Position numbers and translations under genes: made by a program. From positions 813,073 to 877,072 of the forward strand of contig JAOSJP010000001.1 in assembly GCA_027494015.1 (NCBI GenBank): a stretch of 64,000 bases of DNA, in the 5' to 3' direction. The DNA comes from Anaerolineae bacterium (GTDB lineage: Bacteria; Chloroflexota; Anaerolineae; Aggregatilineales; Aggregatilineaceae). How positions within the stretch are numbered: the first letter of the stretch is position 1; every line of letters begins with the position of its first letter. The notes under the pieces were generated by a model. The model did no database searches, was not told the DNA's origin, and saw nothing but the letters and a program-made list of their open reading frames with translations. Positions 1 to 64,000 of this stretch are shown one piece after another.

Positions 1-225
1 AGCGAGGCGCTGGAAGACGCCCGCCGCGACCCTGTCGGCATTAACCGGGCCGCCCACTACCGGCGTTTTCAGGAGTTGTTTGCCGAGCGGGTGCCGGCGC
101 TGGTGCTGTACTATCCGCTCTATGTCTACGCGGCGGACGCCCGGCTGCAAGGCGTGCAGCTTGGCTTCATGAGCACGGCCAGCGACCGCTTTCGCAGCCT
201 GCAGGACTGGCGCTTCGAGGGCTGA
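1..225 (+). CDS. Peptide/oligopeptide ABC transporter substrate-binding protein, C-terminal end (partial)
   Basis: The reading frame is open from base 1 and stops with TGA at 223-225, giving the last 74 residues of a protein whose start lies outside the window. The segment FQELFAERVPALVLYYPLY followed by a DRFRSLQDW motif near the end is typical of the C-terminus of family 5 (DppA/OppA-like) extracellular solute-binding proteins. These proteins capture peptides, nickel or sugars outside the membrane and deliver them to a two-permease ABC importer. A DppC-like permease end sits at the opposite edge of the window, but about 63 kb away and on the other strand, so the two need not belong together. 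Family is inferred from a short tail only. Confidence 0.7.
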   Translation, partial: SEALEDARRDPVGINRAAHYRRFQELFAERVPALVLYYPLYVYAADARLQGVQLGFMSTASDRFRSLQDWRFEG

Positions 226-461
226 GGCGCGGCTGACAACGCATTCCCCCAGGGGCGCAAAGGGCCGAGAATCTCCATAGCTCCTCTCCGCGCCCTCTGC
301 GCCTCTGCGATTCAGATATTTCACCCCCGCGCGCGATCTGCCCCCACACCCGGCCCCTGCTTTTGGCCGCTCCTCATTCGGCGTACAATGAGCACAGGAC
401 GTGTGCGCGGCTGACGCGCCTTGAGGATAGGCGAAATCCCCGACCGGAGGAGTGTGCACCC

Positions 462-1505
462 ATGAGCAGGACCATGCTGGCCGCCTTTGTCAGAGCGCCC
501 TTCGAATTCGCGCTGCGCGAGATCGCGGTGCCCGAAGTCCGCGAAGGCTGGGCCTTGATCAAAGTCGAAGCGTGCGGAATCTGCGGCACCGATCTGCACA
601 TCGCCAGCTCGATCACCCATCGCCTGACGCCCAAACCGCCCACCGAGTGGCAGGGGTTCGGGCACGAGGTCGCCGGCATCGTGGCCCAGGTGGGGCCGGG
701 CGTGCGCAACGTCAAAGAGGGCGACCGGGTCGTGCTGGAGAGCGGTTCCTACTGCGGCACGTGCGACCTGTGTCGCAACGGGCGCTCTGACCTGTGCAAC
801 AAGGGGCCGAACTTCTGGAACAACGAAAGCATGGGCTTCGCCGAGTATATCCTGGCCCCCAAAGAGTGTCTCGTCCCCTTCGATGGCCTGAGCTTCGAAG
901 TCGCCAGCCTCAGCGAGCCGTTGGGCGTGGCCCTGGACATGACCTATACGGCGGACATCGCCCTGGGCGACGACGTGCTGGTGCTGGGCCTCGGCCCGAT
1001 TGGTCTGCTGTCCATTCCCCTGGCCCGACACAAAGGCGCGGCGCACATCTACGCCGCCAACCGGTCGGGTGGCAGGCGCGCGGACCTGGCGCGGCTCTAC
1101 GGGGCGGACAGCGTGATCCTGACCAGCGAGACGCCGGTCGAGGAGATTCGCTTCCGGCGCGGCGGCGTAGACCGCGCGCTGGTCTCGGCGTCGGCGTCAG
1201 CGGTGCTGAGCGCCCTGCCGGTGATGAACTACGGCGGCATCATCGCCTTCATCGGCATCGAGTACGGCCCTGGCGCTGCGCTGACCTTCGACGCCAACGA
1301 GTTCCACTTCCGCAAGCTGCAACTGCGCGCCTCTCATGCCGCGCCCGCCCTGTACTTCCCCACCTGCTTGCAGCTTCTGAAGGATGGGCACGTCAACGGC
1401 GAGGCGATCATCTCCCACGTCATGCCGCTGGAGCGCATCGTCGAGGCCATGACGCTGCTGCGCGATGCGCGCGGCGACGTGCTGAAGATCGTGATCAAGC
1501 CGTGA
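462..1505 (+). CDS. Zinc-dependent medium-chain alcohol/polyol dehydrogenase
   Basis: A 347-residue medium-chain dehydrogenase that should oxidise an alcohol or polyol with NAD(P). Catalytic zinc ligands are visible as C38 in CGICGTDLH and the GHE motif at 67-69. The structural zinc lobe has four cysteines at C98, C101, C104 and C112. The Rossmann nucleotide-binding glycine motif GLGPIG lies at 176-181. The start chosen is the ATG preceded by CGGAGGAG about nine bases upstream; a longer frame opens at 363 but adds residues not typical of the family. Sorbitol, threonine and glucose dehydrogenases share this architecture, so the substrate cannot be called. It is transcribed alone, and repeats follow it. 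Confidence 0.88.
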   Translation: MSRTMLAAFVRAPFEFALREIAVPEVREGWALIKVEACGICGTDLHIASSITHRLTPKPPTEWQGFGHEVAGIVAQVGPGVRNVKEGDRVVLESGSYCGTCDLCRNGRSDLCNKGPNFWNNESMGFAEYILAPKECLVPFDGLSFEVASLSEPLGVALDMTYTADIALGDDVLVLGLGPIGLLSIPLARHKGAAHIYAANRSGGRRADLARLYGADSVILTSETPVEEIRFRRGGVDRALVSASASAVLSALPVMNYGGIIAFIGIEYGPGAALTFDANEFHFRKLQLRASHAAPALYFPTCLQLLKDGHVNGEAIISHVMPLERIVEAMTLLRDARGDVLKIVIKP

Positions 1506-1630
1506 GGGAAAGTGGCAGGCACATCGCCAAATCGCCGCGAACGTGCTGGACGAGGAGTGCATTTCTAGCCGCAGGCCCCATCAAGCCGTTGAAGGGGTGG
1601 GTTTGTACCCCCCACGGGGGCGCTGCAGAG

Positions 1631-2130
1631 CAGCGCCCCCTGCCTGAAGGGAGCACCCACTCCTCAGGGCAATCGCTTCAAACATGCCGGTGTTCTACCT
1701 CACCCCCAGCCTCGCTGCGCTCGGCTTGGCGAGGCGCGCCAGCGCCGAGCGGGGGTGAGGTAAACCCAGGGCGCAGCAGAGCAGCGCCCCCTGCCTGAAG
1801 GGAGCACCCACTCCTCAGGGCAATCGCTTCAAACATGCCGGTGTTCTACCTCACCCCCAGCCTCGCTGCGCTCGGCTTGCCCCGGCGAGGGGCGCGCCAG
1901 CGCCGAGCGGGGGTGAGGTAAACCCAGGGCGCAGCAGAGCAGCGCCCCCTGCCTGAGAGGGGCACCCACTCCTCAGGGCAATCGCTTCAAACATGCCGGT
2001 GTTCTACCTCACCCCCAGCCTCGCTGCGCTCGGCTTGCCCCCTCTCCGTTGACGGAGAGGGGGCGGCGAGGCGCGCCAGCGCCGAGCGGGGGTGAGGTAA
2101 ACCCAGGGCGCGGCAGAGCAGCGCCCCCTG
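1631..2130. repeat. Tandem array of three palindrome-bearing repeat units plus a partial fourth
   Basis: The motif CAGCGCCCCCTGCCTGA recurs at 1631, 1782, 1940 and 2119, giving units of 151, 158 and 179 bp. Each unit contains an inverted repeat running from TACCTCACCCCCAGCC to its complement GGGGGTGAGGTA, with a GCTCGGC/GCCGAGC inner arm. Length differences come from extra bases at the palindrome centre; the third unit carries an additional CCCTCTCCGTTGACGGAGAGGG hairpin there. The 872-base gap 1506-2377 holds no convincing gene. The last 250 bases before the regulator at 2378 show no clear element. Confidence 0.85.
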
Positions 2131-2377
2131 CCTGAAGGGGGGTGCACGCGCTCCTGGGCCAATGTTGCATTCCCGCCAGTGATTTGCCATACTACATGAG
2201 GGGTCTTTGCGCCTGGCAGGATGCTGCTGCCAGCGATGCTACAAGGGATGATAGACAGAGTTCGTGGGCCTGGAGGCGAGAGCGCCCGCTCTAGCTGATC
2301 CATGCTACGGGCTTTCTGTCGCCTCATAGCCGGGACAGTGGCGGTGGCGTGAGACCGCCCGCCAAGTCTCTCGAACA

Positions 2378-5300
2378 ATGATGCCGGTTGAGGCCTGTTT
2401 CATGGCATATGGCACGCTGCATCGCGATACATTAGTTCCTTACGTCTCAGGCGTCATCGAGCGACCGCGCCTCCTGGAGCTGCTCGCCCGCGCGCGCCAG
2501 CATAAGCTGACCCTGGTCTGCGCGCCGCCCGGCTACGGCAAGACCACCCTCGTCGCCCAATTCGCCGCCCAGATTCCCGACGCCATCGCCTGGCATACGC
2601 TCGAAGAGCGCGAGCGCGACCTGCCCAACCTCTTCCAGCGCGCGCTGCAAGTCCTGGACTCTGTCGCGCCGGGAATGGCGCGGCTGGCCCCCGCGCCCGG
2701 CATGACCCCCGCCGAGATGGCGGCTCTGGTCGCGGATTACCTGCGCGAGAACACGTCGGGGCACACCCTCTACATCCTCGACGACATCCAGATCATCTCC
2801 GAGTCGCCGGCGGTTGAGTACTGGATGCAGGTGCTGCTCGAACGCCTGCCGTCCAACTGCCATCTGATCCTGATCGGGCGCGTGCTGCCCAACCTGCCGC
2901 TGACCGAGCTTATCGCGCGCGGCGAGGTGTTGGCGCTGGGCCAGGAACAGCTTCGTTTCACCGCCACCGAGATCTTCGAGATGGCCCACTCCACGCCGGG
3001 CAGCAGCTTGCGCACTATGGCCGAGGCCGAAGACCTGGCGGCACGCCTGGAAGGGTGGCCGGCGGGCACCATCCTGGCCCTGCACCCCCTGCCCGCCGAT
3101 CTGGAACAGGCCATCCTCAAAGGCGGCAAAGGCCCCGAAGCCCTCTTCGACTCGCTGGCCGCGTCCATGCTGGAAGCCCAGCCGCCCGGCCTGCGCGACT
3201 TTCTGCTCGCCTCCTCCACGCTGCTGCGCATGACGCCGGAGTTGTGCTCGTCCGTGCTTCAGCTCCCCGACAGCGCCGAGTGGCTGGCCGAGATCCAGAG
3301 CCGCAACCTGTTCATTTCCAAGATGGCCGGCGGGCTGATCTATCACCGCCTCTTCCGCAACTTCCTGCAGCGCCAGCTCAAACAGGACGACCCCAACCTG
3401 TTCCTGACCCTGCACGCGCGGGCGGCGCGCTGGTTCGAAGAGCGCAACCAGGTGGACTGGGGCTTCGAGCATTACATGGCCGCCGGGCTGATCGAGCGCG
3501 CGGCCAAGATTTCGGATCGCGTCGCCAACATGTACTTCGCCCAGGGCAAGGTGGAGACGCTGCTCAAGTGGCGCGCCCAACTGGGGCAGATCGGCATCTT
3601 CGCGCCGGGGCTGCTGTACAACTGCGCGCGCGTGCACACCGATCGCTACAACTACGAGGAAGCCGAGCAGTCGCTCAACGAGGCCGAGCGCGGCTTCGCC
3701 GAGGCGGGCGACGAGACCGGCCATACCTACATCCAGCTTCAGCGCGCCTTCATCAAGCTCCAGCGCGGCGACTTCCAGACCGCTGTCTCCGAAGCGCGCC
3801 AGTTGGCCTCTTACGTCACCGAGCAGCCCGATCTGCAAGGGCGCGCGCTCAAGATTCTGGGCGTGGCTCACCTGCGCCTGGGCGAGCTAACGGCGGCGGT
3901 GGAATATTTGCAGCAGGCGCTCGATTTGCATCGTCAGGACGGCGACGCGCACGCCCTGGCCAACGCCCTGCAAGACCTCAGCGTGGCTTACTCGCGCCTG
4001 GGCCGGCTCGGCGATGCCAGCGCGTGCCTGCAAGAGGTCGTCGCGCTGCGCCGCTCGCTGGGCAGCACCGGCGCGCTGGCTGCGGCCCTCAACAACCTGG
4101 GGCACTACTACTATCGCGGCGGCGATTACGAGCGGGCCTGGGCAACCTACCAGGACGGGCTGAGCATCCTGGCTCGCGTGCCCAACCGCCGCGTGGAGAG
4201 CGCCTTGCTGTGCAGCATGGGCGAGCTACGCCGCGACCAGGGCAGCTTTGAGGAGTCGCTCAAGCTGTACAACCGCGCGCTGGAACTGATCGGCCTCAGC
4301 GACCCCTGGCTGCGCAGCGCCGTCCTGGTGAGTTGCGCCACGCTCCAGCGCTGGTCTGGCAAGCCGCACGAAGCGGAATCGCTGGCCGAGAAGGCGCTGC
4401 AACTGGCCGAGACGCACGCCTTGGCGCTGGAACGGGTGACGGCGGAGGCGGCGCTGTGGGCGGCGCGCATCGCGCTGGGGCAGGCCGCCACCGCCCGCGA
4501 ACAGCTTGAAGCGCTGATCGCCAAGCTGCGCGAGCAGGGCGCGCGCTCTGAGCTGGTTTGGGCCTACGCGCTGCTCGCCTCGGCAGCGCTGAATTGCTCC
4601 GACCTGACTGCCGCCGAGGAAGTCTTGCAGCTTGGCCTCAAGGAAGCGAAGGCCATCGGCACGCTGCAAATCCTGGTCACGGAGATCGCCTACACACCGG
4701 CGTTGGAATCGCTGGTGGTGCAGCGCGCGGGCAAGTTCGGCGAGCTGGTGGGCGCGCTCAAGCAGCACCGCTCGGCGCAGATGCGCGTGCGCCACGCCCT
4801 GCGCCTGCGCCGCATCGAGCCGCACGCCACGTACAGCCTGCGCGTGCTCACGCTGGGCCACGAGCGGCTGGAGCGCGACGGGGAGGCCATCGCCCTGTCC
4901 GAATGGCGCTCCAACACAGCCCGCGAGATGTTCTACTACCTGCTGTTTCACGGCGGGCAGAGCCGCGAGCGCATCAGCCTGGACTTCTGGCCGGACAGCT
5001 CGCCGCAGCGCGTGCGCTCCAACTTCCACACCACACTGTACCGCGCGCGCCAGGCGCTCGGCGAGAATGTGATCATCTTCCACGATGGCCAGTACATCCT
5101 CAACCCCGAGGTTGATCTGTGGTGCGATGCGCACGAGCTGGAAACCCTGGTCCAGCAGGCGCGGCTGCTTTCCATCCGCGACGCGCGCACCGAAGACCTG
5201 TGGCGGCGGGCGGTGGCGCTCTATCAGGGCGACTTCCTGCCCTCGTGGGACGCCGAATGGGTCGTCTACCGCCGCGAGGGACTCTTCGAGATGTACCTGG

Positions 5301-5557
5301 AGGCGCTGGTCGGGCTGGGGCAGTGCGCCAATGCGCGGGGCGATCATCGGGGCGCGCTGCGGGCTTACCGGCGCGCGCTGGATGCCGACCCGTTCCGCGA
5401 GGACGTGCACCGCGCGGTTCTTCTCTGCTACGCCGAAATGGGCGACAAGCGCCAGGTGCGCAACCACTACCAGAAGCTGTGCGATCTGTTCGACGAAGAG
5501 CTGGGCGCTGAGCCGGACGATGAGACCATCGCCCTTGCTGAGTCCCTCCTGAAGTAG
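2378..5557 (+). CDS. Large NTPase-TPR-BTAD transcriptional activator (MalT/LAL-like N-terminus, OmpR-type C-terminus)
   Basis: A 1059-residue cytoplasmic regulator. Residues 49-57 (APPGYGKTT) are a Walker A motif and YILDDIQ near 130 is a Walker B, together forming a STAND-type NTPase related to MalT. About residues 380-760 are helical tetratricopeptide-type repeats, with many LG..Y...G..A spacings. From about residue 820 the protein has a winged-helix OmpR-like DNA-binding domain (SEWRSNTAREMFYYLLFH) followed by a bacterial transcriptional activator domain to the C-terminus. Such proteins switch on promoters after a small ligand or partner binds the TPR/NTPase sensor. The start is ATG 2378; an in-frame ATG at residue 9 is an alternative. 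It is the nearest upstream gene to the peptide array at 6119, with 561 bases between; a regulatory link is inferred from position only. Confidence 0.9.
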   Translation: MMPVEACFMAYGTLHRDTLVPYVSGVIERPRLLELLARARQHKLTLVCAPPGYGKTTLVAQFAAQIPDAIAWHTLEERERDLPNLFQRALQVLDSVAPGMARLAPAPGMTPAEMAALVADYLRENTSGHTLYILDDIQIISESPAVEYWMQVLLERLPSNCHLILIGRVLPNLPLTELIARGEVLALGQEQLRFTATEIFEMAHSTPGSSLRTMAEAEDLAARLEGWPAGTILALHPLPADLEQAILKGGKGPEALFDSLAASMLEAQPPGLRDFLLASSTLLRMTPELCSSVLQLPDSAEWLAEIQSRNLFISKMAGGLIYHRLFRNFLQRQLKQDDPNLFLTLHARAARWFEERNQVDWGFEHYMAAGLIERAAKISDRVANMYFAQGKVETLLKWRAQLGQIGIFAPGLLYNCARVHTDRYNYEEAEQSLNEAERGFAEAGDETGHTYIQLQRAFIKLQRGDFQTAVSEARQLASYVTEQPDLQGRALKILGVAHLRLGELTAAVEYLQQALDLHRQDGDAHALANALQDLSVAYSRLGRLGDASACLQEVVALRRSLGSTGALAAALNNLGHYYYRGGDYERAWATYQDGLSILARVPNRRVESALLCSMGELRRDQGSFEESLKLYNRALELIGLSDPWLRSAVLVSCATLQRWSGKPHEAESLAEKALQLAETHALALERVTAEAALWAARIALGQAATAREQLEALIAKLREQGARSELVWAYALLASAALNCSDLTAAEEVLQLGLKEAKAIGTLQILVTEIAYTPALESLVVQRAGKFGELVGALKQHRSAQMRVRHALRLRRIEPHATYSLRVLTLGHERLERDGEAIALSEWRSNTAREMFYYLLFHGGQSRERISLDFWPDSSPQRVRSNFHTTLYRARQALGENVIIFHDGQYILNPEVDLWCDAHELETLVQQARLLSIRDARTEDLWRRAVALYQGDFLPSWDAEWVVYRREGLFEMYLEALVGLGQCANARGDHRGALRAYRRALDADPFREDVHRAVLLCYAEMGDKRQVRNHYQKLCDLFDEELGAEPDDETIALAESLLK

Positions 5558-6118
5558 CCTCTTTCCCCCAGAAATCACGCGGGTTTATCTCATCCCCTGG
5601 CCTCGTTGCGCGCGGCCTTTCCCTGTTCCGTTCACGGAGCGGGACGGGGCGCGTTAGAGGCCGTCCGAAAACCTGTGCGCCTGCGTTTGCCCCCAATCCC
5701 CGGCCCTTCCCCCACGAGGGAGGCTGTTGGCGAGCCAGGCACGCGCCGATTTCGTAGGGGCGGGTTTGCAAACCCGCCCCTACAAAAACGCTTTGATCGG
5801 CGCGGGGTTCGTAGGGGTGTGCTGCACTACGCCCCAAGGGGAGCCGTTCGCCAACAGTATCACGAGGGGGGAAGGGAGAAGAACGCGCCCGCTAAGCCCC
5901 TCCCTCCTTGTGGGGGAGGGGTTTGGGGTGGGGGGAGGCAACTTCTCAAACGGTCTCTTCGAACAGTCCCATTCACGCGAGCAAAGAGCCTCCGTCCGAA
6001 TTAGGTGCGACTTATTTTACCCTGGTAAGCAGTTTGTTGCACACCCCCTGCTAAAGTTGCGATCAACAAGCGATTATTCGTGCTAAGCGCACTAAATTGT
6101 CATCTAAGGAGATACAAG
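5558..6118. repeat. Intergenic region with a 134-bp inverted-repeat element and an AT-rich leader
   Basis: The gap between the large regulator and the peptide genes has no gene. Bases 5724-5857 are bounded by CTGTTGGCGA and its complement TTCGCCAACAG. Inside lies a perfect 30-bp palindrome (5754-5783) with arms GTAGGGGCGGGTTTG. The same 134-bp element occurs in the opposite orientation at 49376-49509. Bases 6000-6118 are conspicuously AT-rich compared with the surroundings and probably contain the peptide-gene promoter. Variants of TGSTAA recur there at 6023, 6049 and 6081, but I cannot fix a -10/-35 pair. Confidence 0.75.
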
Positions 6119-6274
6119 ATGAGAAGCGCATTGTTTACAGCGACCAATTGGCTTGCCTGCGATCCGCGCCGCATCGTGACGGTGGCGCTCATCGTGCTGA
6201 CCGTGCTGGCGGTGACGCTGGCCCTGGTGCCTGGCACCCCGGCCCTGGCGCTCGAGATCACCTCCGGCAGTTGA
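6119..6274 (+). CDS. Small secreted-peptide precursor, copy 1
   Basis: A 51-residue product. The ATG follows an excellent AAGGAGATACAAG ribosome site, which fixes the start over an upstream in-frame codon at 6080. The N-terminus (MRSALFTATNWLACDPRR) is basic. A long hydrophobic stretch from about 19 to 37 follows, then VPGTPALA, and the chain ends LEITSGS. Small residues at 42 and 44 (ALA) form a signal-peptidase I-like site, so cleavage would release the heptapeptide LEITSGS. It is the most divergent of three tandem copies at the N-terminus and has its own leader. It could instead be an uncleaved single-pass micro-protein. No family is recognised. Confidence 0.75.
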   Translation: MRSALFTATNWLACDPRRIVTVALIVLTVLAVTLALVPGTPALALEITSGS

Positions 6275-6588
6275 TCTGGCCCGTATCCGCATCATCCACA
6301 AGCATCCATTCAGTGACCAGGCGCGCATCGCGCGATGAGGGGAGAGAAGGACGATGAAGCACACATTCTTTAAGGCAGCGAACTGGCTGGCGGGCGATCC
6401 GCGCCGCATTGTGACGGTGGCGCTCGTGGTGCTGACGGTGCTGGTGGTGACGCTGGCCCTGGTGCCTGGCACCCCGGCCCTGGCGCTCGAGATCACCTCC
6501 GGCAGTTGATCCGGCCCGTATCCGCATCATCCACAAGCATCCATTCAGTGACCAGGCGCGCATCGCGCGATGAGGGGAGAGAAGGACG
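6275..6588. repeat. Tandem 235-bp duplication units carrying the peptide genes
   Basis: Bases 6275-6509 and 6510-6744 are near-identical units made of a 79-bp spacer plus a 156-bp gene. The spacer opens with CCCGTATCCGCATCATCC and carries the palindrome CATCGCGCGATG in each copy. Copy 1 of the gene (6119-6274) is homologous from about its 13th codon onward but lacks the upstream spacer. Sequence identity is so high that the second duplication must be recent or homogenised by gene conversion. The range given covers the two spacers and the copy between them. Confidence 0.85.
6354..6509 (+). CDS. Small secreted-peptide precursor, copy 2
   Basis: A 51-residue peptide beginning MKHTFFKAANWLAGDPRR, starting exactly 235 bases after copy 1. 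The hydrophobic core, the VPGTPALA segment and the terminal LEITSGS are the same as in copy 1. A GAGAGAAGG ribosome site precedes the ATG. The 79-base spacer after copy 1 contains the 12-bp palindrome CATCGCGCGATG at 6326-6337. The spacer is repeated almost exactly before copy 3, so the duplicated unit is gene plus spacer. Differences from copy 3 inside the coding region are few: Val for Ala in the core, and LEITSGS for GEITSGS. Confidence 0.75.
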   Translation: MKHTFFKAANWLAGDPRRIVTVALVVLTVLVVTLALVPGTPALALEITSGS

Positions 6589-6744
6589 ATGAAGCACACA
6601 TTCTTTAAGGCAGCGAACTGGCTGGCGGGCGATCCGCGCCGCATCGTGACGGTGGCGCTCGTGGTGCTGACGGTGCTGGCGGTGACGCTGGCCCTGGTGC
6701 CTGGCACCCCGGCCCTGGCTGGCGAGATCACCTCCGGCAGCTAA
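6589..6744 (+). CDS. Small secreted-peptide precursor, copy 3
   Basis: The third 51-residue copy, again 235 bases downstream. It ends PALAGEITSGS then TAA. The change of the residue after ALA from Leu to Gly makes the predicted signal-peptidase site cleaner. The mature heptapeptide would be GEITSGS, differing from the other two only at its first residue. The 12-bp palindrome recurs at 6561-6572 upstream. Downstream, a different leader with GAAGGAGAG introduces the 106-residue gene at 6800, so this copy closes the array and may be co-transcribed with that gene. Confidence 0.75.
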   Translation: MKHTFFKAANWLAGDPRRIVTVALVVLTVLAVTLALVPGTPALAGEITSGS

Positions 6745-6799
6745 TTGTGGTGGCAAGGTGGGAAACTACGGCTCTGTCTGGATTGAAGGAGAGAACGCA

Positions 6800-7120
6800 A
6801 TGGCTATGATGGACCAGACCCCAATTATGGATGTCTCCCCGTGGCCGACCGGACACGGCTTTGAAGGCGCGAACGTCTGGTGGGAAGGCGTGAATCGCCG
6901 GGACGAAATGCAGCGCCTGGATAATCTGATGGGCGTGGCCCTGCTGGACGAGGACGTGCGCCGTCGGTTGGTCAAGGAGCGCGATACCTCCCTGCTGGCT
7001 GCCTTCGGTCTGTCGAAGGAAACGCAGAAGTGGCTGCGCGAGGTCAAGGCGGCGACGCTGGCCGAGCTGGCCCAGGCGATTGTCGTGCGGACGCGCAACG
7101 AGGCTCATGCCGGGCTGTAG
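6800..7120 (+). CDS. Small helical protein of 106 residues, possible RiPP-precursor-like fold
   Basis: A 106-residue soluble protein starting at ATG 6800, placed after GAAGGAGAG. The N-terminal 40 residues are rich in Gly, Trp and Pro (DVSPWPTGHGFEGANVWWEG). The C-terminal part is helical and charged: LMGVALLDEDVRRRLVKERD, then LLAAFGLSKETQKWL, then AATLAELAQAI. From memory this C-terminal pattern resembles the short domain found in the Franean1_4349-type putative RiPP precursors of Actinobacteria and Chloroflexota. I cannot check that here, and no modification enzyme sits nearby. It follows the peptide array by 55 bases in the same direction and may share its transcript. Confidence 0.6.
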   Translation: MAMMDQTPIMDVSPWPTGHGFEGANVWWEGVNRRDEMQRLDNLMGVALLDEDVRRRLVKERDTSLLAAFGLSKETQKWLREVKAATLAELAQAIVVRTRNEAHAGL

Positions 7121-7260
7121 CGGCAGCCCCGCACCCTGAGCACTCCGCACTGCTCTGCGTTATGTATCGCGGCGTCGAGGGCCTGGTCGCTGACCAGGCC
7201 CGCCGGGTCTCTGAAGTTGGCCGCCTTGCGGGTGGCGGCAACATGCGAGTGGGGTGACAG

Positions 7261-7653
7261 ATGTTCAACAAGGCCGTCATGGCGGTAGGCGATGACGCTG
7301 ACGAGATGGAGCGCCTCGCCGTCATCCTGAGACAACAGGGGTTGGCTGTGCTGAAAGCGCACGATGCCGACCGCGCGTTGCACCTCATCAAGTCGCTCAA
7401 GCCCGACCTGTTTCTGCTCGACGTGTGGGCGAATGGCCTGAACAGCTACGACCTATGCCGCTGGCTGCGCGCCAACCGAAACACCGCCAACACGCCCGTG
7501 ATCATCCTGTCGGCATTCAATACGCTCCACGCCCGGCGCGATGCGCTGGCATCCGGCGCTGACCTGTTCCTCCCCAAAGCGCATCTGTCCACCGAGCTGC
7601 TGGGCGCGGTGCAGGGGCTGCTTGAGCGCAACGGTCACCCTCACACGATCTAA
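7261..7653 (+). CDS. Stand-alone response-regulator receiver domain
   Basis: A 130-residue single-domain CheY-like protein. Acidic residues D11 and D12 lie in the first loop. The phospho-acceptor is D54 in FLLDV, the conserved Ser/Thr is in VIILSAF, and the switch lysine is in LPKA. There is no output domain, so it should act by protein-protein contact or as a phosphorelay intermediate. No histidine kinase is encoded in the window. A 140-base spacer separates it from the 106-residue gene. Its position just after the peptide array could make it part of the same sensory locus, but that is only positional. Confidence 0.85.
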   Translation: MFNKAVMAVGDDADEMERLAVILRQQGLAVLKAHDADRALHLIKSLKPDLFLLDVWANGLNSYDLCRWLRANRNTANTPVIILSAFNTLHARRDALASGADLFLPKAHLSTELLGAVQGLLERNGHPHTI

Positions 7654-7762
7654 ACGCCCCTGCTCTTGCCGGGCTGCCCGGCCTGCGACTACCGCTCCAC
7701 GCCGATCCTGTGGTACTGTTGGGTCTGCGTGCTGAACGTATTGTCCCCAGGAGGTTGGCTCC

Positions 7763-9148
7763 GTGAAACTCACGGTGATCGGCGGCGGCGGCGTGCGCGC
7801 CCCGCTCTTTGTTGCTTCGGCGCTGCGTCGCGCGGCGGCGCTGGGCCTCGACGAGATCTGCCTGATGGATGTGGACGGCCCCAAGCTGGCCCTGACTGGC
7901 GCGCTGGCCCAGGGCGTGGCGCGCAAAGCGGGCAGCCCCGTGCGCGTGACGACCGCGACCGACGCGCGCCAGGCGCTCGCTGGGGCGTCTTTCGTGGTGA
8001 CGACGATTCGCGTCGGCGGCGACGAGGGCCGCGTGCTGGACGAGCGCATCGCCCTGCGGCACGGCGTGCTCGGCCAGGAGACGACCGGGCCGGGCGGGTT
8101 TGCGATGGCCCTGCGCAGCATCCCGGCCATCCTCGGCTACGCCCGCCTGCGCGACGAGCTGTGCCCGGATGCCTGGATGTTCAACTTCACCAATCCGGCG
8201 GGGCTGGTGACCCAGGCGCTGCACGACGCCGGATTCGCCCGCGCGGTTGGCATCTGCGACTCGGCCAACGGCGCGCAGGAAGCCATCGCCCCGCGCCTGG
8301 GCTGTGCGGCCAGCGACCTGCGCCCGGAAGTCTTCGGGCTGAATCACCTGTCGTGGACGCGGCGGGTGCTGTACCAGGGCGAAGATGTGCTGCCGCGCCT
8401 GCTGGCCGACCCGGACGTGCTGCGCGAGACGCGGCTCAATATCTTCGAGCCGGCGCTGGTGCAGCACCTGGGAATGTGGCTCAACGAGTACCTTTACTAT
8501 TTCTACTATGCGGAGCGGGCCGTCGCTGCCATCAGCGCCGAGGAGCGCACGCGCGGTGAAGAAGTGCTGATGCTCAACCGCGACCTGCTGGCGCAGCTCC
8601 GCCAGCTTGATCCGGCGCGCGATCTCGACGCGGCGCTGGCCATCTATTACCGCTACGAGCGGCGGCGCTCGTCCACCTACATGCACTACGCCCAGCAGGA
8701 CGCGCCCACGCCTGAGGAGGCCGACGCCCAGTTCAGCGCCACCTTCCTGGAGGTTGACCCGCACGAGGGCGAGGGCTACGCGGGCGTGGCCCTGGGCATC
8801 ATGGCCGCGCTGATCAGCGGGGAGCCGCACTACACGGCGCTCAACGTGCCCAACAACGGTGCAATCGCGGGCATGGCGCCGGACGACGTGGTGGAGGTGA
8901 GCTGCGTGGTGGACGGCGACGGCGTGCATCCGCTGCCCATCGGGGCAATACCCGACGGCCCGGCGCTGCTCATGCAGGTGATCAAGCGTTACGAGCGGCT
9001 GACGGTGCGCGCCGTAGCCGGGCGGTCGCGCGCCCTGGCCATTGACGCGCTAATGGCCCACCCGCTGGTGCTGTCCTATTCGCGGGCGCGCGCCCTGGTG
9101 GACGAGTACCTGGCTGCCCACGCACCGTATGTTGGGGAGTGGGCGTAG
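7763..9148 (+). CDS. Glycoside hydrolase family 4 (NAD- and metal-dependent glycosidase)
   Basis: A 461-residue GH4 enzyme, which cleaves alpha- or beta-glucosides, galactosides or their 6-phosphates by an NAD-assisted oxidation-elimination mechanism. The Rossmann motif is at the very N-terminus (KLTVIGGGGVRAP). NFTNPAGLVTQAL is the family signature. The metal-binding cysteine is C165 in GICDSAN, and N194-H195 lie in GLNHLSW. The ATG follows an AGGAGG ribosome site. No PTS genes or transporter adjoin it, so a non-phosphorylated or cytoplasmically released substrate is possible; the exact sugar cannot be assigned. Confidence 0.9.
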   Translation: MKLTVIGGGGVRAPLFVASALRRAAALGLDEICLMDVDGPKLALTGALAQGVARKAGSPVRVTTATDARQALAGASFVVTTIRVGGDEGRVLDERIALRHGVLGQETTGPGGFAMALRSIPAILGYARLRDELCPDAWMFNFTNPAGLVTQALHDAGFARAVGICDSANGAQEAIAPRLGCAASDLRPEVFGLNHLSWTRRVLYQGEDVLPRLLADPDVLRETRLNIFEPALVQHLGMWLNEYLYYFYYAERAVAAISAEERTRGEEVLMLNRDLLAQLRQLDPARDLDAALAIYYRYERRRSSTYMHYAQQDAPTPEEADAQFSATFLEVDPHEGEGYAGVALGIMAALISGEPHYTALNVPNNGAIAGMAPDDVVEVSCVVDGDGVHPLPIGAIPDGPALLMQVIKRYERLTVRAVAGRSRALAIDALMAHPLVLSYSRARALVDEYLAAHAPYVGEWA

Positions 9149-9794
9149 CGGTAAAGGGCCGCGGCTGGCCCCCCAACCCCTTCCCCCGCGCTGCGCGGAG
9201 GGAAGGGGAGCAGGCCCGCCGCTTTTCTCCCTTCCCCCACGAGGGGGGAAGGGCCGGGGATGGGGGCACAAACGTACTGACAGCCTGCGCGCGCCCATCA
9301 CCGGGATGCGTGCAAAACCTGTCCGGTGGGGGCGCTGCTCTGTGTCACCCGCTGTAGGGTTATGCCGGCCGGCCTGGGTTTTCCCCGTCGGCGACGCGCC
9401 GGACTGCCCCTCAACCCCGTCTCGGAGCGTGACCCTGCGGGCACTCATGCTCGCGTCAGACTCAGTAGGCAGCGCCACAGACGACTGACGCTGGCTGGTG
9501 AGCCGCTGGAGGTTCTGTGTGTTGGGTTGGTATAACCCTGTCTAACTATCCCCGCGTCCAGCGCTGCGCCTGCTTGACCTCACCCCTTTCGGCGCTCACA
9601 CGCCTCCCTCCATCACCGTCAAGAGGGAGCACGCGAGGTGGGGTGAGGTCAAATCACCGCGCCCGGTTGCGCAATACACGCGCTGACATTACACTAAGCG
9701 CGCTGCAAGGTGCCGTCAACGGAGCATACTTCCATCGGGCGGCGCGCACCCTGACGCATGTCCGCATTGTGTCTTGGCTTTCTAAGGAGCTACC
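9149..9794. repeat. Repeat-filled intergenic region, including an inverted-terminus element at 9342-9540
   Basis: No gene is apparent. Bases 9160-9262 are C/G-rich hairpins built on CCTTCCCCC and GGGGGAAGG. Bases 9342-9540 form an element that starts GTGTCACCCGCTGTAGGGTT and ends GGTTGGTATAACCCTG. A related copy, with the shared internal block GACCCTGCGGGC and CTCAGTAGGCAGCGCC, lies at 34194-34453. Bases 9574-9653 are a separate palindromic element starting TTGACCTCACCCC and ending GGGGTGAGGTCAA. Confidence 0.75.
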
Positions 9795-10766
9795 GTGCCC
9801 GTTCTCAGGTCTGATCTGCGGCGTTTTGTCTGGCTCATCGCCCTCACCCTGGCGGCGGTGGTGTTGCTGGCAGGTTGCGGCGACAAGTCGAATGACGGGG
9901 CTTCCGGTGAGTCGCTCAGTTCTGCCGGCGGCGCTGGCAACGTGCCAGTCAGCGCCGGGCAGCCAACTCAGCCCGCCCAGCCCACCGAAGAACCGCTGGC
10001 CGCGCGCGTGAACGGCGAGCCGATCACCCTGGCGCAGTTCGTGCGCGAGCGCGAGCGTCGCGCGCTGGGGGTGATGGTTGAGCCAGCGACACAAGATGCC
10101 TTCGATGCGCAGGTGTTGGCGTCCATGATTGACCAGGTGTTGATCAACCAGGGGGCGGCGCGCGCGGGCATCGTCATCACCGAAGAGGAAATTGACGCCG
10201 AGCTGGCCGTCCAGGCGGAACTGGCCGCTGCCGGCGGCACAACGCTGGAGGAGGTCGCCGCCTCGCAGCTTTACACGATGGACGAGTACCGCGCCGTCAT
10301 CCGCGACATGCTGACCGTGCAGAAGCTGAGCGACGTGGTGGCCAATGTGTCGCCCTACGCCGAGCAGGTGCACTCGCGGCACATTCTGGTCACCGATGAG
10401 GCGCTCGCCCGCGACCTGATCGCGCAGATTCAGGCGGGCGCGGACTTTGCGCAACTGGCGACGCAGCATTCGCTCGACGGCTCAACCGCACGCCTGGGCG
10501 GGGATCTCGCCTGGGTGAGCGAGGGCGACCTGCTTCAGCCCGAAGTCGAGCGGGCGATCTTCGCCCTGGGGCCGGGCGATCTGGCCTCCTATCCGGTGCA
10601 GAGCAGCCTGGGCTATCATGTAGTGCAGACGTTGGAACGAGTTCAGGATCGCCCGCTCTCGGCCACAGCGCTGGCCGAGAAGCGCCAGAACGCTTTCCTG
10701 GCCTGGCTGGAGGGTCAGCGGCAGATGGCGACCATCGAGCGATTTGTCGGGGCAGTGGTGCCGTAG
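9795..10766 (+). CDS. Parvulin-type peptidyl-prolyl isomerase lipoprotein (PrsA/SurA-like)
   Basis: A 323-residue exported foldase. It begins at GTG with AAGGAG upstream. An N-terminal signal ends in a lipobox (LLAGC, Cys28), predicting lipid anchoring on the outer face of the cytoplasmic membrane. A SurA_N-like helical segment (about 55-185) follows. Then comes a rotamase domain (about 195-300) with HSRHILV, the DFAQLATQHSLDGS stretch and the GYHVVQ ending. It should catalyse cis-trans proline isomerisation during folding of secreted proteins. The three Pro-rich secreted or membrane proteins directly downstream are plausible clients. Confidence 0.9.
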   Translation: MPVLRSDLRRFVWLIALTLAAVVLLAGCGDKSNDGASGESLSSAGGAGNVPVSAGQPTQPAQPTEEPLAARVNGEPITLAQFVRERERRALGVMVEPATQDAFDAQVLASMIDQVLINQGAARAGIVITEEEIDAELAVQAELAAAGGTTLEEVAASQLYTMDEYRAVIRDMLTVQKLSDVVANVSPYAEQVHSRHILVTDEALARDLIAQIQAGADFAQLATQHSLDGSTARLGGDLAWVSEGDLLQPEVERAIFALGPGDLASYPVQSSLGYHVVQTLERVQDRPLSATALAEKRQNAFLAWLEGQRQMATIERFVGAVVP

Positions 10767-10788
10767 AGTCTCAGGGAGAGGGGAAAGG

Positions 10789-11028
10789 ATGGGCCAGGGA
10801 GCGAGTGTGTTCTTCAATGTTGTGTCGGCCATCTTCCTCGTGCTGACGCTGCTGGTGCTGATCGTCGTGCTCAGCGTGGCCGGCGGCACGATGGAAGCGC
10901 CGTTCTTAGCGCCGGAGGACACGCAGCCCCCGCCGACCATCGCTCAGCCGCCCACCCTGACGCCCTCACCGCTCCCTGGCGCGGCGCTCACGGCGACAGC
11001 CGCTGCCACAGCAGAGGGCGGACAGTAG
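10789..11028 (+). CDS. Small membrane-anchored protein with Thr/Pro tail (trio member 1)
   Basis: A 79-residue protein starting at ATG 10789 after GAGAGGGGAAAGG, 22 bases downstream of the parvulin stop. One transmembrane helix spans about residues 9-31 (FFNVVSAIFLVLTLLVLIVV). A short Pro/Thr/Ala tail follows (PPTIAQPPTLTPSPLPG). Its helix is related to those of the next two genes, but it lacks the C-terminal domain they carry. It is either a natural short paralogue or a truncated one. Function unknown. Confidence 0.7.
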   Translation: MGQGASVFFNVVSAIFLVLTLLVLIVVLSVAGGTMEAPFLAPEDTQPPPTIAQPPTLTPSPLPGAALTATAAATAEGGQ

Positions 11029-11157
11029 GTTATCAGTGGTCACTCGATCATTGCAGATTGACGACTGACCACTGACAACCGATCACTGACAACCGATCAC
11101 TGACAACTGACGACTGATCACTGCTCGCCCACTTCGCCGGGCGCGGGGAGGGATGCC
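11029..11157. repeat. Intergenic run of ACTGATCACTGACAA-type repeats
   Basis: The spacer is composed of overlapping variants of ACCGATCACTGACAAC and ACGACTGATCACTG. The same words appear between other genes in the window: 30412-30535, 35934-36003, 50655-50760 and 60000-60130. They have no coding frame. Confidence 0.7.
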
Positions 11158-11976
11158 ATGAACCGGGTGATGAATGGGTGCTTCAACCTGGTGACGGTGC
11201 TGTTCGTGCTGCTGACCATCGGGGCGGCAGTCGTCGCGCTGGGCATCGCCGGCGATGCGCTGGAGTCGCCGATCTTCAAGCCGAAGGATACGGCGGTCAT
11301 CCCCACGATTGCCGCGTTCGCCCCGCCCACGCCCCAGCCCACCTGGACTCCGTCCAACACGCCGCCGCCCACGTCCACGCCGACCGATAGGCCGACGCGC
11401 ACCTTCACGCCAACGGCCACACCGACCGGCACGCCCACCGCGACGGCATCGCTCACGCCCTCGATCTCGCCCACTTTCACCACGTCGCCAACCTTCACCA
11501 TGTCGCCGACCAACACGCTGCCGCCGCCAACCGCCACCTTCACCAGAACGCCGACCCTCACGCCAACCGTCACGCCGCTGCCCACGTCCACGCCGAGCGC
11601 GACGCCGACTGTAGAGCTTTCCTTCATCGTGCAGCCCGGCTCGGTGATCCTGCGCGAGAATTTCGGCAACACGGCGGGCTGCAACTGGCAAGGGCTGGCC
11701 GGGCTGGTCACCACCGATCGCGGCGAGCCGGTGATCGGCGTGGAAGTGCGCGTGCGCGGCGCAGGCGGCAATTTCGCGGCGCTGAGCGGGACAGCGACTT
11801 TCTATGGGCCGTCGGGTTGGGAGATCAAGGTCGCCGACCAGCCCAACACAGGCAGTTACGTCGTTGAGTTGTGGGTGACGGGCCAGCAGGCGTCGCCGAG
11901 CCAGGAGATCGTCTTCCCTGGCGTGTGCCAGCAGAACCTGGCAATGGTCAACTTCATTCGGACGAGCCAGCCCTAG
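11158..11976 (+). CDS. Membrane-anchored protein with Thr/Pro-rich linker and C-terminal Ig-like domain (trio member 2)
   Basis: A 272-residue protein. One transmembrane helix is near residues 8-33 (CFNLVTVLFVLLTIGAAVVA). Then comes a linker of about 100 residues of TPTxTPT-type repeats and a compact domain from about 155 to the end. That domain contains two Cys, a GLAGLVTTDRGEPVIGVEVR strand pattern and a closing TSQP. The layout puts a small carboxypeptidase-regulatory or Ig-like domain on a long extended stalk outside the membrane. Its C-terminal domain is recognisably similar to that of the 12106 product, so the two are paralogues. Role unknown; adhesion or cell-envelope sensing is possible. 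Confidence 0.78.
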   Translation: MNRVMNGCFNLVTVLFVLLTIGAAVVALGIAGDALESPIFKPKDTAVIPTIAAFAPPTPQPTWTPSNTPPPTSTPTDRPTRTFTPTATPTGTPTATASLTPSISPTFTTSPTFTMSPTNTLPPPTATFTRTPTLTPTVTPLPTSTPSATPTVELSFIVQPGSVILRENFGNTAGCNWQGLAGLVTTDRGEPVIGVEVRVRGAGGNFAALSGTATFYGPSGWEIKVADQPNTGSYVVELWVTGQQASPSQEIVFPGVCQQNLAMVNFIRTSQP

Positions 11977-12105
11977 CGGCGCGCCGGTGACAGGCTGGTG
12001 ATTGGTTGTTGGTTGTTGGTTTCGGGTTATTGGTGGGCGCACAGCCCTGCCGCTTTTACCAACCACCAATAACCAATAACCAATAACCCAAAACAGGCAG
12101 ACTCA
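11977..12105. repeat. Intergenic TTGGTTGTTGGT/ACCAACAACC inverted repeats
   Basis: The spacer contains GATTGGTTGTTGGTTGTTGG, and further on its near-complement as AACCACCAATAACCAATAACC, so the transcript could fold on itself. The same words recur at 34119-34180, 35934-35965 and 61588-61612. Confidence 0.65.
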
Positions 12106-12915
12106 ATGGGGCACAGGCAGTCTTCGGGCGCAGGTTTCCTGGACGTGATCACCGTCCTTTTCGTCGTGCTGACGGTGGGCGTGATCGCGCTGGTTGTGCT
12201 GATCCTCGACGACCCCAACACGCCGCTCAACCCGTTCCCGCCGCCGACCGTCGCGCCGGTGCTGGCGCTGCCGACGCTCACCCCCTCGCCCACGGTCACC
12301 GCCACGCCGACAGCGACGGCCACGCCCACCGCCACCGCCACACCAACGGCGACTGACACGCCCACCGCCTCGCCCACTGCCACCGATACGCCTACGCCCA
12401 CCGCCACGCCGACTCAGGTGTTGGTCGGCGCGCCCGCGCCCGCCCTGCCAGCGGATTCCGGGCAGACGGCCACGCTGCCGCCGCTCGATGATGGCAGCGG
12501 CGGAATTGTGCCGGGCGCGGCTGGCCCCCAGCCTGCCCCGCTCACACCGACGCGCGCGCCATTCCCCTTCACGGCGGGGCCGGCGCGCTACGAGGCGAAC
12601 GACAACGACCAGGGCTGCCAGTGGCTGGGCGTCGCCGGGACGGTTACGGGTCTGTCCGGCGAGCCGCTGCCCGGCCTGGCCATCGAAATCACCGGCGAGA
12701 ATTTTCGCAGCGTGCGCTTTTCCGGCTCGGCAGACTGGTGGGGCAGGTCCGGGTTCGAGTTCCAGGTGGGGGCCGCGCCGCGCCCGGCGACCTTCACCCT
12801 GCTCGTGCTCGGCCCGACAGGCGCGCCCATCTCGGAGCCTGTCACCATCGAGACCGGCGTCACCTGCCAGACCAATGTGGCGCTGGTGGAGTTCCGGCAG
12901 AACCACGCCTATTAG
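12106..12915 (+). CDS. Membrane-anchored protein with Thr/Pro-rich linker and C-terminal Ig-like domain (trio member 3)
   Basis: A 269-residue paralogue of the 11158 product. The N-terminal helix is at about 9-32 (GFLDVITVLFVVLTVGVIAL). A TATPTAT-type stalk spans about 55-145. The C-terminal domain begins near residue 160 with a CQWLGVAGTVTGLSGEPLPG pattern that matches CNWQGLAGLVTTDRGEPVIG in the sister protein. This shared block suggests a carbohydrate-binding or CarboxypepD_reg-like fold. It ends 34 bases before the KaiC-like ATPase gene and is probably co-transcribed with it. Confidence 0.78.
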   Translation: MGHRQSSGAGFLDVITVLFVVLTVGVIALVVLILDDPNTPLNPFPPPTVAPVLALPTLTPSPTVTATPTATATPTATATPTATDTPTASPTATDTPTPTATPTQVLVGAPAPALPADSGQTATLPPLDDGSGGIVPGAAGPQPAPLTPTRAPFPFTAGPARYEANDNDQGCQWLGVAGTVTGLSGEPLPGLAIEITGENFRSVRFSGSADWWGRSGFEFQVGAAPRPATFTLLVLGPTGAPISEPVTIETGVTCQTNVALVEFRQNHAY

Positions 12916-12949
12916 GGCGCGTGCGCCCGATCCGGCGAAAGGGAGGAGC

Positions 12950-13699
12950 ATGGCCGATCTGATGCGCGTGTCAAGCGGCGTGCCGGGCCTGGATGCCATG
13001 CTGGGCGGCGGCTACATCCCCCAGTCGGCCATTCTGGTGCGCGGCGCGCCAGGGACGGGCAAGACCACCTTCGGCCTGCAATTCGTGCTGGACGGCGCGC
13101 GTCAGGGCCAGGCGGGATTGTTCGTCACCTTCGAGGAGTTCCCCCAGTCGCTCTACCGCGACGCGGCCAGCCTGGGCTGGAACCTGGCCGAGGCCGAGGC
13201 CAGCGGGATGCTGCACCTGCTCTTCACGTCGCCCGAAGTGCTGCTCACCAGCCTCGCCGCGCCCGACAGCAACCTGTTGCGCCGCATCCAGCAGGGCGGC
13301 ATCCAGCGCGTCGTGGTGGACAGCCTGACCCACTTCACCCGCGCCGTGCGCGACGATCACGCGCGGCGACGCGCCTATCATCAGGCGATCAGCGCGTTCC
13401 GGCGGGAGGGCGTCACCGCCGTGTATCTGGACGAAGAAGGGCGCGCCGACTACACCCGCCAGGAACGCGGGGGCCTGTCGTTCATTGCCGACACGCTGAT
13501 CATGCTGCGCTACCTGGAAATTGACAGCGCCATCCAGCGCGCGCTGCTGGTGCTCAAGATGCGCGGCTCGGCGCATGATACGACCATTCACCGCTATACG
13601 ATCGGGTCGGGAGGCAGCGTCGTGGGCGAGCCGCTGACCGGCCTGAGCGGACTGCTGAGCGGGCTGGCCGAGCGCCACCTGATCAGCACCGTGCAGTGA
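12950..13699 (+). CDS. KaiC/RadA-like RecA-fold ATPase
   Basis: A 249-residue single-domain RecA-fold ATPase beginning at ATG 12950 after GGGAGGAG. Walker A is RGAPGTGKTT (31-40) and Walker B is RVVVDSL near 119-125. The opening SGVPGLDAMLGGGYIPQSAI is diagnostic of the KaiC/GvpD/circadian-type family, which has one domain here instead of the two of KaiC. Such proteins act as signalling or gene-regulatory ATPases. It closes a likely five-gene operon that starts with the parvulin lipoprotein at 9795; how a cytoplasmic ATPase works with the anchored proteins is unknown. Confidence 0.87.
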   Translation: MADLMRVSSGVPGLDAMLGGGYIPQSAILVRGAPGTGKTTFGLQFVLDGARQGQAGLFVTFEEFPQSLYRDAASLGWNLAEAEASGMLHLLFTSPEVLLTSLAAPDSNLLRRIQQGGIQRVVVDSLTHFTRAVRDDHARRRAYHQAISAFRREGVTAVYLDEEGRADYTRQERGGLSFIADTLIMLRYLEIDSAIQRALLVLKMRGSAHDTTIHRYTIGSGGSVVGEPLTGLSGLLSGLAERHLISTVQ

Positions 13700-13773
13700 G
13701 GGAGCGTTCGGGAAGCGCCGTACCTTCACCCCAACAGGCGCACAGCCCGCCGAGCCGTCCGCCGGCAGAATGA

Positions 13774-13813
13774 GGCAAAAAAGAAGCGAGGTCGCCCGCT
13801 GGGACGACCTCGC
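13774..13813 (-). terminator. Rho-independent terminator of the sugar-binding protein gene
   Basis: A 9-bp stem GCGAGGTCG (13786-13794) pairs with CGACCTCGC (13805-13813) around a short loop. On the minus strand it is followed directly by a run of Ts (complement of 13777-13782). It lies just past the stop of the minus-strand gene at 13838 and also separates it from the plus-strand ATPase gene. Confidence 0.85.
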
Positions 13814-13837
13814 TGCGTGTCTTGAGTCCGGCCAGGT

Positions 13838-15208
13838 TCAGTCCTGGAAGGAAGCGTGAATCTCGTTGGCGGTGTTGGTCAGCGCGGTCAGCGCCGTCTC
13901 GACATCGCCGCCGCTGGCGAGCAAGTTCTCGAACGTCGCCTCGGCCTCGTCACGGATCACGTCGTAGCTGGCAAGCTGCGGCTCGACCATTGTCTCGCCC
14001 TGCAGCAGGTTCCAGGCTTCCTCAAACTGCGGCAGGTCGGCGAAGATCGCGCCCATCTCCGCGCCGGTCGAGTAACGAACCGGGAAGTAGTTGGACGCCT
14101 GCGCCCAGCCCGCCTGCTGCTCCGCCTCGGTGAACCAGCGCACGAACAGCCAGGCAGCCAGCTCTGCTTCCGGCGTGGTCTTGGGGATGCTCACGCTCGC
14201 GCCGTAGACATCCGCCACCGGCACTTCGGCGTAGGGGATATAGGTCACACCCCACTCGAACGGCTCGGCGAAGGCTTCCTCGATGCCCGAACGGACAAAG
14301 GGCAGGCCGGAGGTGGACCCCATGAAGAAGAGCGCCTTGCCAGCGGTGAAAGCGTTCTGGTCGCCGTATTGCTCAGCGATCAGGCCCGCGCAGCCCTGGT
14401 TGTAGAGGTCCACCATGAACTTGATGTAGGCAACCGTCGCCGGGCTGTTGTAGACGAAGGCGCCGTCGGCGAAGACATCGCCACCCTGGGCGAACGTCCC
14501 GGCGGCGACGTTCGAAGCGTCAGTGCGGATCAGGTAACCGACCTGATCGCCCGCGTCATACCCGCTCCAACCCTGCTCTTTGAACGCGCAGGCCACCTCG
14601 CCAAACTCTTCCAGGCTGGTGGGCGGGCCGTCGAATCCCAGTTCCTGCAGGGCGGTCAGGTTGTAGTAGAACCCTTCCAGCGAGCGGTTGGGCGGGAAGC
14701 CAATGCGCGCCGAGCCGTCCGGCGTGTAGTCCTGGCTGAAGAAGCTGGGCACGAAGTCTTCGATCTCAGCCTCGTTCAGGCCCCACTGCGGGTCGAGCAC
14801 GAAAACGTCCAGATCATCCACCAGGCCACCAGCCTTATGGTAGGCCGCCGACTGGTTCTGGTAGGCCACGACCAGGCTCGGCACGTCGCCGGAGGGGATG
14901 CCAGCGATCATCTTCTGATAGATGTCGCCGTAACCACCCTGGTTCGAGCCTTCGACAGTGATGCCCCAGGGATTGTTGGTATTGAACTCGGCGATCAGGC
15001 CGTTGAGAAATTCCTCACGGGCACCACTGTGCTGGTGCCAATAGGTGACGGTCTGGCCGCTGGGGTCCACACCGGCCAGCGGGCCTTCGGCGGCAGGCTC
15101 AACCGGCAGATCGAAGGTCTTGACGAAGCCTTCGTCTCCCTGGGCATTGACGACGGCCAAGGGGATAGCCAGGGCCACTACGAGGATGAGAATTACGAAT
15201 TTGCGCAT
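13838..15208 (-). CDS. Extracellular solute-binding protein, family 1 (sugar ABC transporter)
   Basis: A 456-residue exported binding protein. The start is the ATG at 15208 with AAGGAG upstream; a longer frame exists but would bury the signal peptide. The signal MRKFVILILVVALAIPLAVV runs to an NAQ site, with no lipobox Cys visible. The body has typical features of family 1 sugar-binding proteins: a WHQHSGAREEFLNGLIAEFN strand-helix at the start, AGKALFFMGSTSG in the middle, and WAQASNYFPVR near the end. It should load an oligosaccharide importer. No permease or ATPase gene is adjacent and the gene has its own terminator, so it is an orphan component here. Confidence 0.88.
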   Translation of the reverse strand: MRKFVILILVVALAIPLAVVNAQGDEGFVKTFDLPVEPAAEGPLAGVDPSGQTVTYWHQHSGAREEFLNGLIAEFNTNNPWGITVEGSNQGGYGDIYQKMIAGIPSGDVPSLVVAYQNQSAAYHKAGGLVDDLDVFVLDPQWGLNEAEIEDFVPSFFSQDYTPDGSARIGFPPNRSLEGFYYNLTALQELGFDGPPTSLEEFGEVACAFKEQGWSGYDAGDQVGYLIRTDASNVAAGTFAQGGDVFADGAFVYNSPATVAYIKFMVDLYNQGCAGLIAEQYGDQNAFTAGKALFFMGSTSGLPFVRSGIEEAFAEPFEWGVTYIPYAEVPVADVYGASVSIPKTTPEAELAAWLFVRWFTEAEQQAGWAQASNYFPVRYSTGAEMGAIFADLPQFEEAWNLLQGETMVEPQLASYDVIRDEAEATFENLLASGGDVETALTALTNTANEIHASFQD

Positions 15209-15499
15209 GGTGATAGTCTCCTTGAAAACCCTACGAAGCAATGGGGGAAACGGGCGTTCCCTCTGCGAGCCAACAGTATGCAACGACTGCGTGAAGGGTA
15301 ACACCCTAAACGCCTGAGCCAGGCTTCTGAAGCGCCTAAAGATATTTTACCCGGTTGACCTCCTCTATGACCAGCCTACGATGCATAGTCATCGTTTCCG
15401 TATGCTCCGTAGTCTACCGTGACGTGGCTCAATCTTCAACCTATCCGGCCAGGCAGAATCAGGCTCATCACGTCCAGCAAGCGCTCAGCCTCACGCCCC

Positions 15500-16717
15500 C
15501 TACTGCCCGCGCTGCCCGCGCCGCTCGGCGATGATTGCCCCGTAGAGAGCCTCGTACTGGCTGGCGACGCGCTGCCAGGTGAAATGCTCCTCGATCAGTT
15601 GTCGCCCTGCCAGGCGCAGCGCCCGCCGCCGCCCCCCATCTTCGATCAGGTGCAGCACACCGCCGGTCAGTTCCTCGTCCGTCTCGCCAAAGAGGACGTG
15701 CTCGCCGGGCACGACCGGGATGCCATCGCAGCTCAGCGGCGTGGCGACGACAGCCACACCCATCGCCAGCGCCTCCAGCACCTTGTTCTTGATCCCCGCT
15801 CCCAGCCGCAGCGGGCTGACGAAGATCAGCGCCTGCTCGAAATAGGGACGAATGTCCGGCACGCGCCCGGTGACGGTGACCGCGTCTGAAGCGCAGGCCA
15901 GCAGCGCGGGGGGAGGGTTGCCGCCCACCAGCAGCAGCCGCGCCGCCGGGACGCGCGCCCGCACGCGCGGAAAGATGTCGCGGGCCAGGCGCAGCGCCGC
16001 GTCGAGGTTGGGCGCGTAATCGTAGTTGCCGCTGAAGAGCAGCGCCGGCTCCCCCGGCTCGTAGCCGGTCGGGGTGAAGTAGTCCACGTCCACGCCGTTG
16101 GGGATGGTCACCAGAGGCATGTGCGGGTTGAGGGCGCGCAGGGCGTCAGCGTCGCGGTCGGTGAGCACTACCGTGCGGTCGAAGCCGTCGAACATCCAGC
16201 TTTCGAAGCCGCGCGCCACGCGCCGCCGCAGGCGGGTGGCCAGCCGCGTCCCGATTCCGCGCGCTTCGGCGACGGCGCGCTCCAGCCACAGGCTGTAGGA
16301 CTCGTAGGGCACGATCACGTTGGGCAGGCCGCGCACCAGGTGGCGGAACTCGTAGACGTGCACGCCGCCGAACAGGTGCGCCACGTCACAACCGCGCGTC
16401 TCCAGCAGACGGGCTGCGGCGCGCCACATCTCCGGCGACCAGCTCGCGCCGGCGCGCCGGGGATAGCGCGCTGCCGGGCGCGCGTAGCGCCGCAGCAGGC
16501 TGGGCAGCGAGCGGCGCGGCTCGCGGACGAGTTGCACGCTGCGAAACAGGCGCTCATAGCGCGGCACGTTGGCCAGGTCTTCCGGCTGCTGGTAAAAGGC
16601 CAGCAGATCAATCTGGTGGTAGCGCGCGGCCAGTTCGTGGGCCAGGTGGTAGATGATCAGACTGTCGCCGCGATAGAGCGGGAAGGGCGGGCAGCGCGAG
16701 ATGAGCAGGATGTCCAT
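15500..16717 (-). CDS. Glycosyltransferase, GT4-type (exopolysaccharide/PEP-CTERM-associated style)
   Basis: A 405-residue GT-B-fold transferase. The N-terminus (DILLISRCPPFPLYRGDSLI) fits the acceptor domain of GT4 sugar transferases of the TIGR03087-like group. The C-terminal domain has FSGNYDYAPNLDAALRLA, an LLLVGGNPP strand and a glycine-rich LRLGAGIKNKVLEALAMGVAVVATP nucleotide-sugar site. It should add a sugar to a lipid-linked or protein-linked glycan at the cytoplasmic face. It begins eight bases after the stop of the second glycosyltransferase at 16726, so the two form an operon transcribed leftward. Confidence 0.87.
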   Translation of the reverse strand: MDILLISRCPPFPLYRGDSLIIYHLAHELAARYHQIDLLAFYQQPEDLANVPRYERLFRSVQLVREPRRSLPSLLRRYARPAARYPRRAGASWSPEMWRAAARLLETRGCDVAHLFGGVHVYEFRHLVRGLPNVIVPYESYSLWLERAVAEARGIGTRLATRLRRRVARGFESWMFDGFDRTVVLTDRDADALRALNPHMPLVTIPNGVDVDYFTPTGYEPGEPALLFSGNYDYAPNLDAALRLARDIFPRVRARVPAARLLLVGGNPPPALLACASDAVTVTGRVPDIRPYFEQALIFVSPLRLGAGIKNKVLEALAMGVAVVATPLSCDGIPVVPGEHVLFGETDEELTGGVLHLIEDGGRRRALRLAGRQLIEEHFTWQRVASQYEALYGAIIAERRGQRGQ

Positions 16718-16725
16718 AGCGCGTG

Positions 16726-17883
16726 TTATACCAGACTCTCGACCAGGCGCGAAAACTGCGCCGCGTAGCCCGCCGCCGTGTAGCGTTCCAGCACGCGCGC
16801 CCGCCCCGCCGCGCCCATGCGCGCGCGCAGCGCCGGGTCGCGCAGCAGCGCCACCACGCGCCCGGCCAGGGCGTCGGGCGCGTCCGGCGGGACGAGGAAG
16901 CCCGTCTCGCTGTCCACCACCGTCTCGGCGGGGCCGCCGTTGTCCATGCTGACCACCGGGCGGCTCATGGCCATGCTCTCCAGGTGCACCATCCCCAACG
17001 ACTCGAAGCGCGACGGGCAGACGATCACATCCGAGGCGGCGACGACCTGGCGCGCGTCGTCCCAGAAGCCGAGATAGGTCAGGCGCTCGCGCAGGATCGG
17101 GTCGGCCTTTGCCGCGTCGAGGACAGATCGCTTGTAGGCTTCGTCCTTGCCCACGCCGAAGACGTTCTCACCCGCCACGACGAAGCGCACTTCCGGCACC
17201 TGCGCGGCGACGCGGCGGGCCATTGCCTGGAAGACATCATGCCCCTTGACGCGCTGAAAGCGGGCGATCATGCCCACCAGGGGAATGTCCGGCCCGATGC
17301 CCAGCCGGGCGCGCACCGGCAACCCGTCCACGCCGGGGTGGAAGTGATCGGGGTCTACGCCGGGCACGAGCACGGGGATGCGCTCTGCCGCCAGGAACGA
17401 TCCCGATGCGGCCAGCCAGCGGTCGCGCACCGCCTGGGTGATGGCGATGATCTGCGTCACCTGCGCCCGAAAAAAGTGGCGCTGCCAGGGCCGGGCCGGG
17501 AACCACCAGCCCATCGCGTTCCAGATGACAGGGGCGCCCGCCGCACGCGCTGCCGCCGCCGCGAAGGGCAGCGAATGGTAGTCGCTGTGGATGGCATCAA
17601 CGCCCTGCGCGCGGGCCAGGGCCGCCAGCCGCCGCGCGACCGGGAAGCGCGCCCAGATCGCGGGGACGAACCAGGCCGTCGCGCCGCGATAGGGCAGCAG
17701 GTGCACCGTCACGCCGAGGGCGCGCGCTGCTTCGGGCAGGCCCCCTTCGCGCGGGCAGACCAGATGCAGCCGCCAGCGACGGCGGTCGAGCGCGCCCATC
17801 AGGTTAAGCTGGACGCTCTCGCCGCCGCCCAGCCCGCTGTAGGCGGAGACGAAGAGCAGGTTGCGCGGGGGTGCATCGGTCAT
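16726..17883 (-). CDS. Glycosyltransferase family 4
   Basis: A 385-residue GT4 enzyme. LFVSAYSGLGGGESVQLNL at the N-terminus is the typical glycine-rich acceptor-side loop. PLVGMIARFQRVKGHDVF opens the C-terminal Rossmann domain. PSRFESLGMVHLESMAMSRP is the EX7E retaining-transferase motif that binds the nucleotide sugar. It is the upstream gene of a two-gene operon with 15500-16717. No polymerase or flippase is nearby, so the glycan product is unknown. Confidence 0.9.
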   Translation of the reverse strand: MTDAPPRNLLFVSAYSGLGGGESVQLNLMGALDRRRWRLHLVCPREGGLPEAARALGVTVHLLPYRGATAWFVPAIWARFPVARRLAALARAQGVDAIHSDYHSLPFAAAAARAAGAPVIWNAMGWWFPARPWQRHFFRAQVTQIIAITQAVRDRWLAASGSFLAAERIPVLVPGVDPDHFHPGVDGLPVRARLGIGPDIPLVGMIARFQRVKGHDVFQAMARRVAAQVPEVRFVVAGENVFGVGKDEAYKRSVLDAAKADPILRERLTYLGFWDDARQVVAASDVIVCPSRFESLGMVHLESMAMSRPVVSMDNGGPAETVVDSETGFLVPPDAPDALAGRVVALLRDPALRARMGAAGRARVLERYTAAGYAAQFSRLVESLV

Positions 17884-18063
17884 GGGCCGGGTGAGTCTCC
17901 GGGGAGCGAACGGTCAGGCGCAGCCGTATTGTAGCGCAGATTGCGCGGAGAGGTGAGGGGAAGCTGCGCGTAAAAGTACAGATCGGGGATGTTCTATGGT
18001 ACCCTATGAGCACGCCTTCATGAAGATGCGCGAGGACTAAATACTAACGGGAGCCTGGAGCTC

Positions 18064-18957
18064 ATGCATCAGCATCCGTTGGCAGAGGTGTTTGGGTTTC
18101 CAATTGACAATGGGTCGGACAGGGCCAATCGTTACCGGAAGCACAGGCTCTGTCCCTACAACAACCGGGTTCCGAACTGCACCAAAGACAAGGCCAACAG
18201 TCCTTTGGGCGTCTGTAGCATTTTTACAGGCGCGCACAGCATCGCCATTACCTGCCCCATTCGGTTTCGCCAAGACTGGCTGATAGTGGAAGAGGCAGCA
18301 GCGTTTTTCTTCCCTCCAGCCGCTAATTGGACATCTCTAGGGGAAATGCGTCTTAATGATCGGAGCGGAAGATCGGCCGGCAACGTTGACCTGGTGCTGG
18401 TTTCCTACGACGACAGAGGACGGGTGACCGATTTTGGCACGCTGGAGGTTCAGGCGGTCTATGTCTCAGGCAATATCCGCCAGCCATTTGAGTACTATAT
18501 GGAGGATCCCGCTGGGCGCTACGACCTGGACTGGACCAGCCAGCCCAATTATCCCCGACCAGATTATCTCTCCTCTTCACGAAAGAGACTCGTGCCACAA
18601 CTCATCTACAAAGGCGGTATTCTCAGGCATTGGGGCATAAAGCAGGCTGTGGCGCTGCACGCCGAGTTCTTTCGGACGCTGCCAGCGCTACCTGAGGTTG
18701 AGCCACAAGAAGCTGATATGATCTGGTTGGTTTATGATTTGGCCTACGACTCGGAACAGAAACTGTATCATTTGAGGCTGGAGCGCACCGCACACACTCT
18801 GTTCAGACCAGTTCTGGATCAGATTATGACGGCTGAGCCTGGGCCTGTGGAGGAATTCATAGGTGTTTTGCAGGAAAAGCTGGATAAGAAGCTGGAAGGC
18901 GAAGATAATCCGCCCGACGCGCCAACGTTGGCTGATCTCTTAAGGCAGGATTCATGA
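18064..18957 (+). CDS. NotI-like type II restriction endonuclease
   Basis: A 297-residue protein with the hallmark of the NotI family. Four cysteines lie in CPYNNRVPNCTK (C30, C39), GVCSI (C51) and ITCPIRF (C64), matching the iron-binding cysteine set of NotI. A PD-(D/E)XK-type active site follows: D109 in GNVDLVLV and E128-x-Q130 in GTLEVQ. It should cut double-stranded DNA at a GC-rich site that cannot be read from sequence. The start is ATG 18064 after GGAGCCTGGAG. Its stop overlaps the methylase start by ATGA, indicating translational coupling. The gene is noticeably more AT-rich than its neighbours, consistent with horizontal transfer. Confidence 0.85.
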   Translation: MHQHPLAEVFGFPIDNGSDRANRYRKHRLCPYNNRVPNCTKDKANSPLGVCSIFTGAHSIAITCPIRFRQDWLIVEEAAAFFFPPAANWTSLGEMRLNDRSGRSAGNVDLVLVSYDDRGRVTDFGTLEVQAVYVSGNIRQPFEYYMEDPAGRYDLDWTSQPNYPRPDYLSSSRKRLVPQLIYKGGILRHWGIKQAVALHAEFFRTLPALPEVEPQEADMIWLVYDLAYDSEQKLYHLRLERTAHTLFRPVLDQIMTAEPGPVEEFIGVLQEKLDKKLEGEDNPPDAPTLADLLRQDS

Positions 18958-19842
18958 GCCAACTACACCTCCCAGGATTGGCGCCGCTGCCGGCTGAGCA
19001 TGTCGTGAATGTGGCGTCAGTCAAGCATCGTAGCCCTTTCAGGTATCCAGGCGGCAAAACCTGGCTGGTGCCGCGTGTCTACCAATGGCTGGACAGCCTT
19101 CCTCACAGGCCAGCGTGTTTGGTCGAGCCTTTTGCTGGCGGTGCCATTGTAGGACTCACAGTGGCCGCCGAGCGCCTCGGCCAATCATGTGATCCTGGTG
19201 GAGATTGATGACCAGGTCGCGGCGGTGTGGGAGACGATCATCAATCGCGGCGAAGGTTTGTGGCTCGCCGAGCAAATTGCAGACTTCAAGCTAACCGCCG
19301 AGAACGTGGGGGGGTTCCTGCGCCGAGACAATCTGACGCCGCAAGAGCGCGCCCTGCAAACCATCGTCAGAAACCGGGTGAACAGAGGCGGGATTCTGGC
19401 TGAGGGCGCAGGCAAGCTCAAGTTCGGCGAAAATGGCAGAGGCATTCGCTCGCGCTGGTACCCGGCGACATTGCGGAAGCGGATCATCGCTATTGACGCG
19501 ATCCGTGACCGTCTCAGCTTCGTACACGGCGATGGCCTGGAAGTCATGCGCCAGTACGGTGGCAATAGCGAGGCAGTCTTCTTCATTGATCCTCCCTACA
19601 CAGCTTCCGAGAAGAAACCAGGGAGCCGCCTCTACACCCACTGGCAGATAGACCATGCGGAGCTATTCCAGCTTGCCGCGAGGCTGACAGGGGATTTCCT
19701 GATGACCTACGATAACGTGCCCGAAGTCAAGGCGCTGGCCGATCAACACGGCTTCGATTCAGAAGCTGTGGCGATGAAGACCACGCATCACGCCCAGCTA
19801 ACCGAGTTGCTCATTGGCCGCGACCTCAGCTGGCTCCGCTAG
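18954..19842 (+). pseudogene. D12-class (Dam-like) adenine-N6 DNA methyltransferase, single frameshift
   Basis: The cognate methylase of the NotI-like enzyme. The first frame carries FRYPGGK (residues 29-35, AdoMet motif I) and VEPFAGGAIVGL. It then runs into a stop after AAERLGQSCDPGGD. The expected continuation ANHVILVEIDDQVAAVW is in the +1 frame, followed by the catalytic DPPY motif (FFIDPPYTASEKK) and a normal C-terminus at 19842. Removing one G of the GG at 19179-19180 joins the two parts into a 295-residue protein. Either the gene is broken, or this is a sequence error; an intact endonuclease beside a dead methylase would normally be lethal. Confidence 0.85.
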
Positions 19843-19896
19843 GTTCTGTACTTCGTTCCCCTCACAACACGCAACCGCGCCGCCCGAACTCCCTCA

Positions 19897-19934
19897 TTGG
19901 TCCTAATTGGCCCTGTACGCGGCCCTATGGTCCT
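19897..19934 (+). promoter_or_regulatory. Direct-repeat operator upstream of the MocR gene
   Basis: Four copies of an NNGGYCCT word lie in tandem: TTGGTCCT at 19897, TTGGCCCT at 19907, GCGGCCCT at 19919 and ATGGTCCT at 19927. The outer pair is exactly 30 bp apart (about three helical turns). The array ends 15 bases before the MocR start codon. Direct repeats of this kind are usual autoregulatory sites of MocR-type regulators. Confidence 0.65.
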
Positions 19935-19948
19935 GTTACGATCAGAGC

Positions 19949-21436
19949 ATGGGAACCCGTTTGCCTGACGTGACGCTTGTCAAAGACTCGCTGGAGCCGA
20001 TCTACCAGCAGATCGCGCGCCATTTTCGGGCGCAGATCGAAAGCGGGCGTCTGGCCCCCGGCGACCGCCTGCCGCCATCGCGCGACCTGGCCCGCCAGCT
20101 TGGCATCGGGCGGATCAGCGTGGTCAGCGCCTACGCCCAGTTGCAGGAGGAGGGGGTGATCGCGGCACATGCCGGGCGCGGCACCTACGTCAGCGGGGCG
20201 CGTGCGCCCGTACGCAGTCTGGACAGCGCACCCCACCACTTCCCTGGCGCGCCGGACATCTCCATGCGCGAGATCACGCGGCTGGCCGAGCGGCCCGGCG
20301 TGATCGCCTTCAGCGGCGGCGCGCCGCCGGAGGAATTCCTCCCCGTCGAGGCGCTGCGCCATGCGCTGAACCTGGTGCTGGATCGCGACGGCGCGGCGGC
20401 GGTCGCCTATGAGGAAGCGGACGGCTACCCGCCCCTGCGCGCGGGGGTGACCGAGTACGTGTCGTCGCTGGGCATCACCTGCCAGCCCGATGACGTGCTG
20501 ATCACCGGCGGGACGCAGCAGGCGCTCGATCTGGTCGTGCAGACGGTGCTCGGCGAAGGTGACGCGCTGATCACGGCCAACCCGACCTACCTGGGCTTGC
20601 TGGACATCGCGCACGTGCGGCGCGTGCGCTCCATCGGCGTGCCGGTGGACAGCGACGGGATGCGCATCGAAGCAGTGGAGGCTGCGCTACGCGAGCACCG
20701 CCCCGGCCTGATCTACGCCGCGCCGACCTTTCACAATCCGACGGGCGCGGTGATGCCCCTGCACCGGCGGCGACAGCTTCTGGCGCTGGCCGCGCAGCAC
20801 AACATCCCCGTGCTGGAGGATGCGGTCTATCACGAGATGGATTACCGCGGGACGCCGCCGCCGCCGCTCAAGGCGCTCGACGAGGGCGGCCTGGTGCTGC
20901 ACGCCAGCGGCTTCTCGAAGATTCTGCTGCCGGGCACGCGCATCGGCTATGTGATCGCCAGCGGGCCGCTGCGCGAGCGGCTGGCCCGCGTCAAGCAGGC
21001 GGCGGACATCTGCACGCCCGGCCTCAACCAGCGCGCGATCCACGTCTTCCTGGCCAATGGGGCGCTGGTGGGGCATCTCAACCGCGTGCGGCAGGAGCTG
21101 CGCGAGCGCTGCGCGGCGGCGTGCGCGGCGGCGAGCCGCCACCTGCCGCCCGGATCGCAGTGGGCCGAGCCGCACGGGGGCCTGTACCTGTGGGCGCGCC
21201 TGCCCGACGATGGGCCGACCGCCGCCGAGCTATACGTCACTGCCATCCAGCACGGGGTGGCCTACGCCATCGGCACGCTCTTCTACACCGATGGCGGCGG
21301 GGGCCGCCACATTCGCCTGAACTTCGCCGCGCACCCGCCCGCGCGCATCGAGGAGGGGTTCCGGCGGCTGGGCGCGGCCTGGGAAGCCTGGCAGCAGTCA
21401 TACGCGCCGGCCGTGCGCCGCGCGCCGATTCTCTAG
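19949..21436 (+). CDS. MocR-type GntR regulator with aminotransferase domain, possibly PdxR
   Basis: A 495-residue fusion. Residues about 10-75 are a GntR winged helix (PIYQQIARHFRAQIESGRL, then LPPSRDLARQLGIGRISVVS). After a linker comes a fold-type I aminotransferase domain with DVLITGGTQQALDLV, YAAPTFHNPTG and SGFSKILLPGTRIGY, whose Lys binds pyridoxal phosphate. These proteins sense PLP or an amino acid and control vitamin B6, GABA or transport genes. pdxS lies 1.6 kb downstream on the same strand, which favours a PdxR role, but an alpha/beta hydrolase gene sits between. The start is ATG 19949. The TAG stop lies inside the CTAG end of a MITE-like element (21433-21614). Confidence 0.88.
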   Translation: MGTRLPDVTLVKDSLEPIYQQIARHFRAQIESGRLAPGDRLPPSRDLARQLGIGRISVVSAYAQLQEEGVIAAHAGRGTYVSGARAPVRSLDSAPHHFPGAPDISMREITRLAERPGVIAFSGGAPPEEFLPVEALRHALNLVLDRDGAAAVAYEEADGYPPLRAGVTEYVSSLGITCQPDDVLITGGTQQALDLVVQTVLGEGDALITANPTYLGLLDIAHVRRVRSIGVPVDSDGMRIEAVEAALREHRPGLIYAAPTFHNPTGAVMPLHRRRQLLALAAQHNIPVLEDAVYHEMDYRGTPPPPLKALDEGGLVLHASGFSKILLPGTRIGYVIASGPLRERLARVKQAADICTPGLNQRAIHVFLANGALVGHLNRVRQELRERCAAACAAASRHLPPGSQWAEPHGGLYLWARLPDDGPTAAELYVTAIQHGVAYAIGTLFYTDGGGGRHIRLNFAAHPPARIEEGFRRLGAAWEAWQQSYAPAVRRAPIL

Positions 21437-21614
21437 AGGCTGTTATGCATTAGGCCTGTCTTTCCCCAGCGGTTTGGTAGTCTGGTTGACCTCACCCCGT
21501 CTCGGCGCTGGGCGCTCGACCCCTCTCCATGATGGAGAGGGGGAAAGGCGAGGAGGAGGAGGGGTGAGGTCAACAGACCTCTCCTTGTTGAAGGTACCAA
21601 GTTAAACGCTCTAG
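21433..21614. mobile_element. MITE-like element with CTAG ends, copy 1
   Basis: This 182-bp element has imperfect inverted termini: CTAGAGGCTGTTATGCA at the left and, complemented, CTAGAGCGTTTAACTTGGT at the right. The middle (21485-21574) is a TTGACCTCACCCC palindrome. Copy 2 (36790-37002) is its reverse complement in overall order and shares the sub-terminal GTACCAAGTT and CTTTCCCCAGCGG words. Its leftmost CTAG supplies the stop codon of the MocR gene. It encodes no protein. Confidence 0.75.
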
Positions 21615-21662
21615 GGAAGGCTTCCGAGGCTGCGCCGCACGTTACAAGAGAGGAATGGTGTC

Positions 21663-23006
21663 GTGAAAGCTCTGTTTGGCTGGCTGGTTGTGCTGCTGAT
21701 GATCCCGGTCGCGCTGCCTGCGCCTGCGTCGGCGCAGGAGGGCGTTGATCCGCTGGCGATCGCGCAGGCCGCCGTTGATCACCTGATTGCCGGAGACTAT
21801 GAGGCGGCAGCCGCCGATTTCGACGCGCAGATGATCCAGGCCGTGCCGGACGCGGCGCTGCAGCAGGTATGGGAGCAGCTCGTCCAGCAGGCCGGCCCCT
21901 TGCAGGAACAGGGCACCGCGCAGACCGCGACCCAGGGCGAGTTCACGATTGTGACGTACAGGCTCCTTTTCGAGCGCGCGGCCTTTGAAATCCAGATCAC
22001 CATCAGTGGCGCTGGGCAGGTCGCCGGGCTGTTTCTGCGGCCCGCGGCAACCGAGCCAGCTCTCCCCTGGGAGCCGCCTACCTACGCCGACCCGTCTGCG
22101 TTCGTGGAGCGCGAGATCGTCCTCAACGAGGGCAGCGAGTGGGAGCTTCCTGGCGTGCTCAGCATGCCACAGGGCGAGGGGCCGTTCCCGGCGGTGGTGC
22201 TGGTGCACGGCTCCGGCCCGAACGATCGCGACGAGACCATCGGGCCGAACAAACCGTTCGCCGATCTCGCTTATGGCCTCGCCTCGCAGGGGATCGCCGT
22301 GCTGCGCTATGACAAGCGCACGCTGGTTCACGGCACGGCCATGGTTGAAGCCGGCGATCTCACGGTGAACGACGAAACGGTGGACGACGCGCTGGCGGCG
22401 GTTGCGCTGCTGCGCCAGACAGACGGGATCGATCCGGACCGGGTGTTCGTGTTAGGACACAGCCTGGGCGGCTATCTCGCGCCGCGCATCGCCAGCCGCG
22501 ATCCAAACCTGACCGGGCTGATCATCCTGGCGGGCAGCACGCGCTCTCTGGTGGACAGCGTGCGTATGCAAAGCAGGTACCTGGCCATGCTCGACGGCGA
22601 GCTATCCGAGGCGGATGAAGCCGCGCTCGCCGAGCTTGAGACCGTGCTCCAGGCGACGGAGAACGTGCAGCCGGGCGACGATCCGGCGACGCTGCTCTTC
22701 AACACGCCGGCCTCCTACTGGCTCGACCTGAAGGAGTATGACCCGGCGGCGCTCGCCGCCGAACTGGCACTGCCGATGTTGATCCTGCAGGGCGGGCGCG
22801 ATTATCAGGTCACGCTCGACGACTTCGCCGGGTGGGAAGCGGCGCTCGGCCATCGCGACGATGTGACGCTGCGCGTCTATCCCGATTTGAACCACGGATT
22901 CTTCGTCAGCGGCGAAGGGCCTGGCGCACCGGCGGAGTACGAGCAGCCCGGTCACGTTGCCGCTGAGGTCATCGAAGACATCGCCCGCTGGATTCTGGCC
23001 CACTGA
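21663..23006 (+). CDS. Secreted alpha/beta hydrolase with N-terminal DUF3887-like domain
   Basis: A 447-residue exported hydrolase starting at GTG after AGAGAGGAATG. A signal peptide ends at ASAQEG. Residues about 27-135 form a small alpha+beta domain of the DUF3887 type. The hydrolase domain follows, with the oxyanion loop VLVHGSGPNDRDE, nucleophile in GHSLGGYLAP, acid in GGRDYQV and catalytic His in DLNHGFF. This arrangement is usual in Gram-positive and Chloroflexota extracellular esterases or peptidases of unknown substrate. It stands alone between the MITE-like element and pdxS. Confidence 0.87.
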   Translation: MKALFGWLVVLLMIPVALPAPASAQEGVDPLAIAQAAVDHLIAGDYEAAAADFDAQMIQAVPDAALQQVWEQLVQQAGPLQEQGTAQTATQGEFTIVTYRLLFERAAFEIQITISGAGQVAGLFLRPAATEPALPWEPPTYADPSAFVEREIVLNEGSEWELPGVLSMPQGEGPFPAVVLVHGSGPNDRDETIGPNKPFADLAYGLASQGIAVLRYDKRTLVHGTAMVEAGDLTVNDETVDDALAAVALLRQTDGIDPDRVFVLGHSLGGYLAPRIASRDPNLTGLIILAGSTRSLVDSVRMQSRYLAMLDGELSEADEAALAELETVLQATENVQPGDDPATLLFNTPASYWLDLKEYDPAALAAELALPMLILQGGRDYQVTLDDFAGWEAALGHRDDVTLRVYPDLNHGFFVSGEGPGAPAEYEQPGHVAAEVIEDIARWILAH

Positions 23007-23066
23007 GCCGGTATACTGTTCGCTCCTGGCGCACAGCCAGGCAATGCATCGCAAGGAGAGAGACAC

Positions 23067-23981
23067 ATGGCAGACGAGACCCCCACCTCCAACAACGGCA
23101 AGCAGAAGGGCACGGTCGCCCTCAAGCGCGGCCTGGCGCAGATGCTCAAGGGCGGCGTGATCATGGATGTGGTCACGCCAGAGCACGCGCTGATCGCCGA
23201 GGAAGCCGGCGCGGTCGCCGTCATGGCGCTGGAGCGCGTCCCGGCGGACATCCGCACCAGCGGCGGCGTCGCCCGCATGAGCGACCCCGGCCTGATCGAG
23301 CGGATCATGGCCTCGGTCAGCATCCCGGTCATGGCCAAATGCCGCATCGGGCACTTCGTCGAGGCGCAGGTGCTCGAAGCGATTGGCGTGGACTACATTG
23401 ACGAGAGCGAGGTGCTGACGCCCGCCGACGAGCAGTTCCACATCCACAAGCACGACTTCAACGTGCCCTTCGTCTGCGGCTGCCGCAACCTGGGCGAGGC
23501 GCTGCGGCGCATCGGTGAGGGCGCGGCGATGATCCGCACCAAAGGCGAGGCCGGCACCGGCGACGTGGTCGAGGCGGTGCGCCACGCCCGCGCCGTGCTC
23601 GGCGAGATTCGCCGCCTGACGACCATGCGCGAAGACGAGCTGATGACCTACGCCAAAGAGATCGGCGCGCCCTACGAGCTGGTCAAGGAGACCGCCGAGC
23701 TGGGCCGGCTGCCGGTGGTCAACTTCGCGGCGGGCGGCGTGGCAACCCCCGCCGACGCCGCGCTGATGATGCAGCTTGGCGTGGACGGCGTGTTCGTCGG
23801 CTCCGGCATCTTCAAGAGCGGCGACCCGGCCAGGCGGGCCAAGGCCATCGTCGAGGCGGTGACGCACTACACCGACCCGCAGATCATCGCCGGGGTCAGC
23901 CGCGACCTGGGCGAGCCGATGGTCGGCATCGGCGTGACGACCCTGCCGGTGGAAGAGCGCCTCGCCGGGCGCGGGTGGTAG
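23067..23981 (+). CDS. pdxS: Pyridoxal 5'-phosphate synthase lyase subunit PdxS
   Basis: A 304-residue TIM-barrel enzyme that assembles pyridoxal phosphate from ribose 5-phosphate, glyceraldehyde 3-phosphate and ammonia supplied by PdxT. Highly conserved blocks are present: [62 protein letters not shown] (with a catalytic Lys) and [17 protein letters not shown] precedes the ATG. The glutaminase partner pdxT, often the next gene, is not in the window. A strong terminator follows. The nearby MocR regulator may control it. Confidence 0.97.
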
Positions 23982-23995
23982 GCGAGAACAGGGAA

Positions 23996-24032
23996 GGGGC
24001 ACGTTCCTCAGGGGAATGTGCCCCGTCGTTTT
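23996..24032 (+). terminator. Rho-independent terminator after pdxS
   Basis: A 12-bp stem GGGGCACGTTCC (23996-24007) pairs with GGAATGTGCCCC (24013-24024), with one G-T wobble and a five-base loop. A short T-rich tail (GTCGTTTT) follows. It sits between pdxS and the convergent small gene at 24032. Confidence 0.88.
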
Positions 24033-24250
24033 CAGTTGGCTTCAATGCCACACCAATCCTCGCGACGGAAGGAGAAATCCGGCGACACGGGACCCAGATC
24101 GGTGAGCATGGACTCGAACAGACTCAGGCGCTCTTCTTTGGGCAGTCCGTGTCGCCGAAGATTCTGGAGATAAGCCACGAGCGTGCGTTGTTCCTGCGGC
24201 GTGAGCTGCTCGGCCAGTCGGATGACCTGTTGATAGGTACCCTCGACCAT
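24032..24250 (-). CDS. Small hypothetical protein of 72 residues
   Basis: A short acidic-helical protein (MVEGTYQQVIRLAEQLTPQE onward) followed by QRTLVAYLQNL, then a linker and EDWCGIEAN. The pattern of an amphipathic helix ending in L(T/S)PxEQxxLVxYL resembles the small antitoxin-like or orphan proteins common in Cyanobacteria and Chloroflexota, but no partner toxin is adjacent. It converges on pdxS. The ribosome site is weak. Kept as likely real because its codon use fits and its frame is closed without overlap. Confidence 0.5.
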   Translation of the reverse strand: MVEGTYQQVIRLAEQLTPQEQRTLVAYLQNLRRHGLPKEERLSLFESMLTDLGPVSPDFSFRREDWCGIEAN

Positions 24251-24362
24251 ACTCTACACACTCCACAGTCTCCCTATTCTACGATATGTGAAGCCCGTCC
24301 GGTGAAAACGCTCGCGCCGGGGCGCGTGCAAAGGTTGTCAGCGCCTCGCTGGACGCGGGGCA

Positions 24363-24463
24363 TTGACCTCACCCCCGTCCGGCCCGAAACCAGACTTCCG
24401 AAATTTCCGAAAACTTCGGAAGTCTCTTTCTGCGCGCCAGCGCCGCGCGGGGGTGAGGTCAAC
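24363..24463. repeat. TTGACCTCACCCC palindrome carrying an inner ACTTCCGAA hairpin
   Basis: The outer arms TTGACCTCACCCC and GGGGTGAGGTCAA are separated by a second inverted repeat, AGACTTCCGAAATTTCCG with its complement, at 24392-24425. One palindrome family is therefore inserted inside another. This is part of the gene-free 24251-25008 region. Confidence 0.7.
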
Positions 24464-24500
24464 CGGGGCGCAGCAGCGCAGTGCCCCTACCTGACAGGTT

Positions 24501-24907
24501 GTGCACGCCGGGTCCACGAACAAGTTGTTGGGCAATTGCCAGAACGCCCCATGTGCACCAACTTAAGGTTTTTGGGCGCGCGGCACGGGCGGAACGCCCT
24601 CCCCTGGCCCCTCCCCGGCCAAGCCAGGGAGGGGGAAAACGCCCCCTCTGGCGATCAAAGTCCCCCTCTCTAGCTCGGCTGGAGAGGGGGATTGAGGGAG
24701 AGGCGTGTGCAGCCAGGCTTAAGTTGGTGCACATGGGCAATTGCCAGAACGCCCTATCCCCGGCCCTTCCCCAGCAAAGCTAGGGGAAGGGGAGAAGGTG
24801 CCTGTCAGATCGCCCCCTCTAGCTCGGCTGGAGGGAGGATTGAGGGGGAGGCGTTCACCGAGTAGTCATGGCCCCCCTGGCAACAGGTTGTTCGTGGACC
24901 CGTGCAC
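24501..24907. mobile_element. Nested MITE-like elements
   Basis: The outer element has inverted ends: GTGCACG..GGGTCCACGAACAA at 24501 and its complement TTGTTCGTGGACC..GTGCAC ending at 24907. Inside it is an inner element, 24551-24734, with perfect 17-bp inverted ends ATGTGCACCAACTTAAG. This inner element is flanked on both sides by the same 20-bp sequence GGGCAATTGCCAGAACGCCC (24530-24549 and 24735-24754). That looks like an unusually long target-site duplication. No transposase is encoded. Confidence 0.72.
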
Positions 24908-25008
24908 GCACCCTCCCGTTGCCCCCGACGGCCTTTTGTGGCACGATCAGCGCCAGATGGTGCCAGATTGTTACCTGACAGTTATTCTTGCTTCCCCAGG
25001 AGAGATTT

Positions 25009-27126
25009 ATGTCCGACACAACACTCGATGTCTTGTTTCGTCCGGGCGGCATCGCCGTCGTCGGCGCCTCGCGCGACCCGCAGAAGCTCGGCCACAGTGT
25101 GGTGCGCAACCTGGTCGAGTATGGTTACACCGGGCCGATCTACCCGATCAACCCCCACGCCGCCGACATCTACGAGCGGCGCGCCTACCCCACCGTGCTC
25201 GAAGCGCCCGACCCGCTCGACCTGGTCATCCTCGCCGTCCCGGCGCGGAACGTCGCCGCCGAGCTGGACCTGTGCGGACAGCGCGGGATCAAGGCGGCCA
25301 TCGTCATCAGCGGTGGCTTCCGCGAAGTGGGGCCGGAGGGCGCCGCGCGCGAGCGCGAGGTGCTGCGCATCGCCCGCCAGTATGGGATGCGCCTGCTCGG
25401 CCCGAACGGGATCGGCATCATTGACACGCATACCCCGCTCAACACGACCTTCGTCAAGGGGAAGCCGTCCCCCGGCGACATCGCCTTCCTGTCGCAGTCG
25501 GGCGCGATTTGCGCCCTGGTGATTGACTGGGCACCGGGGGCGGGCATCGGTTTCAGCCGCCTGGTCAGCCTGGGCAACCAGGCCGACATTGACGAGGCGG
25601 AGATGCTCAGCGCCATCGGGCGTGACGAGGAGACGCGGGTGATCACCGCCTATATCGAGGGCGTGTCCGATGGCCGGGCCTTCGTTCAGGCGGCCAGCGA
25701 CGTGGCGCGCAAGCTGCCAATCATCGCCCTGAAGGCCGGGCGCGGCTCCGGCGGCGCGGCGGCGGTCGCCAGCCACACCGGGGCGCTGGCCGGGCGGGAG
25801 GAAGCGTATGACGCCGCCTTCCGGCGGTCGGGCGTGCTGCGCGCCAGCACCATGGAAGAGCTATTCGACTGGGGCCGGGCGCTGGCCTGGCAGCCCCTCC
25901 CCCAGGGCAACCGCGTGGCCGTCCTCACCAATTCCGGCGGGCCGGGCATCCTGGCAGTAGACGCCCTCGAAGCGGCGGGGATGCAGCTCGCCCCGCTCAC
26001 CGAAGAGACGAAGGCGTTCATGCGCAAGCGCGTCCCGGCGGCGGCCAGCGTGAACAACCCGGTAGACATCCTGGCCGGCCCCGGCCCGACCACCTACGCG
26101 CTGTGTCTCGACGCCCTGCTGAGCGACCCCACGGTGGATGCGGTGGTCGTCATCACCCCGCCGCAGGAGTGGTTCGCGCCGCTCAGCCTGGTCGAAGTCA
26201 TCGCCGAGTTCAACGGGCGGGGTAAGCCGGTGCTGGCCGTCATCATGGGATTGGCCCCGAACAGCGAGGCGACCGCCGTGCTGCACCGCCGCCGCGTGCC
26301 CAATTTCGCTTTCCCGGAGCGGGTGGGCAGCACCCTGGCGGCGATGTGGCGGCGCAAGCAATGGCTCAACGCCAACAGCGAGCCGCACCCGTCGCAGCCG
26401 CCGCAGGGCTGCGACCGCCTGGCGGCGCGCGCCGCCCTGGAATCCGCGCCGGCGGGCGGGTGGCTGGCCCCGGAAGCGCTCGACGCGCTGCTCGAAGCCT
26501 ACGGCGTCCGCGTGCCGGGCGCGGGCCTGGCCGCCGACGCGGACGCTGCCGCGGCCCTCGCCACGCAGATCGGCTACCCGGTCGTGCTCAAGCTGGCGGC
26601 GGCAGACGTGGTGCACAAGAGCGAGATCGGCGGTGTGGCCCTCAACCTGGACGGGCCGGAGGCAGTGCGCGCCGCCTTCGCCGACCTGCTGGCCCGCGCC
26701 CGCGCGCACGGCGTGCCGGACGCGGCCATCGCGGGCGCGTTCGTGCAGAAGATGATCCCGCCGGGCGTGGACCTGATCGTGGGCATCGTGCGCGATGCGC
26801 AGTTCGGGCCGCTGGTTATGGCCGGCGTGGGCGGGACGCAGGTCGAGCTGCTGCGCGACGTGGCCTTCGAGCTGGCCCCGCTGACGCCCCAGCAGGCGGG
26901 CGAGCTGCTCGATCGCACTGGCGCAGGCAGGCTGCTGGCGGGCTTTCGCGGCGCGCCGCCCGCCGACCGCGCGGCGGTGATTGACGCCATCGTGCGGCTG
27001 GCCCAGCTTGCCCACGATCACCCGGACGTGGCCGAAATCGAGATCAACCCGCTGATGGTCATGGAAGGCAGCGCGGGCGCGTGGGCCGTGGACGCGCGGG
27101 CGCGGGTGGAGCGCAGCCAGGCGTAG
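25009..27126 (+). CDS. ADP-forming acyl-CoA/acetyl-CoA ligase, fused alpha-beta subunits
   Basis: A 705-residue fusion enzyme that interconverts acetate (or another acid), CoA and ATP with acyl-CoA, ADP and phosphate. The N-terminal third is a CoA-binding Rossmann domain (GGIAVVGASRDPQKLG). The middle is a succinyl-CoA ligase-like region with SQSGAICALVIDWA and ASHTGALAGRE, which contains the phospho-relay His. The last 220 residues are an ATP-grasp domain with YPVVLKLAAADVVHKSEIGGV and EIEINPLMV. ATG 25009 follows CCAGGAGAG. It gives substrate-level ATP from acyl-CoA, common in fermenters and archaea. Confidence 0.94.
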   Translation: MSDTTLDVLFRPGGIAVVGASRDPQKLGHSVVRNLVEYGYTGPIYPINPHAADIYERRAYPTVLEAPDPLDLVILAVPARNVAAELDLCGQRGIKAAIVISGGFREVGPEGAAREREVLRIARQYGMRLLGPNGIGIIDTHTPLNTTFVKGKPSPGDIAFLSQSGAICALVIDWAPGAGIGFSRLVSLGNQADIDEAEMLSAIGRDEETRVITAYIEGVSDGRAFVQAASDVARKLPIIALKAGRGSGGAAAVASHTGALAGREEAYDAAFRRSGVLRASTMEELFDWGRALAWQPLPQGNRVAVLTNSGGPGILAVDALEAAGMQLAPLTEETKAFMRKRVPAAASVNNPVDILAGPGPTTYALCLDALLSDPTVDAVVVITPPQEWFAPLSLVEVIAEFNGRGKPVLAVIMGLAPNSEATAVLHRRRVPNFAFPERVGSTLAAMWRRKQWLNANSEPHPSQPPQGCDRLAARAALESAPAGGWLAPEALDALLEAYGVRVPGAGLAADADAAAALATQIGYPVVLKLAAADVVHKSEIGGVALNLDGPEAVRAAFADLLARARAHGVPDAAIAGAFVQKMIPPGVDLIVGIVRDAQFGPLVMAGVGGTQVELLRDVAFELAPLTPQQAGELLDRTGAGRLLAGFRGAPPADRAAVIDAIVRLAQLAHDHPDVAEIEINPLMVMEGSAGAWAVDARARVERSQA

Positions 27127-27161
27127 TCTTGTCAGCATTGCATCAGTCAGAAGGAGACGCA

Positions 27162-27941
27162 ATGTCCCGACCCGCTACGATCACCCCAGGGCCGTTCTTC
27201 CTCGCCGGCGGGCCGGTCGGGGTGCTGCTCATGCACGGCTTCACCGGCTCCCCGCCGGAGATGCGCCGGCTCGGTGATTTCCTGTACGGCGAAGGACTGA
27301 CCGTCTCCGCGCCGCTGCTGCCCGGTCACGGCACGACGACAGACGAGTGCAACAGCGTGCGCTGGCAGCAGTGGGCCGCACATGTCGAGGGCGCGCTGGA
27401 CGACCTGCGGGGGCGCTGCGCCACCGTTTTCGTGGGCGGGCTTTCGATGGGCGGCGTGCTGGCCCTGCATCTGGCCGCCCAACACCCCGACCTGGCCGGG
27501 GCGCTGCTCTACGCGCCAGCGATTCAGCTTTCGAACGGTTGGGGCCGGTGGGTCGCGCCGCTGCTCAAACACGTGCGGCGCACCATGCCCAAAGGCAAAG
27601 ATGACTGGGCAGACCCCGACGCCCGCGCCCTGCTGTGGAGCTACAGCGAATATCCGGTGGCAGGCGCGCACCAGCTTTTCAAGCTGATCGCTCACGTCCG
27701 GCGCTCGCTGCCGCGCGTGACCGTCCCCCTGCTGATCGTCACCAGCCGGGGCGACCGCACCGTGCCGCCAGCCGCCGCCGACCTCATCGCGCGCGGCGTG
27801 GCGACGAAGGACATCACCCGCCTGAGCCTGGAACGGTCGGGCCATGTGGTGACGCTCGATGCGGACTGGCAGCTTGTGGCGGAGAAGTCGGCGGCGTTTA
27901 TCCGCGCTCATCCATCCGTTGATTCCGAGAGCGGAAGCTGA
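27162..27941 (+). CDS. Alpha/beta hydrolase, carboxylesterase/monoacylglycerol lipase type
   Basis: A 259-residue cytoplasmic esterase. The oxyanion stretch is VGVLLMHGFTGSPPEM, the nucleophile lies in GGLSMGGVLAL, the acid in VTSRGDRTVPP, and the catalytic His in RSGHVVTLD. This matches the Est30/YvaK-like carboxylesterase group with a small cap. The ATG follows AAGGAGACGC, 35 bases after the ligase stop, so the two genes may share a transcript. Its last 34 bases overlap the end of the convergent gene at 27908. Confidence 0.9.
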   Translation: MSRPATITPGPFFLAGGPVGVLLMHGFTGSPPEMRRLGDFLYGEGLTVSAPLLPGHGTTTDECNSVRWQQWAAHVEGALDDLRGRCATVFVGGLSMGGVLALHLAAQHPDLAGALLYAPAIQLSNGWGRWVAPLLKHVRRTMPKGKDDWADPDARALLWSYSEYPVAGAHQLFKLIAHVRRSLPRVTVPLLIVTSRGDRTVPPAAADLIARGVATKDITRLSLERSGHVVTLDADWQLVAEKSAAFIRAHPSVDSESGS

Positions 27942-28378
27942 GCATAGGCCGAGGACTGCACGTAGGGATAGTAGCGCACGCTGGCCAGCACCAGCCCCAG
28001 GCCGATGCCCAGGTAGAGAATGGCCAGGAGGTAGCGCGGCAGCGCCGAATGGCGCAGGGCGATACCCAGCCCCATCATAAAAGCGATCAGCAGGTAAGTG
28101 GGCGGCGACTGGAAGGCCAGCGGGTGGGCGCGCTCGGCCAGGCGGCTGATGCGCCGGATGTTCTTATCGGCCACCCGCGAGAACTTGAAGCGGTAGATCA
28201 GCGCGCCACAGGCTGCGCCGATGGTCAGATGCAGCAGGGCGTGCGCCGTGTCTTCGGACGCCAGCCAGCCGTAAGCGCGGGTGCAAAGCATCGCCCCCGC
28301 CGCGCCCCACAGCAACCCCGCTGCCAGATACAGCCACCGCCGCCCGATGGTGGGCATCTTTTTCCGCAGCGCGCCCAT
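27908..28378 (-). CDS. Hypothetical multi-pass membrane protein of 156 residues
   Basis: A basic N-terminus (MGALRKKMPTIGRRWLYLAA) is followed by a helix at about 15-32, a second at about 45-62, and two more in the C-terminal half (about 93-110 and 117-135). A cytoplasmic charged loop (RFKFSRVADKNIRRISRLAE) separates the pairs. No family recognised. The start is supported by GGAGAGCG upstream. It converges on, and overlaps, the esterase gene by 34 bases. Confidence 0.65.
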   Translation of the reverse strand: MGALRKKMPTIGRRWLYLAAGLLWGAAGAMLCTRAYGWLASEDTAHALLHLTIGAACGALIYRFKFSRVADKNIRRISRLAERAHPLAFQSPPTYLLIAFMMGLGIALRHSALPRYLLAILYLGIGLGLVLASVRYYPYVQSSAYAQLPLSESTDG

Positions 28379-28894
28379 GATCGCTCTCCATACCAGGGTG
28401 CGAATACCTCAACTGACCTCAACAGTATTCTAGCGCATTTTTCCTTTGGGGTCATTGACTTTCGTCAAGTGGGGGGCGCGCAGAGGGTGACAGCGATTCG
28501 CTGGTCGCAGGACAGTTGTCTCCCCTACCCCAAACCCCCTCCCCCACAAGGGGGCTTAGCGGGCGCGCACTTCTCCCTTCCCCCGTGGGGAAGGGGCCGG
28601 GATGGGGGCGTGCACGCAAGAAGACTTCCGAAGTCTGGCCTTCAGCGGGGCGCGGCTCTGCTGCGCCCTGTGTGTAGGGGAGGGTTTAGAAACCCTCCCC
28701 TACAGGCCTCTCCCTCACTCCCCCTCTCCAGCCGAGCTAGAGAGGGGGATGATCTGGCAGGCGGCGCTCCCTTCCCCTGGCTCTGCTGGGGGGGGGGGGG
28801 ATGGGGGCGTGCGCCGCAAGAAGACTTCCGAAGTCTGCGGAGACTTCGGAAGTCTGAAACGCACACAACACACACTATGGGAACAGCGTTCAGG
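28379..28894. repeat. Repeat-filled intergenic region with a 13-G run
   Basis: No gene is seen. The region contains a GTAGGGGAGGGTTT palindrome at 28674-28703 and CCCTCTCCAGCC-type hairpins. It also has a run of 13 G at 28788-28800 and an AGACTTCCGAAGTCT inverted repeat pair at 28822-28855. A half copy of the last lies near 28619. Confidence 0.75.
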
Positions 28895-29209
28895 TCAGAA
28901 GGCCAGGATCGTCTGCGTGCCGTAGATGAACAGCAGCACGCCGGCGACGGCCCCGACCCAGGCCAGCGCCCGCTTGTACACGCTGAAACGCTGTACGTCG
29001 GTGATGACCATGTACGCGCCATTCAGCGCGTGGATCAGCACGGCGACCAGGAAGGCGAGGTCTATCGCTTTCCACAGCGGGTCGTCCAGCCGCTCCAGCA
29101 CGCGATCCACGTCAATGTGGCCCGGCGGGTAGTGCACCACCACCATGTGGAGCGTCAGGAAGACGAGCAGCGCCACCGCGCTCCAGCGTTGCATCAGGAA
29201 GATTCGCAT
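28895..29209 (-). CDS. sdhD: Succinate dehydrogenase membrane anchor subunit SdhD
   Basis: A 104-residue, three-helix membrane protein (VALLVFLTLHMVVVHY; LAFLVAVLIHALNGAYMVI; LAWVGAVAGVLLFIYG). His residues in the first and second helices are candidate haem b or quinone-site ligands. It is the last gene of the sdhABCD operon, 12 bases after sdhC, and has a GAGAGGAGACG ribosome site. It anchors the SdhAB catalytic pair and passes electrons to quinone. Confidence 0.85.
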   Translation of the reverse strand: MRIFLMQRWSAVALLVFLTLHMVVVHYPPGHIDVDRVLERLDDPLWKAIDLAFLVAVLIHALNGAYMVITDVQRFSVYKRALAWVGAVAGVLLFIYGTQTILAF

Positions 29210-29221
29210 GGCCGTCTCCTC

Positions 29222-29575
29222 TCAGCCTTCCAGCGCAAACAGCAGGATCGGCACCCCGCCAGCGATGACGAGGATGCCCGACACGACGATCACCGCGTAG
29301 AACAGCCCGCGCCGGTATTCGGTCACCTGGAAGTAGTGGCCGATCAGCAGGCGGATGCCGTCCACGCCATGATAGACCACCGCCGCCAGCAGCCCGATCT
29401 CCAACAGGCGGAAGAGGGGCTTGCCCAGGAACTCCATGCGGTCGTTGAACGTCTCTGCGCCGCTGTTGATGCCGCCGATGACCCACAGATGCATCAGCAG
29501 GTAGATCACCAGGGCCACCCCCGTCAGGCGGCGCAGGACGAAGGCAATGAAGCCAGTGCTGCGATACATGCTCAC
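29222..29575 (-). CDS. sdhC: Succinate dehydrogenase cytochrome b subunit SdhC
   Basis: A 117-residue, three-helix protein. The N-terminus GFIAFVLRRLTGVALVIYLLMH holds the R-x-S/T-G-like quinone-site motif and a His ligand typical of the family. A second His lies in VVYHGVDGIRLL. The gene overlaps sdhB by ATGA, so translation is coupled. With SdhD it forms the haem b and ubiquinone/menaquinone-binding anchor of complex II. Confidence 0.9.
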   Translation of the reverse strand: MSMYRSTGFIAFVLRRLTGVALVIYLLMHLWVIGGINSGAETFNDRMEFLGKPLFRLLEIGLLAAVVYHGVDGIRLLIGHYFQVTEYRRGLFYAVIVVSGILVIAGGVPILLFALEG

Positions 29576-30387
29576 TCACCTCCTGAGAGCGCCGGGGCCT
29601 CGCCCACGACCTCGATGGGCTGGTCGAGCCGGCGCTGACGCTCGGCGCGCGCAGCCTCAAACGCCCCGCGCTTGATGGCCAGCTTGCGCAGCGTCTCGAT
29701 GGCCTCGGTCGGGTTCAGGTTCTTGGGGCAGGCGTCTATGCAGTTGAAGATGGTGTGGCAGCGATACACCCCGTCGCCGCGATCCAGGTCGGCCAGGCGC
29801 TCGGCGGGCGCGCTGTCGCGCGGGTCGAGCACGCGCAGGAACGCCTTGAGCAGCGCGTGCGGCCCGATGTACTGCTTGGTCAGGGCGACGACCTGGCACG
29901 ACGAGTAGCACGCGCCGCACATGATGCAGTGCTCGGCGTCGCGCAGCGCGGCGACCTCCTCCGCGCTCATGCGGAACTCCTTTTCGGGGATGTTCTCCGG
30001 CGGGATCAGCCAGGGCTTGATGCGCTGGTATTGCTCCCAGAAGCTGCTGCGATCCACGACCAGGTCTTTGATGATCGGCAGGTAGGCCAGCGGGCGCAGG
30101 GTGAGCACTCCATTGCGATCCAGGTGCTCGCGCAGCGGCGCGTCGCAGACGAGCATGTGCCGGCCGTTGACGTTCATCGCGCAGCTTCCGCAGATGGCAT
30201 GGCGGCACGAGCGCCGAAAGGTCAGGCTGCCGTCCTGCTCCTCTTTGATCTCGTGCAGGGCGTCGAGGATGGTCTTGCCCGGCGGGGCCTTGACCTGGAA
30301 CGCCTGCAGATACGGTTTTTTATCAACATCCGGGTTGAAGCGCTGGATGCGAATGGTTACGGTGGGGACAGAGCCGTTTGTCGTCAT
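29572..30387 (-). CDS. sdhB: Succinate dehydrogenase iron-sulfur subunit SdhB
   Basis: A 271-residue three-cluster iron-sulfur protein. The N-terminal ferredoxin domain carries SCRHAICGSCAMNVNG and LVC for the 2Fe-2S cluster. The C-terminal domain has CIMCGACYSSC and CHTIFNCIDACPKNLNP for the 4Fe-4S and 3Fe-4S clusters. It conducts electrons from SdhA flavin to the membrane anchor. The start is ATG 30387 with GCGGAGGC upstream; a TTG two codons earlier is less likely. A 149-base spacer full of TGATCAGTG-type repeats separates it from sdhA. Confidence 0.95.
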   Translation of the reverse strand: MTTNGSVPTVTIRIQRFNPDVDKKPYLQAFQVKAPPGKTILDALHEIKEEQDGSLTFRRSCRHAICGSCAMNVNGRHMLVCDAPLREHLDRNGVLTLRPLAYLPIIKDLVVDRSSFWEQYQRIKPWLIPPENIPEKEFRMSAEEVAALRDAEHCIMCGACYSSCQVVALTKQYIGPHALLKAFLRVLDPRDSAPAERLADLDRGDGVYRCHTIFNCIDACPKNLNPTEAIETLRKLAIKRGAFEAARAERQRRLDQPIEVVGEAPALSGGE

Positions 30388-30536
30388 ACACAATGCCTCC
30401 GCTAAAAGTTTTCAGTGATCGGTGATCAGTGGTCAGTTTTCTTCCGGTCTGCCTGTGCACTCTTCGACCCGCCGCCAGGTGTCCGACGACTGCTGGCCGC
30501 AGACTGATGACCGAAAACTGATAACTGACAACTCTC
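30388..30536. repeat. TGATCAGTG-type repeats between sdhA and sdhB
   Basis: The spacer contains TCAGTGATCGGTGATCAGTG and its near-complement CTGATAACTGACAACTC, plus further ACTGATGACC words. The repeats interrupt an operon whose other junctions are 12 bases or overlapping, so this looks like an insertion between genes that are normally adjacent. Confidence 0.7.
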
Positions 30537-32339
30537 TCAATACTTCCGCTCCTGCGGCGGGTACTTCTCCCAGTCAATGGTCACGCCCTTGTAGCTCAGC
30601 GCGGGGCCGTCGGGCGTCTTGTGGGCCAGGGTATGCTTGAGCCAGTTCTCGTCGTCGCGCCTGGGGTAGTCGGTGCGGGCGTGCGCGCCCCGGCTCTCGG
30701 TGCGCTCCAGCGCGCTGACGGCGATCACCTCGCTGAAGATGAGCAGATTCTCCGTCTCGATGGCCCCCAGCACATCGGTGTTGAAGCGCCGGGAACGATC
30801 CATGACGCGCGCCCGCTCGAAGCGCTCTTGCAGGGCGCGGATGTCGGCCAGGGCGGTCTTCAGCCGCGCTTCGTCGCGGAAGATGCCGGCGTTGACGCTC
30901 ATCGTCTCCTTGAGCGCGCGGGCGAGCGCCGCCCAGGACTCGCCCTTGCCATCCGGCGCATCGCTCATCAGGTGGGCGATGCGCCGCTGGGCGGGGGCTG
31001 CCGGGTCGCCCTCGACCGGCTGGAGCGCCGCGCCGCCTTTGATGAACTCGGCGATGGCGTAGCCCGCCCGCCGCCCGAAGACGGACGCATCGAGCAGGCT
31101 GTTGGTGCCCAGGCGGTTGGCCCCGTGCACGCTGATGCAGGCGCATTCTCCGGCGGCGTACAGGCCGGTGATGGGCGTCCCTTCGGCATCGGCGATCACC
31201 TGGCCGTCCGCGTCGGCGGGGATGCCACCCATGCTGTAGTGGGCGGTCGGCTGGATGGGGCACAGGCCGTCTATGATGTCCACGCCGACGAACTTGAGGG
31301 CGATGTCGCGCACCTGGGGCAGCCGCTCCATGATCTTGTCGCGGCCCAGGTGACGCAGGTCCAGGTAGATGCCCTGGCCGTCCTCCTCGACGCCGCGCCC
31401 CTCGTCAATCTCGCGCTGCTCGGAGCGGCTCACCAGGTCGCGCGGGGCCAGCTCCATCTTGTCCGCTGCGTACTTCTCCATGAAACGCTCGCCGGCGTTG
31501 TTGAGCAGGTAGCCGCCCTCGCCGCGACAGGCTTCGCTCATCAGGATGCCGTGCCGGTACAGCCCGGTGGGGTGGTACTGCACGAATTCCATGTCCATTA
31601 GCGGGATGCCGGCGTTGTAGGCGATGGCCACGCCGTCGCCCGTGTTGGCGGTGGCGTTGGAGGTGATCTTCCAGGCGCGCCCGTAGCCGCCCGTGCCGAA
31701 CATGACCGCTTTGGCGCGCAGGGTGACGATCTCGCCCGTCTGGATGTTCATGGCGACCACGCCCTTGCAGACGCGGTCCTCCACGATCAGGTCGAGGGCG
31801 AACCACTCGCTGTAGAACTTGACGCCGTGCTTGAGCGCCTGCTCGTGGATGGTGTGCAGCAGGACGTGTCCCGTCCAGTCGGCGGCGTAGTTGGCGCGAG
31901 GCGTGCTGTGCCCGCCGAAGCGCCGCTGAGCGATGCGCCCGTCGGGCGTGCGGCTGAAGACACAGCCCATGTGCTCGTAGGCATAAACGATGTCAATGGC
32001 GTCCTTGACCATGATCTCGATAGCGTCCTGGTCGCCCAGCCAGTCCGACCCCTTGATGGTGTCGAACATGTGCAGCTCCCAGCTATCAATCGGCTCGGCG
32101 TCGGGGGGAATCTGCTCCAGCGGGCCGCGCGGGCCGGTGCCCGCCACCGGGCGGACGTTGTTGAGCGCGGCGGCGATGCCGCCCTGGGCCGCTCCGCTGT
32201 GCGAGCGCAGCGGGTGCAGCTTGGACAGCACGCCGACATCGCGCACGCCCGCTTCCATCGCGGCCATGGCCGCCCAGGTGCCGGCCAGCCCCGCCCCGAC
32301 GACGATCACATCGTGCGTGATGGCGTCTGATGGTGCCAT
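30537..32339 (-). CDS. sdhA: Succinate dehydrogenase/fumarate reductase flavoprotein subunit SdhA
   Basis: A 600-residue flavoprotein that oxidises succinate to fumarate. The FAD dinucleotide motif [14 protein letters not shown] is near residue 11. [14 protein letters not shown] contains the His that holds FAD covalently. [13 protein letters not shown] is the second nucleotide contact, and the C-terminal capping region ends at a normal length. The start chosen is ATG 32339 with CAGAGGATTCGC upstream; the frame continues further but that extension lacks family similarity. It is the first gene of sdhABCD. Confidence 0.95.
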
Positions 32340-32962
32340 AAGCGAATCCTCTGAAAACTCCTTTTGTCTAATGCTCTCTTGTATGCCAGCAGCCCCGGCG
32401 CGCCCGCCAACCGGCTGGTTGGTGGCCCGCCAGCGCCCGAAATGGTGTATGATAAATCGCGGTCTGGGCACCTCCTTCTGCATTCGCAGCCTGAAGCTGG
32501 CACGTTCGTTTCTCAGTGTAGCACTGCTGCCCGCCGCGCCGATAGTTACAATGCTCCTGATGGTGCTACTCATTTGAACACGCCTGGCCGCAGAACGACC
32601 CCGCAACAGACTTCCGAAGTTTGCGCAAACTTCGGAAGTCCGGCGTTCGAGCGCTCTGACGCCGCTCGCGCGCGCGCCCGTTCTTTTTGGGTGTGAGCAA
32701 AACTTGCCAGGTAGGGGCGCTGCTCTGCTGTGCCCTGCTTTACCTCACCCCCGCTCGGCGCTGGCGCGCCTCGCCGCCCCCTCTCCGTCAACGGAGAGGG
32801 GGCAAGCCGAGCGGGGCGAGGCTGGGGGTGAGGTCAATATCCCCGCGTCCAGCGAGTCGCTGACGACCTCTGCGCGCGCCCGCTCTTTTTGCCCGCATCG
32901 CCAAGCGGAGTAAGATCAGGCGCAGTGTCCGTTGCGCCGCGCCATCGAAGGGGGATCGCACC
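32340..32962. repeat. Repeat-filled intergenic region upstream of the sdh and GNAT genes
   Basis: The region lies between divergent genes and should contain both promoters. It also holds an AGACTTCCGAAGTTT palindrome at 32608-32640. A TTTACCTCACCCCC palindrome with an inner CCCTCTCCGTCAACGGAG hairpin lies at 32739-32836. No protein-coding segment is convincing. Confidence 0.7.
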
Positions 32963-34118
32963 ATGCCCGCTGCGCTGTCTGTGCGCCGGGTTGAGAGCAA
33001 GGCCGACCTGCGCACGTTCATCACCTTTCCCTGGACAGTCTACAAAGGCGATCCCTACTGGGTGCCGCCCCTGCTTTCCATGCAAAAGCACCGCCTCGAC
33101 TACGCCCACGCCGCCGCCTGGGAGTACATGGAGGGCGACAGCTTCATCGCCTGGCGCGGCGAGCAGCCGGTGGGCACGATCACCGCGTTCGTCAACCATC
33201 GCCATGACGAGTATTGGAACGAGCGCATGGGCTTCTTCGGCATGTTCGAGAGTGCTCGACGACCAGCAAGCGGCCAATGCGCTGCTGGAGACGGCGGCGG
33301 AGTATGTGGCGACGCAGGGAGCGACCGCCCTGCGCGGCCCGGCCAGCTTCTCCACCAACGCCGAGTGCGGCCTGCTGATTGACGGCTTCGACGACCCACC
33401 GGTGCTGCTCTATCCGTACAATCCGCCCTACTACCAGCGCCTGATCGAGAACGCGCCCGGCTTCGCCCAGGTGATGGATCAGTTCAGCTATCACATCACG
33501 CTGGAAGGGGCCAGCCAGGCACCCAAGCTGCAGAAGCTCTTCCGCATCACCGACCAGAACAGCGCGCGGCGCGGCATCATCGTGCGCACAGCGGACCCCA
33601 CTCATCTGGCCGAGGAATTCACGCTGCTCAAGGACATCTACAACCGGGCGTGGGAGAGAAACTGGGGCTTCGTGCCCTTCTCGCCGCGCGAGCTGGACGA
33701 GATGGTGGCCGAGATCGGCAAGTTCTTCGACCCAGAAATGGCCTTCTTCGCCGAAGTTGACGGCAAGCCGGTCGCCTTCCTGCTTGGTCTGCCGGACATG
33801 AACCAGGCCCTGCACCGCGCCTATCCCCGCCCTGGCAAGCCAGAACTGATCACGCTGCTCCAACTGCTGTGGCACTGGAAGGTGCGTTCCAGGATCACCC
33901 GCGTGCGCATCATGCTGATGGGCGTGCAGGAGGGATACCGGGGCATCGGCGTGGAGGCGGCCATGTTCATCAGGGCGCATCAGGCGGGCGTGGCGCTGGG
34001 CTGGCATGACGCCGACGGCGGCTGGGTGCTGGAGACGAACACAGCCATGAGCCGCCTGGTGGAGGCGCTCAACGGGCGCACCTACAAAACATGGCGCTGG
34101 TACGAGCGCGCGCTGTGA
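32963..34118 (+). pseudogene. GNAT-family N-acetyltransferase, copy 1, frameshifted
   Basis: The first of two tandem paralogues. It reads MPAALSVRRVESKADLRTFI to GMFES in one frame, then continues in another from VLDDQQAANALLETAA to a normal end at 34118. The intact sister at 34767 shows the expected junction (GAFEVTDDQEAADALL). Deleting one base of GAGAG at 33247-33252 restores a 384-residue protein. The fold resembles YghO-like acetyltransferases: an N-terminal arm, a central LRGPASFSTNAECG block, and a C-terminal GYRGIGVEAAMF acetyl-CoA-loop stretch. Broken gene or sequence error. Confidence 0.85.
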
Positions 34119-34766
34119 TTGGTTGTTGGTGATTGGTTGTTGGTGATTGGTTGTTGGTGATTGGTTGTTGGTGATCGGTAGGGGCGCTGCTCTGTGTCAG
34201 CCGCTGTAGGGTTATGCTACGGAATCCGGCCATAGGGTTTTACCACCTGCCGGCGACGACAGCCGGAACTGGCCATCAACCCTGTCTCGGAGCGTGACCC
34301 TGCGGGCGCTCATGCTCGCGTCAGACTCAGTAGGCAGCGCCGCAGACGACTGAAGCTGGCTTGTGAGGCACCCGCTGGACGGTTCCTGTCCCGTGTTGGG
34401 TTGGTATAACCCTGCGGCGTCTCTTGTTGGTGTAACCCTACAGCGGGTGACACTCTGTTGCGCCCCGCTGAAGACCAGACTTCCGAAGTCTTCCTGCGGC
34501 GCACGCCTCCATCCCCGGCCCTTTCCCCAGCAGAGCCAGGGGAACGGGAGAGCCGCCTGCCAGATCATCCCCCTCTCTAGCTCGGCTGGAGAGGGGGAGT
34601 CGAGGGGGAGAGGCCTGTAGGGGAGGGTTTCTAAACCCTCCCCTACACACAGGGCGCAGCAGAGCCGCGCCCAGAGAAGACGGAACATCACGCTCACCGC
34701 GCCGCTTTTGCTGATAGCTGACTGCTGATGGCTGAGCGCTGGCCGCTGTGCTCAAGGAGTTATGCC
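34119..34766. repeat. Repeat-filled spacer between the two GNAT genes, with an inverted-terminus element
   Basis: 34119-34180 is a GTGATTGGTTGTTGGT direct repeat in four copies. 34194-34453 is an element bounded by GTGTCAGCCGCTGTAGGGTT and its complement AACCCTACAGCGGGTGACAC, and is the second copy of the 9342-9540 element. 34480-34492 is a half ACTTCCGAAGT site. 34515-34550 is a CCTTTCCCC hairpin. 34617-34646 is a GTAGGGGAGGGTTT palindrome. No gene is present. Confidence 0.75.
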
Positions 34767-35933
34767 ATGTCTGCGTCATTGACCGTGCGCAAGGTCGAGA
34801 ACAAGGCCGACTTCGAGACCTTTCTGCGCTTCCCCTGGACGCTCTACCAAGACGACCCGATCTGGGTGCCGCCGCTGCTCTCGATGCAGCGCCACAAGTT
34901 CGACAAGCGCAGAAACCCCACCTGGCAGCACCTGGCAGGCGACTACTTCATCGCCCGGCGCGGTGAGCAGGTGGTGGGCACCATCGCCGCCTTCATCAAT
35001 CACCGCCACAACGAGTTCCAGGGCGAGCGGATCGGCTTCTTCGGCGCGTTCGAGGTGACCGATGACCAGGAAGCCGCCGACGCCTTGCTGGGGACGGCGG
35101 CGGACTACGTTGCCGCACAAGGAGCGACCGCCCTGCGCGGCCCGGCGACTTTCTCCACCAACGAGGAATGCGGCGTGCTGATCGAGGGCTTCGACGATCC
35201 GCCGCTGGTGCTCTACCCCTACAACCCGCCCTACACGCAGCGGCTGGTCGAGAATGCGCCTGGCTTCGCCCAGGTGATGGACTTGTGGAGCTATCACTTC
35301 ACGCTGCAAGGCGCCGGCCAGTCAGAACGAGTGCAGCAAATGCTGCGCATCATCCGCAAGAACAACGAGCGGCGCGGCATCACTGTCCGCCCGCCGGACA
35401 GCCGCCGCCTCAAACAGGAGTTCGCCATCCTCAAAGACATCTACAACCAGGCGTGGGAGAAGAACTGGGGCTTCGTGCCCTTCTCCGACGCCGAGCTGGA
35501 TGACCTGGTGGCCAACCTGGGCACCTTCTACGATAAGCGCGTCGCCGTCTTCGCCGAGGTCAAGGGCCGGCCGGCGGGCTTTCTGCTGGGTATACCGGAC
35601 ATGAACCAGGTGCTGCGGCTGGCCTATCCCCGCCCCGGCAAGCCGGAACTGCTGACCAAGCTGCAAATTCTGTGGCACTGGAAAGCGCGCCCCAAAATCA
35701 AGCGGCTGCGCATCCCGCTGATGGGCGTGCGGGCCGAGTTTCGCGGCATCGGCGTGGAGGCAGCCCTGTTCAGCGAGCTATACGAGCGGGCGCTCAGCTT
35801 CGCCCCGCAGACGGGCTGGTATTCCGCCGACGGCGGCTGGGTGCTGGAGACGAACGAGCCGATGCAGCGCCTGTGCGACATTCACAACGGGGTGGTCTAT
35901 AAGCGGTTTCGCTTCTACGAGCGGGCGTTGTGA
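34767..35933 (+). CDS. GNAT-family N-acetyltransferase (YghO-like), copy 2
   Basis: A 388-residue intact paralogue of the preceding gene, at about 60 percent identity by eye. ATG 34767 follows AAGGAGTTATGCC. The N-terminal DFETFLRFPWTLYQDDPIWVPPL is family-typical. The central block GATALRGPATFSTNEECGVL and the C-terminal GVRAEFRGIGVEAALF, which includes an acetyl-CoA loop-like R-x-x-G-x-G, are conserved. Such proteins transfer acyl groups to unknown small molecules or proteins. With copy 1 broken, this is the functional member of the pair. Confidence 0.82.
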   Translation: MSASLTVRKVENKADFETFLRFPWTLYQDDPIWVPPLLSMQRHKFDKRRNPTWQHLAGDYFIARRGEQVVGTIAAFINHRHNEFQGERIGFFGAFEVTDDQEAADALLGTAADYVAAQGATALRGPATFSTNEECGVLIEGFDDPPLVLYPYNPPYTQRLVENAPGFAQVMDLWSYHFTLQGAGQSERVQQMLRIIRKNNERRGITVRPPDSRRLKQEFAILKDIYNQAWEKNWGFVPFSDAELDDLVANLGTFYDKRVAVFAEVKGRPAGFLLGIPDMNQVLRLAYPRPGKPELLTKLQILWHWKARPKIKRLRIPLMGVRAEFRGIGVEAALFSELYERALSFAPQTGWYSADGGWVLETNEPMQRLCDIHNGVVYKRFRFYERAL

Positions 35934-36430
35934 CTGGTAATTGGTGGTTGGTTACTGGTTGTTGGTGATCAGTGATCAGTTGTCAGTTGCCGGTGATCGG
36001 TAGGGGCGCTGCTCTGTGTTACCCGCTGAAGACCAGACTTCCGAAGTCTGCAGAGGCTTCGGAAGTCTTCCTGCGGCGCACGCCTCCATCCCCCCGGCCC
36101 CTTCCCCCAGCAGCGCCAGGGGAACGGGAGAGCCGCCTGCCAGATCATCCCCCTCTCTAGCTCGGCTGGGGGAGAGGCCTGTAGGGGAGGGTTTCTAAAC
36201 CCTCCCCTTACACACAGGGCGCAGCAGAGCAGCGCCCAAAGAAGGCGGGGCATCACGGTCACTGGGCAACTTGTGCTGATAGCCGGCGGCTGGCCGCTGC
36301 GCTGAGCGAGTCGCGTAGCGCCGCGCGCGCGATGGTGTTTCTTCTTGTGATGCTGGAGTGATCCAAAAGTCCTCCAACCCGCGTATCTGATTAGGTATAA
36401 GTCTAGCGGACTGCAAAAGGAGCACCGGAC
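35934..36430. repeat. Repeat-filled spacer after the GNAT pair
   Basis: This gap contains TTGGTTACTGGTTGTTGG and TGATCAGTGATCAG words. An AGACTTCCGAAGTCT palindrome lies at 36035-36068, CCTTCCCCCAGC and CCCTCTCTAGCTCGG hairpins follow, and a GTAGGGGAGGGTTT palindrome is at 36181-36211. The order closely parallels 34440-34650, so the spacer itself was probably copied with the duplicated gene. Nothing coding is visible. Confidence 0.72.
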
Positions 36431-36655
36431 ATGGCACTCGTGGATTTCATGGCAAGCCCGATGGGGCGCTGGCTGCGCATCGTCGTAGGAATCGTGCTCA
36501 TCCTGATCGGCCTGCTGGTTATCGAGGGCACCGGCGGGACCGTCATCGCCATCATCGGGCTGGTGCCGCTGGCGGCGGGCGCCTTCGACTTCTGCGTTCT
36601 GGCGCCGCTGCTCGGCTTGCCGTTCTGGGGTCGGGCGATCCGCCAGCGCAAATAG
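36431..36655 (+). CDS. YgaP-like (DUF2892) two-helix membrane protein
   Basis: A 74-residue inner-membrane protein with AAAGGAG upstream. The motif MGRWLRIVVGIVLILIGLL leads the first helix. A second helix follows in GTVIAIIGLVPLAAGAFDFC, ending with a Cys and then APLLGLPFWG. This pattern (R-x-x-R, G...GLVPL..G...FC.L..LLG) is the DUF2892 signature. The same transmembrane unit is found at the C-terminus of rhodanese YgaP, so sulfur handling is possible but unproven. Confidence 0.85.
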   Translation: MALVDFMASPMGRWLRIVVGIVLILIGLLVIEGTGGTVIAIIGLVPLAAGAFDFCVLAPLLGLPFWGRAIRQRK

Positions 36656-36684
36656 CCTGTATACAGAGCTACCCCAGACGTGCG

Positions 36685-36710
36685 CGGGCCGCTCGTAGCT
36701 GAACGGCCCG
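36685..36710 (+). terminator. Terminator hairpin after the DUF2892 gene
   Basis: A 7-bp stem CGGGCCG (36685-36691) pairs with CGGCCCG (36704-36710) and can be extended by AGAC/GTCT. A short T-rich TTGTCTTT tail follows. Confidence 0.65.
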
Positions 36711-36755
36711 TTGTCTTTGGCGCGCTGCCCGTTCGCGTCCGCCGCCTGACTTCGT

Positions 36756-36785
36756 TTGCCAAGCGGTCGTGCGATCCTGTACAAT
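36756..36785 (+). promoter_or_regulatory. Candidate sigma-70-like promoter for the pdh operon
   Basis: TTGCCA at 36756 and TACAAT at 36780 are separated by 18 bases, giving a plausible -35/-10 pair. The MITE-like element at 36790 begins five bases downstream, so any transcript from here into pdhA would run through the whole element. Assigned by pattern only. Confidence 0.35.
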
Positions 36786-36789
36786 TTCC

Positions 36790-37002
36790 CTAGAGCGTGT
36801 TATGAACTTGGTACCCTTGACAAGGGAGAGGGGCGCTCTGTTTACCTCACCCCCTGGCCTCGCTGCGCTCGGCCTTTCCCCCTCTCCATGTATGGAGAGG
36901 GGGAGTCGAGGCGCGCCAGCGCCGAGACGGGGGTGAGGTAAACCAGGAGCTACCCAAAACCGCTGGGGAAAGACAGGGCCATCAGTGCATAACAGCCTCT
37001 AG
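36790..37002. mobile_element. MITE-like element with CTAG ends, copy 2
   Basis: A 213-bp element with inverted ends CTAGAGCGTGTTATGAA and, complemented, CTAGAGGCTGTTATGCA. The interior (36841-36943) is a TTTACCTCACCCC palindrome with an inner CCCTCTCCATGTATGG hairpin. It is the opposite orientation of 21433-21614. A single end of the family (GTTCATAACACGCTCTAG) also sits near 40549-40566. CTAG at both borders may be the target duplication; transposases that recognise YTAR-type sites make such ends. Confidence 0.78.
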
Positions 37003-37083
37003 AGTCACAACGCAATTTCGTGCATTCCATCATGGGCGTTACCCTGAACGCCCATTTTCACGCTGGCTGGGGGAGTCTTGTAG

Positions 37084-38067
37084 ATGGCCAAACCGAACAA
37101 GGAAACGCTGCTTGACTGGTACCGGCAGATGGTGCTCATCCGCCGCTTCGAGGAGCGCTGCGCCGAGCTGTACCAGCAAGGGCTGATCGGCGGCTTCCTG
37201 CACCTGTACATCGGGCAGGAAGCGACGGGCGTCGGCGCGGTGGCCGCGCTGGGGCCGAACGATCACGTGATCACCGCCTACCGCGATCATGGCATCGCCC
37301 TGGCGCGCGGCATTGACCCCAATCGCATCATGGCCGAAATGCTGGGCAAGCGCACCGGCGTCAGCGGCGGCAAGGGTGGCTCGATGCACCTGGCCGACCG
37401 CGGGCTGCACATGTGGGGCGGCTACGGCATCGTCGGCGGGCACCTGCCTTTGGCGGCGGGCATCGCCCTCAAGATTCGCTACATGGAAGAAGATGGCGTC
37501 GTGCTGGCCCTGATGGGCGACGGCTCGACCAACATCGGCTACTTCCACGAGTCGCTCAATCTCAGCGCCGTGTGGGACCTCCCCGTCGTCTGGCTGATCG
37601 AGAACAACCAGTACGGCATGGGCACCGCCGTCGAGCGCGCCAGCGGCGCGAAAGAACTCGTCCGCCGCGCCCTGGCCTACAGCAGCGAGGACGGCAGCGG
37701 CATGAAGATGGGGCCGCGCGTGGACGGCATGGATGTGCTGGCCGTCTATGACGCGATCAGCGAGGCCGCCGAGCACGCCCGCAAGCACGGCCCCGTCCTT
37801 GTCGAGTCGCTCACCTATCGCCTGGAAGGGCACAGCATGGGCGACCCGCAGCGTTACCGCACCAAAGAAGAGGTCGAGTCGTTCGTAGCCAGCGGCCCCA
37901 TTGAGCGCTTCCGCCACCACCTGACCGAGACCTACAAAGGCGTGGAGAAGGCGCTCGACAAGCTCGACGCCGAGGCGCTGCAAGCCGTTGACGACGCTGT
38001 TGAGTTCGCCAAGAGCAGCGACAACCCGACCTACGAAGACCTGATCAGCCACGTGTACGTTGACTAG
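37084..38067 (+). CDS. pdhA: Pyruvate dehydrogenase (or branched-chain/acetoin) E1 component, alpha subunit
   Basis: A 327-residue thiamine-diphosphate enzyme subunit. The TPP-binding block GDGSTNIGYFHESLNLSAVW and ENNQYGMGT are clear. The phosphorylation-loop-like RLEGHSMGDPQRYR and a GGKGGSMHLAD stretch are also conserved. With the beta subunit it decarboxylates pyruvate and passes the acetyl group to the lipoyl domain of E2. It leads a three-gene operon; the next start is eight bases after its stop. Lipoamide dehydrogenase (E3) is not in the window. The 2-oxoacid substrate (pyruvate versus acetoin) cannot be separated by eye. Confidence 0.93.
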   Translation: MAKPNKETLLDWYRQMVLIRRFEERCAELYQQGLIGGFLHLYIGQEATGVGAVAALGPNDHVITAYRDHGIALARGIDPNRIMAEMLGKRTGVSGGKGGSMHLADRGLHMWGGYGIVGGHLPLAAGIALKIRYMEEDGVVLALMGDGSTNIGYFHESLNLSAVWDLPVVWLIENNQYGMGTAVERASGAKELVRRALAYSSEDGSGMKMGPRVDGMDVLAVYDAISEAAEHARKHGPVLVESLTYRLEGHSMGDPQRYRTKEEVESFVASGPIERFRHHLTETYKGVEKALDKLDAEALQAVDDAVEFAKSSDNPTYEDLISHVYVD

Positions 38068-38075
38068 AGGGGGCT

Positions 38076-39056
38076 ATGGCCGATAGACCAATTACCTACC
38101 GCGAGGCGCTGAGCAGCGCCCTGCGCGAAGAGATGCAGCGCGACGAGCGCGTGTTCATCATGGGCGAAGAAGTTGGCGTGTGGGGCGGCACCTACGCCGT
38201 GACGCGCGGCTTCCTCGACGAGTTCGGCGCCAGGCGCGTGCGCGACACGCCGATCTCCGAGATGGTCATCGCGGGCGCGGCGGTCGGGGCGGCGATGGCC
38301 GGCCTGCGTCCCGTCGCCGAGATCATGACGATCAACTTCGCCTTCCTGGCCCTGGACGCCATCATCAACCACGCGGCCAAAGTCCGCTATATGTTCAACG
38401 GGCAGTTCACTGTCCCGCTGGTCATCCGCACGACGACCGGCGGCGGCAAGCAGCTTGGCGCGACGCACTCCCACGCCCCGGAAGTGATCTTCGCCCACTT
38501 CCCCGGCCTGTACGTGGCCGTGCCCGGCACCGCCTACGACGCCAGGGGGATGCTCAAAGCGGCCATCCGCGACGACAACCCGGTGCTCTTCGTCGAGCAC
38601 AGCACCATGCTCCAACGGCGCAGCCCCGCCCCCGACGACCCGGACTTCCTGCTGCCCATCGGCAAGAGCGACATCAAGCGCACAGGCTCGGACGTGACTA
38701 TCGTCACCTACCAGAAGGGGCTGGAGTTCTCGCTGGTCGCCGCCGAAGAGCTGGCCAAAGAGGGCATCGAGGCGGAGATCATTGACCTGCGCTGGCTGCG
38801 CCCGCTCGACCTGGAGCCGGTCTTCGAGAGCTTCAAGAAGACCAACCGCTGTGTCGTGGTCGAGGAGAGCCTGCCCCTGTTCAACGTGGGGGCCGAGGTC
38901 GCCGCGCAGATTCACGACGAGTGCTTCGACTGGATGGACGCGCCGGTCAAGCGCGTGGCGGCGATGGATGTTCCGCTACCCTATTCGCACGAGATCGAGC
39001 AGATGGCGCTGCCCAGCCCACAGAAAATTATACAGGCGGTTAAGGAGGTAATTTGA
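38076..39056 (+). CDS. pdhB: Pyruvate dehydrogenase E1 component, beta subunit
   Basis: A 326-residue transketolase-like beta subunit that completes the E1 active site. It begins ITYREALSSALREEMQRDER and has MGEEVGVWGGTYAVTRG, TPISEMVIAGAAVG and VEESLPLFNVGAEVAAQI, all conserved in E1-beta proteins. The operon is tight: its stop codon overlaps the E2 start as TGATG at 39054-39058, so the three subunits are translated in step. Confidence 0.95.
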   Translation: MADRPITYREALSSALREEMQRDERVFIMGEEVGVWGGTYAVTRGFLDEFGARRVRDTPISEMVIAGAAVGAAMAGLRPVAEIMTINFAFLALDAIINHAAKVRYMFNGQFTVPLVIRTTTGGGKQLGATHSHAPEVIFAHFPGLYVAVPGTAYDARGMLKAAIRDDNPVLFVEHSTMLQRRSPAPDDPDFLLPIGKSDIKRTGSDVTIVTYQKGLEFSLVAAEELAKEGIEAEIIDLRWLRPLDLEPVFESFKKTNRCVVVEESLPLFNVGAEVAAQIHDECFDWMDAPVKRVAAMDVPLPYSHEIEQMALPSPQKIIQAVKEVI

Positions 39057-40369
39057 TGGCCGAACCCATCATCATGCCCAAGCTCGGCTTTGACATGGCC
39101 GAAGGCACGCTCGTCAACTGGACGGTGCAGATCGGCCAGGCGATCAAGAAGGGCGATGTGATCGCCGAGATCGAGACGGACAAGGCGACCATCGAGATCG
39201 AGACGACGGTCGAGGGCACCGTGCTGCAACTGCTGGCCGAGCCGGGCGATGTCGTCGCGGTTGGCGCGCCCATCGGCTACGTCGGCGCGGAGGGGGAGGC
39301 CCCGCCAGAGGGCGCCGCCCCCGCCAAAGCAGCGCCCGCCGCTGCGGAGGCCGCCGACGAACCCGGCCCCGACGAGCCAGTGCGGGTGGCCGAAGCCGCC
39401 CCCGCCGAGGCTGCCGAGGCGGGCGGCGCTGGCATTCTCAAGATCAGCCCCATCGCCCGCCGCCTGGCCGACGAGCGGGGCATTGATCCGCGCCGCGTGC
39501 AGGGCACCGGCCCTGGCGGGCGCATCACCAAGAAGGACATCGAGAGCTTCGTGGCCGCGAAGGCACCGGTAGCTCCTGCCCCGCCGAAGGCCGCTCCTGT
39601 GGTCCCGGCGGCCCCGCCCATCCCGCCCGAAGCGCCGCGCCCGACCATGCCCACCTTCACCGAGATTCCCAGCGGGCCGGACGTGGAGATCATCCCGCTC
39701 AGCCGCATCCGGGCGCGCATCGGCCAGCGGCTGGTCGAAAGCAAGCAGTTCGTGCCGCACTTCTACGTCACCAGCGAGATTGACATGGCGGCGGCCCTGG
39801 AGCTGCGCCGGCAGATCAACGCCAGCATCGAAGACGAGGCGGGCAGGATCACGGTCAACGACATGATCGTCAAGGCGGTGGCCCTGGCGCTGCGCCGCTT
39901 CCCCAACCTCAACTCGCATTACTACGGCGACAAGCTGGTGCGCCATTCGCGGATCAACATCGGCATCGCCGTGTCGCTCGACAGCGGGCTGGTCAATGTC
40001 ACCTCCTACGACGCGGACAAGGTGTCGCTGGGCACGATGGCCTACAATCACCGCGACATGATCACCCGCGCCCGCGAGGGCAAGGTCAAGCCGCACGAGA
40101 TCGAGGGCAGCACCTTCACGGTGAGCAACCTCGGCCTGTTCGATGTGGATCATTTCATCGCCATCATCAACCCGCCGGAAGCGGGCATCCTGGCCATTGG
40201 CTCGGCCAAGAAGGTGCCCGTCGTGCTTGAAGACGGCACGCTTGGCGTCGGGACGCGGATGAAGGTCACGATCAGCGTGGATCATCGCGTCAGCGACGGG
40301 GTCGAGGCGGCGAGCTTCCTGCAGGTGTTCAAGGAACTGCTCGAAAACCCGATGCGGCTGCTGATCTAG
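39056..40369 (+). CDS. pdhC: Dihydrolipoamide acetyltransferase E2 component
   Basis: A 437-residue E2 protein. Residues 1-75 are a lipoyl domain with ETDKAT, whose Lys carries lipoate. A Pro/Ala/Glu linker follows, then a peripheral-subunit-binding domain (ISPIARRLADERGIDPRRVQ and GTGPGGRITKKDI). A second linker leads to the catalytic core ending in DHRVSDGVEAASFL, whose His and Asp are the CoA-acetyltransfer residues. The start is ATG 39056 with AAGGAGG upstream; an adjacent TTG at 39053 is less likely. It transfers the acetyl group to CoA. Confidence 0.95.
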   Translation: MAEPIIMPKLGFDMAEGTLVNWTVQIGQAIKKGDVIAEIETDKATIEIETTVEGTVLQLLAEPGDVVAVGAPIGYVGAEGEAPPEGAAPAKAAPAAAEAADEPGPDEPVRVAEAAPAEAAEAGGAGILKISPIARRLADERGIDPRRVQGTGPGGRITKKDIESFVAAKAPVAPAPPKAAPVVPAAPPIPPEAPRPTMPTFTEIPSGPDVEIIPLSRIRARIGQRLVESKQFVPHFYVTSEIDMAAALELRRQINASIEDEAGRITVNDMIVKAVALALRRFPNLNSHYYGDKLVRHSRINIGIAVSLDSGLVNVTSYDADKVSLGTMAYNHRDMITRAREGKVKPHEIEGSTFTVSNLGLFDVDHFIAIINPPEAGILAIGSAKKVPVVLEDGTLGVGTRMKVTISVDHRVSDGVEAASFLQVFKELLENPMRLLI

Positions 40370-40743
40370 CGGAGTCTGCGCACGAGTTGTCAGGCGGTTG
40401 GCGAAGGCCCCTATCCCCGGCCCCTTCCCCCAGCAAAGCCAGGGGAAGGGGAGAAACTGTCTCTCCCCGCCGGCGGGGAGGGGCCTCAGGGTGGGATCAG
40501 GGCGCTGCTTATGCGCTGTACTCTGTGTGCTTGCGCTGAGCGTGCGAAGTTCATAACACGCTCTAGCGGCGCGCGCGGCAGGTCTGCCTGCCGCGATGCG
40601 ACGACCGTGACTGGTACCGTTTGTAGGGGCGGGTTTGCAAACCCGCCCCTACATGACCTTACCCCCGCGAGACCGACTGGTGCAGCGCGTCAACGCCGAG
40701 CGAGGGTGAGGTCGGCCAGACGACCCGCCAAGCCGGAGGCCCT
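40370..40743. repeat. Repeat-filled intergenic region
   Basis: A CCCCTTCCCCCAGC hairpin lies at 40420-40456. A stray MITE end, TTCATAACACGCTCTAG, lies at 40550-40566. A perfect GTAGGGGCGGGTTTG palindrome lies at 40623-40652, and a worn TGACCTTACCCCC palindrome at 40653-40713. No gene detected. Confidence 0.7.
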
Positions 40744-41706
40744 ATGCAGCCGCGCGAACGCTTCATCGCTGCCCTCGAACGCCGCCCGCTGACCGGGCGC
40801 GTGCCTCACTTTGAGCTGGTCTTCTTCCTGACGATGGAGGCCTTCGGCAAGGTCCACCCGGAGCACCGCAGCTACCATCAGTGGCTGCAAATGGAGGAGC
40901 GCGAGCGCCAGCTTCACCGGGCGGACCTGGCCGACCTGTATATCGCCACCGCCGAGCGCTTCGAGCACAGCGCCATCTTCCTGCACCCCAACCCGGACGC
41001 GCTCGACGAGACCTGCCGCCTGATTGACCGGGTGCGCGAGCGGAGCGGCGACCGCTATTTCCTGATGCTGCACGGTGACGCCACACTGGGCATCCCCGAC
41101 GGGCAGCAGATGGCCGAGTTCTGCCGCCGCCTGTACGAAGACCCCGCCGCGATCAAGGCCGAGGCCGAGGCGCGGCTGGCGGCGGCGCTGGAGCGGGCCG
41201 AGCATCTGGCCCGGCATGGCGGTCTGGACGGCTTCGCGCTGTGCACCGACTACTGCTTCAACCGGGGGCCATTCCTCAGCCCGGCCCTGTTCAGCGAGTT
41301 CGTCACCCCCTACCTGGCCCGGCTGATCGCCGCCTACCGCGCGCTGGGCTTCTACACGATCAAGCACACCGACGGCAACATCATGCCCATCCTCGACCAA
41401 CTGCTGCAGGCGAACCCGCACGCCCTGCACTCGCTCGATCCGCAGGCGGGCGTGGACATCGCCGAGGTCAAGCGGCGCTGCGGGGCGCAGGTCTGCCTGA
41501 TCGGCAACGTCAACTGCGGGCTGCTGGACACAGGCACCGACGCCGAGGTGATCGCCTCGGCCCGCTACGCGCTGGAGCACGGGATGCCCGGCGGCGGCTA
41601 CATCTTCTCCACGAGCAACTGCATCTACACCGGGATGCGCCTGGACCGCTACGAGCTGATGCTCGATGTGTGGCAGCGGCTGGGCAACTACCCTCCCTCG
41701 TTGTAA
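40744..41706 (+). CDS. Uroporphyrinogen decarboxylase-superfamily protein
   Basis: A 320-residue TIM-barrel protein of the UroD superfamily. It shows RERFIAALERRPLTGRVPHF at the N-terminus, a central GFALCTDYCFNRGPFLSP, and HTDGNIMPILDQLL near the C-terminal half, where true decarboxylases and MtaA-type methyltransferases keep their substrate loop. The arginine-rich coproporphyrinogen-binding motif of HemE is not obvious, so a corrinoid methyltransferase or sugar-acid role is more likely than haem synthesis. It is transcribed alone after repeats; function unproven. Confidence 0.8.
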   Translation: MQPRERFIAALERRPLTGRVPHFELVFFLTMEAFGKVHPEHRSYHQWLQMEERERQLHRADLADLYIATAERFEHSAIFLHPNPDALDETCRLIDRVRERSGDRYFLMLHGDATLGIPDGQQMAEFCRRLYEDPAAIKAEAEARLAAALERAEHLARHGGLDGFALCTDYCFNRGPFLSPALFSEFVTPYLARLIAAYRALGFYTIKHTDGNIMPILDQLLQANPHALHSLDPQAGVDIAEVKRRCGAQVCLIGNVNCGLLDTGTDAEVIASARYALEHGMPGGGYIFSTSNCIYTGMRLDRYELMLDVWQRLGNYPPSL

Positions 41707-41881
41707 CGGTTAGAAATTAAATATAAGAAATAGATGAGAGTTTTCATGTTTATTTGGCACGGCTTGTGAAATAACAGACAATCTGGCTATGCGTTGCATC
41801 AGGACTGTGCTGGAAGGCCCGGCACCCCGTTCGGGCGAGGGCTTTCCCGGCGCAAGTCCCTACCAGACAAGGAGCAACATC

Positions 41882-42643
41882 ATGGCCAACAACGGGAAAG
41901 GTCTCCAGGGTCTGCAAGGCAAAGTGGCGATTGTCACTGGCGCAAGCTCCGGCATTGGTCGGGCGACGGCGCTGGCGTTCGCCCGCGAGGGCGTCAAGGT
42001 CGCCGTGAGCGACGTGAACGTGAAGGGCGGCCAGGAAACCGTCCGCCTGATCGAGCAGCAGGGCGGCGAGGCGATCTTCGTCAAGTGTGACGTGTCCAGC
42101 GCCGCCGAGGCCAAGGCGCTGGTGGAGGAGACGGTCGCGGCCTACGGGCGGCTGGACTTCGCCTGCAACAACGCCGGCATCGGCGGCGAGGCGAACCTGA
42201 CCGCCGACTACTCGCTTGAGGGCTGGAACAAAGTCATCGCCGTCAACCTGACCGGCGTCTTCCTGGGCATGAAGTACCAGATTCCCGAAATGATCAGGCA
42301 GGGCGGCGGGGCCATCGTCAACATGGCCTCCATCCTGGGGCATGTCGGCTTCGCCACCGCGCCCGCCTACGTCAGCGCCAAGCACGGCGTGATCGGCCTG
42401 ACCAAGAACGCGGCCATCGAGTACGCCAAACAGAACATCCGCGTGACGGCGGTCTGCCCGGCCTTCATCCACACGCCGCTGGTGGACGACGGCCTGCCCG
42501 CCGAGGTCAAGGAACACCTGGCAATGGCCCACCCCATTGGGCGCATGGGCAGCCCGGAGGAAGTCGCCGAGCTGGTCGTCTTCCTGTGCTCGGACGGCGC
42601 GACGTTCATGACCGGCAACCCGATCCTGGCAGACGGCCTATAA
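41882..42643 (+). CDS. Short-chain dehydrogenase/reductase, glucose-1-dehydrogenase-like
   Basis: A 253-residue classical SDR. The NAD(P)-binding TGASSGIGRA is at about residues 19-28, NNAGIGG follows, the catalytic Ser lies in NMASILG and the YxxxK pair is in YVSAKHG. The ATG at 41882 follows AAGGAGCAAC. The preceding 175 bases are markedly AT-rich (41707-41760) and probably hold the promoter. Substrate is not assignable by eye; sequences of this kind usually act on sugars, steroids or ketones. Confidence 0.92.
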   Translation: MANNGKGLQGLQGKVAIVTGASSGIGRATALAFAREGVKVAVSDVNVKGGQETVRLIEQQGGEAIFVKCDVSSAAEAKALVEETVAAYGRLDFACNNAGIGGEANLTADYSLEGWNKVIAVNLTGVFLGMKYQIPEMIRQGGGAIVNMASILGHVGFATAPAYVSAKHGVIGLTKNAAIEYAKQNIRVTAVCPAFIHTPLVDDGLPAEVKEHLAMAHPIGRMGSPEEVAELVVFLCSDGATFMTGNPILADGL

Positions 42644-42675
42644 TTGAGTGCAGTCAGGTCTGATCGGGGAAGCGC

Positions 42676-43975
42676 ATGATCGACTCAACGCTGGCCTTTG
42701 CCGGCATCAATCAGATTCAGGAGGCAGACCGAGGGATACACGACTGGTATCGCTTCGTCCTGTCTTTCCCCCCCATTTAGTCCGGCGTTATCTGGACGAT
42801 TTTAATGCCAGGCCGGGACAAACTGTCCTTGACCCTTTCTGCGGTACAGGTACGACGCTCGTGGAACGAAGCTAGGCTTTGCTTGCGCCGGGATTGAAGC
42901 CAATCCAATGGCCTATTTTGCCTGTAAGGTGAAGACACAGTGGAACATATCCCTGGAAGATTTCGAACAACACAGCCAGGAGATTGCCAGGCAAGCCAGT
43001 GCCACCTTTAGCGCACATGGTTTCGACTATAGTGACCTGCCCCTATTCACCAGGCCCGATGCAACGGCGAGCAATCTTCGTCATCTGAGTCACGAACAAG
43101 CGAGACTGCTACTGTCCGGTTCGATAAGTCCACGCCCGCTTCATCGTGCGCTGGTATTGCTCGACCTGATCCGTGCCTGTGCAAAGCCCTGGACATGCCA
43201 TCAGGAACTGGCCTTTGCGGCCACATTAGTCGCCGATGCAAGCAACCTGAAGTTTGGGCCAGAGGTCGGAATCAATCGAAAGCCGAGAGAAGACGCTGAC
43301 GTTGTGGGCAGTTGGATGGGGCGAGTGAGGCAAATGGCTGCCGATCTGCGCGCATTACCTGACCGATCACACCGGCCAGTGGCCATCTTTCATGGCGATG
43401 CGCGGGATGCGCTACCTTTCGACAAGAAGAGCGTTGACTTTGTGATCACTTCTCCTCCATATCCTAATGAGAAAGACTATACGCGCACCACTCGCCTGGA
43501 AAGTGTCGTGCTTGGCTTTATCAACTCACGACAAGAACTTCAGGCTGTCAAGAAAAAGCTGCTACGGAGCAATACGCGGAACGTGTATAGTGACGATCAG
43601 GATGATCGCTGGGTGCAACAATTCGCTTCTATTCAACAGCTAGCCGGTCAGATAGAAGCGAAGCGTTTGGAACTGGGCAAGACATCGGGTTTTGAGAGGC
43701 TGTATCACCGTGTCGTGAGCCTATACTTTGGAGGGATGTATCGCCACCTTGAGGCGCTGAAGCGTGTGCTCAGCCCCGGCGCGCTATGTGCCTATGTGGT
43801 GGGAGATCAGGAATCCTACTTTCGGATCACAATTCGAACCGGCCAACTGCTCGCCGAAATCGCTGAGTATTGCGGGTACAAGATTGAGCGCATTGATCTC
43901 TGGCGCACACGTCCGGCGACTGCAACAGGTTCTCAGATTCGCGAGGAGGTTGTCATATTGCGCTGGCTAGGTTGA
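42676..43975 (+). pseudogene. DNA methyltransferase with two single-base deletions
   Basis: The gene starts MIDSTLAFAGINQIQ and reads DWYRFVLSFPP, then loses frame at a run of seven C (42768-42774). It resumes as HLVRRYLDDFNARPGQTVLD and the AdoMet motif DPFCGTGTTLVE, and loses frame again at 42867-42868. From KLGFACAGIEANPMAYF it runs to 43975, with the catalytic SPPYPNEKDYTR motif. Adding one base at each place restores about 433 residues with motif order I then IV. It is more AT-rich than the flanks. The convergent endonuclease-like gene at 43976 is probably its partner. Confidence 0.8.
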
Positions 43976-44746
43976 TCACGTGGCATCACGAAACAGCCGG
44001 TACCGCTTGTAAAAGCGCGTCTGGAGTTTGAGAGGATCAGAAGTCGCTGTGAATTCCACAAAGACCATTGACCCATCATCCAGCATTTTGACGCCTAAAG
44101 GGCGTACAGCCAGCCCAGGGTACTCCTGTTCAGCGTAGGCGACCATTGATGAGATCTGAACTCGATTGAGTTGGTCCTTCAAACTCGCGGGCTTGGCTTC
44201 AATAGGTATACAGAACCATTGCCCATCTGTATTGACCCCAAGATAAAGATCGTCCACTTCTATCTGCCCCATGTCTCGCACATAGGCCCTGAGATGGGAT
44301 TGGAGATGGTACGCGGTCAGGCTGGTGAAGATGTCAACCAGACGATTGTAGCGGATCTGAACCAACATACTCTGCTCGTCGCCTTTTGCGAACATGAGCA
44401 CAATTTCAGGTATCGCATTAGGAATATCCGTAATCTCCAGTTCCAGGGGCACGGCAAGTTCCACAGGAATATCCAGCCTGACCAGGGTGTATTTCCCTTT
44501 GCCCTCGCCTTTGATGACCCAGTTTCCATGCCTCACCATTTCTGGCGGGAAGTCCCGCCTTCCAGAACGATAAGAATAGATAATATCGGGTATATTCTTG
44601 ATATGTAACTCTTCTGCTATCTGATCCAGGAAATCCTTGTCAAAGGGTAATACCTCGGCTTCAAGGCCGTATTGCAGCGTCAGGCGTTTGAAGACTGCCA
44701 GAATCACCTCATCGTAACGTGAGAGACCTTCTACTTCATTTTCCAC
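43976..44746 (-). CDS. PD-(D/E)XK endonuclease-like protein, probable restriction partner
   Basis: A 256-residue protein converging on the methylase and sharing its AT-rich composition. Near residues 165-185 it has EVDDLYLGV followed by CIPIEAKP, that is D165/D166, E183 and K185, the D...E-x-K nuclease core. The start is taken as GTG 44746, which has a perfect AAGGAGGGG site eight bases upstream; an ATG at 44830 would add 28 residues without a ribosome site. I do not recognise the family. An intact nuclease next to a frameshifted methylase is notable. Confidence 0.65.
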   Translation of the reverse strand: MENEVEGLSRYDEVILAVFKRLTLQYGLEAEVLPFDKDFLDQIAEELHIKNIPDIIYSYRSGRRDFPPEMVRHGNWVIKGEGKGKYTLVRLDIPVELAVPLELEITDIPNAIPEIVLMFAKGDEQSMLVQIRYNRLVDIFTSLTAYHLQSHLRAYVRDMGQIEVDDLYLGVNTDGQWFCIPIEAKPASLKDQLNRVQISSMVAYAEQEYPGLAVRPLGVKMLDDGSMVFVEFTATSDPLKLQTRFYKRYRLFRDAT

Positions 44747-44958
44747 AGGTAACCCCTCCTTGCACCCTCTACATCTTCGGAGTATAGGGTCTTTTGCCAA
44801 CCAGTACCACTGCCATTCTTTTCGTATCATTCCGTCGTGACAGAAGTAACTATCCGCACCTTGCCCCTCATGTTATGCTGCATGGATTAGGCGTCTTTAC
44901 AATTGTTAGGTACAGATAAGCCATAGGACGCTCGCCATTGTTGTTGGGGAGAATTGCC

Positions 44959-46584
44959 TTGACCACGACCTCTGTGGATGTGCTGGTCATCGGCGGCGGC
45001 GCGACCGGAGCCGCCGCTCTTTACGATCTGGCGCGGCGCGGCGTGCGCGCCCTGCTGGTAGACCAGCTCGACTTCACCACCGGCACGTCGGGGCGCTATC
45101 ACGGCCTGCTCCATTCCGGCGGGCGCTACGCCGGGCGCGACCTGGAGACCGCCCGCGAGTGCATCGTCGAGAACCGGGTGCTGCGCCGCATCGTCCCCTT
45201 CGCTGTCGAGGACACGGGCGGGCTGTTCGTCGCCACGCCCGCCGATCCCGCTGACTTCCCCGCCCGCTGGCTGGACGGCTGCGCCAAAGCGGGCATCCCC
45301 ACCGAGCCGCTGAGCGCGGCCCAGGCCCGCGCCGAAGAACCCGCGCTGACCCCCGCCATCACCGCCGTCTACCGCGTGCCGGACGGGTCGGTGGACTCCT
45401 TCGACATGATTCACGGCTTCGTCGAGGCGGCGCGCGATCTGGGCAGCGACGCCTGGATTTACCAGCAGGTGACTGCGCTGCTGCGCGAAGGCGACGCCGT
45501 AGTTGGCGCGACGCTGCAAGACACGCGCAGCGGCGAGGAGCGCACTGTTCGCGCGGCCTGCGTGCTCAACGCGACCGGCCCCTGGGCGGGCGTCGTGGCG
45601 CAGTTGGCCGGGCTGGACGTGAGCGTGAAGTTCGACCGGGGCGCGATGATCGCCATGAACACGCGCTGGGTCAACACCATCGTCAACCGCCTGCGCCCCG
45701 CTTCCGACGGCGACATTCTGGTGCCGGTGGGCACGGTCTGCGTGCTGGGCACCACCTCCGTGCACACCGACGCGCCGGACGATTATCGCGTCGAAGCGTG
45801 GGAAGTGAGCAAGATTCTGGCCGAGGCCGACGTGGTGGTGCCGGGCATCCGTCACGGGCGGGCGCTGCGCGCCTGGGCGGGCGTGCGTCCGCTCTACGAG
45901 CCGCCCGAAGCCGGTCACGACGAGGCGCAGGGCCGCGAGGTGGCGCGCACCTTCTCCGTGCTGGATCACGCGGCGCTGGATGGCGTGCGCGGCCTGGTGA
46001 CCGTCACCGGCGGCAAGCTGACCACCTGCCGCCTGATGGCCGAAAAAGCGGTGGATGCCGTCTGCGCGCAGCTTGGCATCAGCGCGCCCTGCACCACCGC
46101 CGACGAAGTGCTGCCCATCCCCGCCGCGACCGCCGGGCGCTACCATCGCCTGGATCACCGCCTGCACAAGCTGGAGCACGGCGAGATGCCCGGCGAATTG
46201 GTCTGCGAGTGCGAGATGATCACCCGCCCGCAGCTTGAAGCGGCCATCGCCGCCTACGGCGATCAACCGGTCGCCCTGGACGACCTGCGCCGCGACCTGC
46301 GCCTGGGCATGGGGCCGTGCCAGGCGGGTTTTTGCAGCGTGCGCGCGGCGGGCATTCTGCAGGCGGTCAAGGGCCAGGCCAGCGCCGAAGCGACCGAAGT
46401 ATTGGGCGCGTTCGTGGACGAGCGCTTTCGCGGGGTGCGCCCCTTGCTGTGGGGCCACCAACTGCGCCAGCTTTACCTCGACGAGCTGATCTACCGCCGC
46501 ACGCTCGGCCTCGACCGGCTGCCCGGCGAGGGCATTTCCCAGGCGACAATCGCCGCGCCGGGCGAGGAGGCCGCCCATGGCTGA
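44959..46584 (+). CDS. glpA: Anaerobic-type glycerol-3-phosphate dehydrogenase subunit A
   Basis: A 541-residue flavoprotein that oxidises glycerol 3-phosphate to dihydroxyacetone phosphate. VDVLVIGGGATGAAALYDLA is the FAD motif, and TSGRYHGLLHSGGRYA is typical of the GlpA/GlpD family. The last 120 residues form a BFD-like 2Fe-2S domain with CECEMITRPQLEAAI and MGPCQAGFC, which GlpD lacks. The start is probably TTG 44959 after GGGGAGAA. It overlaps glpB by eight bases and works with GlpB and GlpC at the membrane. Confidence 0.95.
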   Translation: MTTTSVDVLVIGGGATGAAALYDLARRGVRALLVDQLDFTTGTSGRYHGLLHSGGRYAGRDLETARECIVENRVLRRIVPFAVEDTGGLFVATPADPADFPARWLDGCAKAGIPTEPLSAAQARAEEPALTPAITAVYRVPDGSVDSFDMIHGFVEAARDLGSDAWIYQQVTALLREGDAVVGATLQDTRSGEERTVRAACVLNATGPWAGVVAQLAGLDVSVKFDRGAMIAMNTRWVNTIVNRLRPASDGDILVPVGTVCVLGTTSVHTDAPDDYRVEAWEVSKILAEADVVVPGIRHGRALRAWAGVRPLYEPPEAGHDEAQGREVARTFSVLDHAALDGVRGLVTVTGGKLTTCRLMAEKAVDAVCAQLGISAPCTTADEVLPIPAATAGRYHRLDHRLHKLEHGEMPGELVCECEMITRPQLEAAIAAYGDQPVALDDLRRDLRLGMGPCQAGFCSVRAAGILQAVKGQASAEATEVLGAFVDERFRGVRPLLWGHQLRQLYLDELIYRRTLGLDRLPGEGISQATIAAPGEEAAHG

Positions 46585-47893
46585 GAAACGCAAGGCGAGC
46601 CGCTGCGCCATTGACACCACCCAGGGCCGGGGCAGCGATGTGATCGTCATCGGGGCGGGGCTGGCCGGGCTGCTGGCGGCAGTTCACGCCGTCAAAGCCG
46701 GGGCGCGCGTCCGCCTCATCGCCAACGGCTGGGGCCAGCAGATCGTCAGCCCCGGCTGGATCAGCGTGTGCGACCGCGCCGACGACGATGTGATCGCCGA
46801 AGTGCGCGGGTACGCCGCCCTGCACCCGGAGCACCCCTACGCCCTGGCCGGGCTGGACGCACTGGTCTGCGCGCTGGACCTGTTGCAGGACATCGCCGAG
46901 GAGATCGGCGAGCCGGTCGCCATGCGCCCCAGGGACGGGCACAACCTGCGCCTGCCGACCATGCTCGGCGCGATTCAGACGCCGCTGCTCGCCCCGCAGG
47001 GCATCGCCGCCGGCGACCTCGGTGAGGTCAGCGGGCCGCTCCTGATTGTGGGCTTCGCTGGCTGGCGCGACTTCTACCCGGCGCTGCTCGCCGGCAACCT
47101 GGGCGCGCAGGGCATCGCCGCGCGCGCGCTGACGGTGACTCTGCCCGCCGAGCGCGGATCGTGGGACGACTGGCCCGCCGATCTCGCCCGGCGCTTCGAC
47201 AACTCGGCTTTCCGGGCGGCAGTGCTGCGCCAGGTTCAGCCGCAGGTCAAGGACGCAGTGAGGGTCGGCTTTCCGGCGGTGCTGGGCATGGAGGGGCACG
47301 CCGAGGCCCTGCGCGAGTTCGAGGCGGGCCTGGGCTGCCCCGTCTTCGAGATTCCCACCCTGCCGCCCAGCCCGGCGGGGACGCGGCTGAGCAATGGCAT
47401 TCGCCGCTGGCTGCTGCGTCGCCGGGCGCGGGTGCAGGTCGGGCACGCGGTTGTGCGCGGCATCGTGGAGGGCGGGCGCTGCACCGGCGTCGAGGTCGGC
47501 GCGCTGGGGCACACCAACCCCTTCCACGCCGACGCCTTCATCCTGGCGACGGGCGGGCTGTACAACGGCGGCATCCAGAGCGACGAGACGGGCCGCCTGT
47601 GGGAGCCGATCTTCGGCTTCCCGGTCAGCGCGCCGGAGGGCGAGGGGCGTGAAGCGTGGTACGGCGAGCGGCTGCTGGCTGAGCGCGGCCACGCCATTCA
47701 CCGCCAGGCCGGGCTGCGCGTCAACGCGCAGATGCAGCCGCTGGACGCGGAGGGCGCGCCTGTGCTGGAAAACGTCTTCGCCGCCGGGCACCTGCTGGCG
47801 GGCTTCAACCCGCTGACCGATGGCTGCGCCGAGGGTGTGGCCCTGGCGACGGCCTACAAAGCGGTGTGCGCGGCTTTTGCGGCGCGGGCGTGA
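46577..47893 (+). CDS. glpB: Anaerobic glycerol-3-phosphate dehydrogenase subunit B
   Basis: A 438-residue flavin-binding subunit. An extended N-terminus of about 20 residues precedes DVIVIGAGLAGLLAAVHAVK, the FAD motif. The C-terminus has GHLLAGFNPLTDGCAEGVALA, the second flavin contact and a standard ending in this family. It forms the catalytic dimer with GlpA, whose stop it overlaps. A hairpin at 47908-47931 separates it from glpC, unlike the tight glpA-glpB junction. Confidence 0.92.
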   Translation: MAEKRKASRCAIDTTQGRGSDVIVIGAGLAGLLAAVHAVKAGARVRLIANGWGQQIVSPGWISVCDRADDDVIAEVRGYAALHPEHPYALAGLDALVCALDLLQDIAEEIGEPVAMRPRDGHNLRLPTMLGAIQTPLLAPQGIAAGDLGEVSGPLLIVGFAGWRDFYPALLAGNLGAQGIAARALTVTLPAERGSWDDWPADLARRFDNSAFRAAVLRQVQPQVKDAVRVGFPAVLGMEGHAEALREFEAGLGCPVFEIPTLPPSPAGTRLSNGIRRWLLRRRARVQVGHAVVRGIVEGGRCTGVEVGALGHTNPFHADAFILATGGLYNGGIQSDETGRLWEPIFGFPVSAPEGEGREAWYGERLLAERGHAIHRQAGLRVNAQMQPLDAEGAPVLENVFAAGHLLAGFNPLTDGCAEGVALATAYKAVCAAFAARA

Positions 47894-47907
47894 GAGTTCT
47901 CATAAGA

Positions 47908-47931
47908 GGAGAAGCCCTTACGGGCTTCTCC
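47908..47931 (+). terminator. Hairpin in the glpB-glpC spacer
   Basis: A perfect 10-bp stem GGAGAAGCCC (47908-47917) and GGGCTTCTCC (47922-47931) with a TTAC loop is followed by the short palindrome GAAGGCACATGCCTTC at 47932-47947. No long T-run follows, so it may attenuate transcription or stabilise the glpAB transcript rather than fully terminate. Confidence 0.6.
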
Positions 47932-48006
47932 GAAGGCACATGCCTTCCACCTCCAGACAACTGGATTAACCTGATTGTAGCACAGTTCAACAATTGACAC
48001 ATCCCT

Positions 48007-49320
48007 ATGGCTGACCATTCAACCACCCTCATTGACCTGACCCCCTTCACGGCGGATCACTGCCTGAAGTGCAACATCTGCACGTCGGCCTGTCCCGTCG
48101 CGCCGGTGACGCCGCTCTTCCCCGGCCCCAAGACGGTCGGGCCGCAGGCGCAGCGCCTGCGTCTGCCGGGTGAGCCGTCGCCCGATCACTCGATTGACTA
48201 CTGCTCCGGCTGCGGCATCTGCACGCTGGTCTGCCCGCACGGCGTGAAGGTGATGGAGATCAACACGCAGGCCAAAGCCGTGCTCACCCAGACGCACGGC
48301 ATGTCGCCGCGCAACTGGTTCCTCAGCCGCAACGAGCTATGGGGCCGCCTGGGGACGCCCTTCGCGCCGCTGGCCAACTTCGGCGTGCGCAATCGCTGGC
48401 TGCGCCTGATCGTCGAGAAGACGTTCAAGGTCTCGGCGCGCGGGCCGCTGCCCGGCTGGGCCGGCTACACCTTCCGCGGCTGGTGGAAGCGCGAGCTGAA
48501 GCGACGCCCGCGCCCGCAGCCCGCCTCCGACGTGCAGCGCGTGGTTTACTTCCACGGCTGCTCGACCAACACCTACGAGCCGCACATCGGCAAGCTGGCC
48601 GTGGCCGTGCTGGAGCATATCGGGCTGCACGTCGAGATTCCCCCACAGACGTGCTGCGGGCTGCCCGCGCAGTCCAACGGCGATTTCGCGGCGGCGCGGC
48701 GCTACGCGCGCACCAACATCGAGTCGCTGGTCGAGTACGCGCGGCGGGGCATCCCCATCGTCGGCACGTCGGCAAGCTGCATCACGGCGATCAAGGGCGA
48801 CTACCACCACGTGCTGGGCCTGGACGACGAGGACGCGCTGCTGGTCGCAGCCAACACCTATGACTTCATGGAGTACCTGGCTAAGCTAGACTACGAGGGC
48901 CGCCTGCCCCGTGACTTCCAGCCGGTTGAGGCGGAGCTGCCCTACCACGCGCCGTGCCAGCTCAAGGCGCACGGCATGGGCCGCCCGGCGCTGGACGTGC
49001 TCGATCTGATTCCGGGGCTGCGCTGCTGGGAGATTGACGCCGACTGCTGCGGCATCGCCGGGACGTATGGCTACAAGGCGGAGAAACGCGAGATCGCCGA
49101 GGCGGTGGGCCGGCCCATCGTTGAGCAAGTCGGCGCGGCGGGCGCGAGGCTGGTCGTCTGCGACACGGAGACGTGCCGCTGGCAGATTACTTCGCTGACA
49201 GGGGCAAAGTCGGTGCACCCGGTCGAGTTGGTGGCGCTGGCTTACGGGCTGACGGTGGATCGCTACACACCGCCGCTGCGGGCGGGCGAGTTCGCGCGCG
49301 TCGCGGCAGGCGGGCTGTAA
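48007..49320 (+). CDS. glpC: Anaerobic glycerol-3-phosphate dehydrogenase subunit C
   Basis: A 437-residue iron-sulfur subunit. Two 4Fe-4S motifs lie near the N-terminus: CLKCNICTSACPVAP and CSGCGICTLVCPHGV. Two cysteine-rich CCG domains follow, marked by QTCCGLPAQSNGD and DADCCGIAGTYG. It is the membrane-associated electron carrier from GlpAB to quinone. It is the last gene of the operon, 113 bases after glpB. glpK lies nearby but on the opposite strand at 52370. Confidence 0.93.
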   Translation: MADHSTTLIDLTPFTADHCLKCNICTSACPVAPVTPLFPGPKTVGPQAQRLRLPGEPSPDHSIDYCSGCGICTLVCPHGVKVMEINTQAKAVLTQTHGMSPRNWFLSRNELWGRLGTPFAPLANFGVRNRWLRLIVEKTFKVSARGPLPGWAGYTFRGWWKRELKRRPRPQPASDVQRVVYFHGCSTNTYEPHIGKLAVAVLEHIGLHVEIPPQTCCGLPAQSNGDFAAARRYARTNIESLVEYARRGIPIVGTSASCITAIKGDYHHVLGLDDEDALLVAANTYDFMEYLAKLDYEGRLPRDFQPVEAELPYHAPCQLKAHGMGRPALDVLDLIPGLRCWEIDADCCGIAGTYGYKAEKREIAEAVGRPIVEQVGAAGARLVVCDTETCRWQITSLTGAKSVHPVELVALAYGLTVDRYTPPLRAGEFARVAAGGL

Positions 49321-49638
49321 GCAGGGTAACCTCACCCCCTGGCCTCGCTACGCTCGGCCTTTCCCCCTCGTGACACTGTTGGCGAACGGCCCCCCTTGGG
49401 GCGTAGTGCAGCACACCCCTACGAACCCCGCGCCGATCAAAGCGTTTTTGTAGGGGCGAGTTTGCAAACCCGCCCCTACGAAACCGGCGCGTGCCTGGTT
49501 CGCCAACAGCCTCCTTCGTGGGGGAAGGGTTGGGGATGGGGGGATAGGCACGGCTCAAGATGTGGGTAATGCATAGCCGCTGGCGGAGAGGGAGGAGGGG
49601 GCGCATCAGCGCCGAGCAGGAGTGAAGTTAAGGAATGT
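49321..49638. repeat. Intergenic repeats, including the opposite-strand copy of the 134-bp element
   Basis: An AACCTCACCCCCTGG element is interrupted at 49376-49509 by the CTGTTGGCGA-ended element described at 5724-5857, here inverted and equally 134 bp long. Its inner GTAGGGGCGAGTTTG palindrome is at 49450-49479. No coding frame. Confidence 0.75.
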
Positions 49639-50133
49639 TCAGCCCTCGCCCGCATCGCCGCCCGCCCCGGCCAACTCGCGGTGCAACACCCATTTGACCG
49701 TCCACAGGCCCTCCACGAGGTCGAAACAGGCCGTGCTGCTCGTGGCAAGCCACACCGGCGGCTGAGCCGTGTCCGCGCGCAGCAGCGCGGCGGCCAGCCG
49801 CTCCATGAACGGGTTGTGCCCGACGAGCATCACCGGCTCCGTCTCCAGCGCCAGCTCGCGGGCCAGCTCGTCCACCGGGTCGTCGAAGAGCAGGCCGCGC
49901 ACGGCGACCACGCCGCCCGCCGGCTTGATCTGCCTGGCGAAGATATCGGCGGTCTGCTGGGCGCGCAGCAAGCCGCTGTGCCGAATCTGGTGGACGGTGA
50001 TCCCCGCGCGGGCCAGCCATTCGGCCAGCGCCGTCACCTCGGATTCGCCGCGCCCGGTCAGCGGACGATCCTCGTCATGGGCGTACTTCGGGTCTTTCGA
50101 CGCCTTGCCGTGCCGAACCAGGATCACGCGCAT
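49639..50133 (-). CDS. sixA: Phosphohistidine phosphatase SixA-like
   Basis: A 164-residue histidine phosphatase superfamily enzyme. The catalytic RHG motif is at residues 7-9. RPLTGRGESEVTALAEWL and SGLLRAQQTADIF follow, and the second catalytic His lies in VMLVGHNPFMERLA. SixA removes phosphate from histidine-containing phosphotransfer domains or PTS proteins; the length and motif spacing fit SixA better than sugar phosphatases. The ribosome site is AGGAGGGAG. It lies 18 bases after the small nuclease-like gene at 50152 on the same strand. Confidence 0.88.
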   Translation of the reverse strand: MRVILVRHGKASKDPKYAHDEDRPLTGRGESEVTALAEWLARAGITVHQIRHSGLLRAQQTADIFARQIKPAGGVVAVRGLLFDDPVDELARELALETEPVMLVGHNPFMERLAAALLRADTAQPPVWLATSSTACFDLVEGLWTVKWVLHRELAGAGGDAGEG

Positions 50134-50151
50134 TGGAATCTCCCTCCTGCC

Positions 50152-50634
50152 TCAGCGATCCTCGTCATCTGGTTTTCCCGCCTGCCTGCGCCGCAGATAG
50201 TCCAGCGACTCGCCCGCCTCATCCGTTTTATCCAGCAGCGCCGCCCAGAACTCGTCCAGGTTCAGCGGCTCGAAGCCGCGCCACGTCACGCGGAAAGCCC
50301 GCGTCCGCATGAACAGGAAGAGCCGCTCGCCGCGCTCGGTGCGCAGATGGTTGGCGACGTTGGGCAGCAGCAGGTCATCGCGCGCCTCGAAGCGCCCCTT
50401 GACCTCCACCCAGCACTTGAGGTCGGGCAGGCGAAAGTCTACCAGGTAGCGCCCGCCGCCGACGCGCTCCGGCTCGTATTGCCAGGCGATGCCGCGCCGG
50501 TCAAGCTCCTGGGCGAAGGTCACTTCCAGGCGCGAGCGCATGAGCGCGCCCCGGTAGATGCTCTCGGTCGCCGCGCCGCGCCGCGGGCCGCGCGCGGCGC
50601 GCGGCTTGCCGGGCGGGGACTCGTCGGGGGGCAT
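50152..50634 (-). CDS. Small PD-(D/E)XK nuclease-like protein
   Basis: A 160-residue protein. After a Lys/Arg-rich start, SRLEVTFAQELDRRGIAWQY leads to YLVDFRLPDLKCWVEVKG. That is a classic D...(about 10)...E-x-K nuclease core, as in Vsr, DUF559 and phage T7 endonuclease I-like proteins. The remaining C-terminus is helical and acidic. It is unlinked to any obvious methylase, so DNA repair or mobile-element processing is as likely as restriction. No precise family is assigned. Confidence 0.7.
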   Translation of the reverse strand: MPPDESPPGKPRAARGPRRGAATESIYRGALMRSRLEVTFAQELDRRGIAWQYEPERVGGGRYLVDFRLPDLKCWVEVKGRFEARDDLLLPNVANHLRTERGERLFLFMRTRAFRVTWRGFEPLNLDEFWAALLDKTDEAGESLDYLRRRQAGKPDDEDR

Positions 50635-50752
50635 AGGCTGCTCCGGGAGAAAAGGTGATCAGTTTTCGGTGATCAGTGATCAGTAGGGCCTGGTCTCGGC
50701 ACGGTCTCTCTTCTTGCCAGCCAGCCGCTGACCACTGATCACTGACAACCGA

Positions 50753-51493
50753 TCACTGACGCATCCTCCTCTGCCGCAGCACTTCGAAGGCGATCACCGC
50801 CGTCGCCGCTGCTGTGCCCAGCGACTGGTCGAAGGCGCTGCCATAGGGAATGGCCAGGCGCAGGTCGGCCCCCTGGCGAAAAGAGCGGGTGATGCCGCGC
50901 TTCTCCCCGCCGATGATCAGGAACAACGGGCCGGTCAGGTCGGCGTCGTAGAGCGGGATGGCGCGCTCCTCATCGGCGACGGCCACGCGCAGCCCGCGCG
51001 CCCGGAAGTGCTCCGCCGCCCCTGCTACCGTCTCGGCGATGGCGACGGGCAGCCACTCCGACGCGCCCGCCGAAGCCCGCGCCACCACGCCCGCCGCCGA
51101 CAGCCAGTTGCGCGGGCGCAGCACCAGCCCGTCACACCCGGCGGCGTAAAGCGCGCGCACCGCCTGCCCGAAGTTGAACGGGTCTTCCACGCCGTCAATC
51201 ATGGCGGCGAAAGGCGCGGGACTGTCCGCCGCCAGGTCGTCGAGCGCCACGAAGCGACGCGGTCCGGCCAGCGCGACGACTCCGCCGTGCGTGCGGCCAC
51301 CGGCGTGCGCGTCAATCTCGTCCGCTGCGACGCGCCACACGGGGATTCCAGCGGCGGCGGCGGCGTGTTCCAGCCAGGCGATGCCCTGGTCGCGCTTGTC
51401 GTGGCGCAGGTAGATCGCCTGGATCGGGCGGCTGCCGGCCTTCAGCGCCGCGCGCACCGAGATGAAGCCTTCCAGAACTGTCTGCTCGCTCAC
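50753..51493 (-). CDS. SpoU/TrmH-family RNA 2'-O-methyltransferase (RlmB-like)
   Basis: A 246-residue knotted methyltransferase that should methylate the ribose of a guanosine in 23S rRNA or tRNA. The start is GTG 51493 after GGGGGAGAGG. Residues about 10-75 form the RNA substrate-binding domain (LEGFISVRAALKAGSRPIQA). The SPOUT core has FAAMIDGVEDPFNFGQAVRA, FLIIGGEKRGI and LAIPYGSAFDQSLGTAAATA, where the last block replaces the more usual SLN of the family. TGATCAGTG-type repeats follow its stop. Confidence 0.88.
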   Translation of the reverse strand: MSEQTVLEGFISVRAALKAGSRPIQAIYLRHDKRDQGIAWLEHAAAAAGIPVWRVAADEIDAHAGGRTHGGVVALAGPRRFVALDDLAADSPAPFAAMIDGVEDPFNFGQAVRALYAAGCDGLVLRPRNWLSAAGVVARASAGASEWLPVAIAETVAGAAEHFRARGLRVAVADEERAIPLYDADLTGPLFLIIGGEKRGITRSFRQGADLRLAIPYGSAFDQSLGTAAATAVIAFEVLRQRRMRQ

Positions 51494-51527
51494 CTGCGCC
51501 TCTCCCCCGGCGCATCCCGCCGCACGA

Positions 51528-52235
51528 TCACCGCCGCTCGCGCACATCCTCCGGCGCGTCTACCCCGCCCAACTGCGTGATCACCGCGCGGAAGGACTCT
51601 TCCAGCCACGTCTGCGCCCGCGCAGCGAAGCCTCGCTGGTCCAGAAGTGTCTCCAGATGATCAAAGACGGCGCGCGCTTCGCAGATGTCGAGGCTGAAAT
51701 GACCGGCTCCTTCGCTCGCCGCGCGCGAGGCGTCGAACGTCGTGCCGTGCCGCCGGTTGATCGTAGCGCCGCGCTCGAAGTGCGGGCCGACGGCGATGTA
51801 GAAACGCCAGCGGCGCCCCCGCGCCATCTCGATCACGGCGTCAATGCCGTCCCCCCACACCACCTGGGCATAGCCGCAGCCCCGATGGTATCGGGTGGCC
51901 AGATCTACCAGCGCTTCGTCGTCCAGGTGATCGGCCTCATACTCGCCCAGGTTGTCGTCCAGGTGAAAAGCGCATTTCAGCCCGGCGCGCAGCGAAGCCC
52001 GCTCCGCCAGCTCAAAGGCCTGCTCGCGCGGCAGACCGGCCAGCTCCTCCAGCGCGCGCACGAACAGCAGCGTCGCGCCGGGGAATTGCGGGCCGAGGTC
52101 GCGCCAGGCGTCTGCGCCACGCTGCACCACCACCCAGCGATCCCCTACGCGTTCCAGAATCGCGGCGACGGGCCGGCCATCCACGCAGCGCGGGTAGCGG
52201 CTGTTCTGCTGAGTCCAGTAGCTTTCAGGATTCAT
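51528..52235 (-). CDS. Unrecognised protein of 235 residues
   Basis: The ATG at 52235 has AAGGAGATGAG upstream. The sequence starts MNPESYWTQQNSRYPRCVDG and has conserved-looking blocks AFHLDDNLGEYEADHLDDEA and EMARGRRWRFYIAVGPHFER. It contains no signal peptide or transmembrane segment, and no family is recognised. It begins upstream of the SPOUT methyltransferase on the same strand, with a 34-base gap. Acidic and His-rich patches in the first block could bind a metal. Confidence 0.6.
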   Translation of the reverse strand: MNPESYWTQQNSRYPRCVDGRPVAAILERVGDRWVVVQRGADAWRDLGPQFPGATLLFVRALEELAGLPREQAFELAERASLRAGLKCAFHLDDNLGEYEADHLDDEALVDLATRYHRGCGYAQVVWGDGIDAVIEMARGRRWRFYIAVGPHFERGATINRRHGTTFDASRAASEGAGHFSLDICEARAVFDHLETLLDQRGFAARAQTWLEESFRAVITQLGGVDAPEDVRERR

Positions 52236-52369
52236 CGAGCAATCTCATCTCCTTGCACGTGACACGAGACCTGAATGGCGCAGCCACCAGTGAGAACACG
52301 CCATGCGCGCGGGGTGCGCTCGGAGCGTGGCGCTGATCTGCGCGCTGAAGACCGACGACCGAAAGCTGA

Positions 52370-53869
<1,500 letters not shown>

Positions 53870-54383
53870 GATCGCTAAGCACCTTTCGCAAGAGCATTAT
53901 TGCGGCGGAACTGCGTCCCATTATACCAGGCTCGCGCCGTTTCGGGCCGCGTGGGGGTGAGGTGGCAGTGTATCCTTGTCGGTTGAAACTCGTCACACAG
54001 GGATGGCCCCCCATCCCGGCCCTTCCCCACGAGGGGGGAGAGCAGGCCTGGACGAAAAGTGGCCCTCCCTGCTCCCCTTCCCGGCCAGCGTGGGGGAAGG
54101 GGCTGGGGATGGGGGCACAAGCCAGTGCCCGCTCCATTTCAACCGAATTCGATACACTACCGGAAAGCTCGGCTGGAGATTTGACATTCAACACGGGTTG
54201 AGCGCATAGGCGTCTGTAGGGGAGGGTTTGCAAACGCCCCTACGCACTGGCGCAGCAGAGCAGCGCCCGCCGCCCGACGGGGTTCGCTCGCAGGAATCGA
54301 ACGGCGCGGGGACGCCGCGCCGCCAATGGACAGCTTATCCACACGCCTGTTGACAGGTTATCAACAACACATGCTGGCCGCCG
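53870..54383. repeat. Intergenic region with palindromic repeats
   Basis: Between glpK and the Rieske-like gene there are CCTTCCCCACGAGG and CCAGCGTGGGGGAAGG hairpins (54000-54115), a GTAGGGGAGGGTTTG palindrome missing part of one arm (54216-54243), and no coding evidence. Confidence 0.65.
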
Positions 54384-54740
54384 TCAGCCTGGCAGCCGGA
54401 TGTACACGCCGCCCTCAATCACCCGCAGCGGGAAGACGGTCAGCCAGTGCGACTGCAACGGCGACTGCCCGCCGCCCAGGTAGCGCCCGGTGCGCAGGTC
54501 ATAGCGCGCGCCGACGGTCGGCGTGGTGAACACGCAGTCGAGCACCTCGCCGTGCGCAATCGAGCGGCCCGTCTGCGGGCAGCGATCCTCGATGGCGTGC
54601 AGGTCGTCGCCGCAGGACACAATCAGCACTCTGGTGTCGTCCACGTACACAGTCTTGCGCCCGCGCGGGGGAATCTGTTCGAGGGCACAAACCCGGATGT
54701 ATCCTGCGGGGGCAGTGGGGTTTCGCAAGCTGGTCATCAT
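54384..54740 (-). CDS. Rieske-like protein without a usable cluster site
   Basis: A 118-residue soluble protein with a ferredoxin-like Rieske pattern: YVDDTRVLIVSCGDDLHAIE, then DRCPQTGRSIAHGEV, and finally GARYDLRTGRYLGG. In active Rieske ferredoxins the cluster is held by C-P-H and C-P-W-H. Here these are C54-P-Q56 and T73-P74-T75-V76, so three of four ligands are gone. The fold probably persists without iron, perhaps as a binding or scaffold domain. The start is ATG 54740, seven bases after GGAGGAGGG. Confidence 0.75.
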   Translation of the reverse strand: MMTSLRNPTAPAGYIRVCALEQIPPRGRKTVYVDDTRVLIVSCGDDLHAIEDRCPQTGRSIAHGEVLDCVFTTPTVGARYDLRTGRYLGGGQSPLQSHWLTVFPLRVIEGGVYIRLPG

Positions 54741-54917
54741 CGCGCATCCCTCCTCCTGGTTCGCGTCAGACAACGGGATGACTTGATGCGCCACGCCGCG
54801 CAACAAGCGGGTCTACTTCTATTATACGACAGCTTAGGGGCTTTCTGGCGGCGGGCTGAGAGTAAGCGACCATGCGGAAACCTCACCCCCTGGCCCCCTC
54901 TCCATACATGGCTATGC

Positions 54918-55091
54918 TTTACCCACAAGTGCCCCGACGCCCCCTTTGCCACCCGTGCCGAGGCTCGCCGGGCCATCTTTGAGTATCTCGAAGTCTGGTA
55001 CCATCGCCAACGTCTGCACTCGTCCTTGGGCTATGTCAGCCCTGCTGCTTTCGAACAGCAGTATGCCGACGAAATCAAAACTGTCCGTTAA
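54918..55091 (+). pseudogene. IS3-family transposase OrfB remnant (C-terminus only)
   Basis: About 57 codons in frame, ending at TAA 55091. They read TRAEARRAIFEYLEVWYHRQ followed by RLHSSLGYVSPAAFEQQY, the C-terminal end of an IS3-group integrase-type transposase. The upstream catalytic part is missing and replaced by a CCTCACCCCCTGG repeat, so the insertion sequence is degraded. Confidence 0.85.
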
Positions 55092-55243
55092 AACGGGGCA
55101 AGGTCAGTCTCGCGACTTCCGAAGTCCGCGAAACTTCGGAAGTCTGTCATGGTGCGCCGTATCCACAAGGCTGTTTCGCGGCGGGGCGATTTTGGCTATA
55201 GTTTGAGCATCCGTCGCGCCAAACCGCACCGAAGGACGGCTGT

Positions 55244-57049
55244 ATGCGTCGCCCGACCGCCATTGTCCTGCTCGCCCTGCTGATCGCCTGCCACCTGATC
55301 AGCGGGTCGCCCCCTGCGCGCGCTCAGGACGGCAGCAGTCCCACCGCGCACACCGTCCAGGCCGGCGACAACCTGTACCGCATCGCCCTGCGCTACGGCG
55401 TGACGATTGAGGCGCTGATGGCCGCCAACAGGCTGACGACGACCAGCGTCATCGTCCCCGGCCAGACGCTGGTTATTCCCAGCGCGGCGGCCCTGGTGCC
55501 CGCCCCTGCGGTGACAATCCCCGCCGGCGCGCGGACGCACCGCGTCGTTGAGGGGGAATCGCTGCTGCTGATCGCGCGGCGCTACAACGTGACGCTGGAC
55601 GCACTGGCCCGCGCCAACAACATCACCCACGCCGTCCTGATCGTGCCGGGCCAGGTGCTCGTCATCCCCACCGGGGGCGGCACGGCAGACCTGGGATTGG
55701 TCGGCGTGACTGTGCCCGTTCAGGCGGTCAAGCCCCCGGCGCTAGACCTGGGCATCCTGCCTGCCGGCGCGTCCTCCGCTCCCGCCGCGCAGCAGACTGC
55801 CCCGCCGATGCCTGCTCCCCCGCAGGTCGCGCCCGCCAGCGCGACGCCGGTCGAGGTCGCAACAGGAGCCGCGCCGCCAGTCACGCCTGAACCGCCCCCC
55901 AGCGCAACGCGCACCCCTGTCGCGCCGCCTGAGATCGCTGCGCCCGCTGCAACCGCCTCCAGCACGCCCACCGCCACTGCCCCGCCCCCGGTCGTCAGCG
56001 GCACCTTCGACGGCGGGCTGGTCGCGCCAGACCTGGGCATCCTCGCCCCGCCGCCGGCGTTGGAGTCGTCCCAGGCATTGGCCGCCGCGCCGGAAGAGTC
56101 CGCCAGCGCGCCGGAGCAGCCGGAAGTTGTCCCGGCAGCGCCAGAGAACAGCGCCGCCCCAGTGCCCGCCGCCGTTGGTGAGACGCTCGGCGTAGCGGAG
56201 CAGCCGGAAGCTGTCCCGGCAGCGCCAGAGAACAGCGCCGCCCTTGCGCCCGCTGCCGTTGGCGAGACGCTCAACGCACCCGACCTGGGCATCATCGCCC
56301 CGGACACGGCGGCCTGGGTGCGCCAGCCGGGGCTGTTCACGACGGGGGGAGCGCGCGTCCGCGAGATTTTCGAGCGCGGGCAGGCGCGCGGCAACAACGC
56401 GCACGCCTTCTCCAAAGTGGGGGACTGCAACAGCGAGCTGCCCTTCTTCCTGGGCCGCTTCGACAGCGGCGATTACGACCTGGGGCCATACGCCTACTTG
56501 CAGCCCGCCATTGACCACTTCGCCGGGTCGTTTGGGCGACAGAGCATGGCCGTGTGGACGGGCAGCCACGCCTGGTCGGTGCTCGATCCCACCTGGGCGA
56601 ACCCGGCCCTGTGTCTGCCCGGCGAGACCCCGCTCGGCTGCGAGTTCCGCCTGCACCGGCCCAGCGTCGTGTTGATCCGCCTGGGCACCAATGAAGCCTA
56701 CAGCCCGGCGCTGTTCGAGCAGCACATGCGCGCGATCATCGAGTATTCCATTGAGCAGGGCGTGATCCCGCTCCTGGGGACAAAAGCCGACCAGCTTGAG
56801 GGCAGCGACCGCATCAACGACATCGTGCGCCAGCTTGCGGCGGAATACGAGGTGCCGCTGTGGGACTTCGGGCGCGTGGCGAGCACGGTGCCGGGGCGCG
56901 GCCTGCGTGAGGACGGCTTCCACATGACCTGGTACCCGCTCACCTACGGCGATCCACGCGCGCTGCAAGCCGGGCATTCCGTCCACAACCTGGCTGCGCT
57001 GATCGCCCTCCACACCGTCTGGCAGAGCGCGATGGCGAGCGTGGGCTGA
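55244..57049 (+). CDS. Secreted LysM-domain protein with C-terminal SGNH/GDSL-like hydrolase domain
   Basis: A 601-residue exported protein. The signal peptide runs to about residue 27 (PPARAQDG). Two LysM domains follow, HTVQAGDNLYRIALRYGVT and HRVVEGESLLLIARRYNVT, which bind peptidoglycan or glycan. A Pro/Ala/Thr linker of about 170 residues contains a near-exact 28-residue duplication (84-bp units near 56114 and 56198, EQPE(V/A)VPAAPENSAA). The C-terminal 230 residues look like an SGNH esterase: VGDCNSELPFF at block I, RLGTNEAYSP at block III and EDGFHMT at block V. It may deacetylate cell-wall glycans. Confidence 0.8.
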   Translation: MRRPTAIVLLALLIACHLISGSPPARAQDGSSPTAHTVQAGDNLYRIALRYGVTIEALMAANRLTTTSVIVPGQTLVIPSAAALVPAPAVTIPAGARTHRVVEGESLLLIARRYNVTLDALARANNITHAVLIVPGQVLVIPTGGGTADLGLVGVTVPVQAVKPPALDLGILPAGASSAPAAQQTAPPMPAPPQVAPASATPVEVATGAAPPVTPEPPPSATRTPVAPPEIAAPAATASSTPTATAPPPVVSGTFDGGLVAPDLGILAPPPALESSQALAAAPEESASAPEQPEVVPAAPENSAAPVPAAVGETLGVAEQPEAVPAAPENSAALAPAAVGETLNAPDLGIIAPDTAAWVRQPGLFTTGGARVREIFERGQARGNNAHAFSKVGDCNSELPFFLGRFDSGDYDLGPYAYLQPAIDHFAGSFGRQSMAVWTGSHAWSVLDPTWANPALCLPGETPLGCEFRLHRPSVVLIRLGTNEAYSPALFEQHMRAIIEYSIEQGVIPLLGTKADQLEGSDRINDIVRQLAAEYEVPLWDFGRVASTVPGRGLREDGFHMTWYPLTYGDPRALQAGHSVHNLAALIALHTVWQSAMASVG

Positions 57050-57108
57050 GCAGAACGCCCTTTCCTCTGGTCACCTTCAAGGGCGAACAGAACCTTTACC
57101 TCACCCCT

Positions 57109-59014
<1,906 letters not shown>

Positions 59015-59131
59015 CAGGTGCAGGCAGAACGTGTCAGGCAATGTGGCACGCCCAGGTTTCCCTCACCCCCGCTGAGCGTAGCGAGATTGGGGTGAGGTCT
59101 TTACCGGCAGGCCAGCAGCGCACCTAATCCG

Positions 59132-59980
59132 TCACAGCACGCTGCCGATGCGCTGGCGCACATCTTCGGCGAAGCGCTCGATGAAGCCCAGCGTGTAGGC
59201 CACCACGTCCAGCGACGGATCAGCGACCAGCGGCGTCAGGTCCATGGCGAAGGTCGTGCCGGTGGTCACGTCGCCCTCATGCGAGGCAAGGTAGGTGGCG
59301 TGCGCGCGACGGCGGCCCATCGTCGCCAGGTCGTAGCGCTTGCCGCCGCTGATCTGCGAATCGAAGATGCCGACCAGCGCAGCCTGCAGGTTCTCCTGCG
59401 CCGACAGGTCAAAGGCGACCTTGTCCGCGTCGAGCAGCCAGTCCAGATCGCGCCATACCTCGCAGCCGTAGACCTTCTGCGGGCGCTCCCCGGCGGGCAG
59501 GCGGCGCAGGGCGGCGATCACTTTGGTGACGACGCCGATATGCGTGGTGTGCTTGTCGGCCAGGTTGTGCGTGTAGACGACCTGGGGGCGCGTCGCGCGC
59601 AGCAGGGCGAACAGGTCGTCCACCGGGTCGCTGTTGGCCCCGTCCTTGACGGCGCTGCTGGGATAGTTCAGGAAGACGTGCGCGGCATACTCCCCGACAA
59701 AGGCGGCCTTCTTCTGCTCGCGGATGCGCACCAGGCGCATCTGCTCGTCGGTGTAATCGGCGTACAGCCCCGTGCGCGATGAGCCGGCCCCGTCGGTGAC
59801 GGTGACGCCGGTCAGCCAGCGGTCGTCGCGCTGATAGCACCGCAGCACACCGTCCATGGCCATGATCTCGATGTCGTCCTGGTGGGCGGCGATGGCCAGG
59901 TGCGTGGTGCGGGCCAATGCCCCCTCAGCGGGCAGCCCGTCGGGGACGAAGACTTCTGCGCTTGCGAGCTTGAACTGCAT
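59132..59980 (-). CDS. PIG-L/LmbE-family deacetylase
   Basis: A 282-residue zinc-dependent deacetylase. AAHQDDIE (residues 31-38) is the AHPDDE-like metal motif, with Gln replacing Pro. VYTHNLADKHTTH carries the second His pair. It should remove an acetyl group from an N-acetylglucosamine-type sugar. A GGGAGAG ribosome site precedes the ATG. The ROK-like kinase gene upstream on the same strand (60159) fits an amino-sugar utilisation role; the two are separated by repeats of the TGATCAGTG and CCAATCACCAA type. Confidence 0.87.
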   Translation of the reverse strand: MQFKLASAEVFVPDGLPAEGALARTTHLAIAAHQDDIEIMAMDGVLRCYQRDDRWLTGVTVTDGAGSSRTGLYADYTDEQMRLVRIREQKKAAFVGEYAAHVFLNYPSSAVKDGANSDPVDDLFALLRATRPQVVYTHNLADKHTTHIGVVTKVIAALRRLPAGERPQKVYGCEVWRDLDWLLDADKVAFDLSAQENLQAALVGIFDSQISGGKRYDLATMGRRRAHATYLASHEGDVTTGTTFAMDLTPLVADPSLDVVAYTLGFIERFAEDVRQRIGSVL

Positions 59981-60158
59981 GGGTATCTCTCCCTGGAAAG
60001 TGGTCAGTGGTCAGTTGTCGGTTTTCAGTGATCGGTTGTCGAAGCGGAAGAGCCGTATACGCAAGCCGCCTGACTGGTCACAGACACCCAAACACTGATC
60101 ACTGAGAACTGATCACTGATCACCAAAAACCAATCACCAATCACCAAAAACCAACCAC
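59981..60158. repeat. TGATCAGTG/CCAATCACC repeats between the deacetylase and kinase genes
   Basis: The spacer is built of GTGGTCAGTGGTCAG and ACTGATCACTGAGAACTG words, then CACCAAAAACCAATCACC. These are the same words seen near 11040, 30412, 34119 and 50655. No other signal. Confidence 0.7.
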
Positions 60159-61559
60159 CTACCCCAACTCCGGCAAGCTCGCCGCCGCGATGGACTGCCC
60201 GACGCGGCGGCTCTTCTCGTCCGGCAACTGGATGTGCAGCCGCCCGGCCAGGTCGGGGAACTCCCCGCGCAGCACCTCGTTGGCGACCTCAAGGATCAGC
60301 GTGCCGCCGCGCCCTGAGGTGACGCGCCCCAGGATCAGGACGTGCTTGAGCGCGTAGAAGTCGGCGTAGTGGGCCAGCGCGTAGCCGAGATAGACGCCGA
60401 TCGTCTGCCAGATTTGAGTCGCGCCCGCGTCCCCGGCCTCCAGCTTCTCCTGCACGGCCTTGAGCTTCTCGGCGTCGGTCACGCCGCTGGGCACGGCGAT
60501 GCCCGCGCGCGGGGCCAGGCGAAAAACCGCCTGCTGCGAGAAGTAGAGCGCCCCCACGCCCCGGTCGCCGGACCACTCGTCGGCGGGCGCGTCGGGCTGG
60601 TAGTCCACCGGCGCGAAGGCCAGCTCGTTGAGCCAGTCGGTCAGGCTGCCCGTCGGCGTGACGTAGCCGGCGGCCTCGCTCGACCCCATGGCCACGCCGA
60701 GGATGCTGTCATCCTCCAGCGACATCGAGCCGGCCAGAGCCGTCACCTCGCCATCGTTGATCACTTCCAGCGGCAGGCCGCCCATTGCCTGGCGGATGCG
60801 GGCGAACAGGCTGCGCACCTCGCCGTAGCGCTCGGCGGGCACGCCGCGAAATAGCGAGGCGACCATCGGGCGGTTGTCCACATAAACGCCCGCCGAGCTG
60901 CCGCCGATGGCGTCCACGCGCGGCAGCTTGGACGCGGCCAGTTGCAGCGCGGCCAGAATGCGCTCGTAATGATAGGCCGGGTCGCTGTTCTGGCGCGGCT
61001 CCCAGACGATCTCCGTGCTGAAGACCGGCTCTCCGTCAATCACCGCCGACACCTTGAGGTCGGACGCGCCCAGGTCAAAGCCGATGCGGCAGCCGTCCAG
61101 GTGGCGGCCCAACGCCTTCTCGCTCTCATGGGCCGGGGGCACCTCGTCCGCCGCGCAGACCACGACCGTGAACGGCTGCTGGTAGACCTGCTCGCCCATG
61201 AAATGAAAGTCGAAGGCGCGCGGGCCATCCGGGGCGTAGGCGCGGCGCAGGTGCTCGCCGATGGCGCGCGGCCCGCCGGCGTAGACCTTCCAGCCGCCGC
61301 GCTGCCACAGCAGGAACTTGACCAGCCGCTCGGCGTACTGCAGGTTGGCCTCGGCGCGCGGGTGGCCTTCGGGGAAGACGGTCGTCTCGAAACGCGACAG
61401 CGTGCCGCCCACGCGCTCCAGGCCGAGCACCAGCGGCACCCCAACGCCCGACGCAGCGACTTCCGCTTGAAAGGCGCGGTTGGCCAGGACTGCCGGGCGA
61501 AAGCCGGGATCGAGCGGCGGGACGAAACGCGGGACGATGAGCGTGAGTGCTTGGGTCAT
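60159..61559 (-). CDS. ROK-like sugar kinase/regulator, long form
   Basis: A 466-residue protein whose central part is ROK-like: CRIGFDLGASDLKVSAVIDG, then GLPLEVINDGEVTALAGSM and LGVAMGSSEAAGYV. The last contains a phosphate-binding G-S-S-E turn in place of the usual GTG. The first 130 residues are an extra N-terminal domain not seen in simple ROK kinases. Glucokinases, N-acetylglucosamine kinases and ROK repressors share this fold. Its downstream neighbour is a PIG-L deacetylase, so an N-acetylated sugar is a plausible substrate. A GGAGAAATTTC ribosome site precedes the ATG. Confidence 0.72.
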   Translation of the reverse strand: MTQALTLIVPRFVPPLDPGFRPAVLANRAFQAEVAASGVGVPLVLGLERVGGTLSRFETTVFPEGHPRAEANLQYAERLVKFLLWQRGGWKVYAGGPRAIGEHLRRAYAPDGPRAFDFHFMGEQVYQQPFTVVVCAADEVPPAHESEKALGRHLDGCRIGFDLGASDLKVSAVIDGEPVFSTEIVWEPRQNSDPAYHYERILAALQLAASKLPRVDAIGGSSAGVYVDNRPMVASLFRGVPAERYGEVRSLFARIRQAMGGLPLEVINDGEVTALAGSMSLEDDSILGVAMGSSEAAGYVTPTGSLTDWLNELAFAPVDYQPDAPADEWSGDRGVGALYFSQQAVFRLAPRAGIAVPSGVTDAEKLKAVQEKLEAGDAGATQIWQTIGVYLGYALAHYADFYALKHVLILGRVTSGRGGTLILEVANEVLRGEFPDLAGRLHIQLPDEKSRRVGQSIAAASLPELG

Positions 61560-62167
61560 GGCGAAATTTCTCCGAGATGAATGATGGCTGGTTGTTGGTT
61601 GTTGGTGACCGGTTGTCCGCGATCAGGCGGCGGCCAGTTCTGGGTCGCCAGCCAGGAGATCAACGGGCCAGGCACATAGTATAACGCGATGTACGGGATT
61701 GGGAGATGAAGGAACAACGCCGGGCGCGTGCAAAGGTTGTCAGCGACTTGCTTGACGCGGAGGCATTGACCTCACCTCCGGCTTCGCTACGCTCGGCTCG
61801 CCCCCTCTCTAACGTGGAGGGTCGGACAAATAAGATTGCATTGACGATTAATTATAGGTTGCGGAAGAACAATTCAAGGGAAGAAACGACCCAAGAAGGC
61901 GACTTCGCGGAGCCGGTTGTAGGGGCGGGTTTGCAAACCCGCCCCTACAGGCCCTACCAGGCATCCGAGCTTCTCCTTCAAGCCGCCCGTTTCTTCCGGT
62001 GATTGTGATCGCTCGCCGTTACGCTAAATCAACACTGTCTGATAGGTCCGACTCCCCACATTGGAGAGGGGGCGGCGAGGCCCGCGTTAGTGGGCCGCGC
62101 GGGGATGAGGTAAACCAGGGCGCGGCAGACAGGCGGTGATAGACAATGCGCTCGCGCACGGAGCGCA
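61560..62167. repeat. Intergenic region with a nested inverted-repeat element
   Basis: 61588-61612 is GGTTGTTGGTTGTTGG. A CCTCACC element opens at 61765 and is interrupted at 61818-62052 by a 235-bp insertion. The insertion's ends are GTCGGACAAATAAGATTGCA and, complemented, GTCGGACCTATCAGACAGTG, agreeing at about 17 of 24 positions. Inside it is a perfect GTAGGGGCGGGTTTG palindrome (61919-61948). Beyond it the interrupted element resumes with ACATTGGAGAGGGGG. No protein is encoded. Confidence 0.75.
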
Positions 62168-63631
62168 TCAGCGCAGCCGCCACCGCGCCCTCCCAACCTC
62201 CACCCACACGGGGCGCGGCGCTCCCTCTGCCACCAGGATCACCGGCGAGCCTTCCACCACCACCGCGCCGTCTGCGTCGGGCAGCGCGCCGGGCGCTTCC
62301 AGCACGTACCACCACCCTGCAACGCCCGGCACGCGAGCGGGCGTTTGCCCGTGCTCCGACCCGAACATGCCCACGCGTGTGGCGAGCGTATCGCCGTCCC
62401 GCCCCGCCACGTGGAAGCGCACCGGGTCGGCCTCGCGCGCCCACATCACGTACACGGTGCGTCCGGGCTGTTCCAGCGTCACCAGCGAGGAGCGGTCGCT
62501 GTAACGCCACTGGGCGCGCAGCGTCCCCTCGAAAACGCGAATCACCATCTGGTACGTCTCAAAGGCGGGGCGGCGCGTGCCATCCCAGCGCACCAATCCC
62601 CACGGCTCGGTCACGCCCGGCACGAAGTGATCGTCGTACAGCCGGTACACGGCAAAACGCTCAACCCCCGCCGCCAGGCTGAGCGCCGCCGCCTGCACCA
62701 GGTAGTCGGCCTGCTGCCGCAGGGTCACGGAAAAGGCCGGGTGGGGCGGCGTTGGCGCGCGCGGGTCGTGCGAGGGGCGGGCGTTCGTCTCCGCCACCCA
62801 GACGGGCTTGCCCTGCAGGTTGTAGTGCCACAGCAAGCCCTTCGTCTCGACGATCACATTCCACACGTTGCTCGTGCTGAAGTAAGTGTGCACCATCAGC
62901 ACGTCGAAGAAGAAGCCGTGTTCGTAGGCTGCGGGGTCCTGTGCCGCCACGTCCAGCAGCCGCTTGAGATAGGGCGCGCGTCCGGCAGCTTTGTCAGTCC
63001 ACCAGGCCATCCCCGCCATGTGGATCACCGCATCCGGGTTCACCGACTTTGCCGCCAGATAGGCCACCTTGAGCATCTGGTAATAGTCTTCGACCCCGCC
63101 ATCGAACTCGTACCAGCTCAGCTCGCCAGGGCGGATGTCCGGCTCGTTGTAGATGATCCAGTGCCGGATGTCCCACGTCTCTCCATAGTAGGTCACTGCC
63201 CGGCGCACAAACGCCGCCCAGTAGTTGCCCGGATCATCAATCGGCAGGTCGAGGCCGAAGGGCGGCGCGCCTAGCTCGTGGATCGCCGAGGCCCAGCGCG
63301 GCGTGTTCTTGAGCAGCCCCACCACTTCCCGTCCGCTCTCCTGCGCTGCGCGCAGCCACTCGTCGGGGATCACCTCGGTTCGGAACTCGTCGGGGCCGTT
63401 GGGCTGGAACTGCGCCCACTCGAAGATGATGCGCTCCCAGCCCGCGCCGAGCGCGCGCGCGTCGTCCGGGCGGTAGTACGCCTCCACAACGCCGAAGCGA
63501 GACGGCTCGACGCGCGCGGCCTCCGGGGCCGGGCCGCTCGCCAGCGCCGTCCAGACGGGGATCGTCAGCAGCGCCACGATCAGCGCGGCAAGCGCGCGGC
63601 GGCGAAAGCCAGGATGTGGAAAAGGCGACAT
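62168..63631 (-). CDS. Secreted clan-A glycoside hydrolase (GH39/cellulase-like)
   Basis: A 487-residue exported protein. The start is taken at ATG 63631, followed by FRRRALAALIVALLTIPVW, a signal-anchor ending near ALASGP. The TIM-barrel glycosidase has the acid/base in IIYNEPDIRPG (E163) and the nucleophile in VWVAETNARPS (E281). FGVVEAYYRPDDARALGAGW begins the first barrel strand, and a beta-sandwich follows from about 385. Xylosidases, endoglucanases and related GH5/GH39 enzymes share this layout; the substrate is unresolved. It is flanked by transporter genes. Confidence 0.85.
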   Translation of the reverse strand: MSPFPHPGFRRRALAALIVALLTIPVWTALASGPAPEAARVEPSRFGVVEAYYRPDDARALGAGWERIIFEWAQFQPNGPDEFRTEVIPDEWLRAAQESGREVVGLLKNTPRWASAIHELGAPPFGLDLPIDDPGNYWAAFVRRAVTYYGETWDIRHWIIYNEPDIRPGELSWYEFDGGVEDYYQMLKVAYLAAKSVNPDAVIHMAGMAWWTDKAAGRAPYLKRLLDVAAQDPAAYEHGFFFDVLMVHTYFSTSNVWNVIVETKGLLWHYNLQGKPVWVAETNARPSHDPRAPTPPHPAFSVTLRQQADYLVQAAALSLAAGVERFAVYRLYDDHFVPGVTEPWGLVRWDGTRRPAFETYQMVIRVFEGTLRAQWRYSDRSSLVTLEQPGRTVYVMWAREADPVRFHVAGRDGDTLATRVGMFGSEHGQTPARVPGVAGWWYVLEAPGALPDADGAVVVEGSPVILVAEGAPRPVWVEVGRARWRLR

Positions 63632-63706
63632 GGCTGTTCCGTCGTGTGCGTGCAAAGGCTGTCAGCGACTCGCTGCTTTGCGGGGCAGAATCTTCACCGC
63701 AACCGC

Positions 63707-64000
63707 TCAGCGCCGGTAGAGCATGGGGTCAAAGGCGTCGCGCAGCCCATCGCCGACGAAGTTGAAGGCCAGCACAATGATGCTGATCAGCACGCCGGGC
63801 ACCGTCCACATCCACCAGGCGGTCAGCATCCAGGCTTTGGCGTCCTCCAGCATATTGCCCAGGCTGGCGTCCGGGGGCGGCACACCCAGGCCAATGTAGC
63901 TCAGCGCCGACTCGCTCAGGATGGCCGACGGCACCACCAGCGTCGCCGCCACGACAATGGGGGCCAGCGCGTTGGGCAGCAGGTGCGCCAGCACCATCTG
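63707..64000 (-). CDS. Oligopeptide/dipeptide ABC permease DppC/OppC, C-terminal part (partial)
   Basis: The frame is open to the right edge of the window. The product contains [40 protein letters not shown] and [14 protein letters not shown], the signature end of DppC-type permeases, with the EAA-loop region just before. It carries peptide-type substrates across the membrane. The rest of the operon lies beyond the window. The solute-binding tail at 1-225 belongs to the same transporter class but is at the opposite end. Confidence 0.92.

Follow-up and report, generated by a model that had tools for sequence, protein, structure and literature searches.

A conserved regulator-peptide cassette in Chloroflexota as a candidate peptide signalling system

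Results

Genes and features of the locus

The DNA analyzed, a stretch of 64,000 nucleotides from an Anaerolineae bacterium, is referred to here as the window. It carries three tandem peptide genes (PEP1 to PEP3), preceded by the gene of a large regulator (REG) and a putative operator and followed by the genes of a small helical protein (OS) and a receiver domain (RR) (Table 1). The first-pass annotation had described the three ORFs, their last seven residues and the regulator, helical-protein and receiver genes around them, and all of these were found where it had placed them.

Table 1. Positions of the cassette features in the window.
Feature	Position	Strand	Description	Basis
REG	2378..5557	+	MalT-like NTPase, TPR superhelix and winged-helix DNA-binding domain/BTAD, 1059 aa	Pfam, PDB matches, AF2, Foldseek
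Putative operator	6025..6057	+	GTAAGCAGTTTGTTGCAC...TAAAGT with -10 at 6052-6057	kept across strong loci, spacing to TAnnnT constant
PEP1	6119..6274	+	51 aa, tail LEITSGS (codons 6251-6271)	ORF, tail codon comparison
PEP2	6354..6509	+	51 aa, tail LEITSGS (codons 6486-6506)	ORF, tail codon comparison
PEP3	6589..6744	+	51 aa, tail GEITSGS (codons 6721-6741)	ORF, tail codon comparison
OS	6800..7120	+	106-aa helical protein, distantly Os1348/Franean1_4349-like (NHLP clan)	NF038399, PF14407, AF2
RR	7261..7653	+	lone receiver domain (no output domain), Asp54 as phospho-acceptor	PF00072 3.4e-17

The peptide ORFs form 235-bp tandem repeats, unit 2 sharing 89% and unit 3 68% identity with unit 1; because the copies are tandem repeats, the likeness among PEP1, PEP2 and PEP3 is not independent evidence.

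Pfam searches of REG gave matches to BTAD (PF03704, 1.2e-17), TPR_12 (4.2e-26) and TPR_MalT, with the NTPase at about residues 26-370, the TPR domain at about 340-810 and the winged-helix DNA-binding domain and BTAD at about residues 817-1058. The 58 PDB sequence matches included MalT (8bob), NprR (4gpk, E 7e-4) and AfsR (8hvr). The AF2 model (pLDDT 87) contained a TPR superhelix and was matched by Foldseek to MalT (8bob, TMt 0.73 over the NTPase-TPR half) and to AfsR (TMt 0.77). MalT was not accepted as a functional name for REG, the profile score being 189 against a cut-off of 537.

Residues 39-96 of OS matched the Os1348 and Franean1_4349 models (NF038399, E 0.0048, 16.9 bits, curated cut-off 40; PF14407, E 0.0093, 16.7 bits, curated cut-off 48), with neither cut-off reached. 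The AF2 model of OS consists of five helices (pLDDT 64), for which Foldseek gave no match at E 0.001 or better and eight matches up to E 10. Weak matches were obtained for the OS profile against the PDB: the best was a designed protein (E 0.0095), and an 85-aa chain named "nitrile hydratase, alpha chain" (6lk7, E 0.38), presumably the structure of Os1348, was also found. All 36 aligned cassette receivers have Asp54, and 35 of them have Lys106.

Conservation of the cassette

Comparison with related sequences indicates that the three 51-residue genes are part of a larger conserved cassette with a kept order: REG comes first, then a promoter element and between one and eight peptide genes, then OS and, often, a lone RR. 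Of the 27 loci with a strong OS match and at least 1.6 kb of upstream DNA (shorter contigs were excluded), 25 have REG on the strand of OS and at most 2.2 kb upstream of it; RR was present in 33 of 38 strong-OS loci having 1 kb downstream but in just 3 of 23 weak-OS loci; these counts, like those of the promoter element below, include the window and close relatives (e.g. L139/L140, L123/L152). Of the two remaining loci among the 27, one has a divergent REG and the other has REG elsewhere in the genome.

A peptide match was obtained in 13 of 200 related genomes, five of which were already known through the helical-protein search. In twelve, a peptide copy adjoins the helical-protein gene; the thirteenth, G052, is the weakest match and lies away from any cassette gene. 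A PEP-like ORF, by a criterion written after examples had been seen, occurs in 35 of 42 REG-to-OS gaps but in only 31 of 1680 length-matched random intervals. These occurrences, with the mostly synonymous changes in the tail codons described below, place the peptide genes beyond chance.

The scan across relatives covered REG, peptide, OS, RR and GH4 genes only. A GH4 gene was found downstream only in the closest loci, and flanking genes vary among cassettes. The pairing of regulator and peptide genes put forward by the first-pass annotation is recovered, with OS and, in one lineage, RR to be added to the unit.

Leader and tail of the peptide genes

In the clade of the window, with tails in EITSGS, 11 sequence pairs with partial overlap were compared; in the last six codons 26 of the differences were synonymous and 3 nonsynonymous, and pN/pS was 0.20/0.36 for the leader and 0.08/0.55 for the tail. 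The tail of this clade is therefore under stronger constraint than the leader. In one relative the tail DGQAPGGSY is present three times in line, and two genomes encode tail-like peptides without any leader. One of these (L141) has an array of five tail-peptide copies, including MGPATGGPGGSI, upstream of OS; the other (L201) has, behind REG and the element, eight copies ending in AGNAAGGSR, followed by a short OS-like remnant only, and more array copies on another contig, ahead of an intact OS. The array copies were found with patterns fixing most bases; they follow each other without gap, at 88 or 95 bp in L201 and at 80 bp in L141, so that no diverged copy was missed inside the arrays. Codons vary and amino acids stay among four identical 12-mers and likewise among the eight array copies. 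Ordinary gene calling misses arrayed micro-ORFs of 12 residues.

For the peptides with leaders a curated list of 44 was used, the automatic small-ORF choice being wrong at some loci (e.g. L046). A small-x-A site was found in 43 of the 44 by a simple rule that at times picks a later site inside the tail. Loci L082 and L084-L087, of one sublineage, have no clean small-x-Ala site close to the tail. The leader motif WLxxDPRR is common to many lineages, and judged from the sequences leader conservation exceeds the need of a plain signal peptide. Together with the hydrophobic helix, this WLxxDPRR start gives rise to weak matches of PEP to light-harvesting antenna polypeptides; that assignment was rejected, the scores being at most 16.8 bits against 35 (NF040861) and 14.4 against 23 (PF00556).

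From these comparisons the tail looks like the product of the peptide genes. The term "heptapeptide", used in the first-pass annotation, holds for the EITSGS clade and not for other lineages, since tails vary between them.

Promoter element and a second target

The first-pass annotation had called the link between regulator and peptides positional only. This is outdated, because a SARP-like promoter element stands before the peptide genes. The element is the sole such site in the window, the next best having 4 mismatches, and 27 of the 28 strong REG+OS loci have it ahead of their peptide genes, with constant spacing to TAnnnT. The locus without the element (L128) also has no peptide gene. In genome G065 the element keeps company with the peptide gene (L127), apart from REG, and in L144 REG is divergent, yet the element still lies ahead of the peptide genes.

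SARP operators are described as heptamer direct repeats with an 11-bp step, often overlapping the -35 region (PMC10972967, PMC5930380), and by its geometry the element is a candidate for an operator of this type. Among the 14 weak-OS REG+OS loci, the main element was found only in L152, which is truncated by its contig and belongs to the strong lineage. Eight of the 14 have near-exact heptamer direct repeats with an 11-bp step (0.195 in shuffles), located 8-9 bp before a -10-like hexamer; the heptamers differ among sublineages. The same test was passed by one of 28 loci of the strong-OS lineage, to which the window belongs, with sites within the L045 peptide array, against 0.33 in shuffles. 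The two half-sites of the strong lineage (GTAAGCA, GTTGCAC) do not clearly repeat each other, so the term "direct repeat" is applied there by analogy and spacing. From the fold of REG, adjacency and this geometry, we infer that REG binds the element.

In 8 of the 11 genomes inspected, a copy of the element also stands ahead of a zinc-ribbon/FHA gene; for this gene L169 has a site at 3 mismatches and L170 none within 4 mismatches. The zinc-ribbon/FHA gene would be a target of REG in trans.

Covariation of tail and TPR region

Partial Mantel tests, which overstate significance, were performed on 20 core loci that also contain OS, after removal of REG sequences less than 15% apart and with tails set by eye. 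The tail covaried with the TPR region over and above the remainder of REG (partial r 0.37, p 0.0005, n=20), a value equalled by 2 of 200 control segments. When L042, L201 and L128 were added (n=23), the partial r went down to 0.225 (p 0.012) and the reverse test went up to 0.128 (p 0.14). TPR nearest neighbours gave no clear prediction of the L201 tail. Overall, the sequences point to moderate covariation.

Discussion

The findings are best explained, with a probability of roughly 0.65, by the cassette being an autoinducing peptide signalling system, similar in its working to RRNPPA systems and with an unrelated receptor. Both the co-occurrence of REG and the conservation of the tail favour peptide signalling, as the first-pass annotation had proposed. 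The leader would direct the precursor into the Sec pathway, and signal peptidase I would cleave behind the small-x-Ala site, setting free a short Gly/Ser-rich peptide, in the window GEITSGS or LEITSGS. The peptide would then re-enter through an oligopeptide ABC importer (SBP_bac_5 proteins were found in 8 of 8 genomes) and bind the TPR superhelix of REG. TPRs of the MalT type, however, can bind sugars. With ligand and ATP, REG would bind the repeats upstream of the -10 as a SARP-type activator and turn on both the peptide-OS-RR operon and a target in trans, the zinc-ribbon/FHA gene. OS may be an output of the circuit, given that antibiotic activity is associated with Os1348, its distant relative. 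Leaderless forms have no export signal; these peptides might act within the producer or leave by another exporter, like the leaderless communication peptides of Firmicutes.

Alternatively, PEP could be a single-pass membrane microprotein, with its N terminus inside and tail outside, whose cytosolic WLxxDPRR tethers REG, OS or RR in a stress sensor. A leader kept in many lineages, WLxxDPRR included, and a long hydrophobic segment, whose TM-like character is marked by the antenna-chain matches, speak for such a protein. The weaker constraint on the leader than on the tail in the EITSGS clade and the two genomes that keep the tail with neither leader nor TM segment do not, and tail repeats in line would be senseless for an anchor. 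We regard this explanation as unlikely.

It also seems unlikely that the tail or OS is a modified or exported antimicrobial precursor (RiPP, bacteriocin or other antibiotic) and REG its pathway regulator. Such a role is suggested by the distant matches of OS, by the Cys-rich character of certain tails and by reports that biosynthetic clusters are often under SARPs. In Pseudomonas sp. Os17, the 85-aa protein Os1348 forms a dimer; it is encoded in a bacteriocin-like cluster together with efflux genes and genes predicted for modification, and loss of Os1348 led to a smaller halo against B. subtilis (PMC7726476). However, complementation did not restore activity and the mechanism is termed unclear in the same source; OS scores far under both curated cut-offs; many tails are without Cys and have 7-12 residues; and the recurring unit, within the five gene types scanned, showed neither a modification enzyme nor an exporter. 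With OS as an antibiotic output, the antimicrobial and signalling explanations would merge in one signalling circuit.

Control in cis, in which translation of the small ORFs regulates OS and RR expression by attenuation and the peptide itself is irrelevant, would account for ORFs between promoter and OS that are often tandem and in many cases carry a Shine-Dalgarno-like sequence. We consider it very improbable: tail amino acids are constant while codons vary, also in the 12-mers and the eight-copy array, and an Rfam scan of positions 5500-7800 gave no match at gathering score. Type I toxin-like peptides would be small, hydrophobic and in tandem like PEP, a reading that the leaderless, hydrophilic members of the family and the conserved regulator and operator make scarcely credible.

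On balance, we lean towards a wider view of the signalling interpretation: Chloroflexota may have a widely spread family of peptide quorum-sensing systems, independent of RRNPPA, with STAND-TPR-SARP receptors and lineage-diversified Gly/Ser-rich signals, some in leaderless arrays. As some species lack the leader, bare signal genes of 12-22 residues, in arrays of up to eight, would stand behind the operator of the receptor.

Sludge, soil and sediment harbour abundant, mostly uncultured Chloroflexota, and few inputs of STAND/SARP regulators are known. To our knowledge no peptide signalling has been described in this phylum, and among the open-access literature matches listed neither such a system nor peptide signalling in Chloroflexota was found. 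If the interpretation is true, this would be the first known peptide-based cell signalling in Chloroflexota, with an unfamiliar kind of receptor, and STAND/SARP regulators would gain a class of ligand. Since the cassette supplies candidates for the ligand, the receptor, the operator and a second target together, the circuit could be rebuilt in E. coli without culture of the host.

Compared with known systems, OS differs from the Os1348/Franean1_4349 proteins, of which Os1348 is reported as antibiotic-related and not in signalling (in the part of PMC7726476 available). OS has its own N-terminal MDVSPWP...WW segment and sits in a cassette of REG and peptide genes. The NTPase-TPR half of REG resembles MalT, from which REG differs by its SARP/BTAD at the DNA-binding end; MalT carries an HTH of the LuxR type instead, and its ligand is maltotriose. 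With the large SARPs AfsR and PimR, for which the available parts of PMC10972967 and PMC5930380 describe no peptide ligand, REG shares the SARP DNA-binding domain, BTAD, NTPase and TPR, but in reversed order, the DNA-binding end being C-terminal (817-1058) and the SARP domain not N-terminal. Leaderless communication peptides (LCP/SIP with RopB) are likewise encoded by very short ORFs as signals without leader; those described in PMC10518010 have 8-9 residues and single genes, whereas the cassette has arrays of five and eight hydrophilic micro-ORFs in a family otherwise with leaders.

The RRNPPA systems of Bacillota (Rap, Rgg, NprR, PlcR, PrgX, AimR) similarly have a cytosolic TPR regulator encoded beside a short propeptide gene. 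Their propeptide is of the Sec type and its last 5-10 residues form the signal, as we infer for the cassette; tandem or in-line signal copies also occur there (PMC11343458). The cassette differs in its phylum, in its additional OS and RR genes and in its hydrophilic Gly/Ser tails. REG, with an N-terminal STAND/MalT NTPase and a C-terminal SARP domain and BTAD, does not have the RRNPPA architecture of an N-terminal HTH or Rap 3-helix bundle followed by TPRs, and the TPRs are the one feature that it has in common with these receptors.

Organization and conservation of the cassette

The first-pass annotation had placed a large regulator (REG), three short ORFs, a small helical protein (OS) and a receiver domain (RR) in the window, and all were found at those positions. 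REG combines a MalT-like NTPase, a TPR superhelix and a C-terminal SARP-type DNA-binding domain with BTAD. The three peptide units are 235-bp tandem repeats, so that agreement among them is little proof.

Cassette genes and the adjoining gene in the window
Feature	Position	Strand	Remark
REG	2378-5557	+	
Peptide ORF 1	6119-6274	+	51 aa
Peptide ORF 2	6354-6509	+	51 aa
Peptide ORF 3	6589-6744	+	51 aa
OS	6800-7120	+	106-aa helical protein
RR	7261-7653	+	receiver domain
Family 4 glycosidase	7763-9148		directly after the cassette

Of 200 related genomes searched with a peptide profile, 13 gave a match, five of them known beforehand from an earlier search. A peptide copy adjoins the OS gene in 12 of the 13, and in 10 of these 12 REG is encoded upstream of a peptide copy and in the same orientation; in the other two (G003 and G004) the contigs start at the peptide gene. 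One of the 10, G007, has REG and OS on separate contigs, each ending in a peptide copy. For G052, the thirteenth and weakest match, no cassette partner was found within the 17 kb read.

OS was found in 24/396 genomes of the class and in 53/300 relatives (overlapping sets), and the majority of these loci were fetched and inspected. The related loci are assigned to Anaerolineae, Anaerolineales, Thermoflexus and Aggregatilineales. At strong OS matches (at least 60 bits), REG occurs within 2.2 kb upstream in 25 of the 27 loci with 1.6 kb of upstream sequence, and RR in 33 of the 38 with 1 kb downstream; for weaker matches the counts were 13/18 for REG and only 3/23 for RR. In one of the two strong exceptions, L144, REG is divergent. 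In G065, the other exception, the cassette is divided between two places: L127 has the peptide, OS and RR genes, and L128 has REG and a second OS but no peptide gene. The phospho-acceptor Asp of RR is kept in 36/36 cassette receivers aligned. Peptide, OS and REG genes thus form a conserved cassette.

The genes outside the cassette differ from lineage to lineage; among the loci scanned for it, the window and its closest relatives, L001, L002 and L003, are the only ones with the glycosidase 3' of the cassette. Further along the window, three consecutive genes (10789-12915) encode N-terminal membrane anchors that look alike by eye and Pro/Thr-rich stretches, none matching in a Pfam search, and a KaiC-type ATPase (PF06745, E 1.7e-46) lies at 12950-13699. 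The G+C-rich intergenic DNA at 1700-2140 and 5590-5990 contains recurring palindrome-like text, CCCCCTCTCC...GGAGAGGGG, which by eye looks like dispersed intergenic repeats.

Precursor peptides and leaderless arrays

In many precursors a WLxxDPRR-like start leads into a hydrophobic stretch; a small-x-A site follows, and then a tail of about 7-19 residues. The tails include GEITSGS, GDITSGS, GQASGGSG, GGASGGSH, GNAPGGSH, GKATTGPH, GQATGGVH, GWAAGGSD, GWAIGGGY and GPISGPPDIFR, as well as Cys-rich forms such as GPGSSSGVCGSC; in one precursor, that of L133, DGQAPGGSY occurs as three in-line copies. Conservation of the terminal residues, as first proposed, was confirmed in the EITSGS clade: over 11 partly overlapping pairs, the last six codons showed 26 synonymous and 3 nonsynonymous differences, the latter all E to D, and the leader gave pN 0.20 and pS 0.36.

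The precursor start (window 6149-6172 and relatives) weakly resembles that of bacterial light-harvesting alpha chains, a likeness that is probably convergent. A sublineage (L082, L084, L085, L086 and L087) has a peptide of the form ...NPPxxGGxPx and no clean small-x-Ala site; together with L088, these loci have a perfect GTGAGAR direct repeat in the promoter.

L141 contains, 5' of OS, five micro-ORFs in 80-bp units. MGPATGGPGGSI is encoded by four of them, all of which have a GGAGG-type site of their own and vary at synonymous and stop positions only; the first is MNTYAGPATGGPGGSI. Without its Met the 12-mer shared by the four would begin GPATGG, with the same kind of Gly as follows the AxA site elsewhere. 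The contig begins within the apparent promoter element, and the spacing to the -10 is, by eye, retained. L201 has a complete REG gene with the element (1 mismatch) behind it and then eight ORFs in tandem. Read from ATG codons behind clear ribosome sites, these ORFs encode MQNETIVIRANAGNAAGGSR, MQNETIIIRADAGNAAGGSR or MQHINETIVVRANAGNAAGGSR; five also have longer in-frame starts. Their final nine residues are identical in 8/8, with codons varying at four positions. From these leaderless arrays, the tail appears to be the product of importance, and the leader is not required in every case.

Downstream of the L201 array no OS match was found; a short OS-like start, MLRTNETPVKDLLPTSL, is followed by a stop. 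On L126, another contig of the same genome (G108), an intact OS (161 bits) is preceded by at least two more array copies, of which the contig end truncates the first. The OS-like start of L201, a remnant, lies with an apparent degenerate array copy where the array ends (L201 863-1033 of the reverse strand).

A conserved promoter element

The first peptide gene is preceded by TGGTAAGCAsTTTGTTGCACaCCCC and, at fixed distance, TAnnnT (window 6025-6057); no second such site at up to 2 mismatches was found in the window. Its 14-base core was present in 24 of 64 segments upstream of OS exactly and in 32 with up to one mismatch; single-base shuffles gave 0.005 and 0.12, respectively. The element occurs in 27/28 strong-OS loci with REG, the exception being L128, which has no peptide gene, and in 1/14 weak-OS loci with REG. 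In whole genomes, a strict pattern matched once in each of 20/33 OS-bearing genomes (one site appears twice in the list); the cassette accounts for 18 of the 20 sites, and two lie elsewhere (G006:C38 and G153:C953). The reversed pattern gave 1 match in these genomes.

In the weak-OS lineage a heptamer occurs twice at an 11-bp step, with a -10-like hexamer 8-9 bp later, in 8/14 loci, against 0.195 in shuffles. The heptamers vary by sublineage (GTGAGAG twice, GTGAGAA twice, GTCAGTG/GTCAGTA, GTAAGTA/GTAAGTG). The strong-OS lineage has a degenerate repeat, with 1/28 loci passing the repeat test. The operator-to--10 distance of SARP promoters served as comparison for the cassette promoters. SARP operators are described as direct repeats of heptamers, spaced by 4-15 nt, that overlap the -35 and classically show an 11-bp step (PMC10972967, PMC5930380). 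The C-terminal 240 residues of REG fit AfsR of a transcription complex (TMt 0.77). Because the geometry of the element is SARP-like and REG has a matching DNA-binding domain, REG very probably activates the peptide operon, to whose element it would bind.

Two extra copies of the element, 53 bp apart, lie downstream of OS in L125 (2763-2829; G147); no peptide gene was recognised behind them.

A candidate target in trans

A longer pattern, with up to 2 mismatches, gave 57 sites in 29 genomes: 26 belong to the cassette promoter, and the remaining 31 lie in other places. The reversed control gave 14; some of the 31 are therefore real and some due to chance. Thirteen of the 31 were fetched, and those in G001, G002, G005, G008 and G019 precede a gene for a protein with a zinc ribbon (read by eye from Cys pairs) and an FHA domain (E 3.5e-15). 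The DNA upstream of the best FHA homologue was also read in six genomes not reached through a site: sites with 2-3 mismatches were present in G003, G004 and G007, and none in G011, G013 and G017. The FHA gene is thus preceded by one to three element copies (up to 3 mismatches) in 8/11 genomes. Of three more distant homologues, two were read, in G120 and G130, and had no site upstream, and a scan of five FHA loci for REG or BTAD gave no match. The element sites appear to form a small regulon, more than a local repeat.

An element-like site (2 mismatches) also precedes a gene resembling, by eye, a response regulator in L163 (4968-5759; G057).

Covariation of the tail with REG

The TPR region of REG matches many peptide-binding TPR proteins, including NprR and LGN complexes. 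Across 20 cassettes, tail distance tracked TPR distance with the rest of REG removed (partial r 0.37, p 0.0005; leave-one-out range 0.31 to 0.41); the reverse test gave -0.09. Neither leader (0.16, p 0.09) nor OS (-0.05) showed a clear link. With the EITSGS-like clade left out r was 0.30 (p 0.009, n 17), and 2 of 200 overlapping short control segments, taken from OS, RR, the leader and elsewhere in REG, reached 0.37. Addition of L042, L201 and L128 (for L128, REG was combined with the peptide of L127, both from G065) gave 0.225 (p 0.012) and, in reverse, 0.128 (p 0.14). This covariation lends moderate support to sensing of the tail by REG.

SBP_bac_5 proteins, with 11 to 24 matches in each of 8/8 genomes, are possible peptide importers.

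Proposed circuit and comparison with known systems

The best explanation of the cassette, with a probability of roughly 0.65, is an autoinducing peptide circuit. The leader would direct export of the precursor, and a signal peptidase would cut it and free the tail; the tail would be re-imported and bind the TPR of REG, which would then activate the peptide operon in an ATP-dependent manner, resulting in autoinduction. RR would have a part in the circuit, whose output may be OS, a distant relative of Os1348 from Pseudomonas sp. Os17.

That same distant relationship favours a rival reading, of the cassette as an antibiotic system: loss of Os1348, which sits in a bacteriocin-like cluster, lowered antibiotic activity, according to the text available (PMC7726476). 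The kinship and the OS remnant of L201 together moved the autoinducing circuit from 0.66 to its present value and made the antibiotic reading slightly less improbable; it is still unlikely.

The autoinducing circuit would work similarly to RRNPPA systems, as far as the available text describes them (PMC11343458); REG does not have the RRNPPA receptor architecture. The leaderless form would resemble LCP/RopB in its working, as outlined in part of one source (PMC10518010). The domain order in REG is reversed with respect to SARPs. To our knowledge, a receptor of the REG class would be new to peptide sensing.
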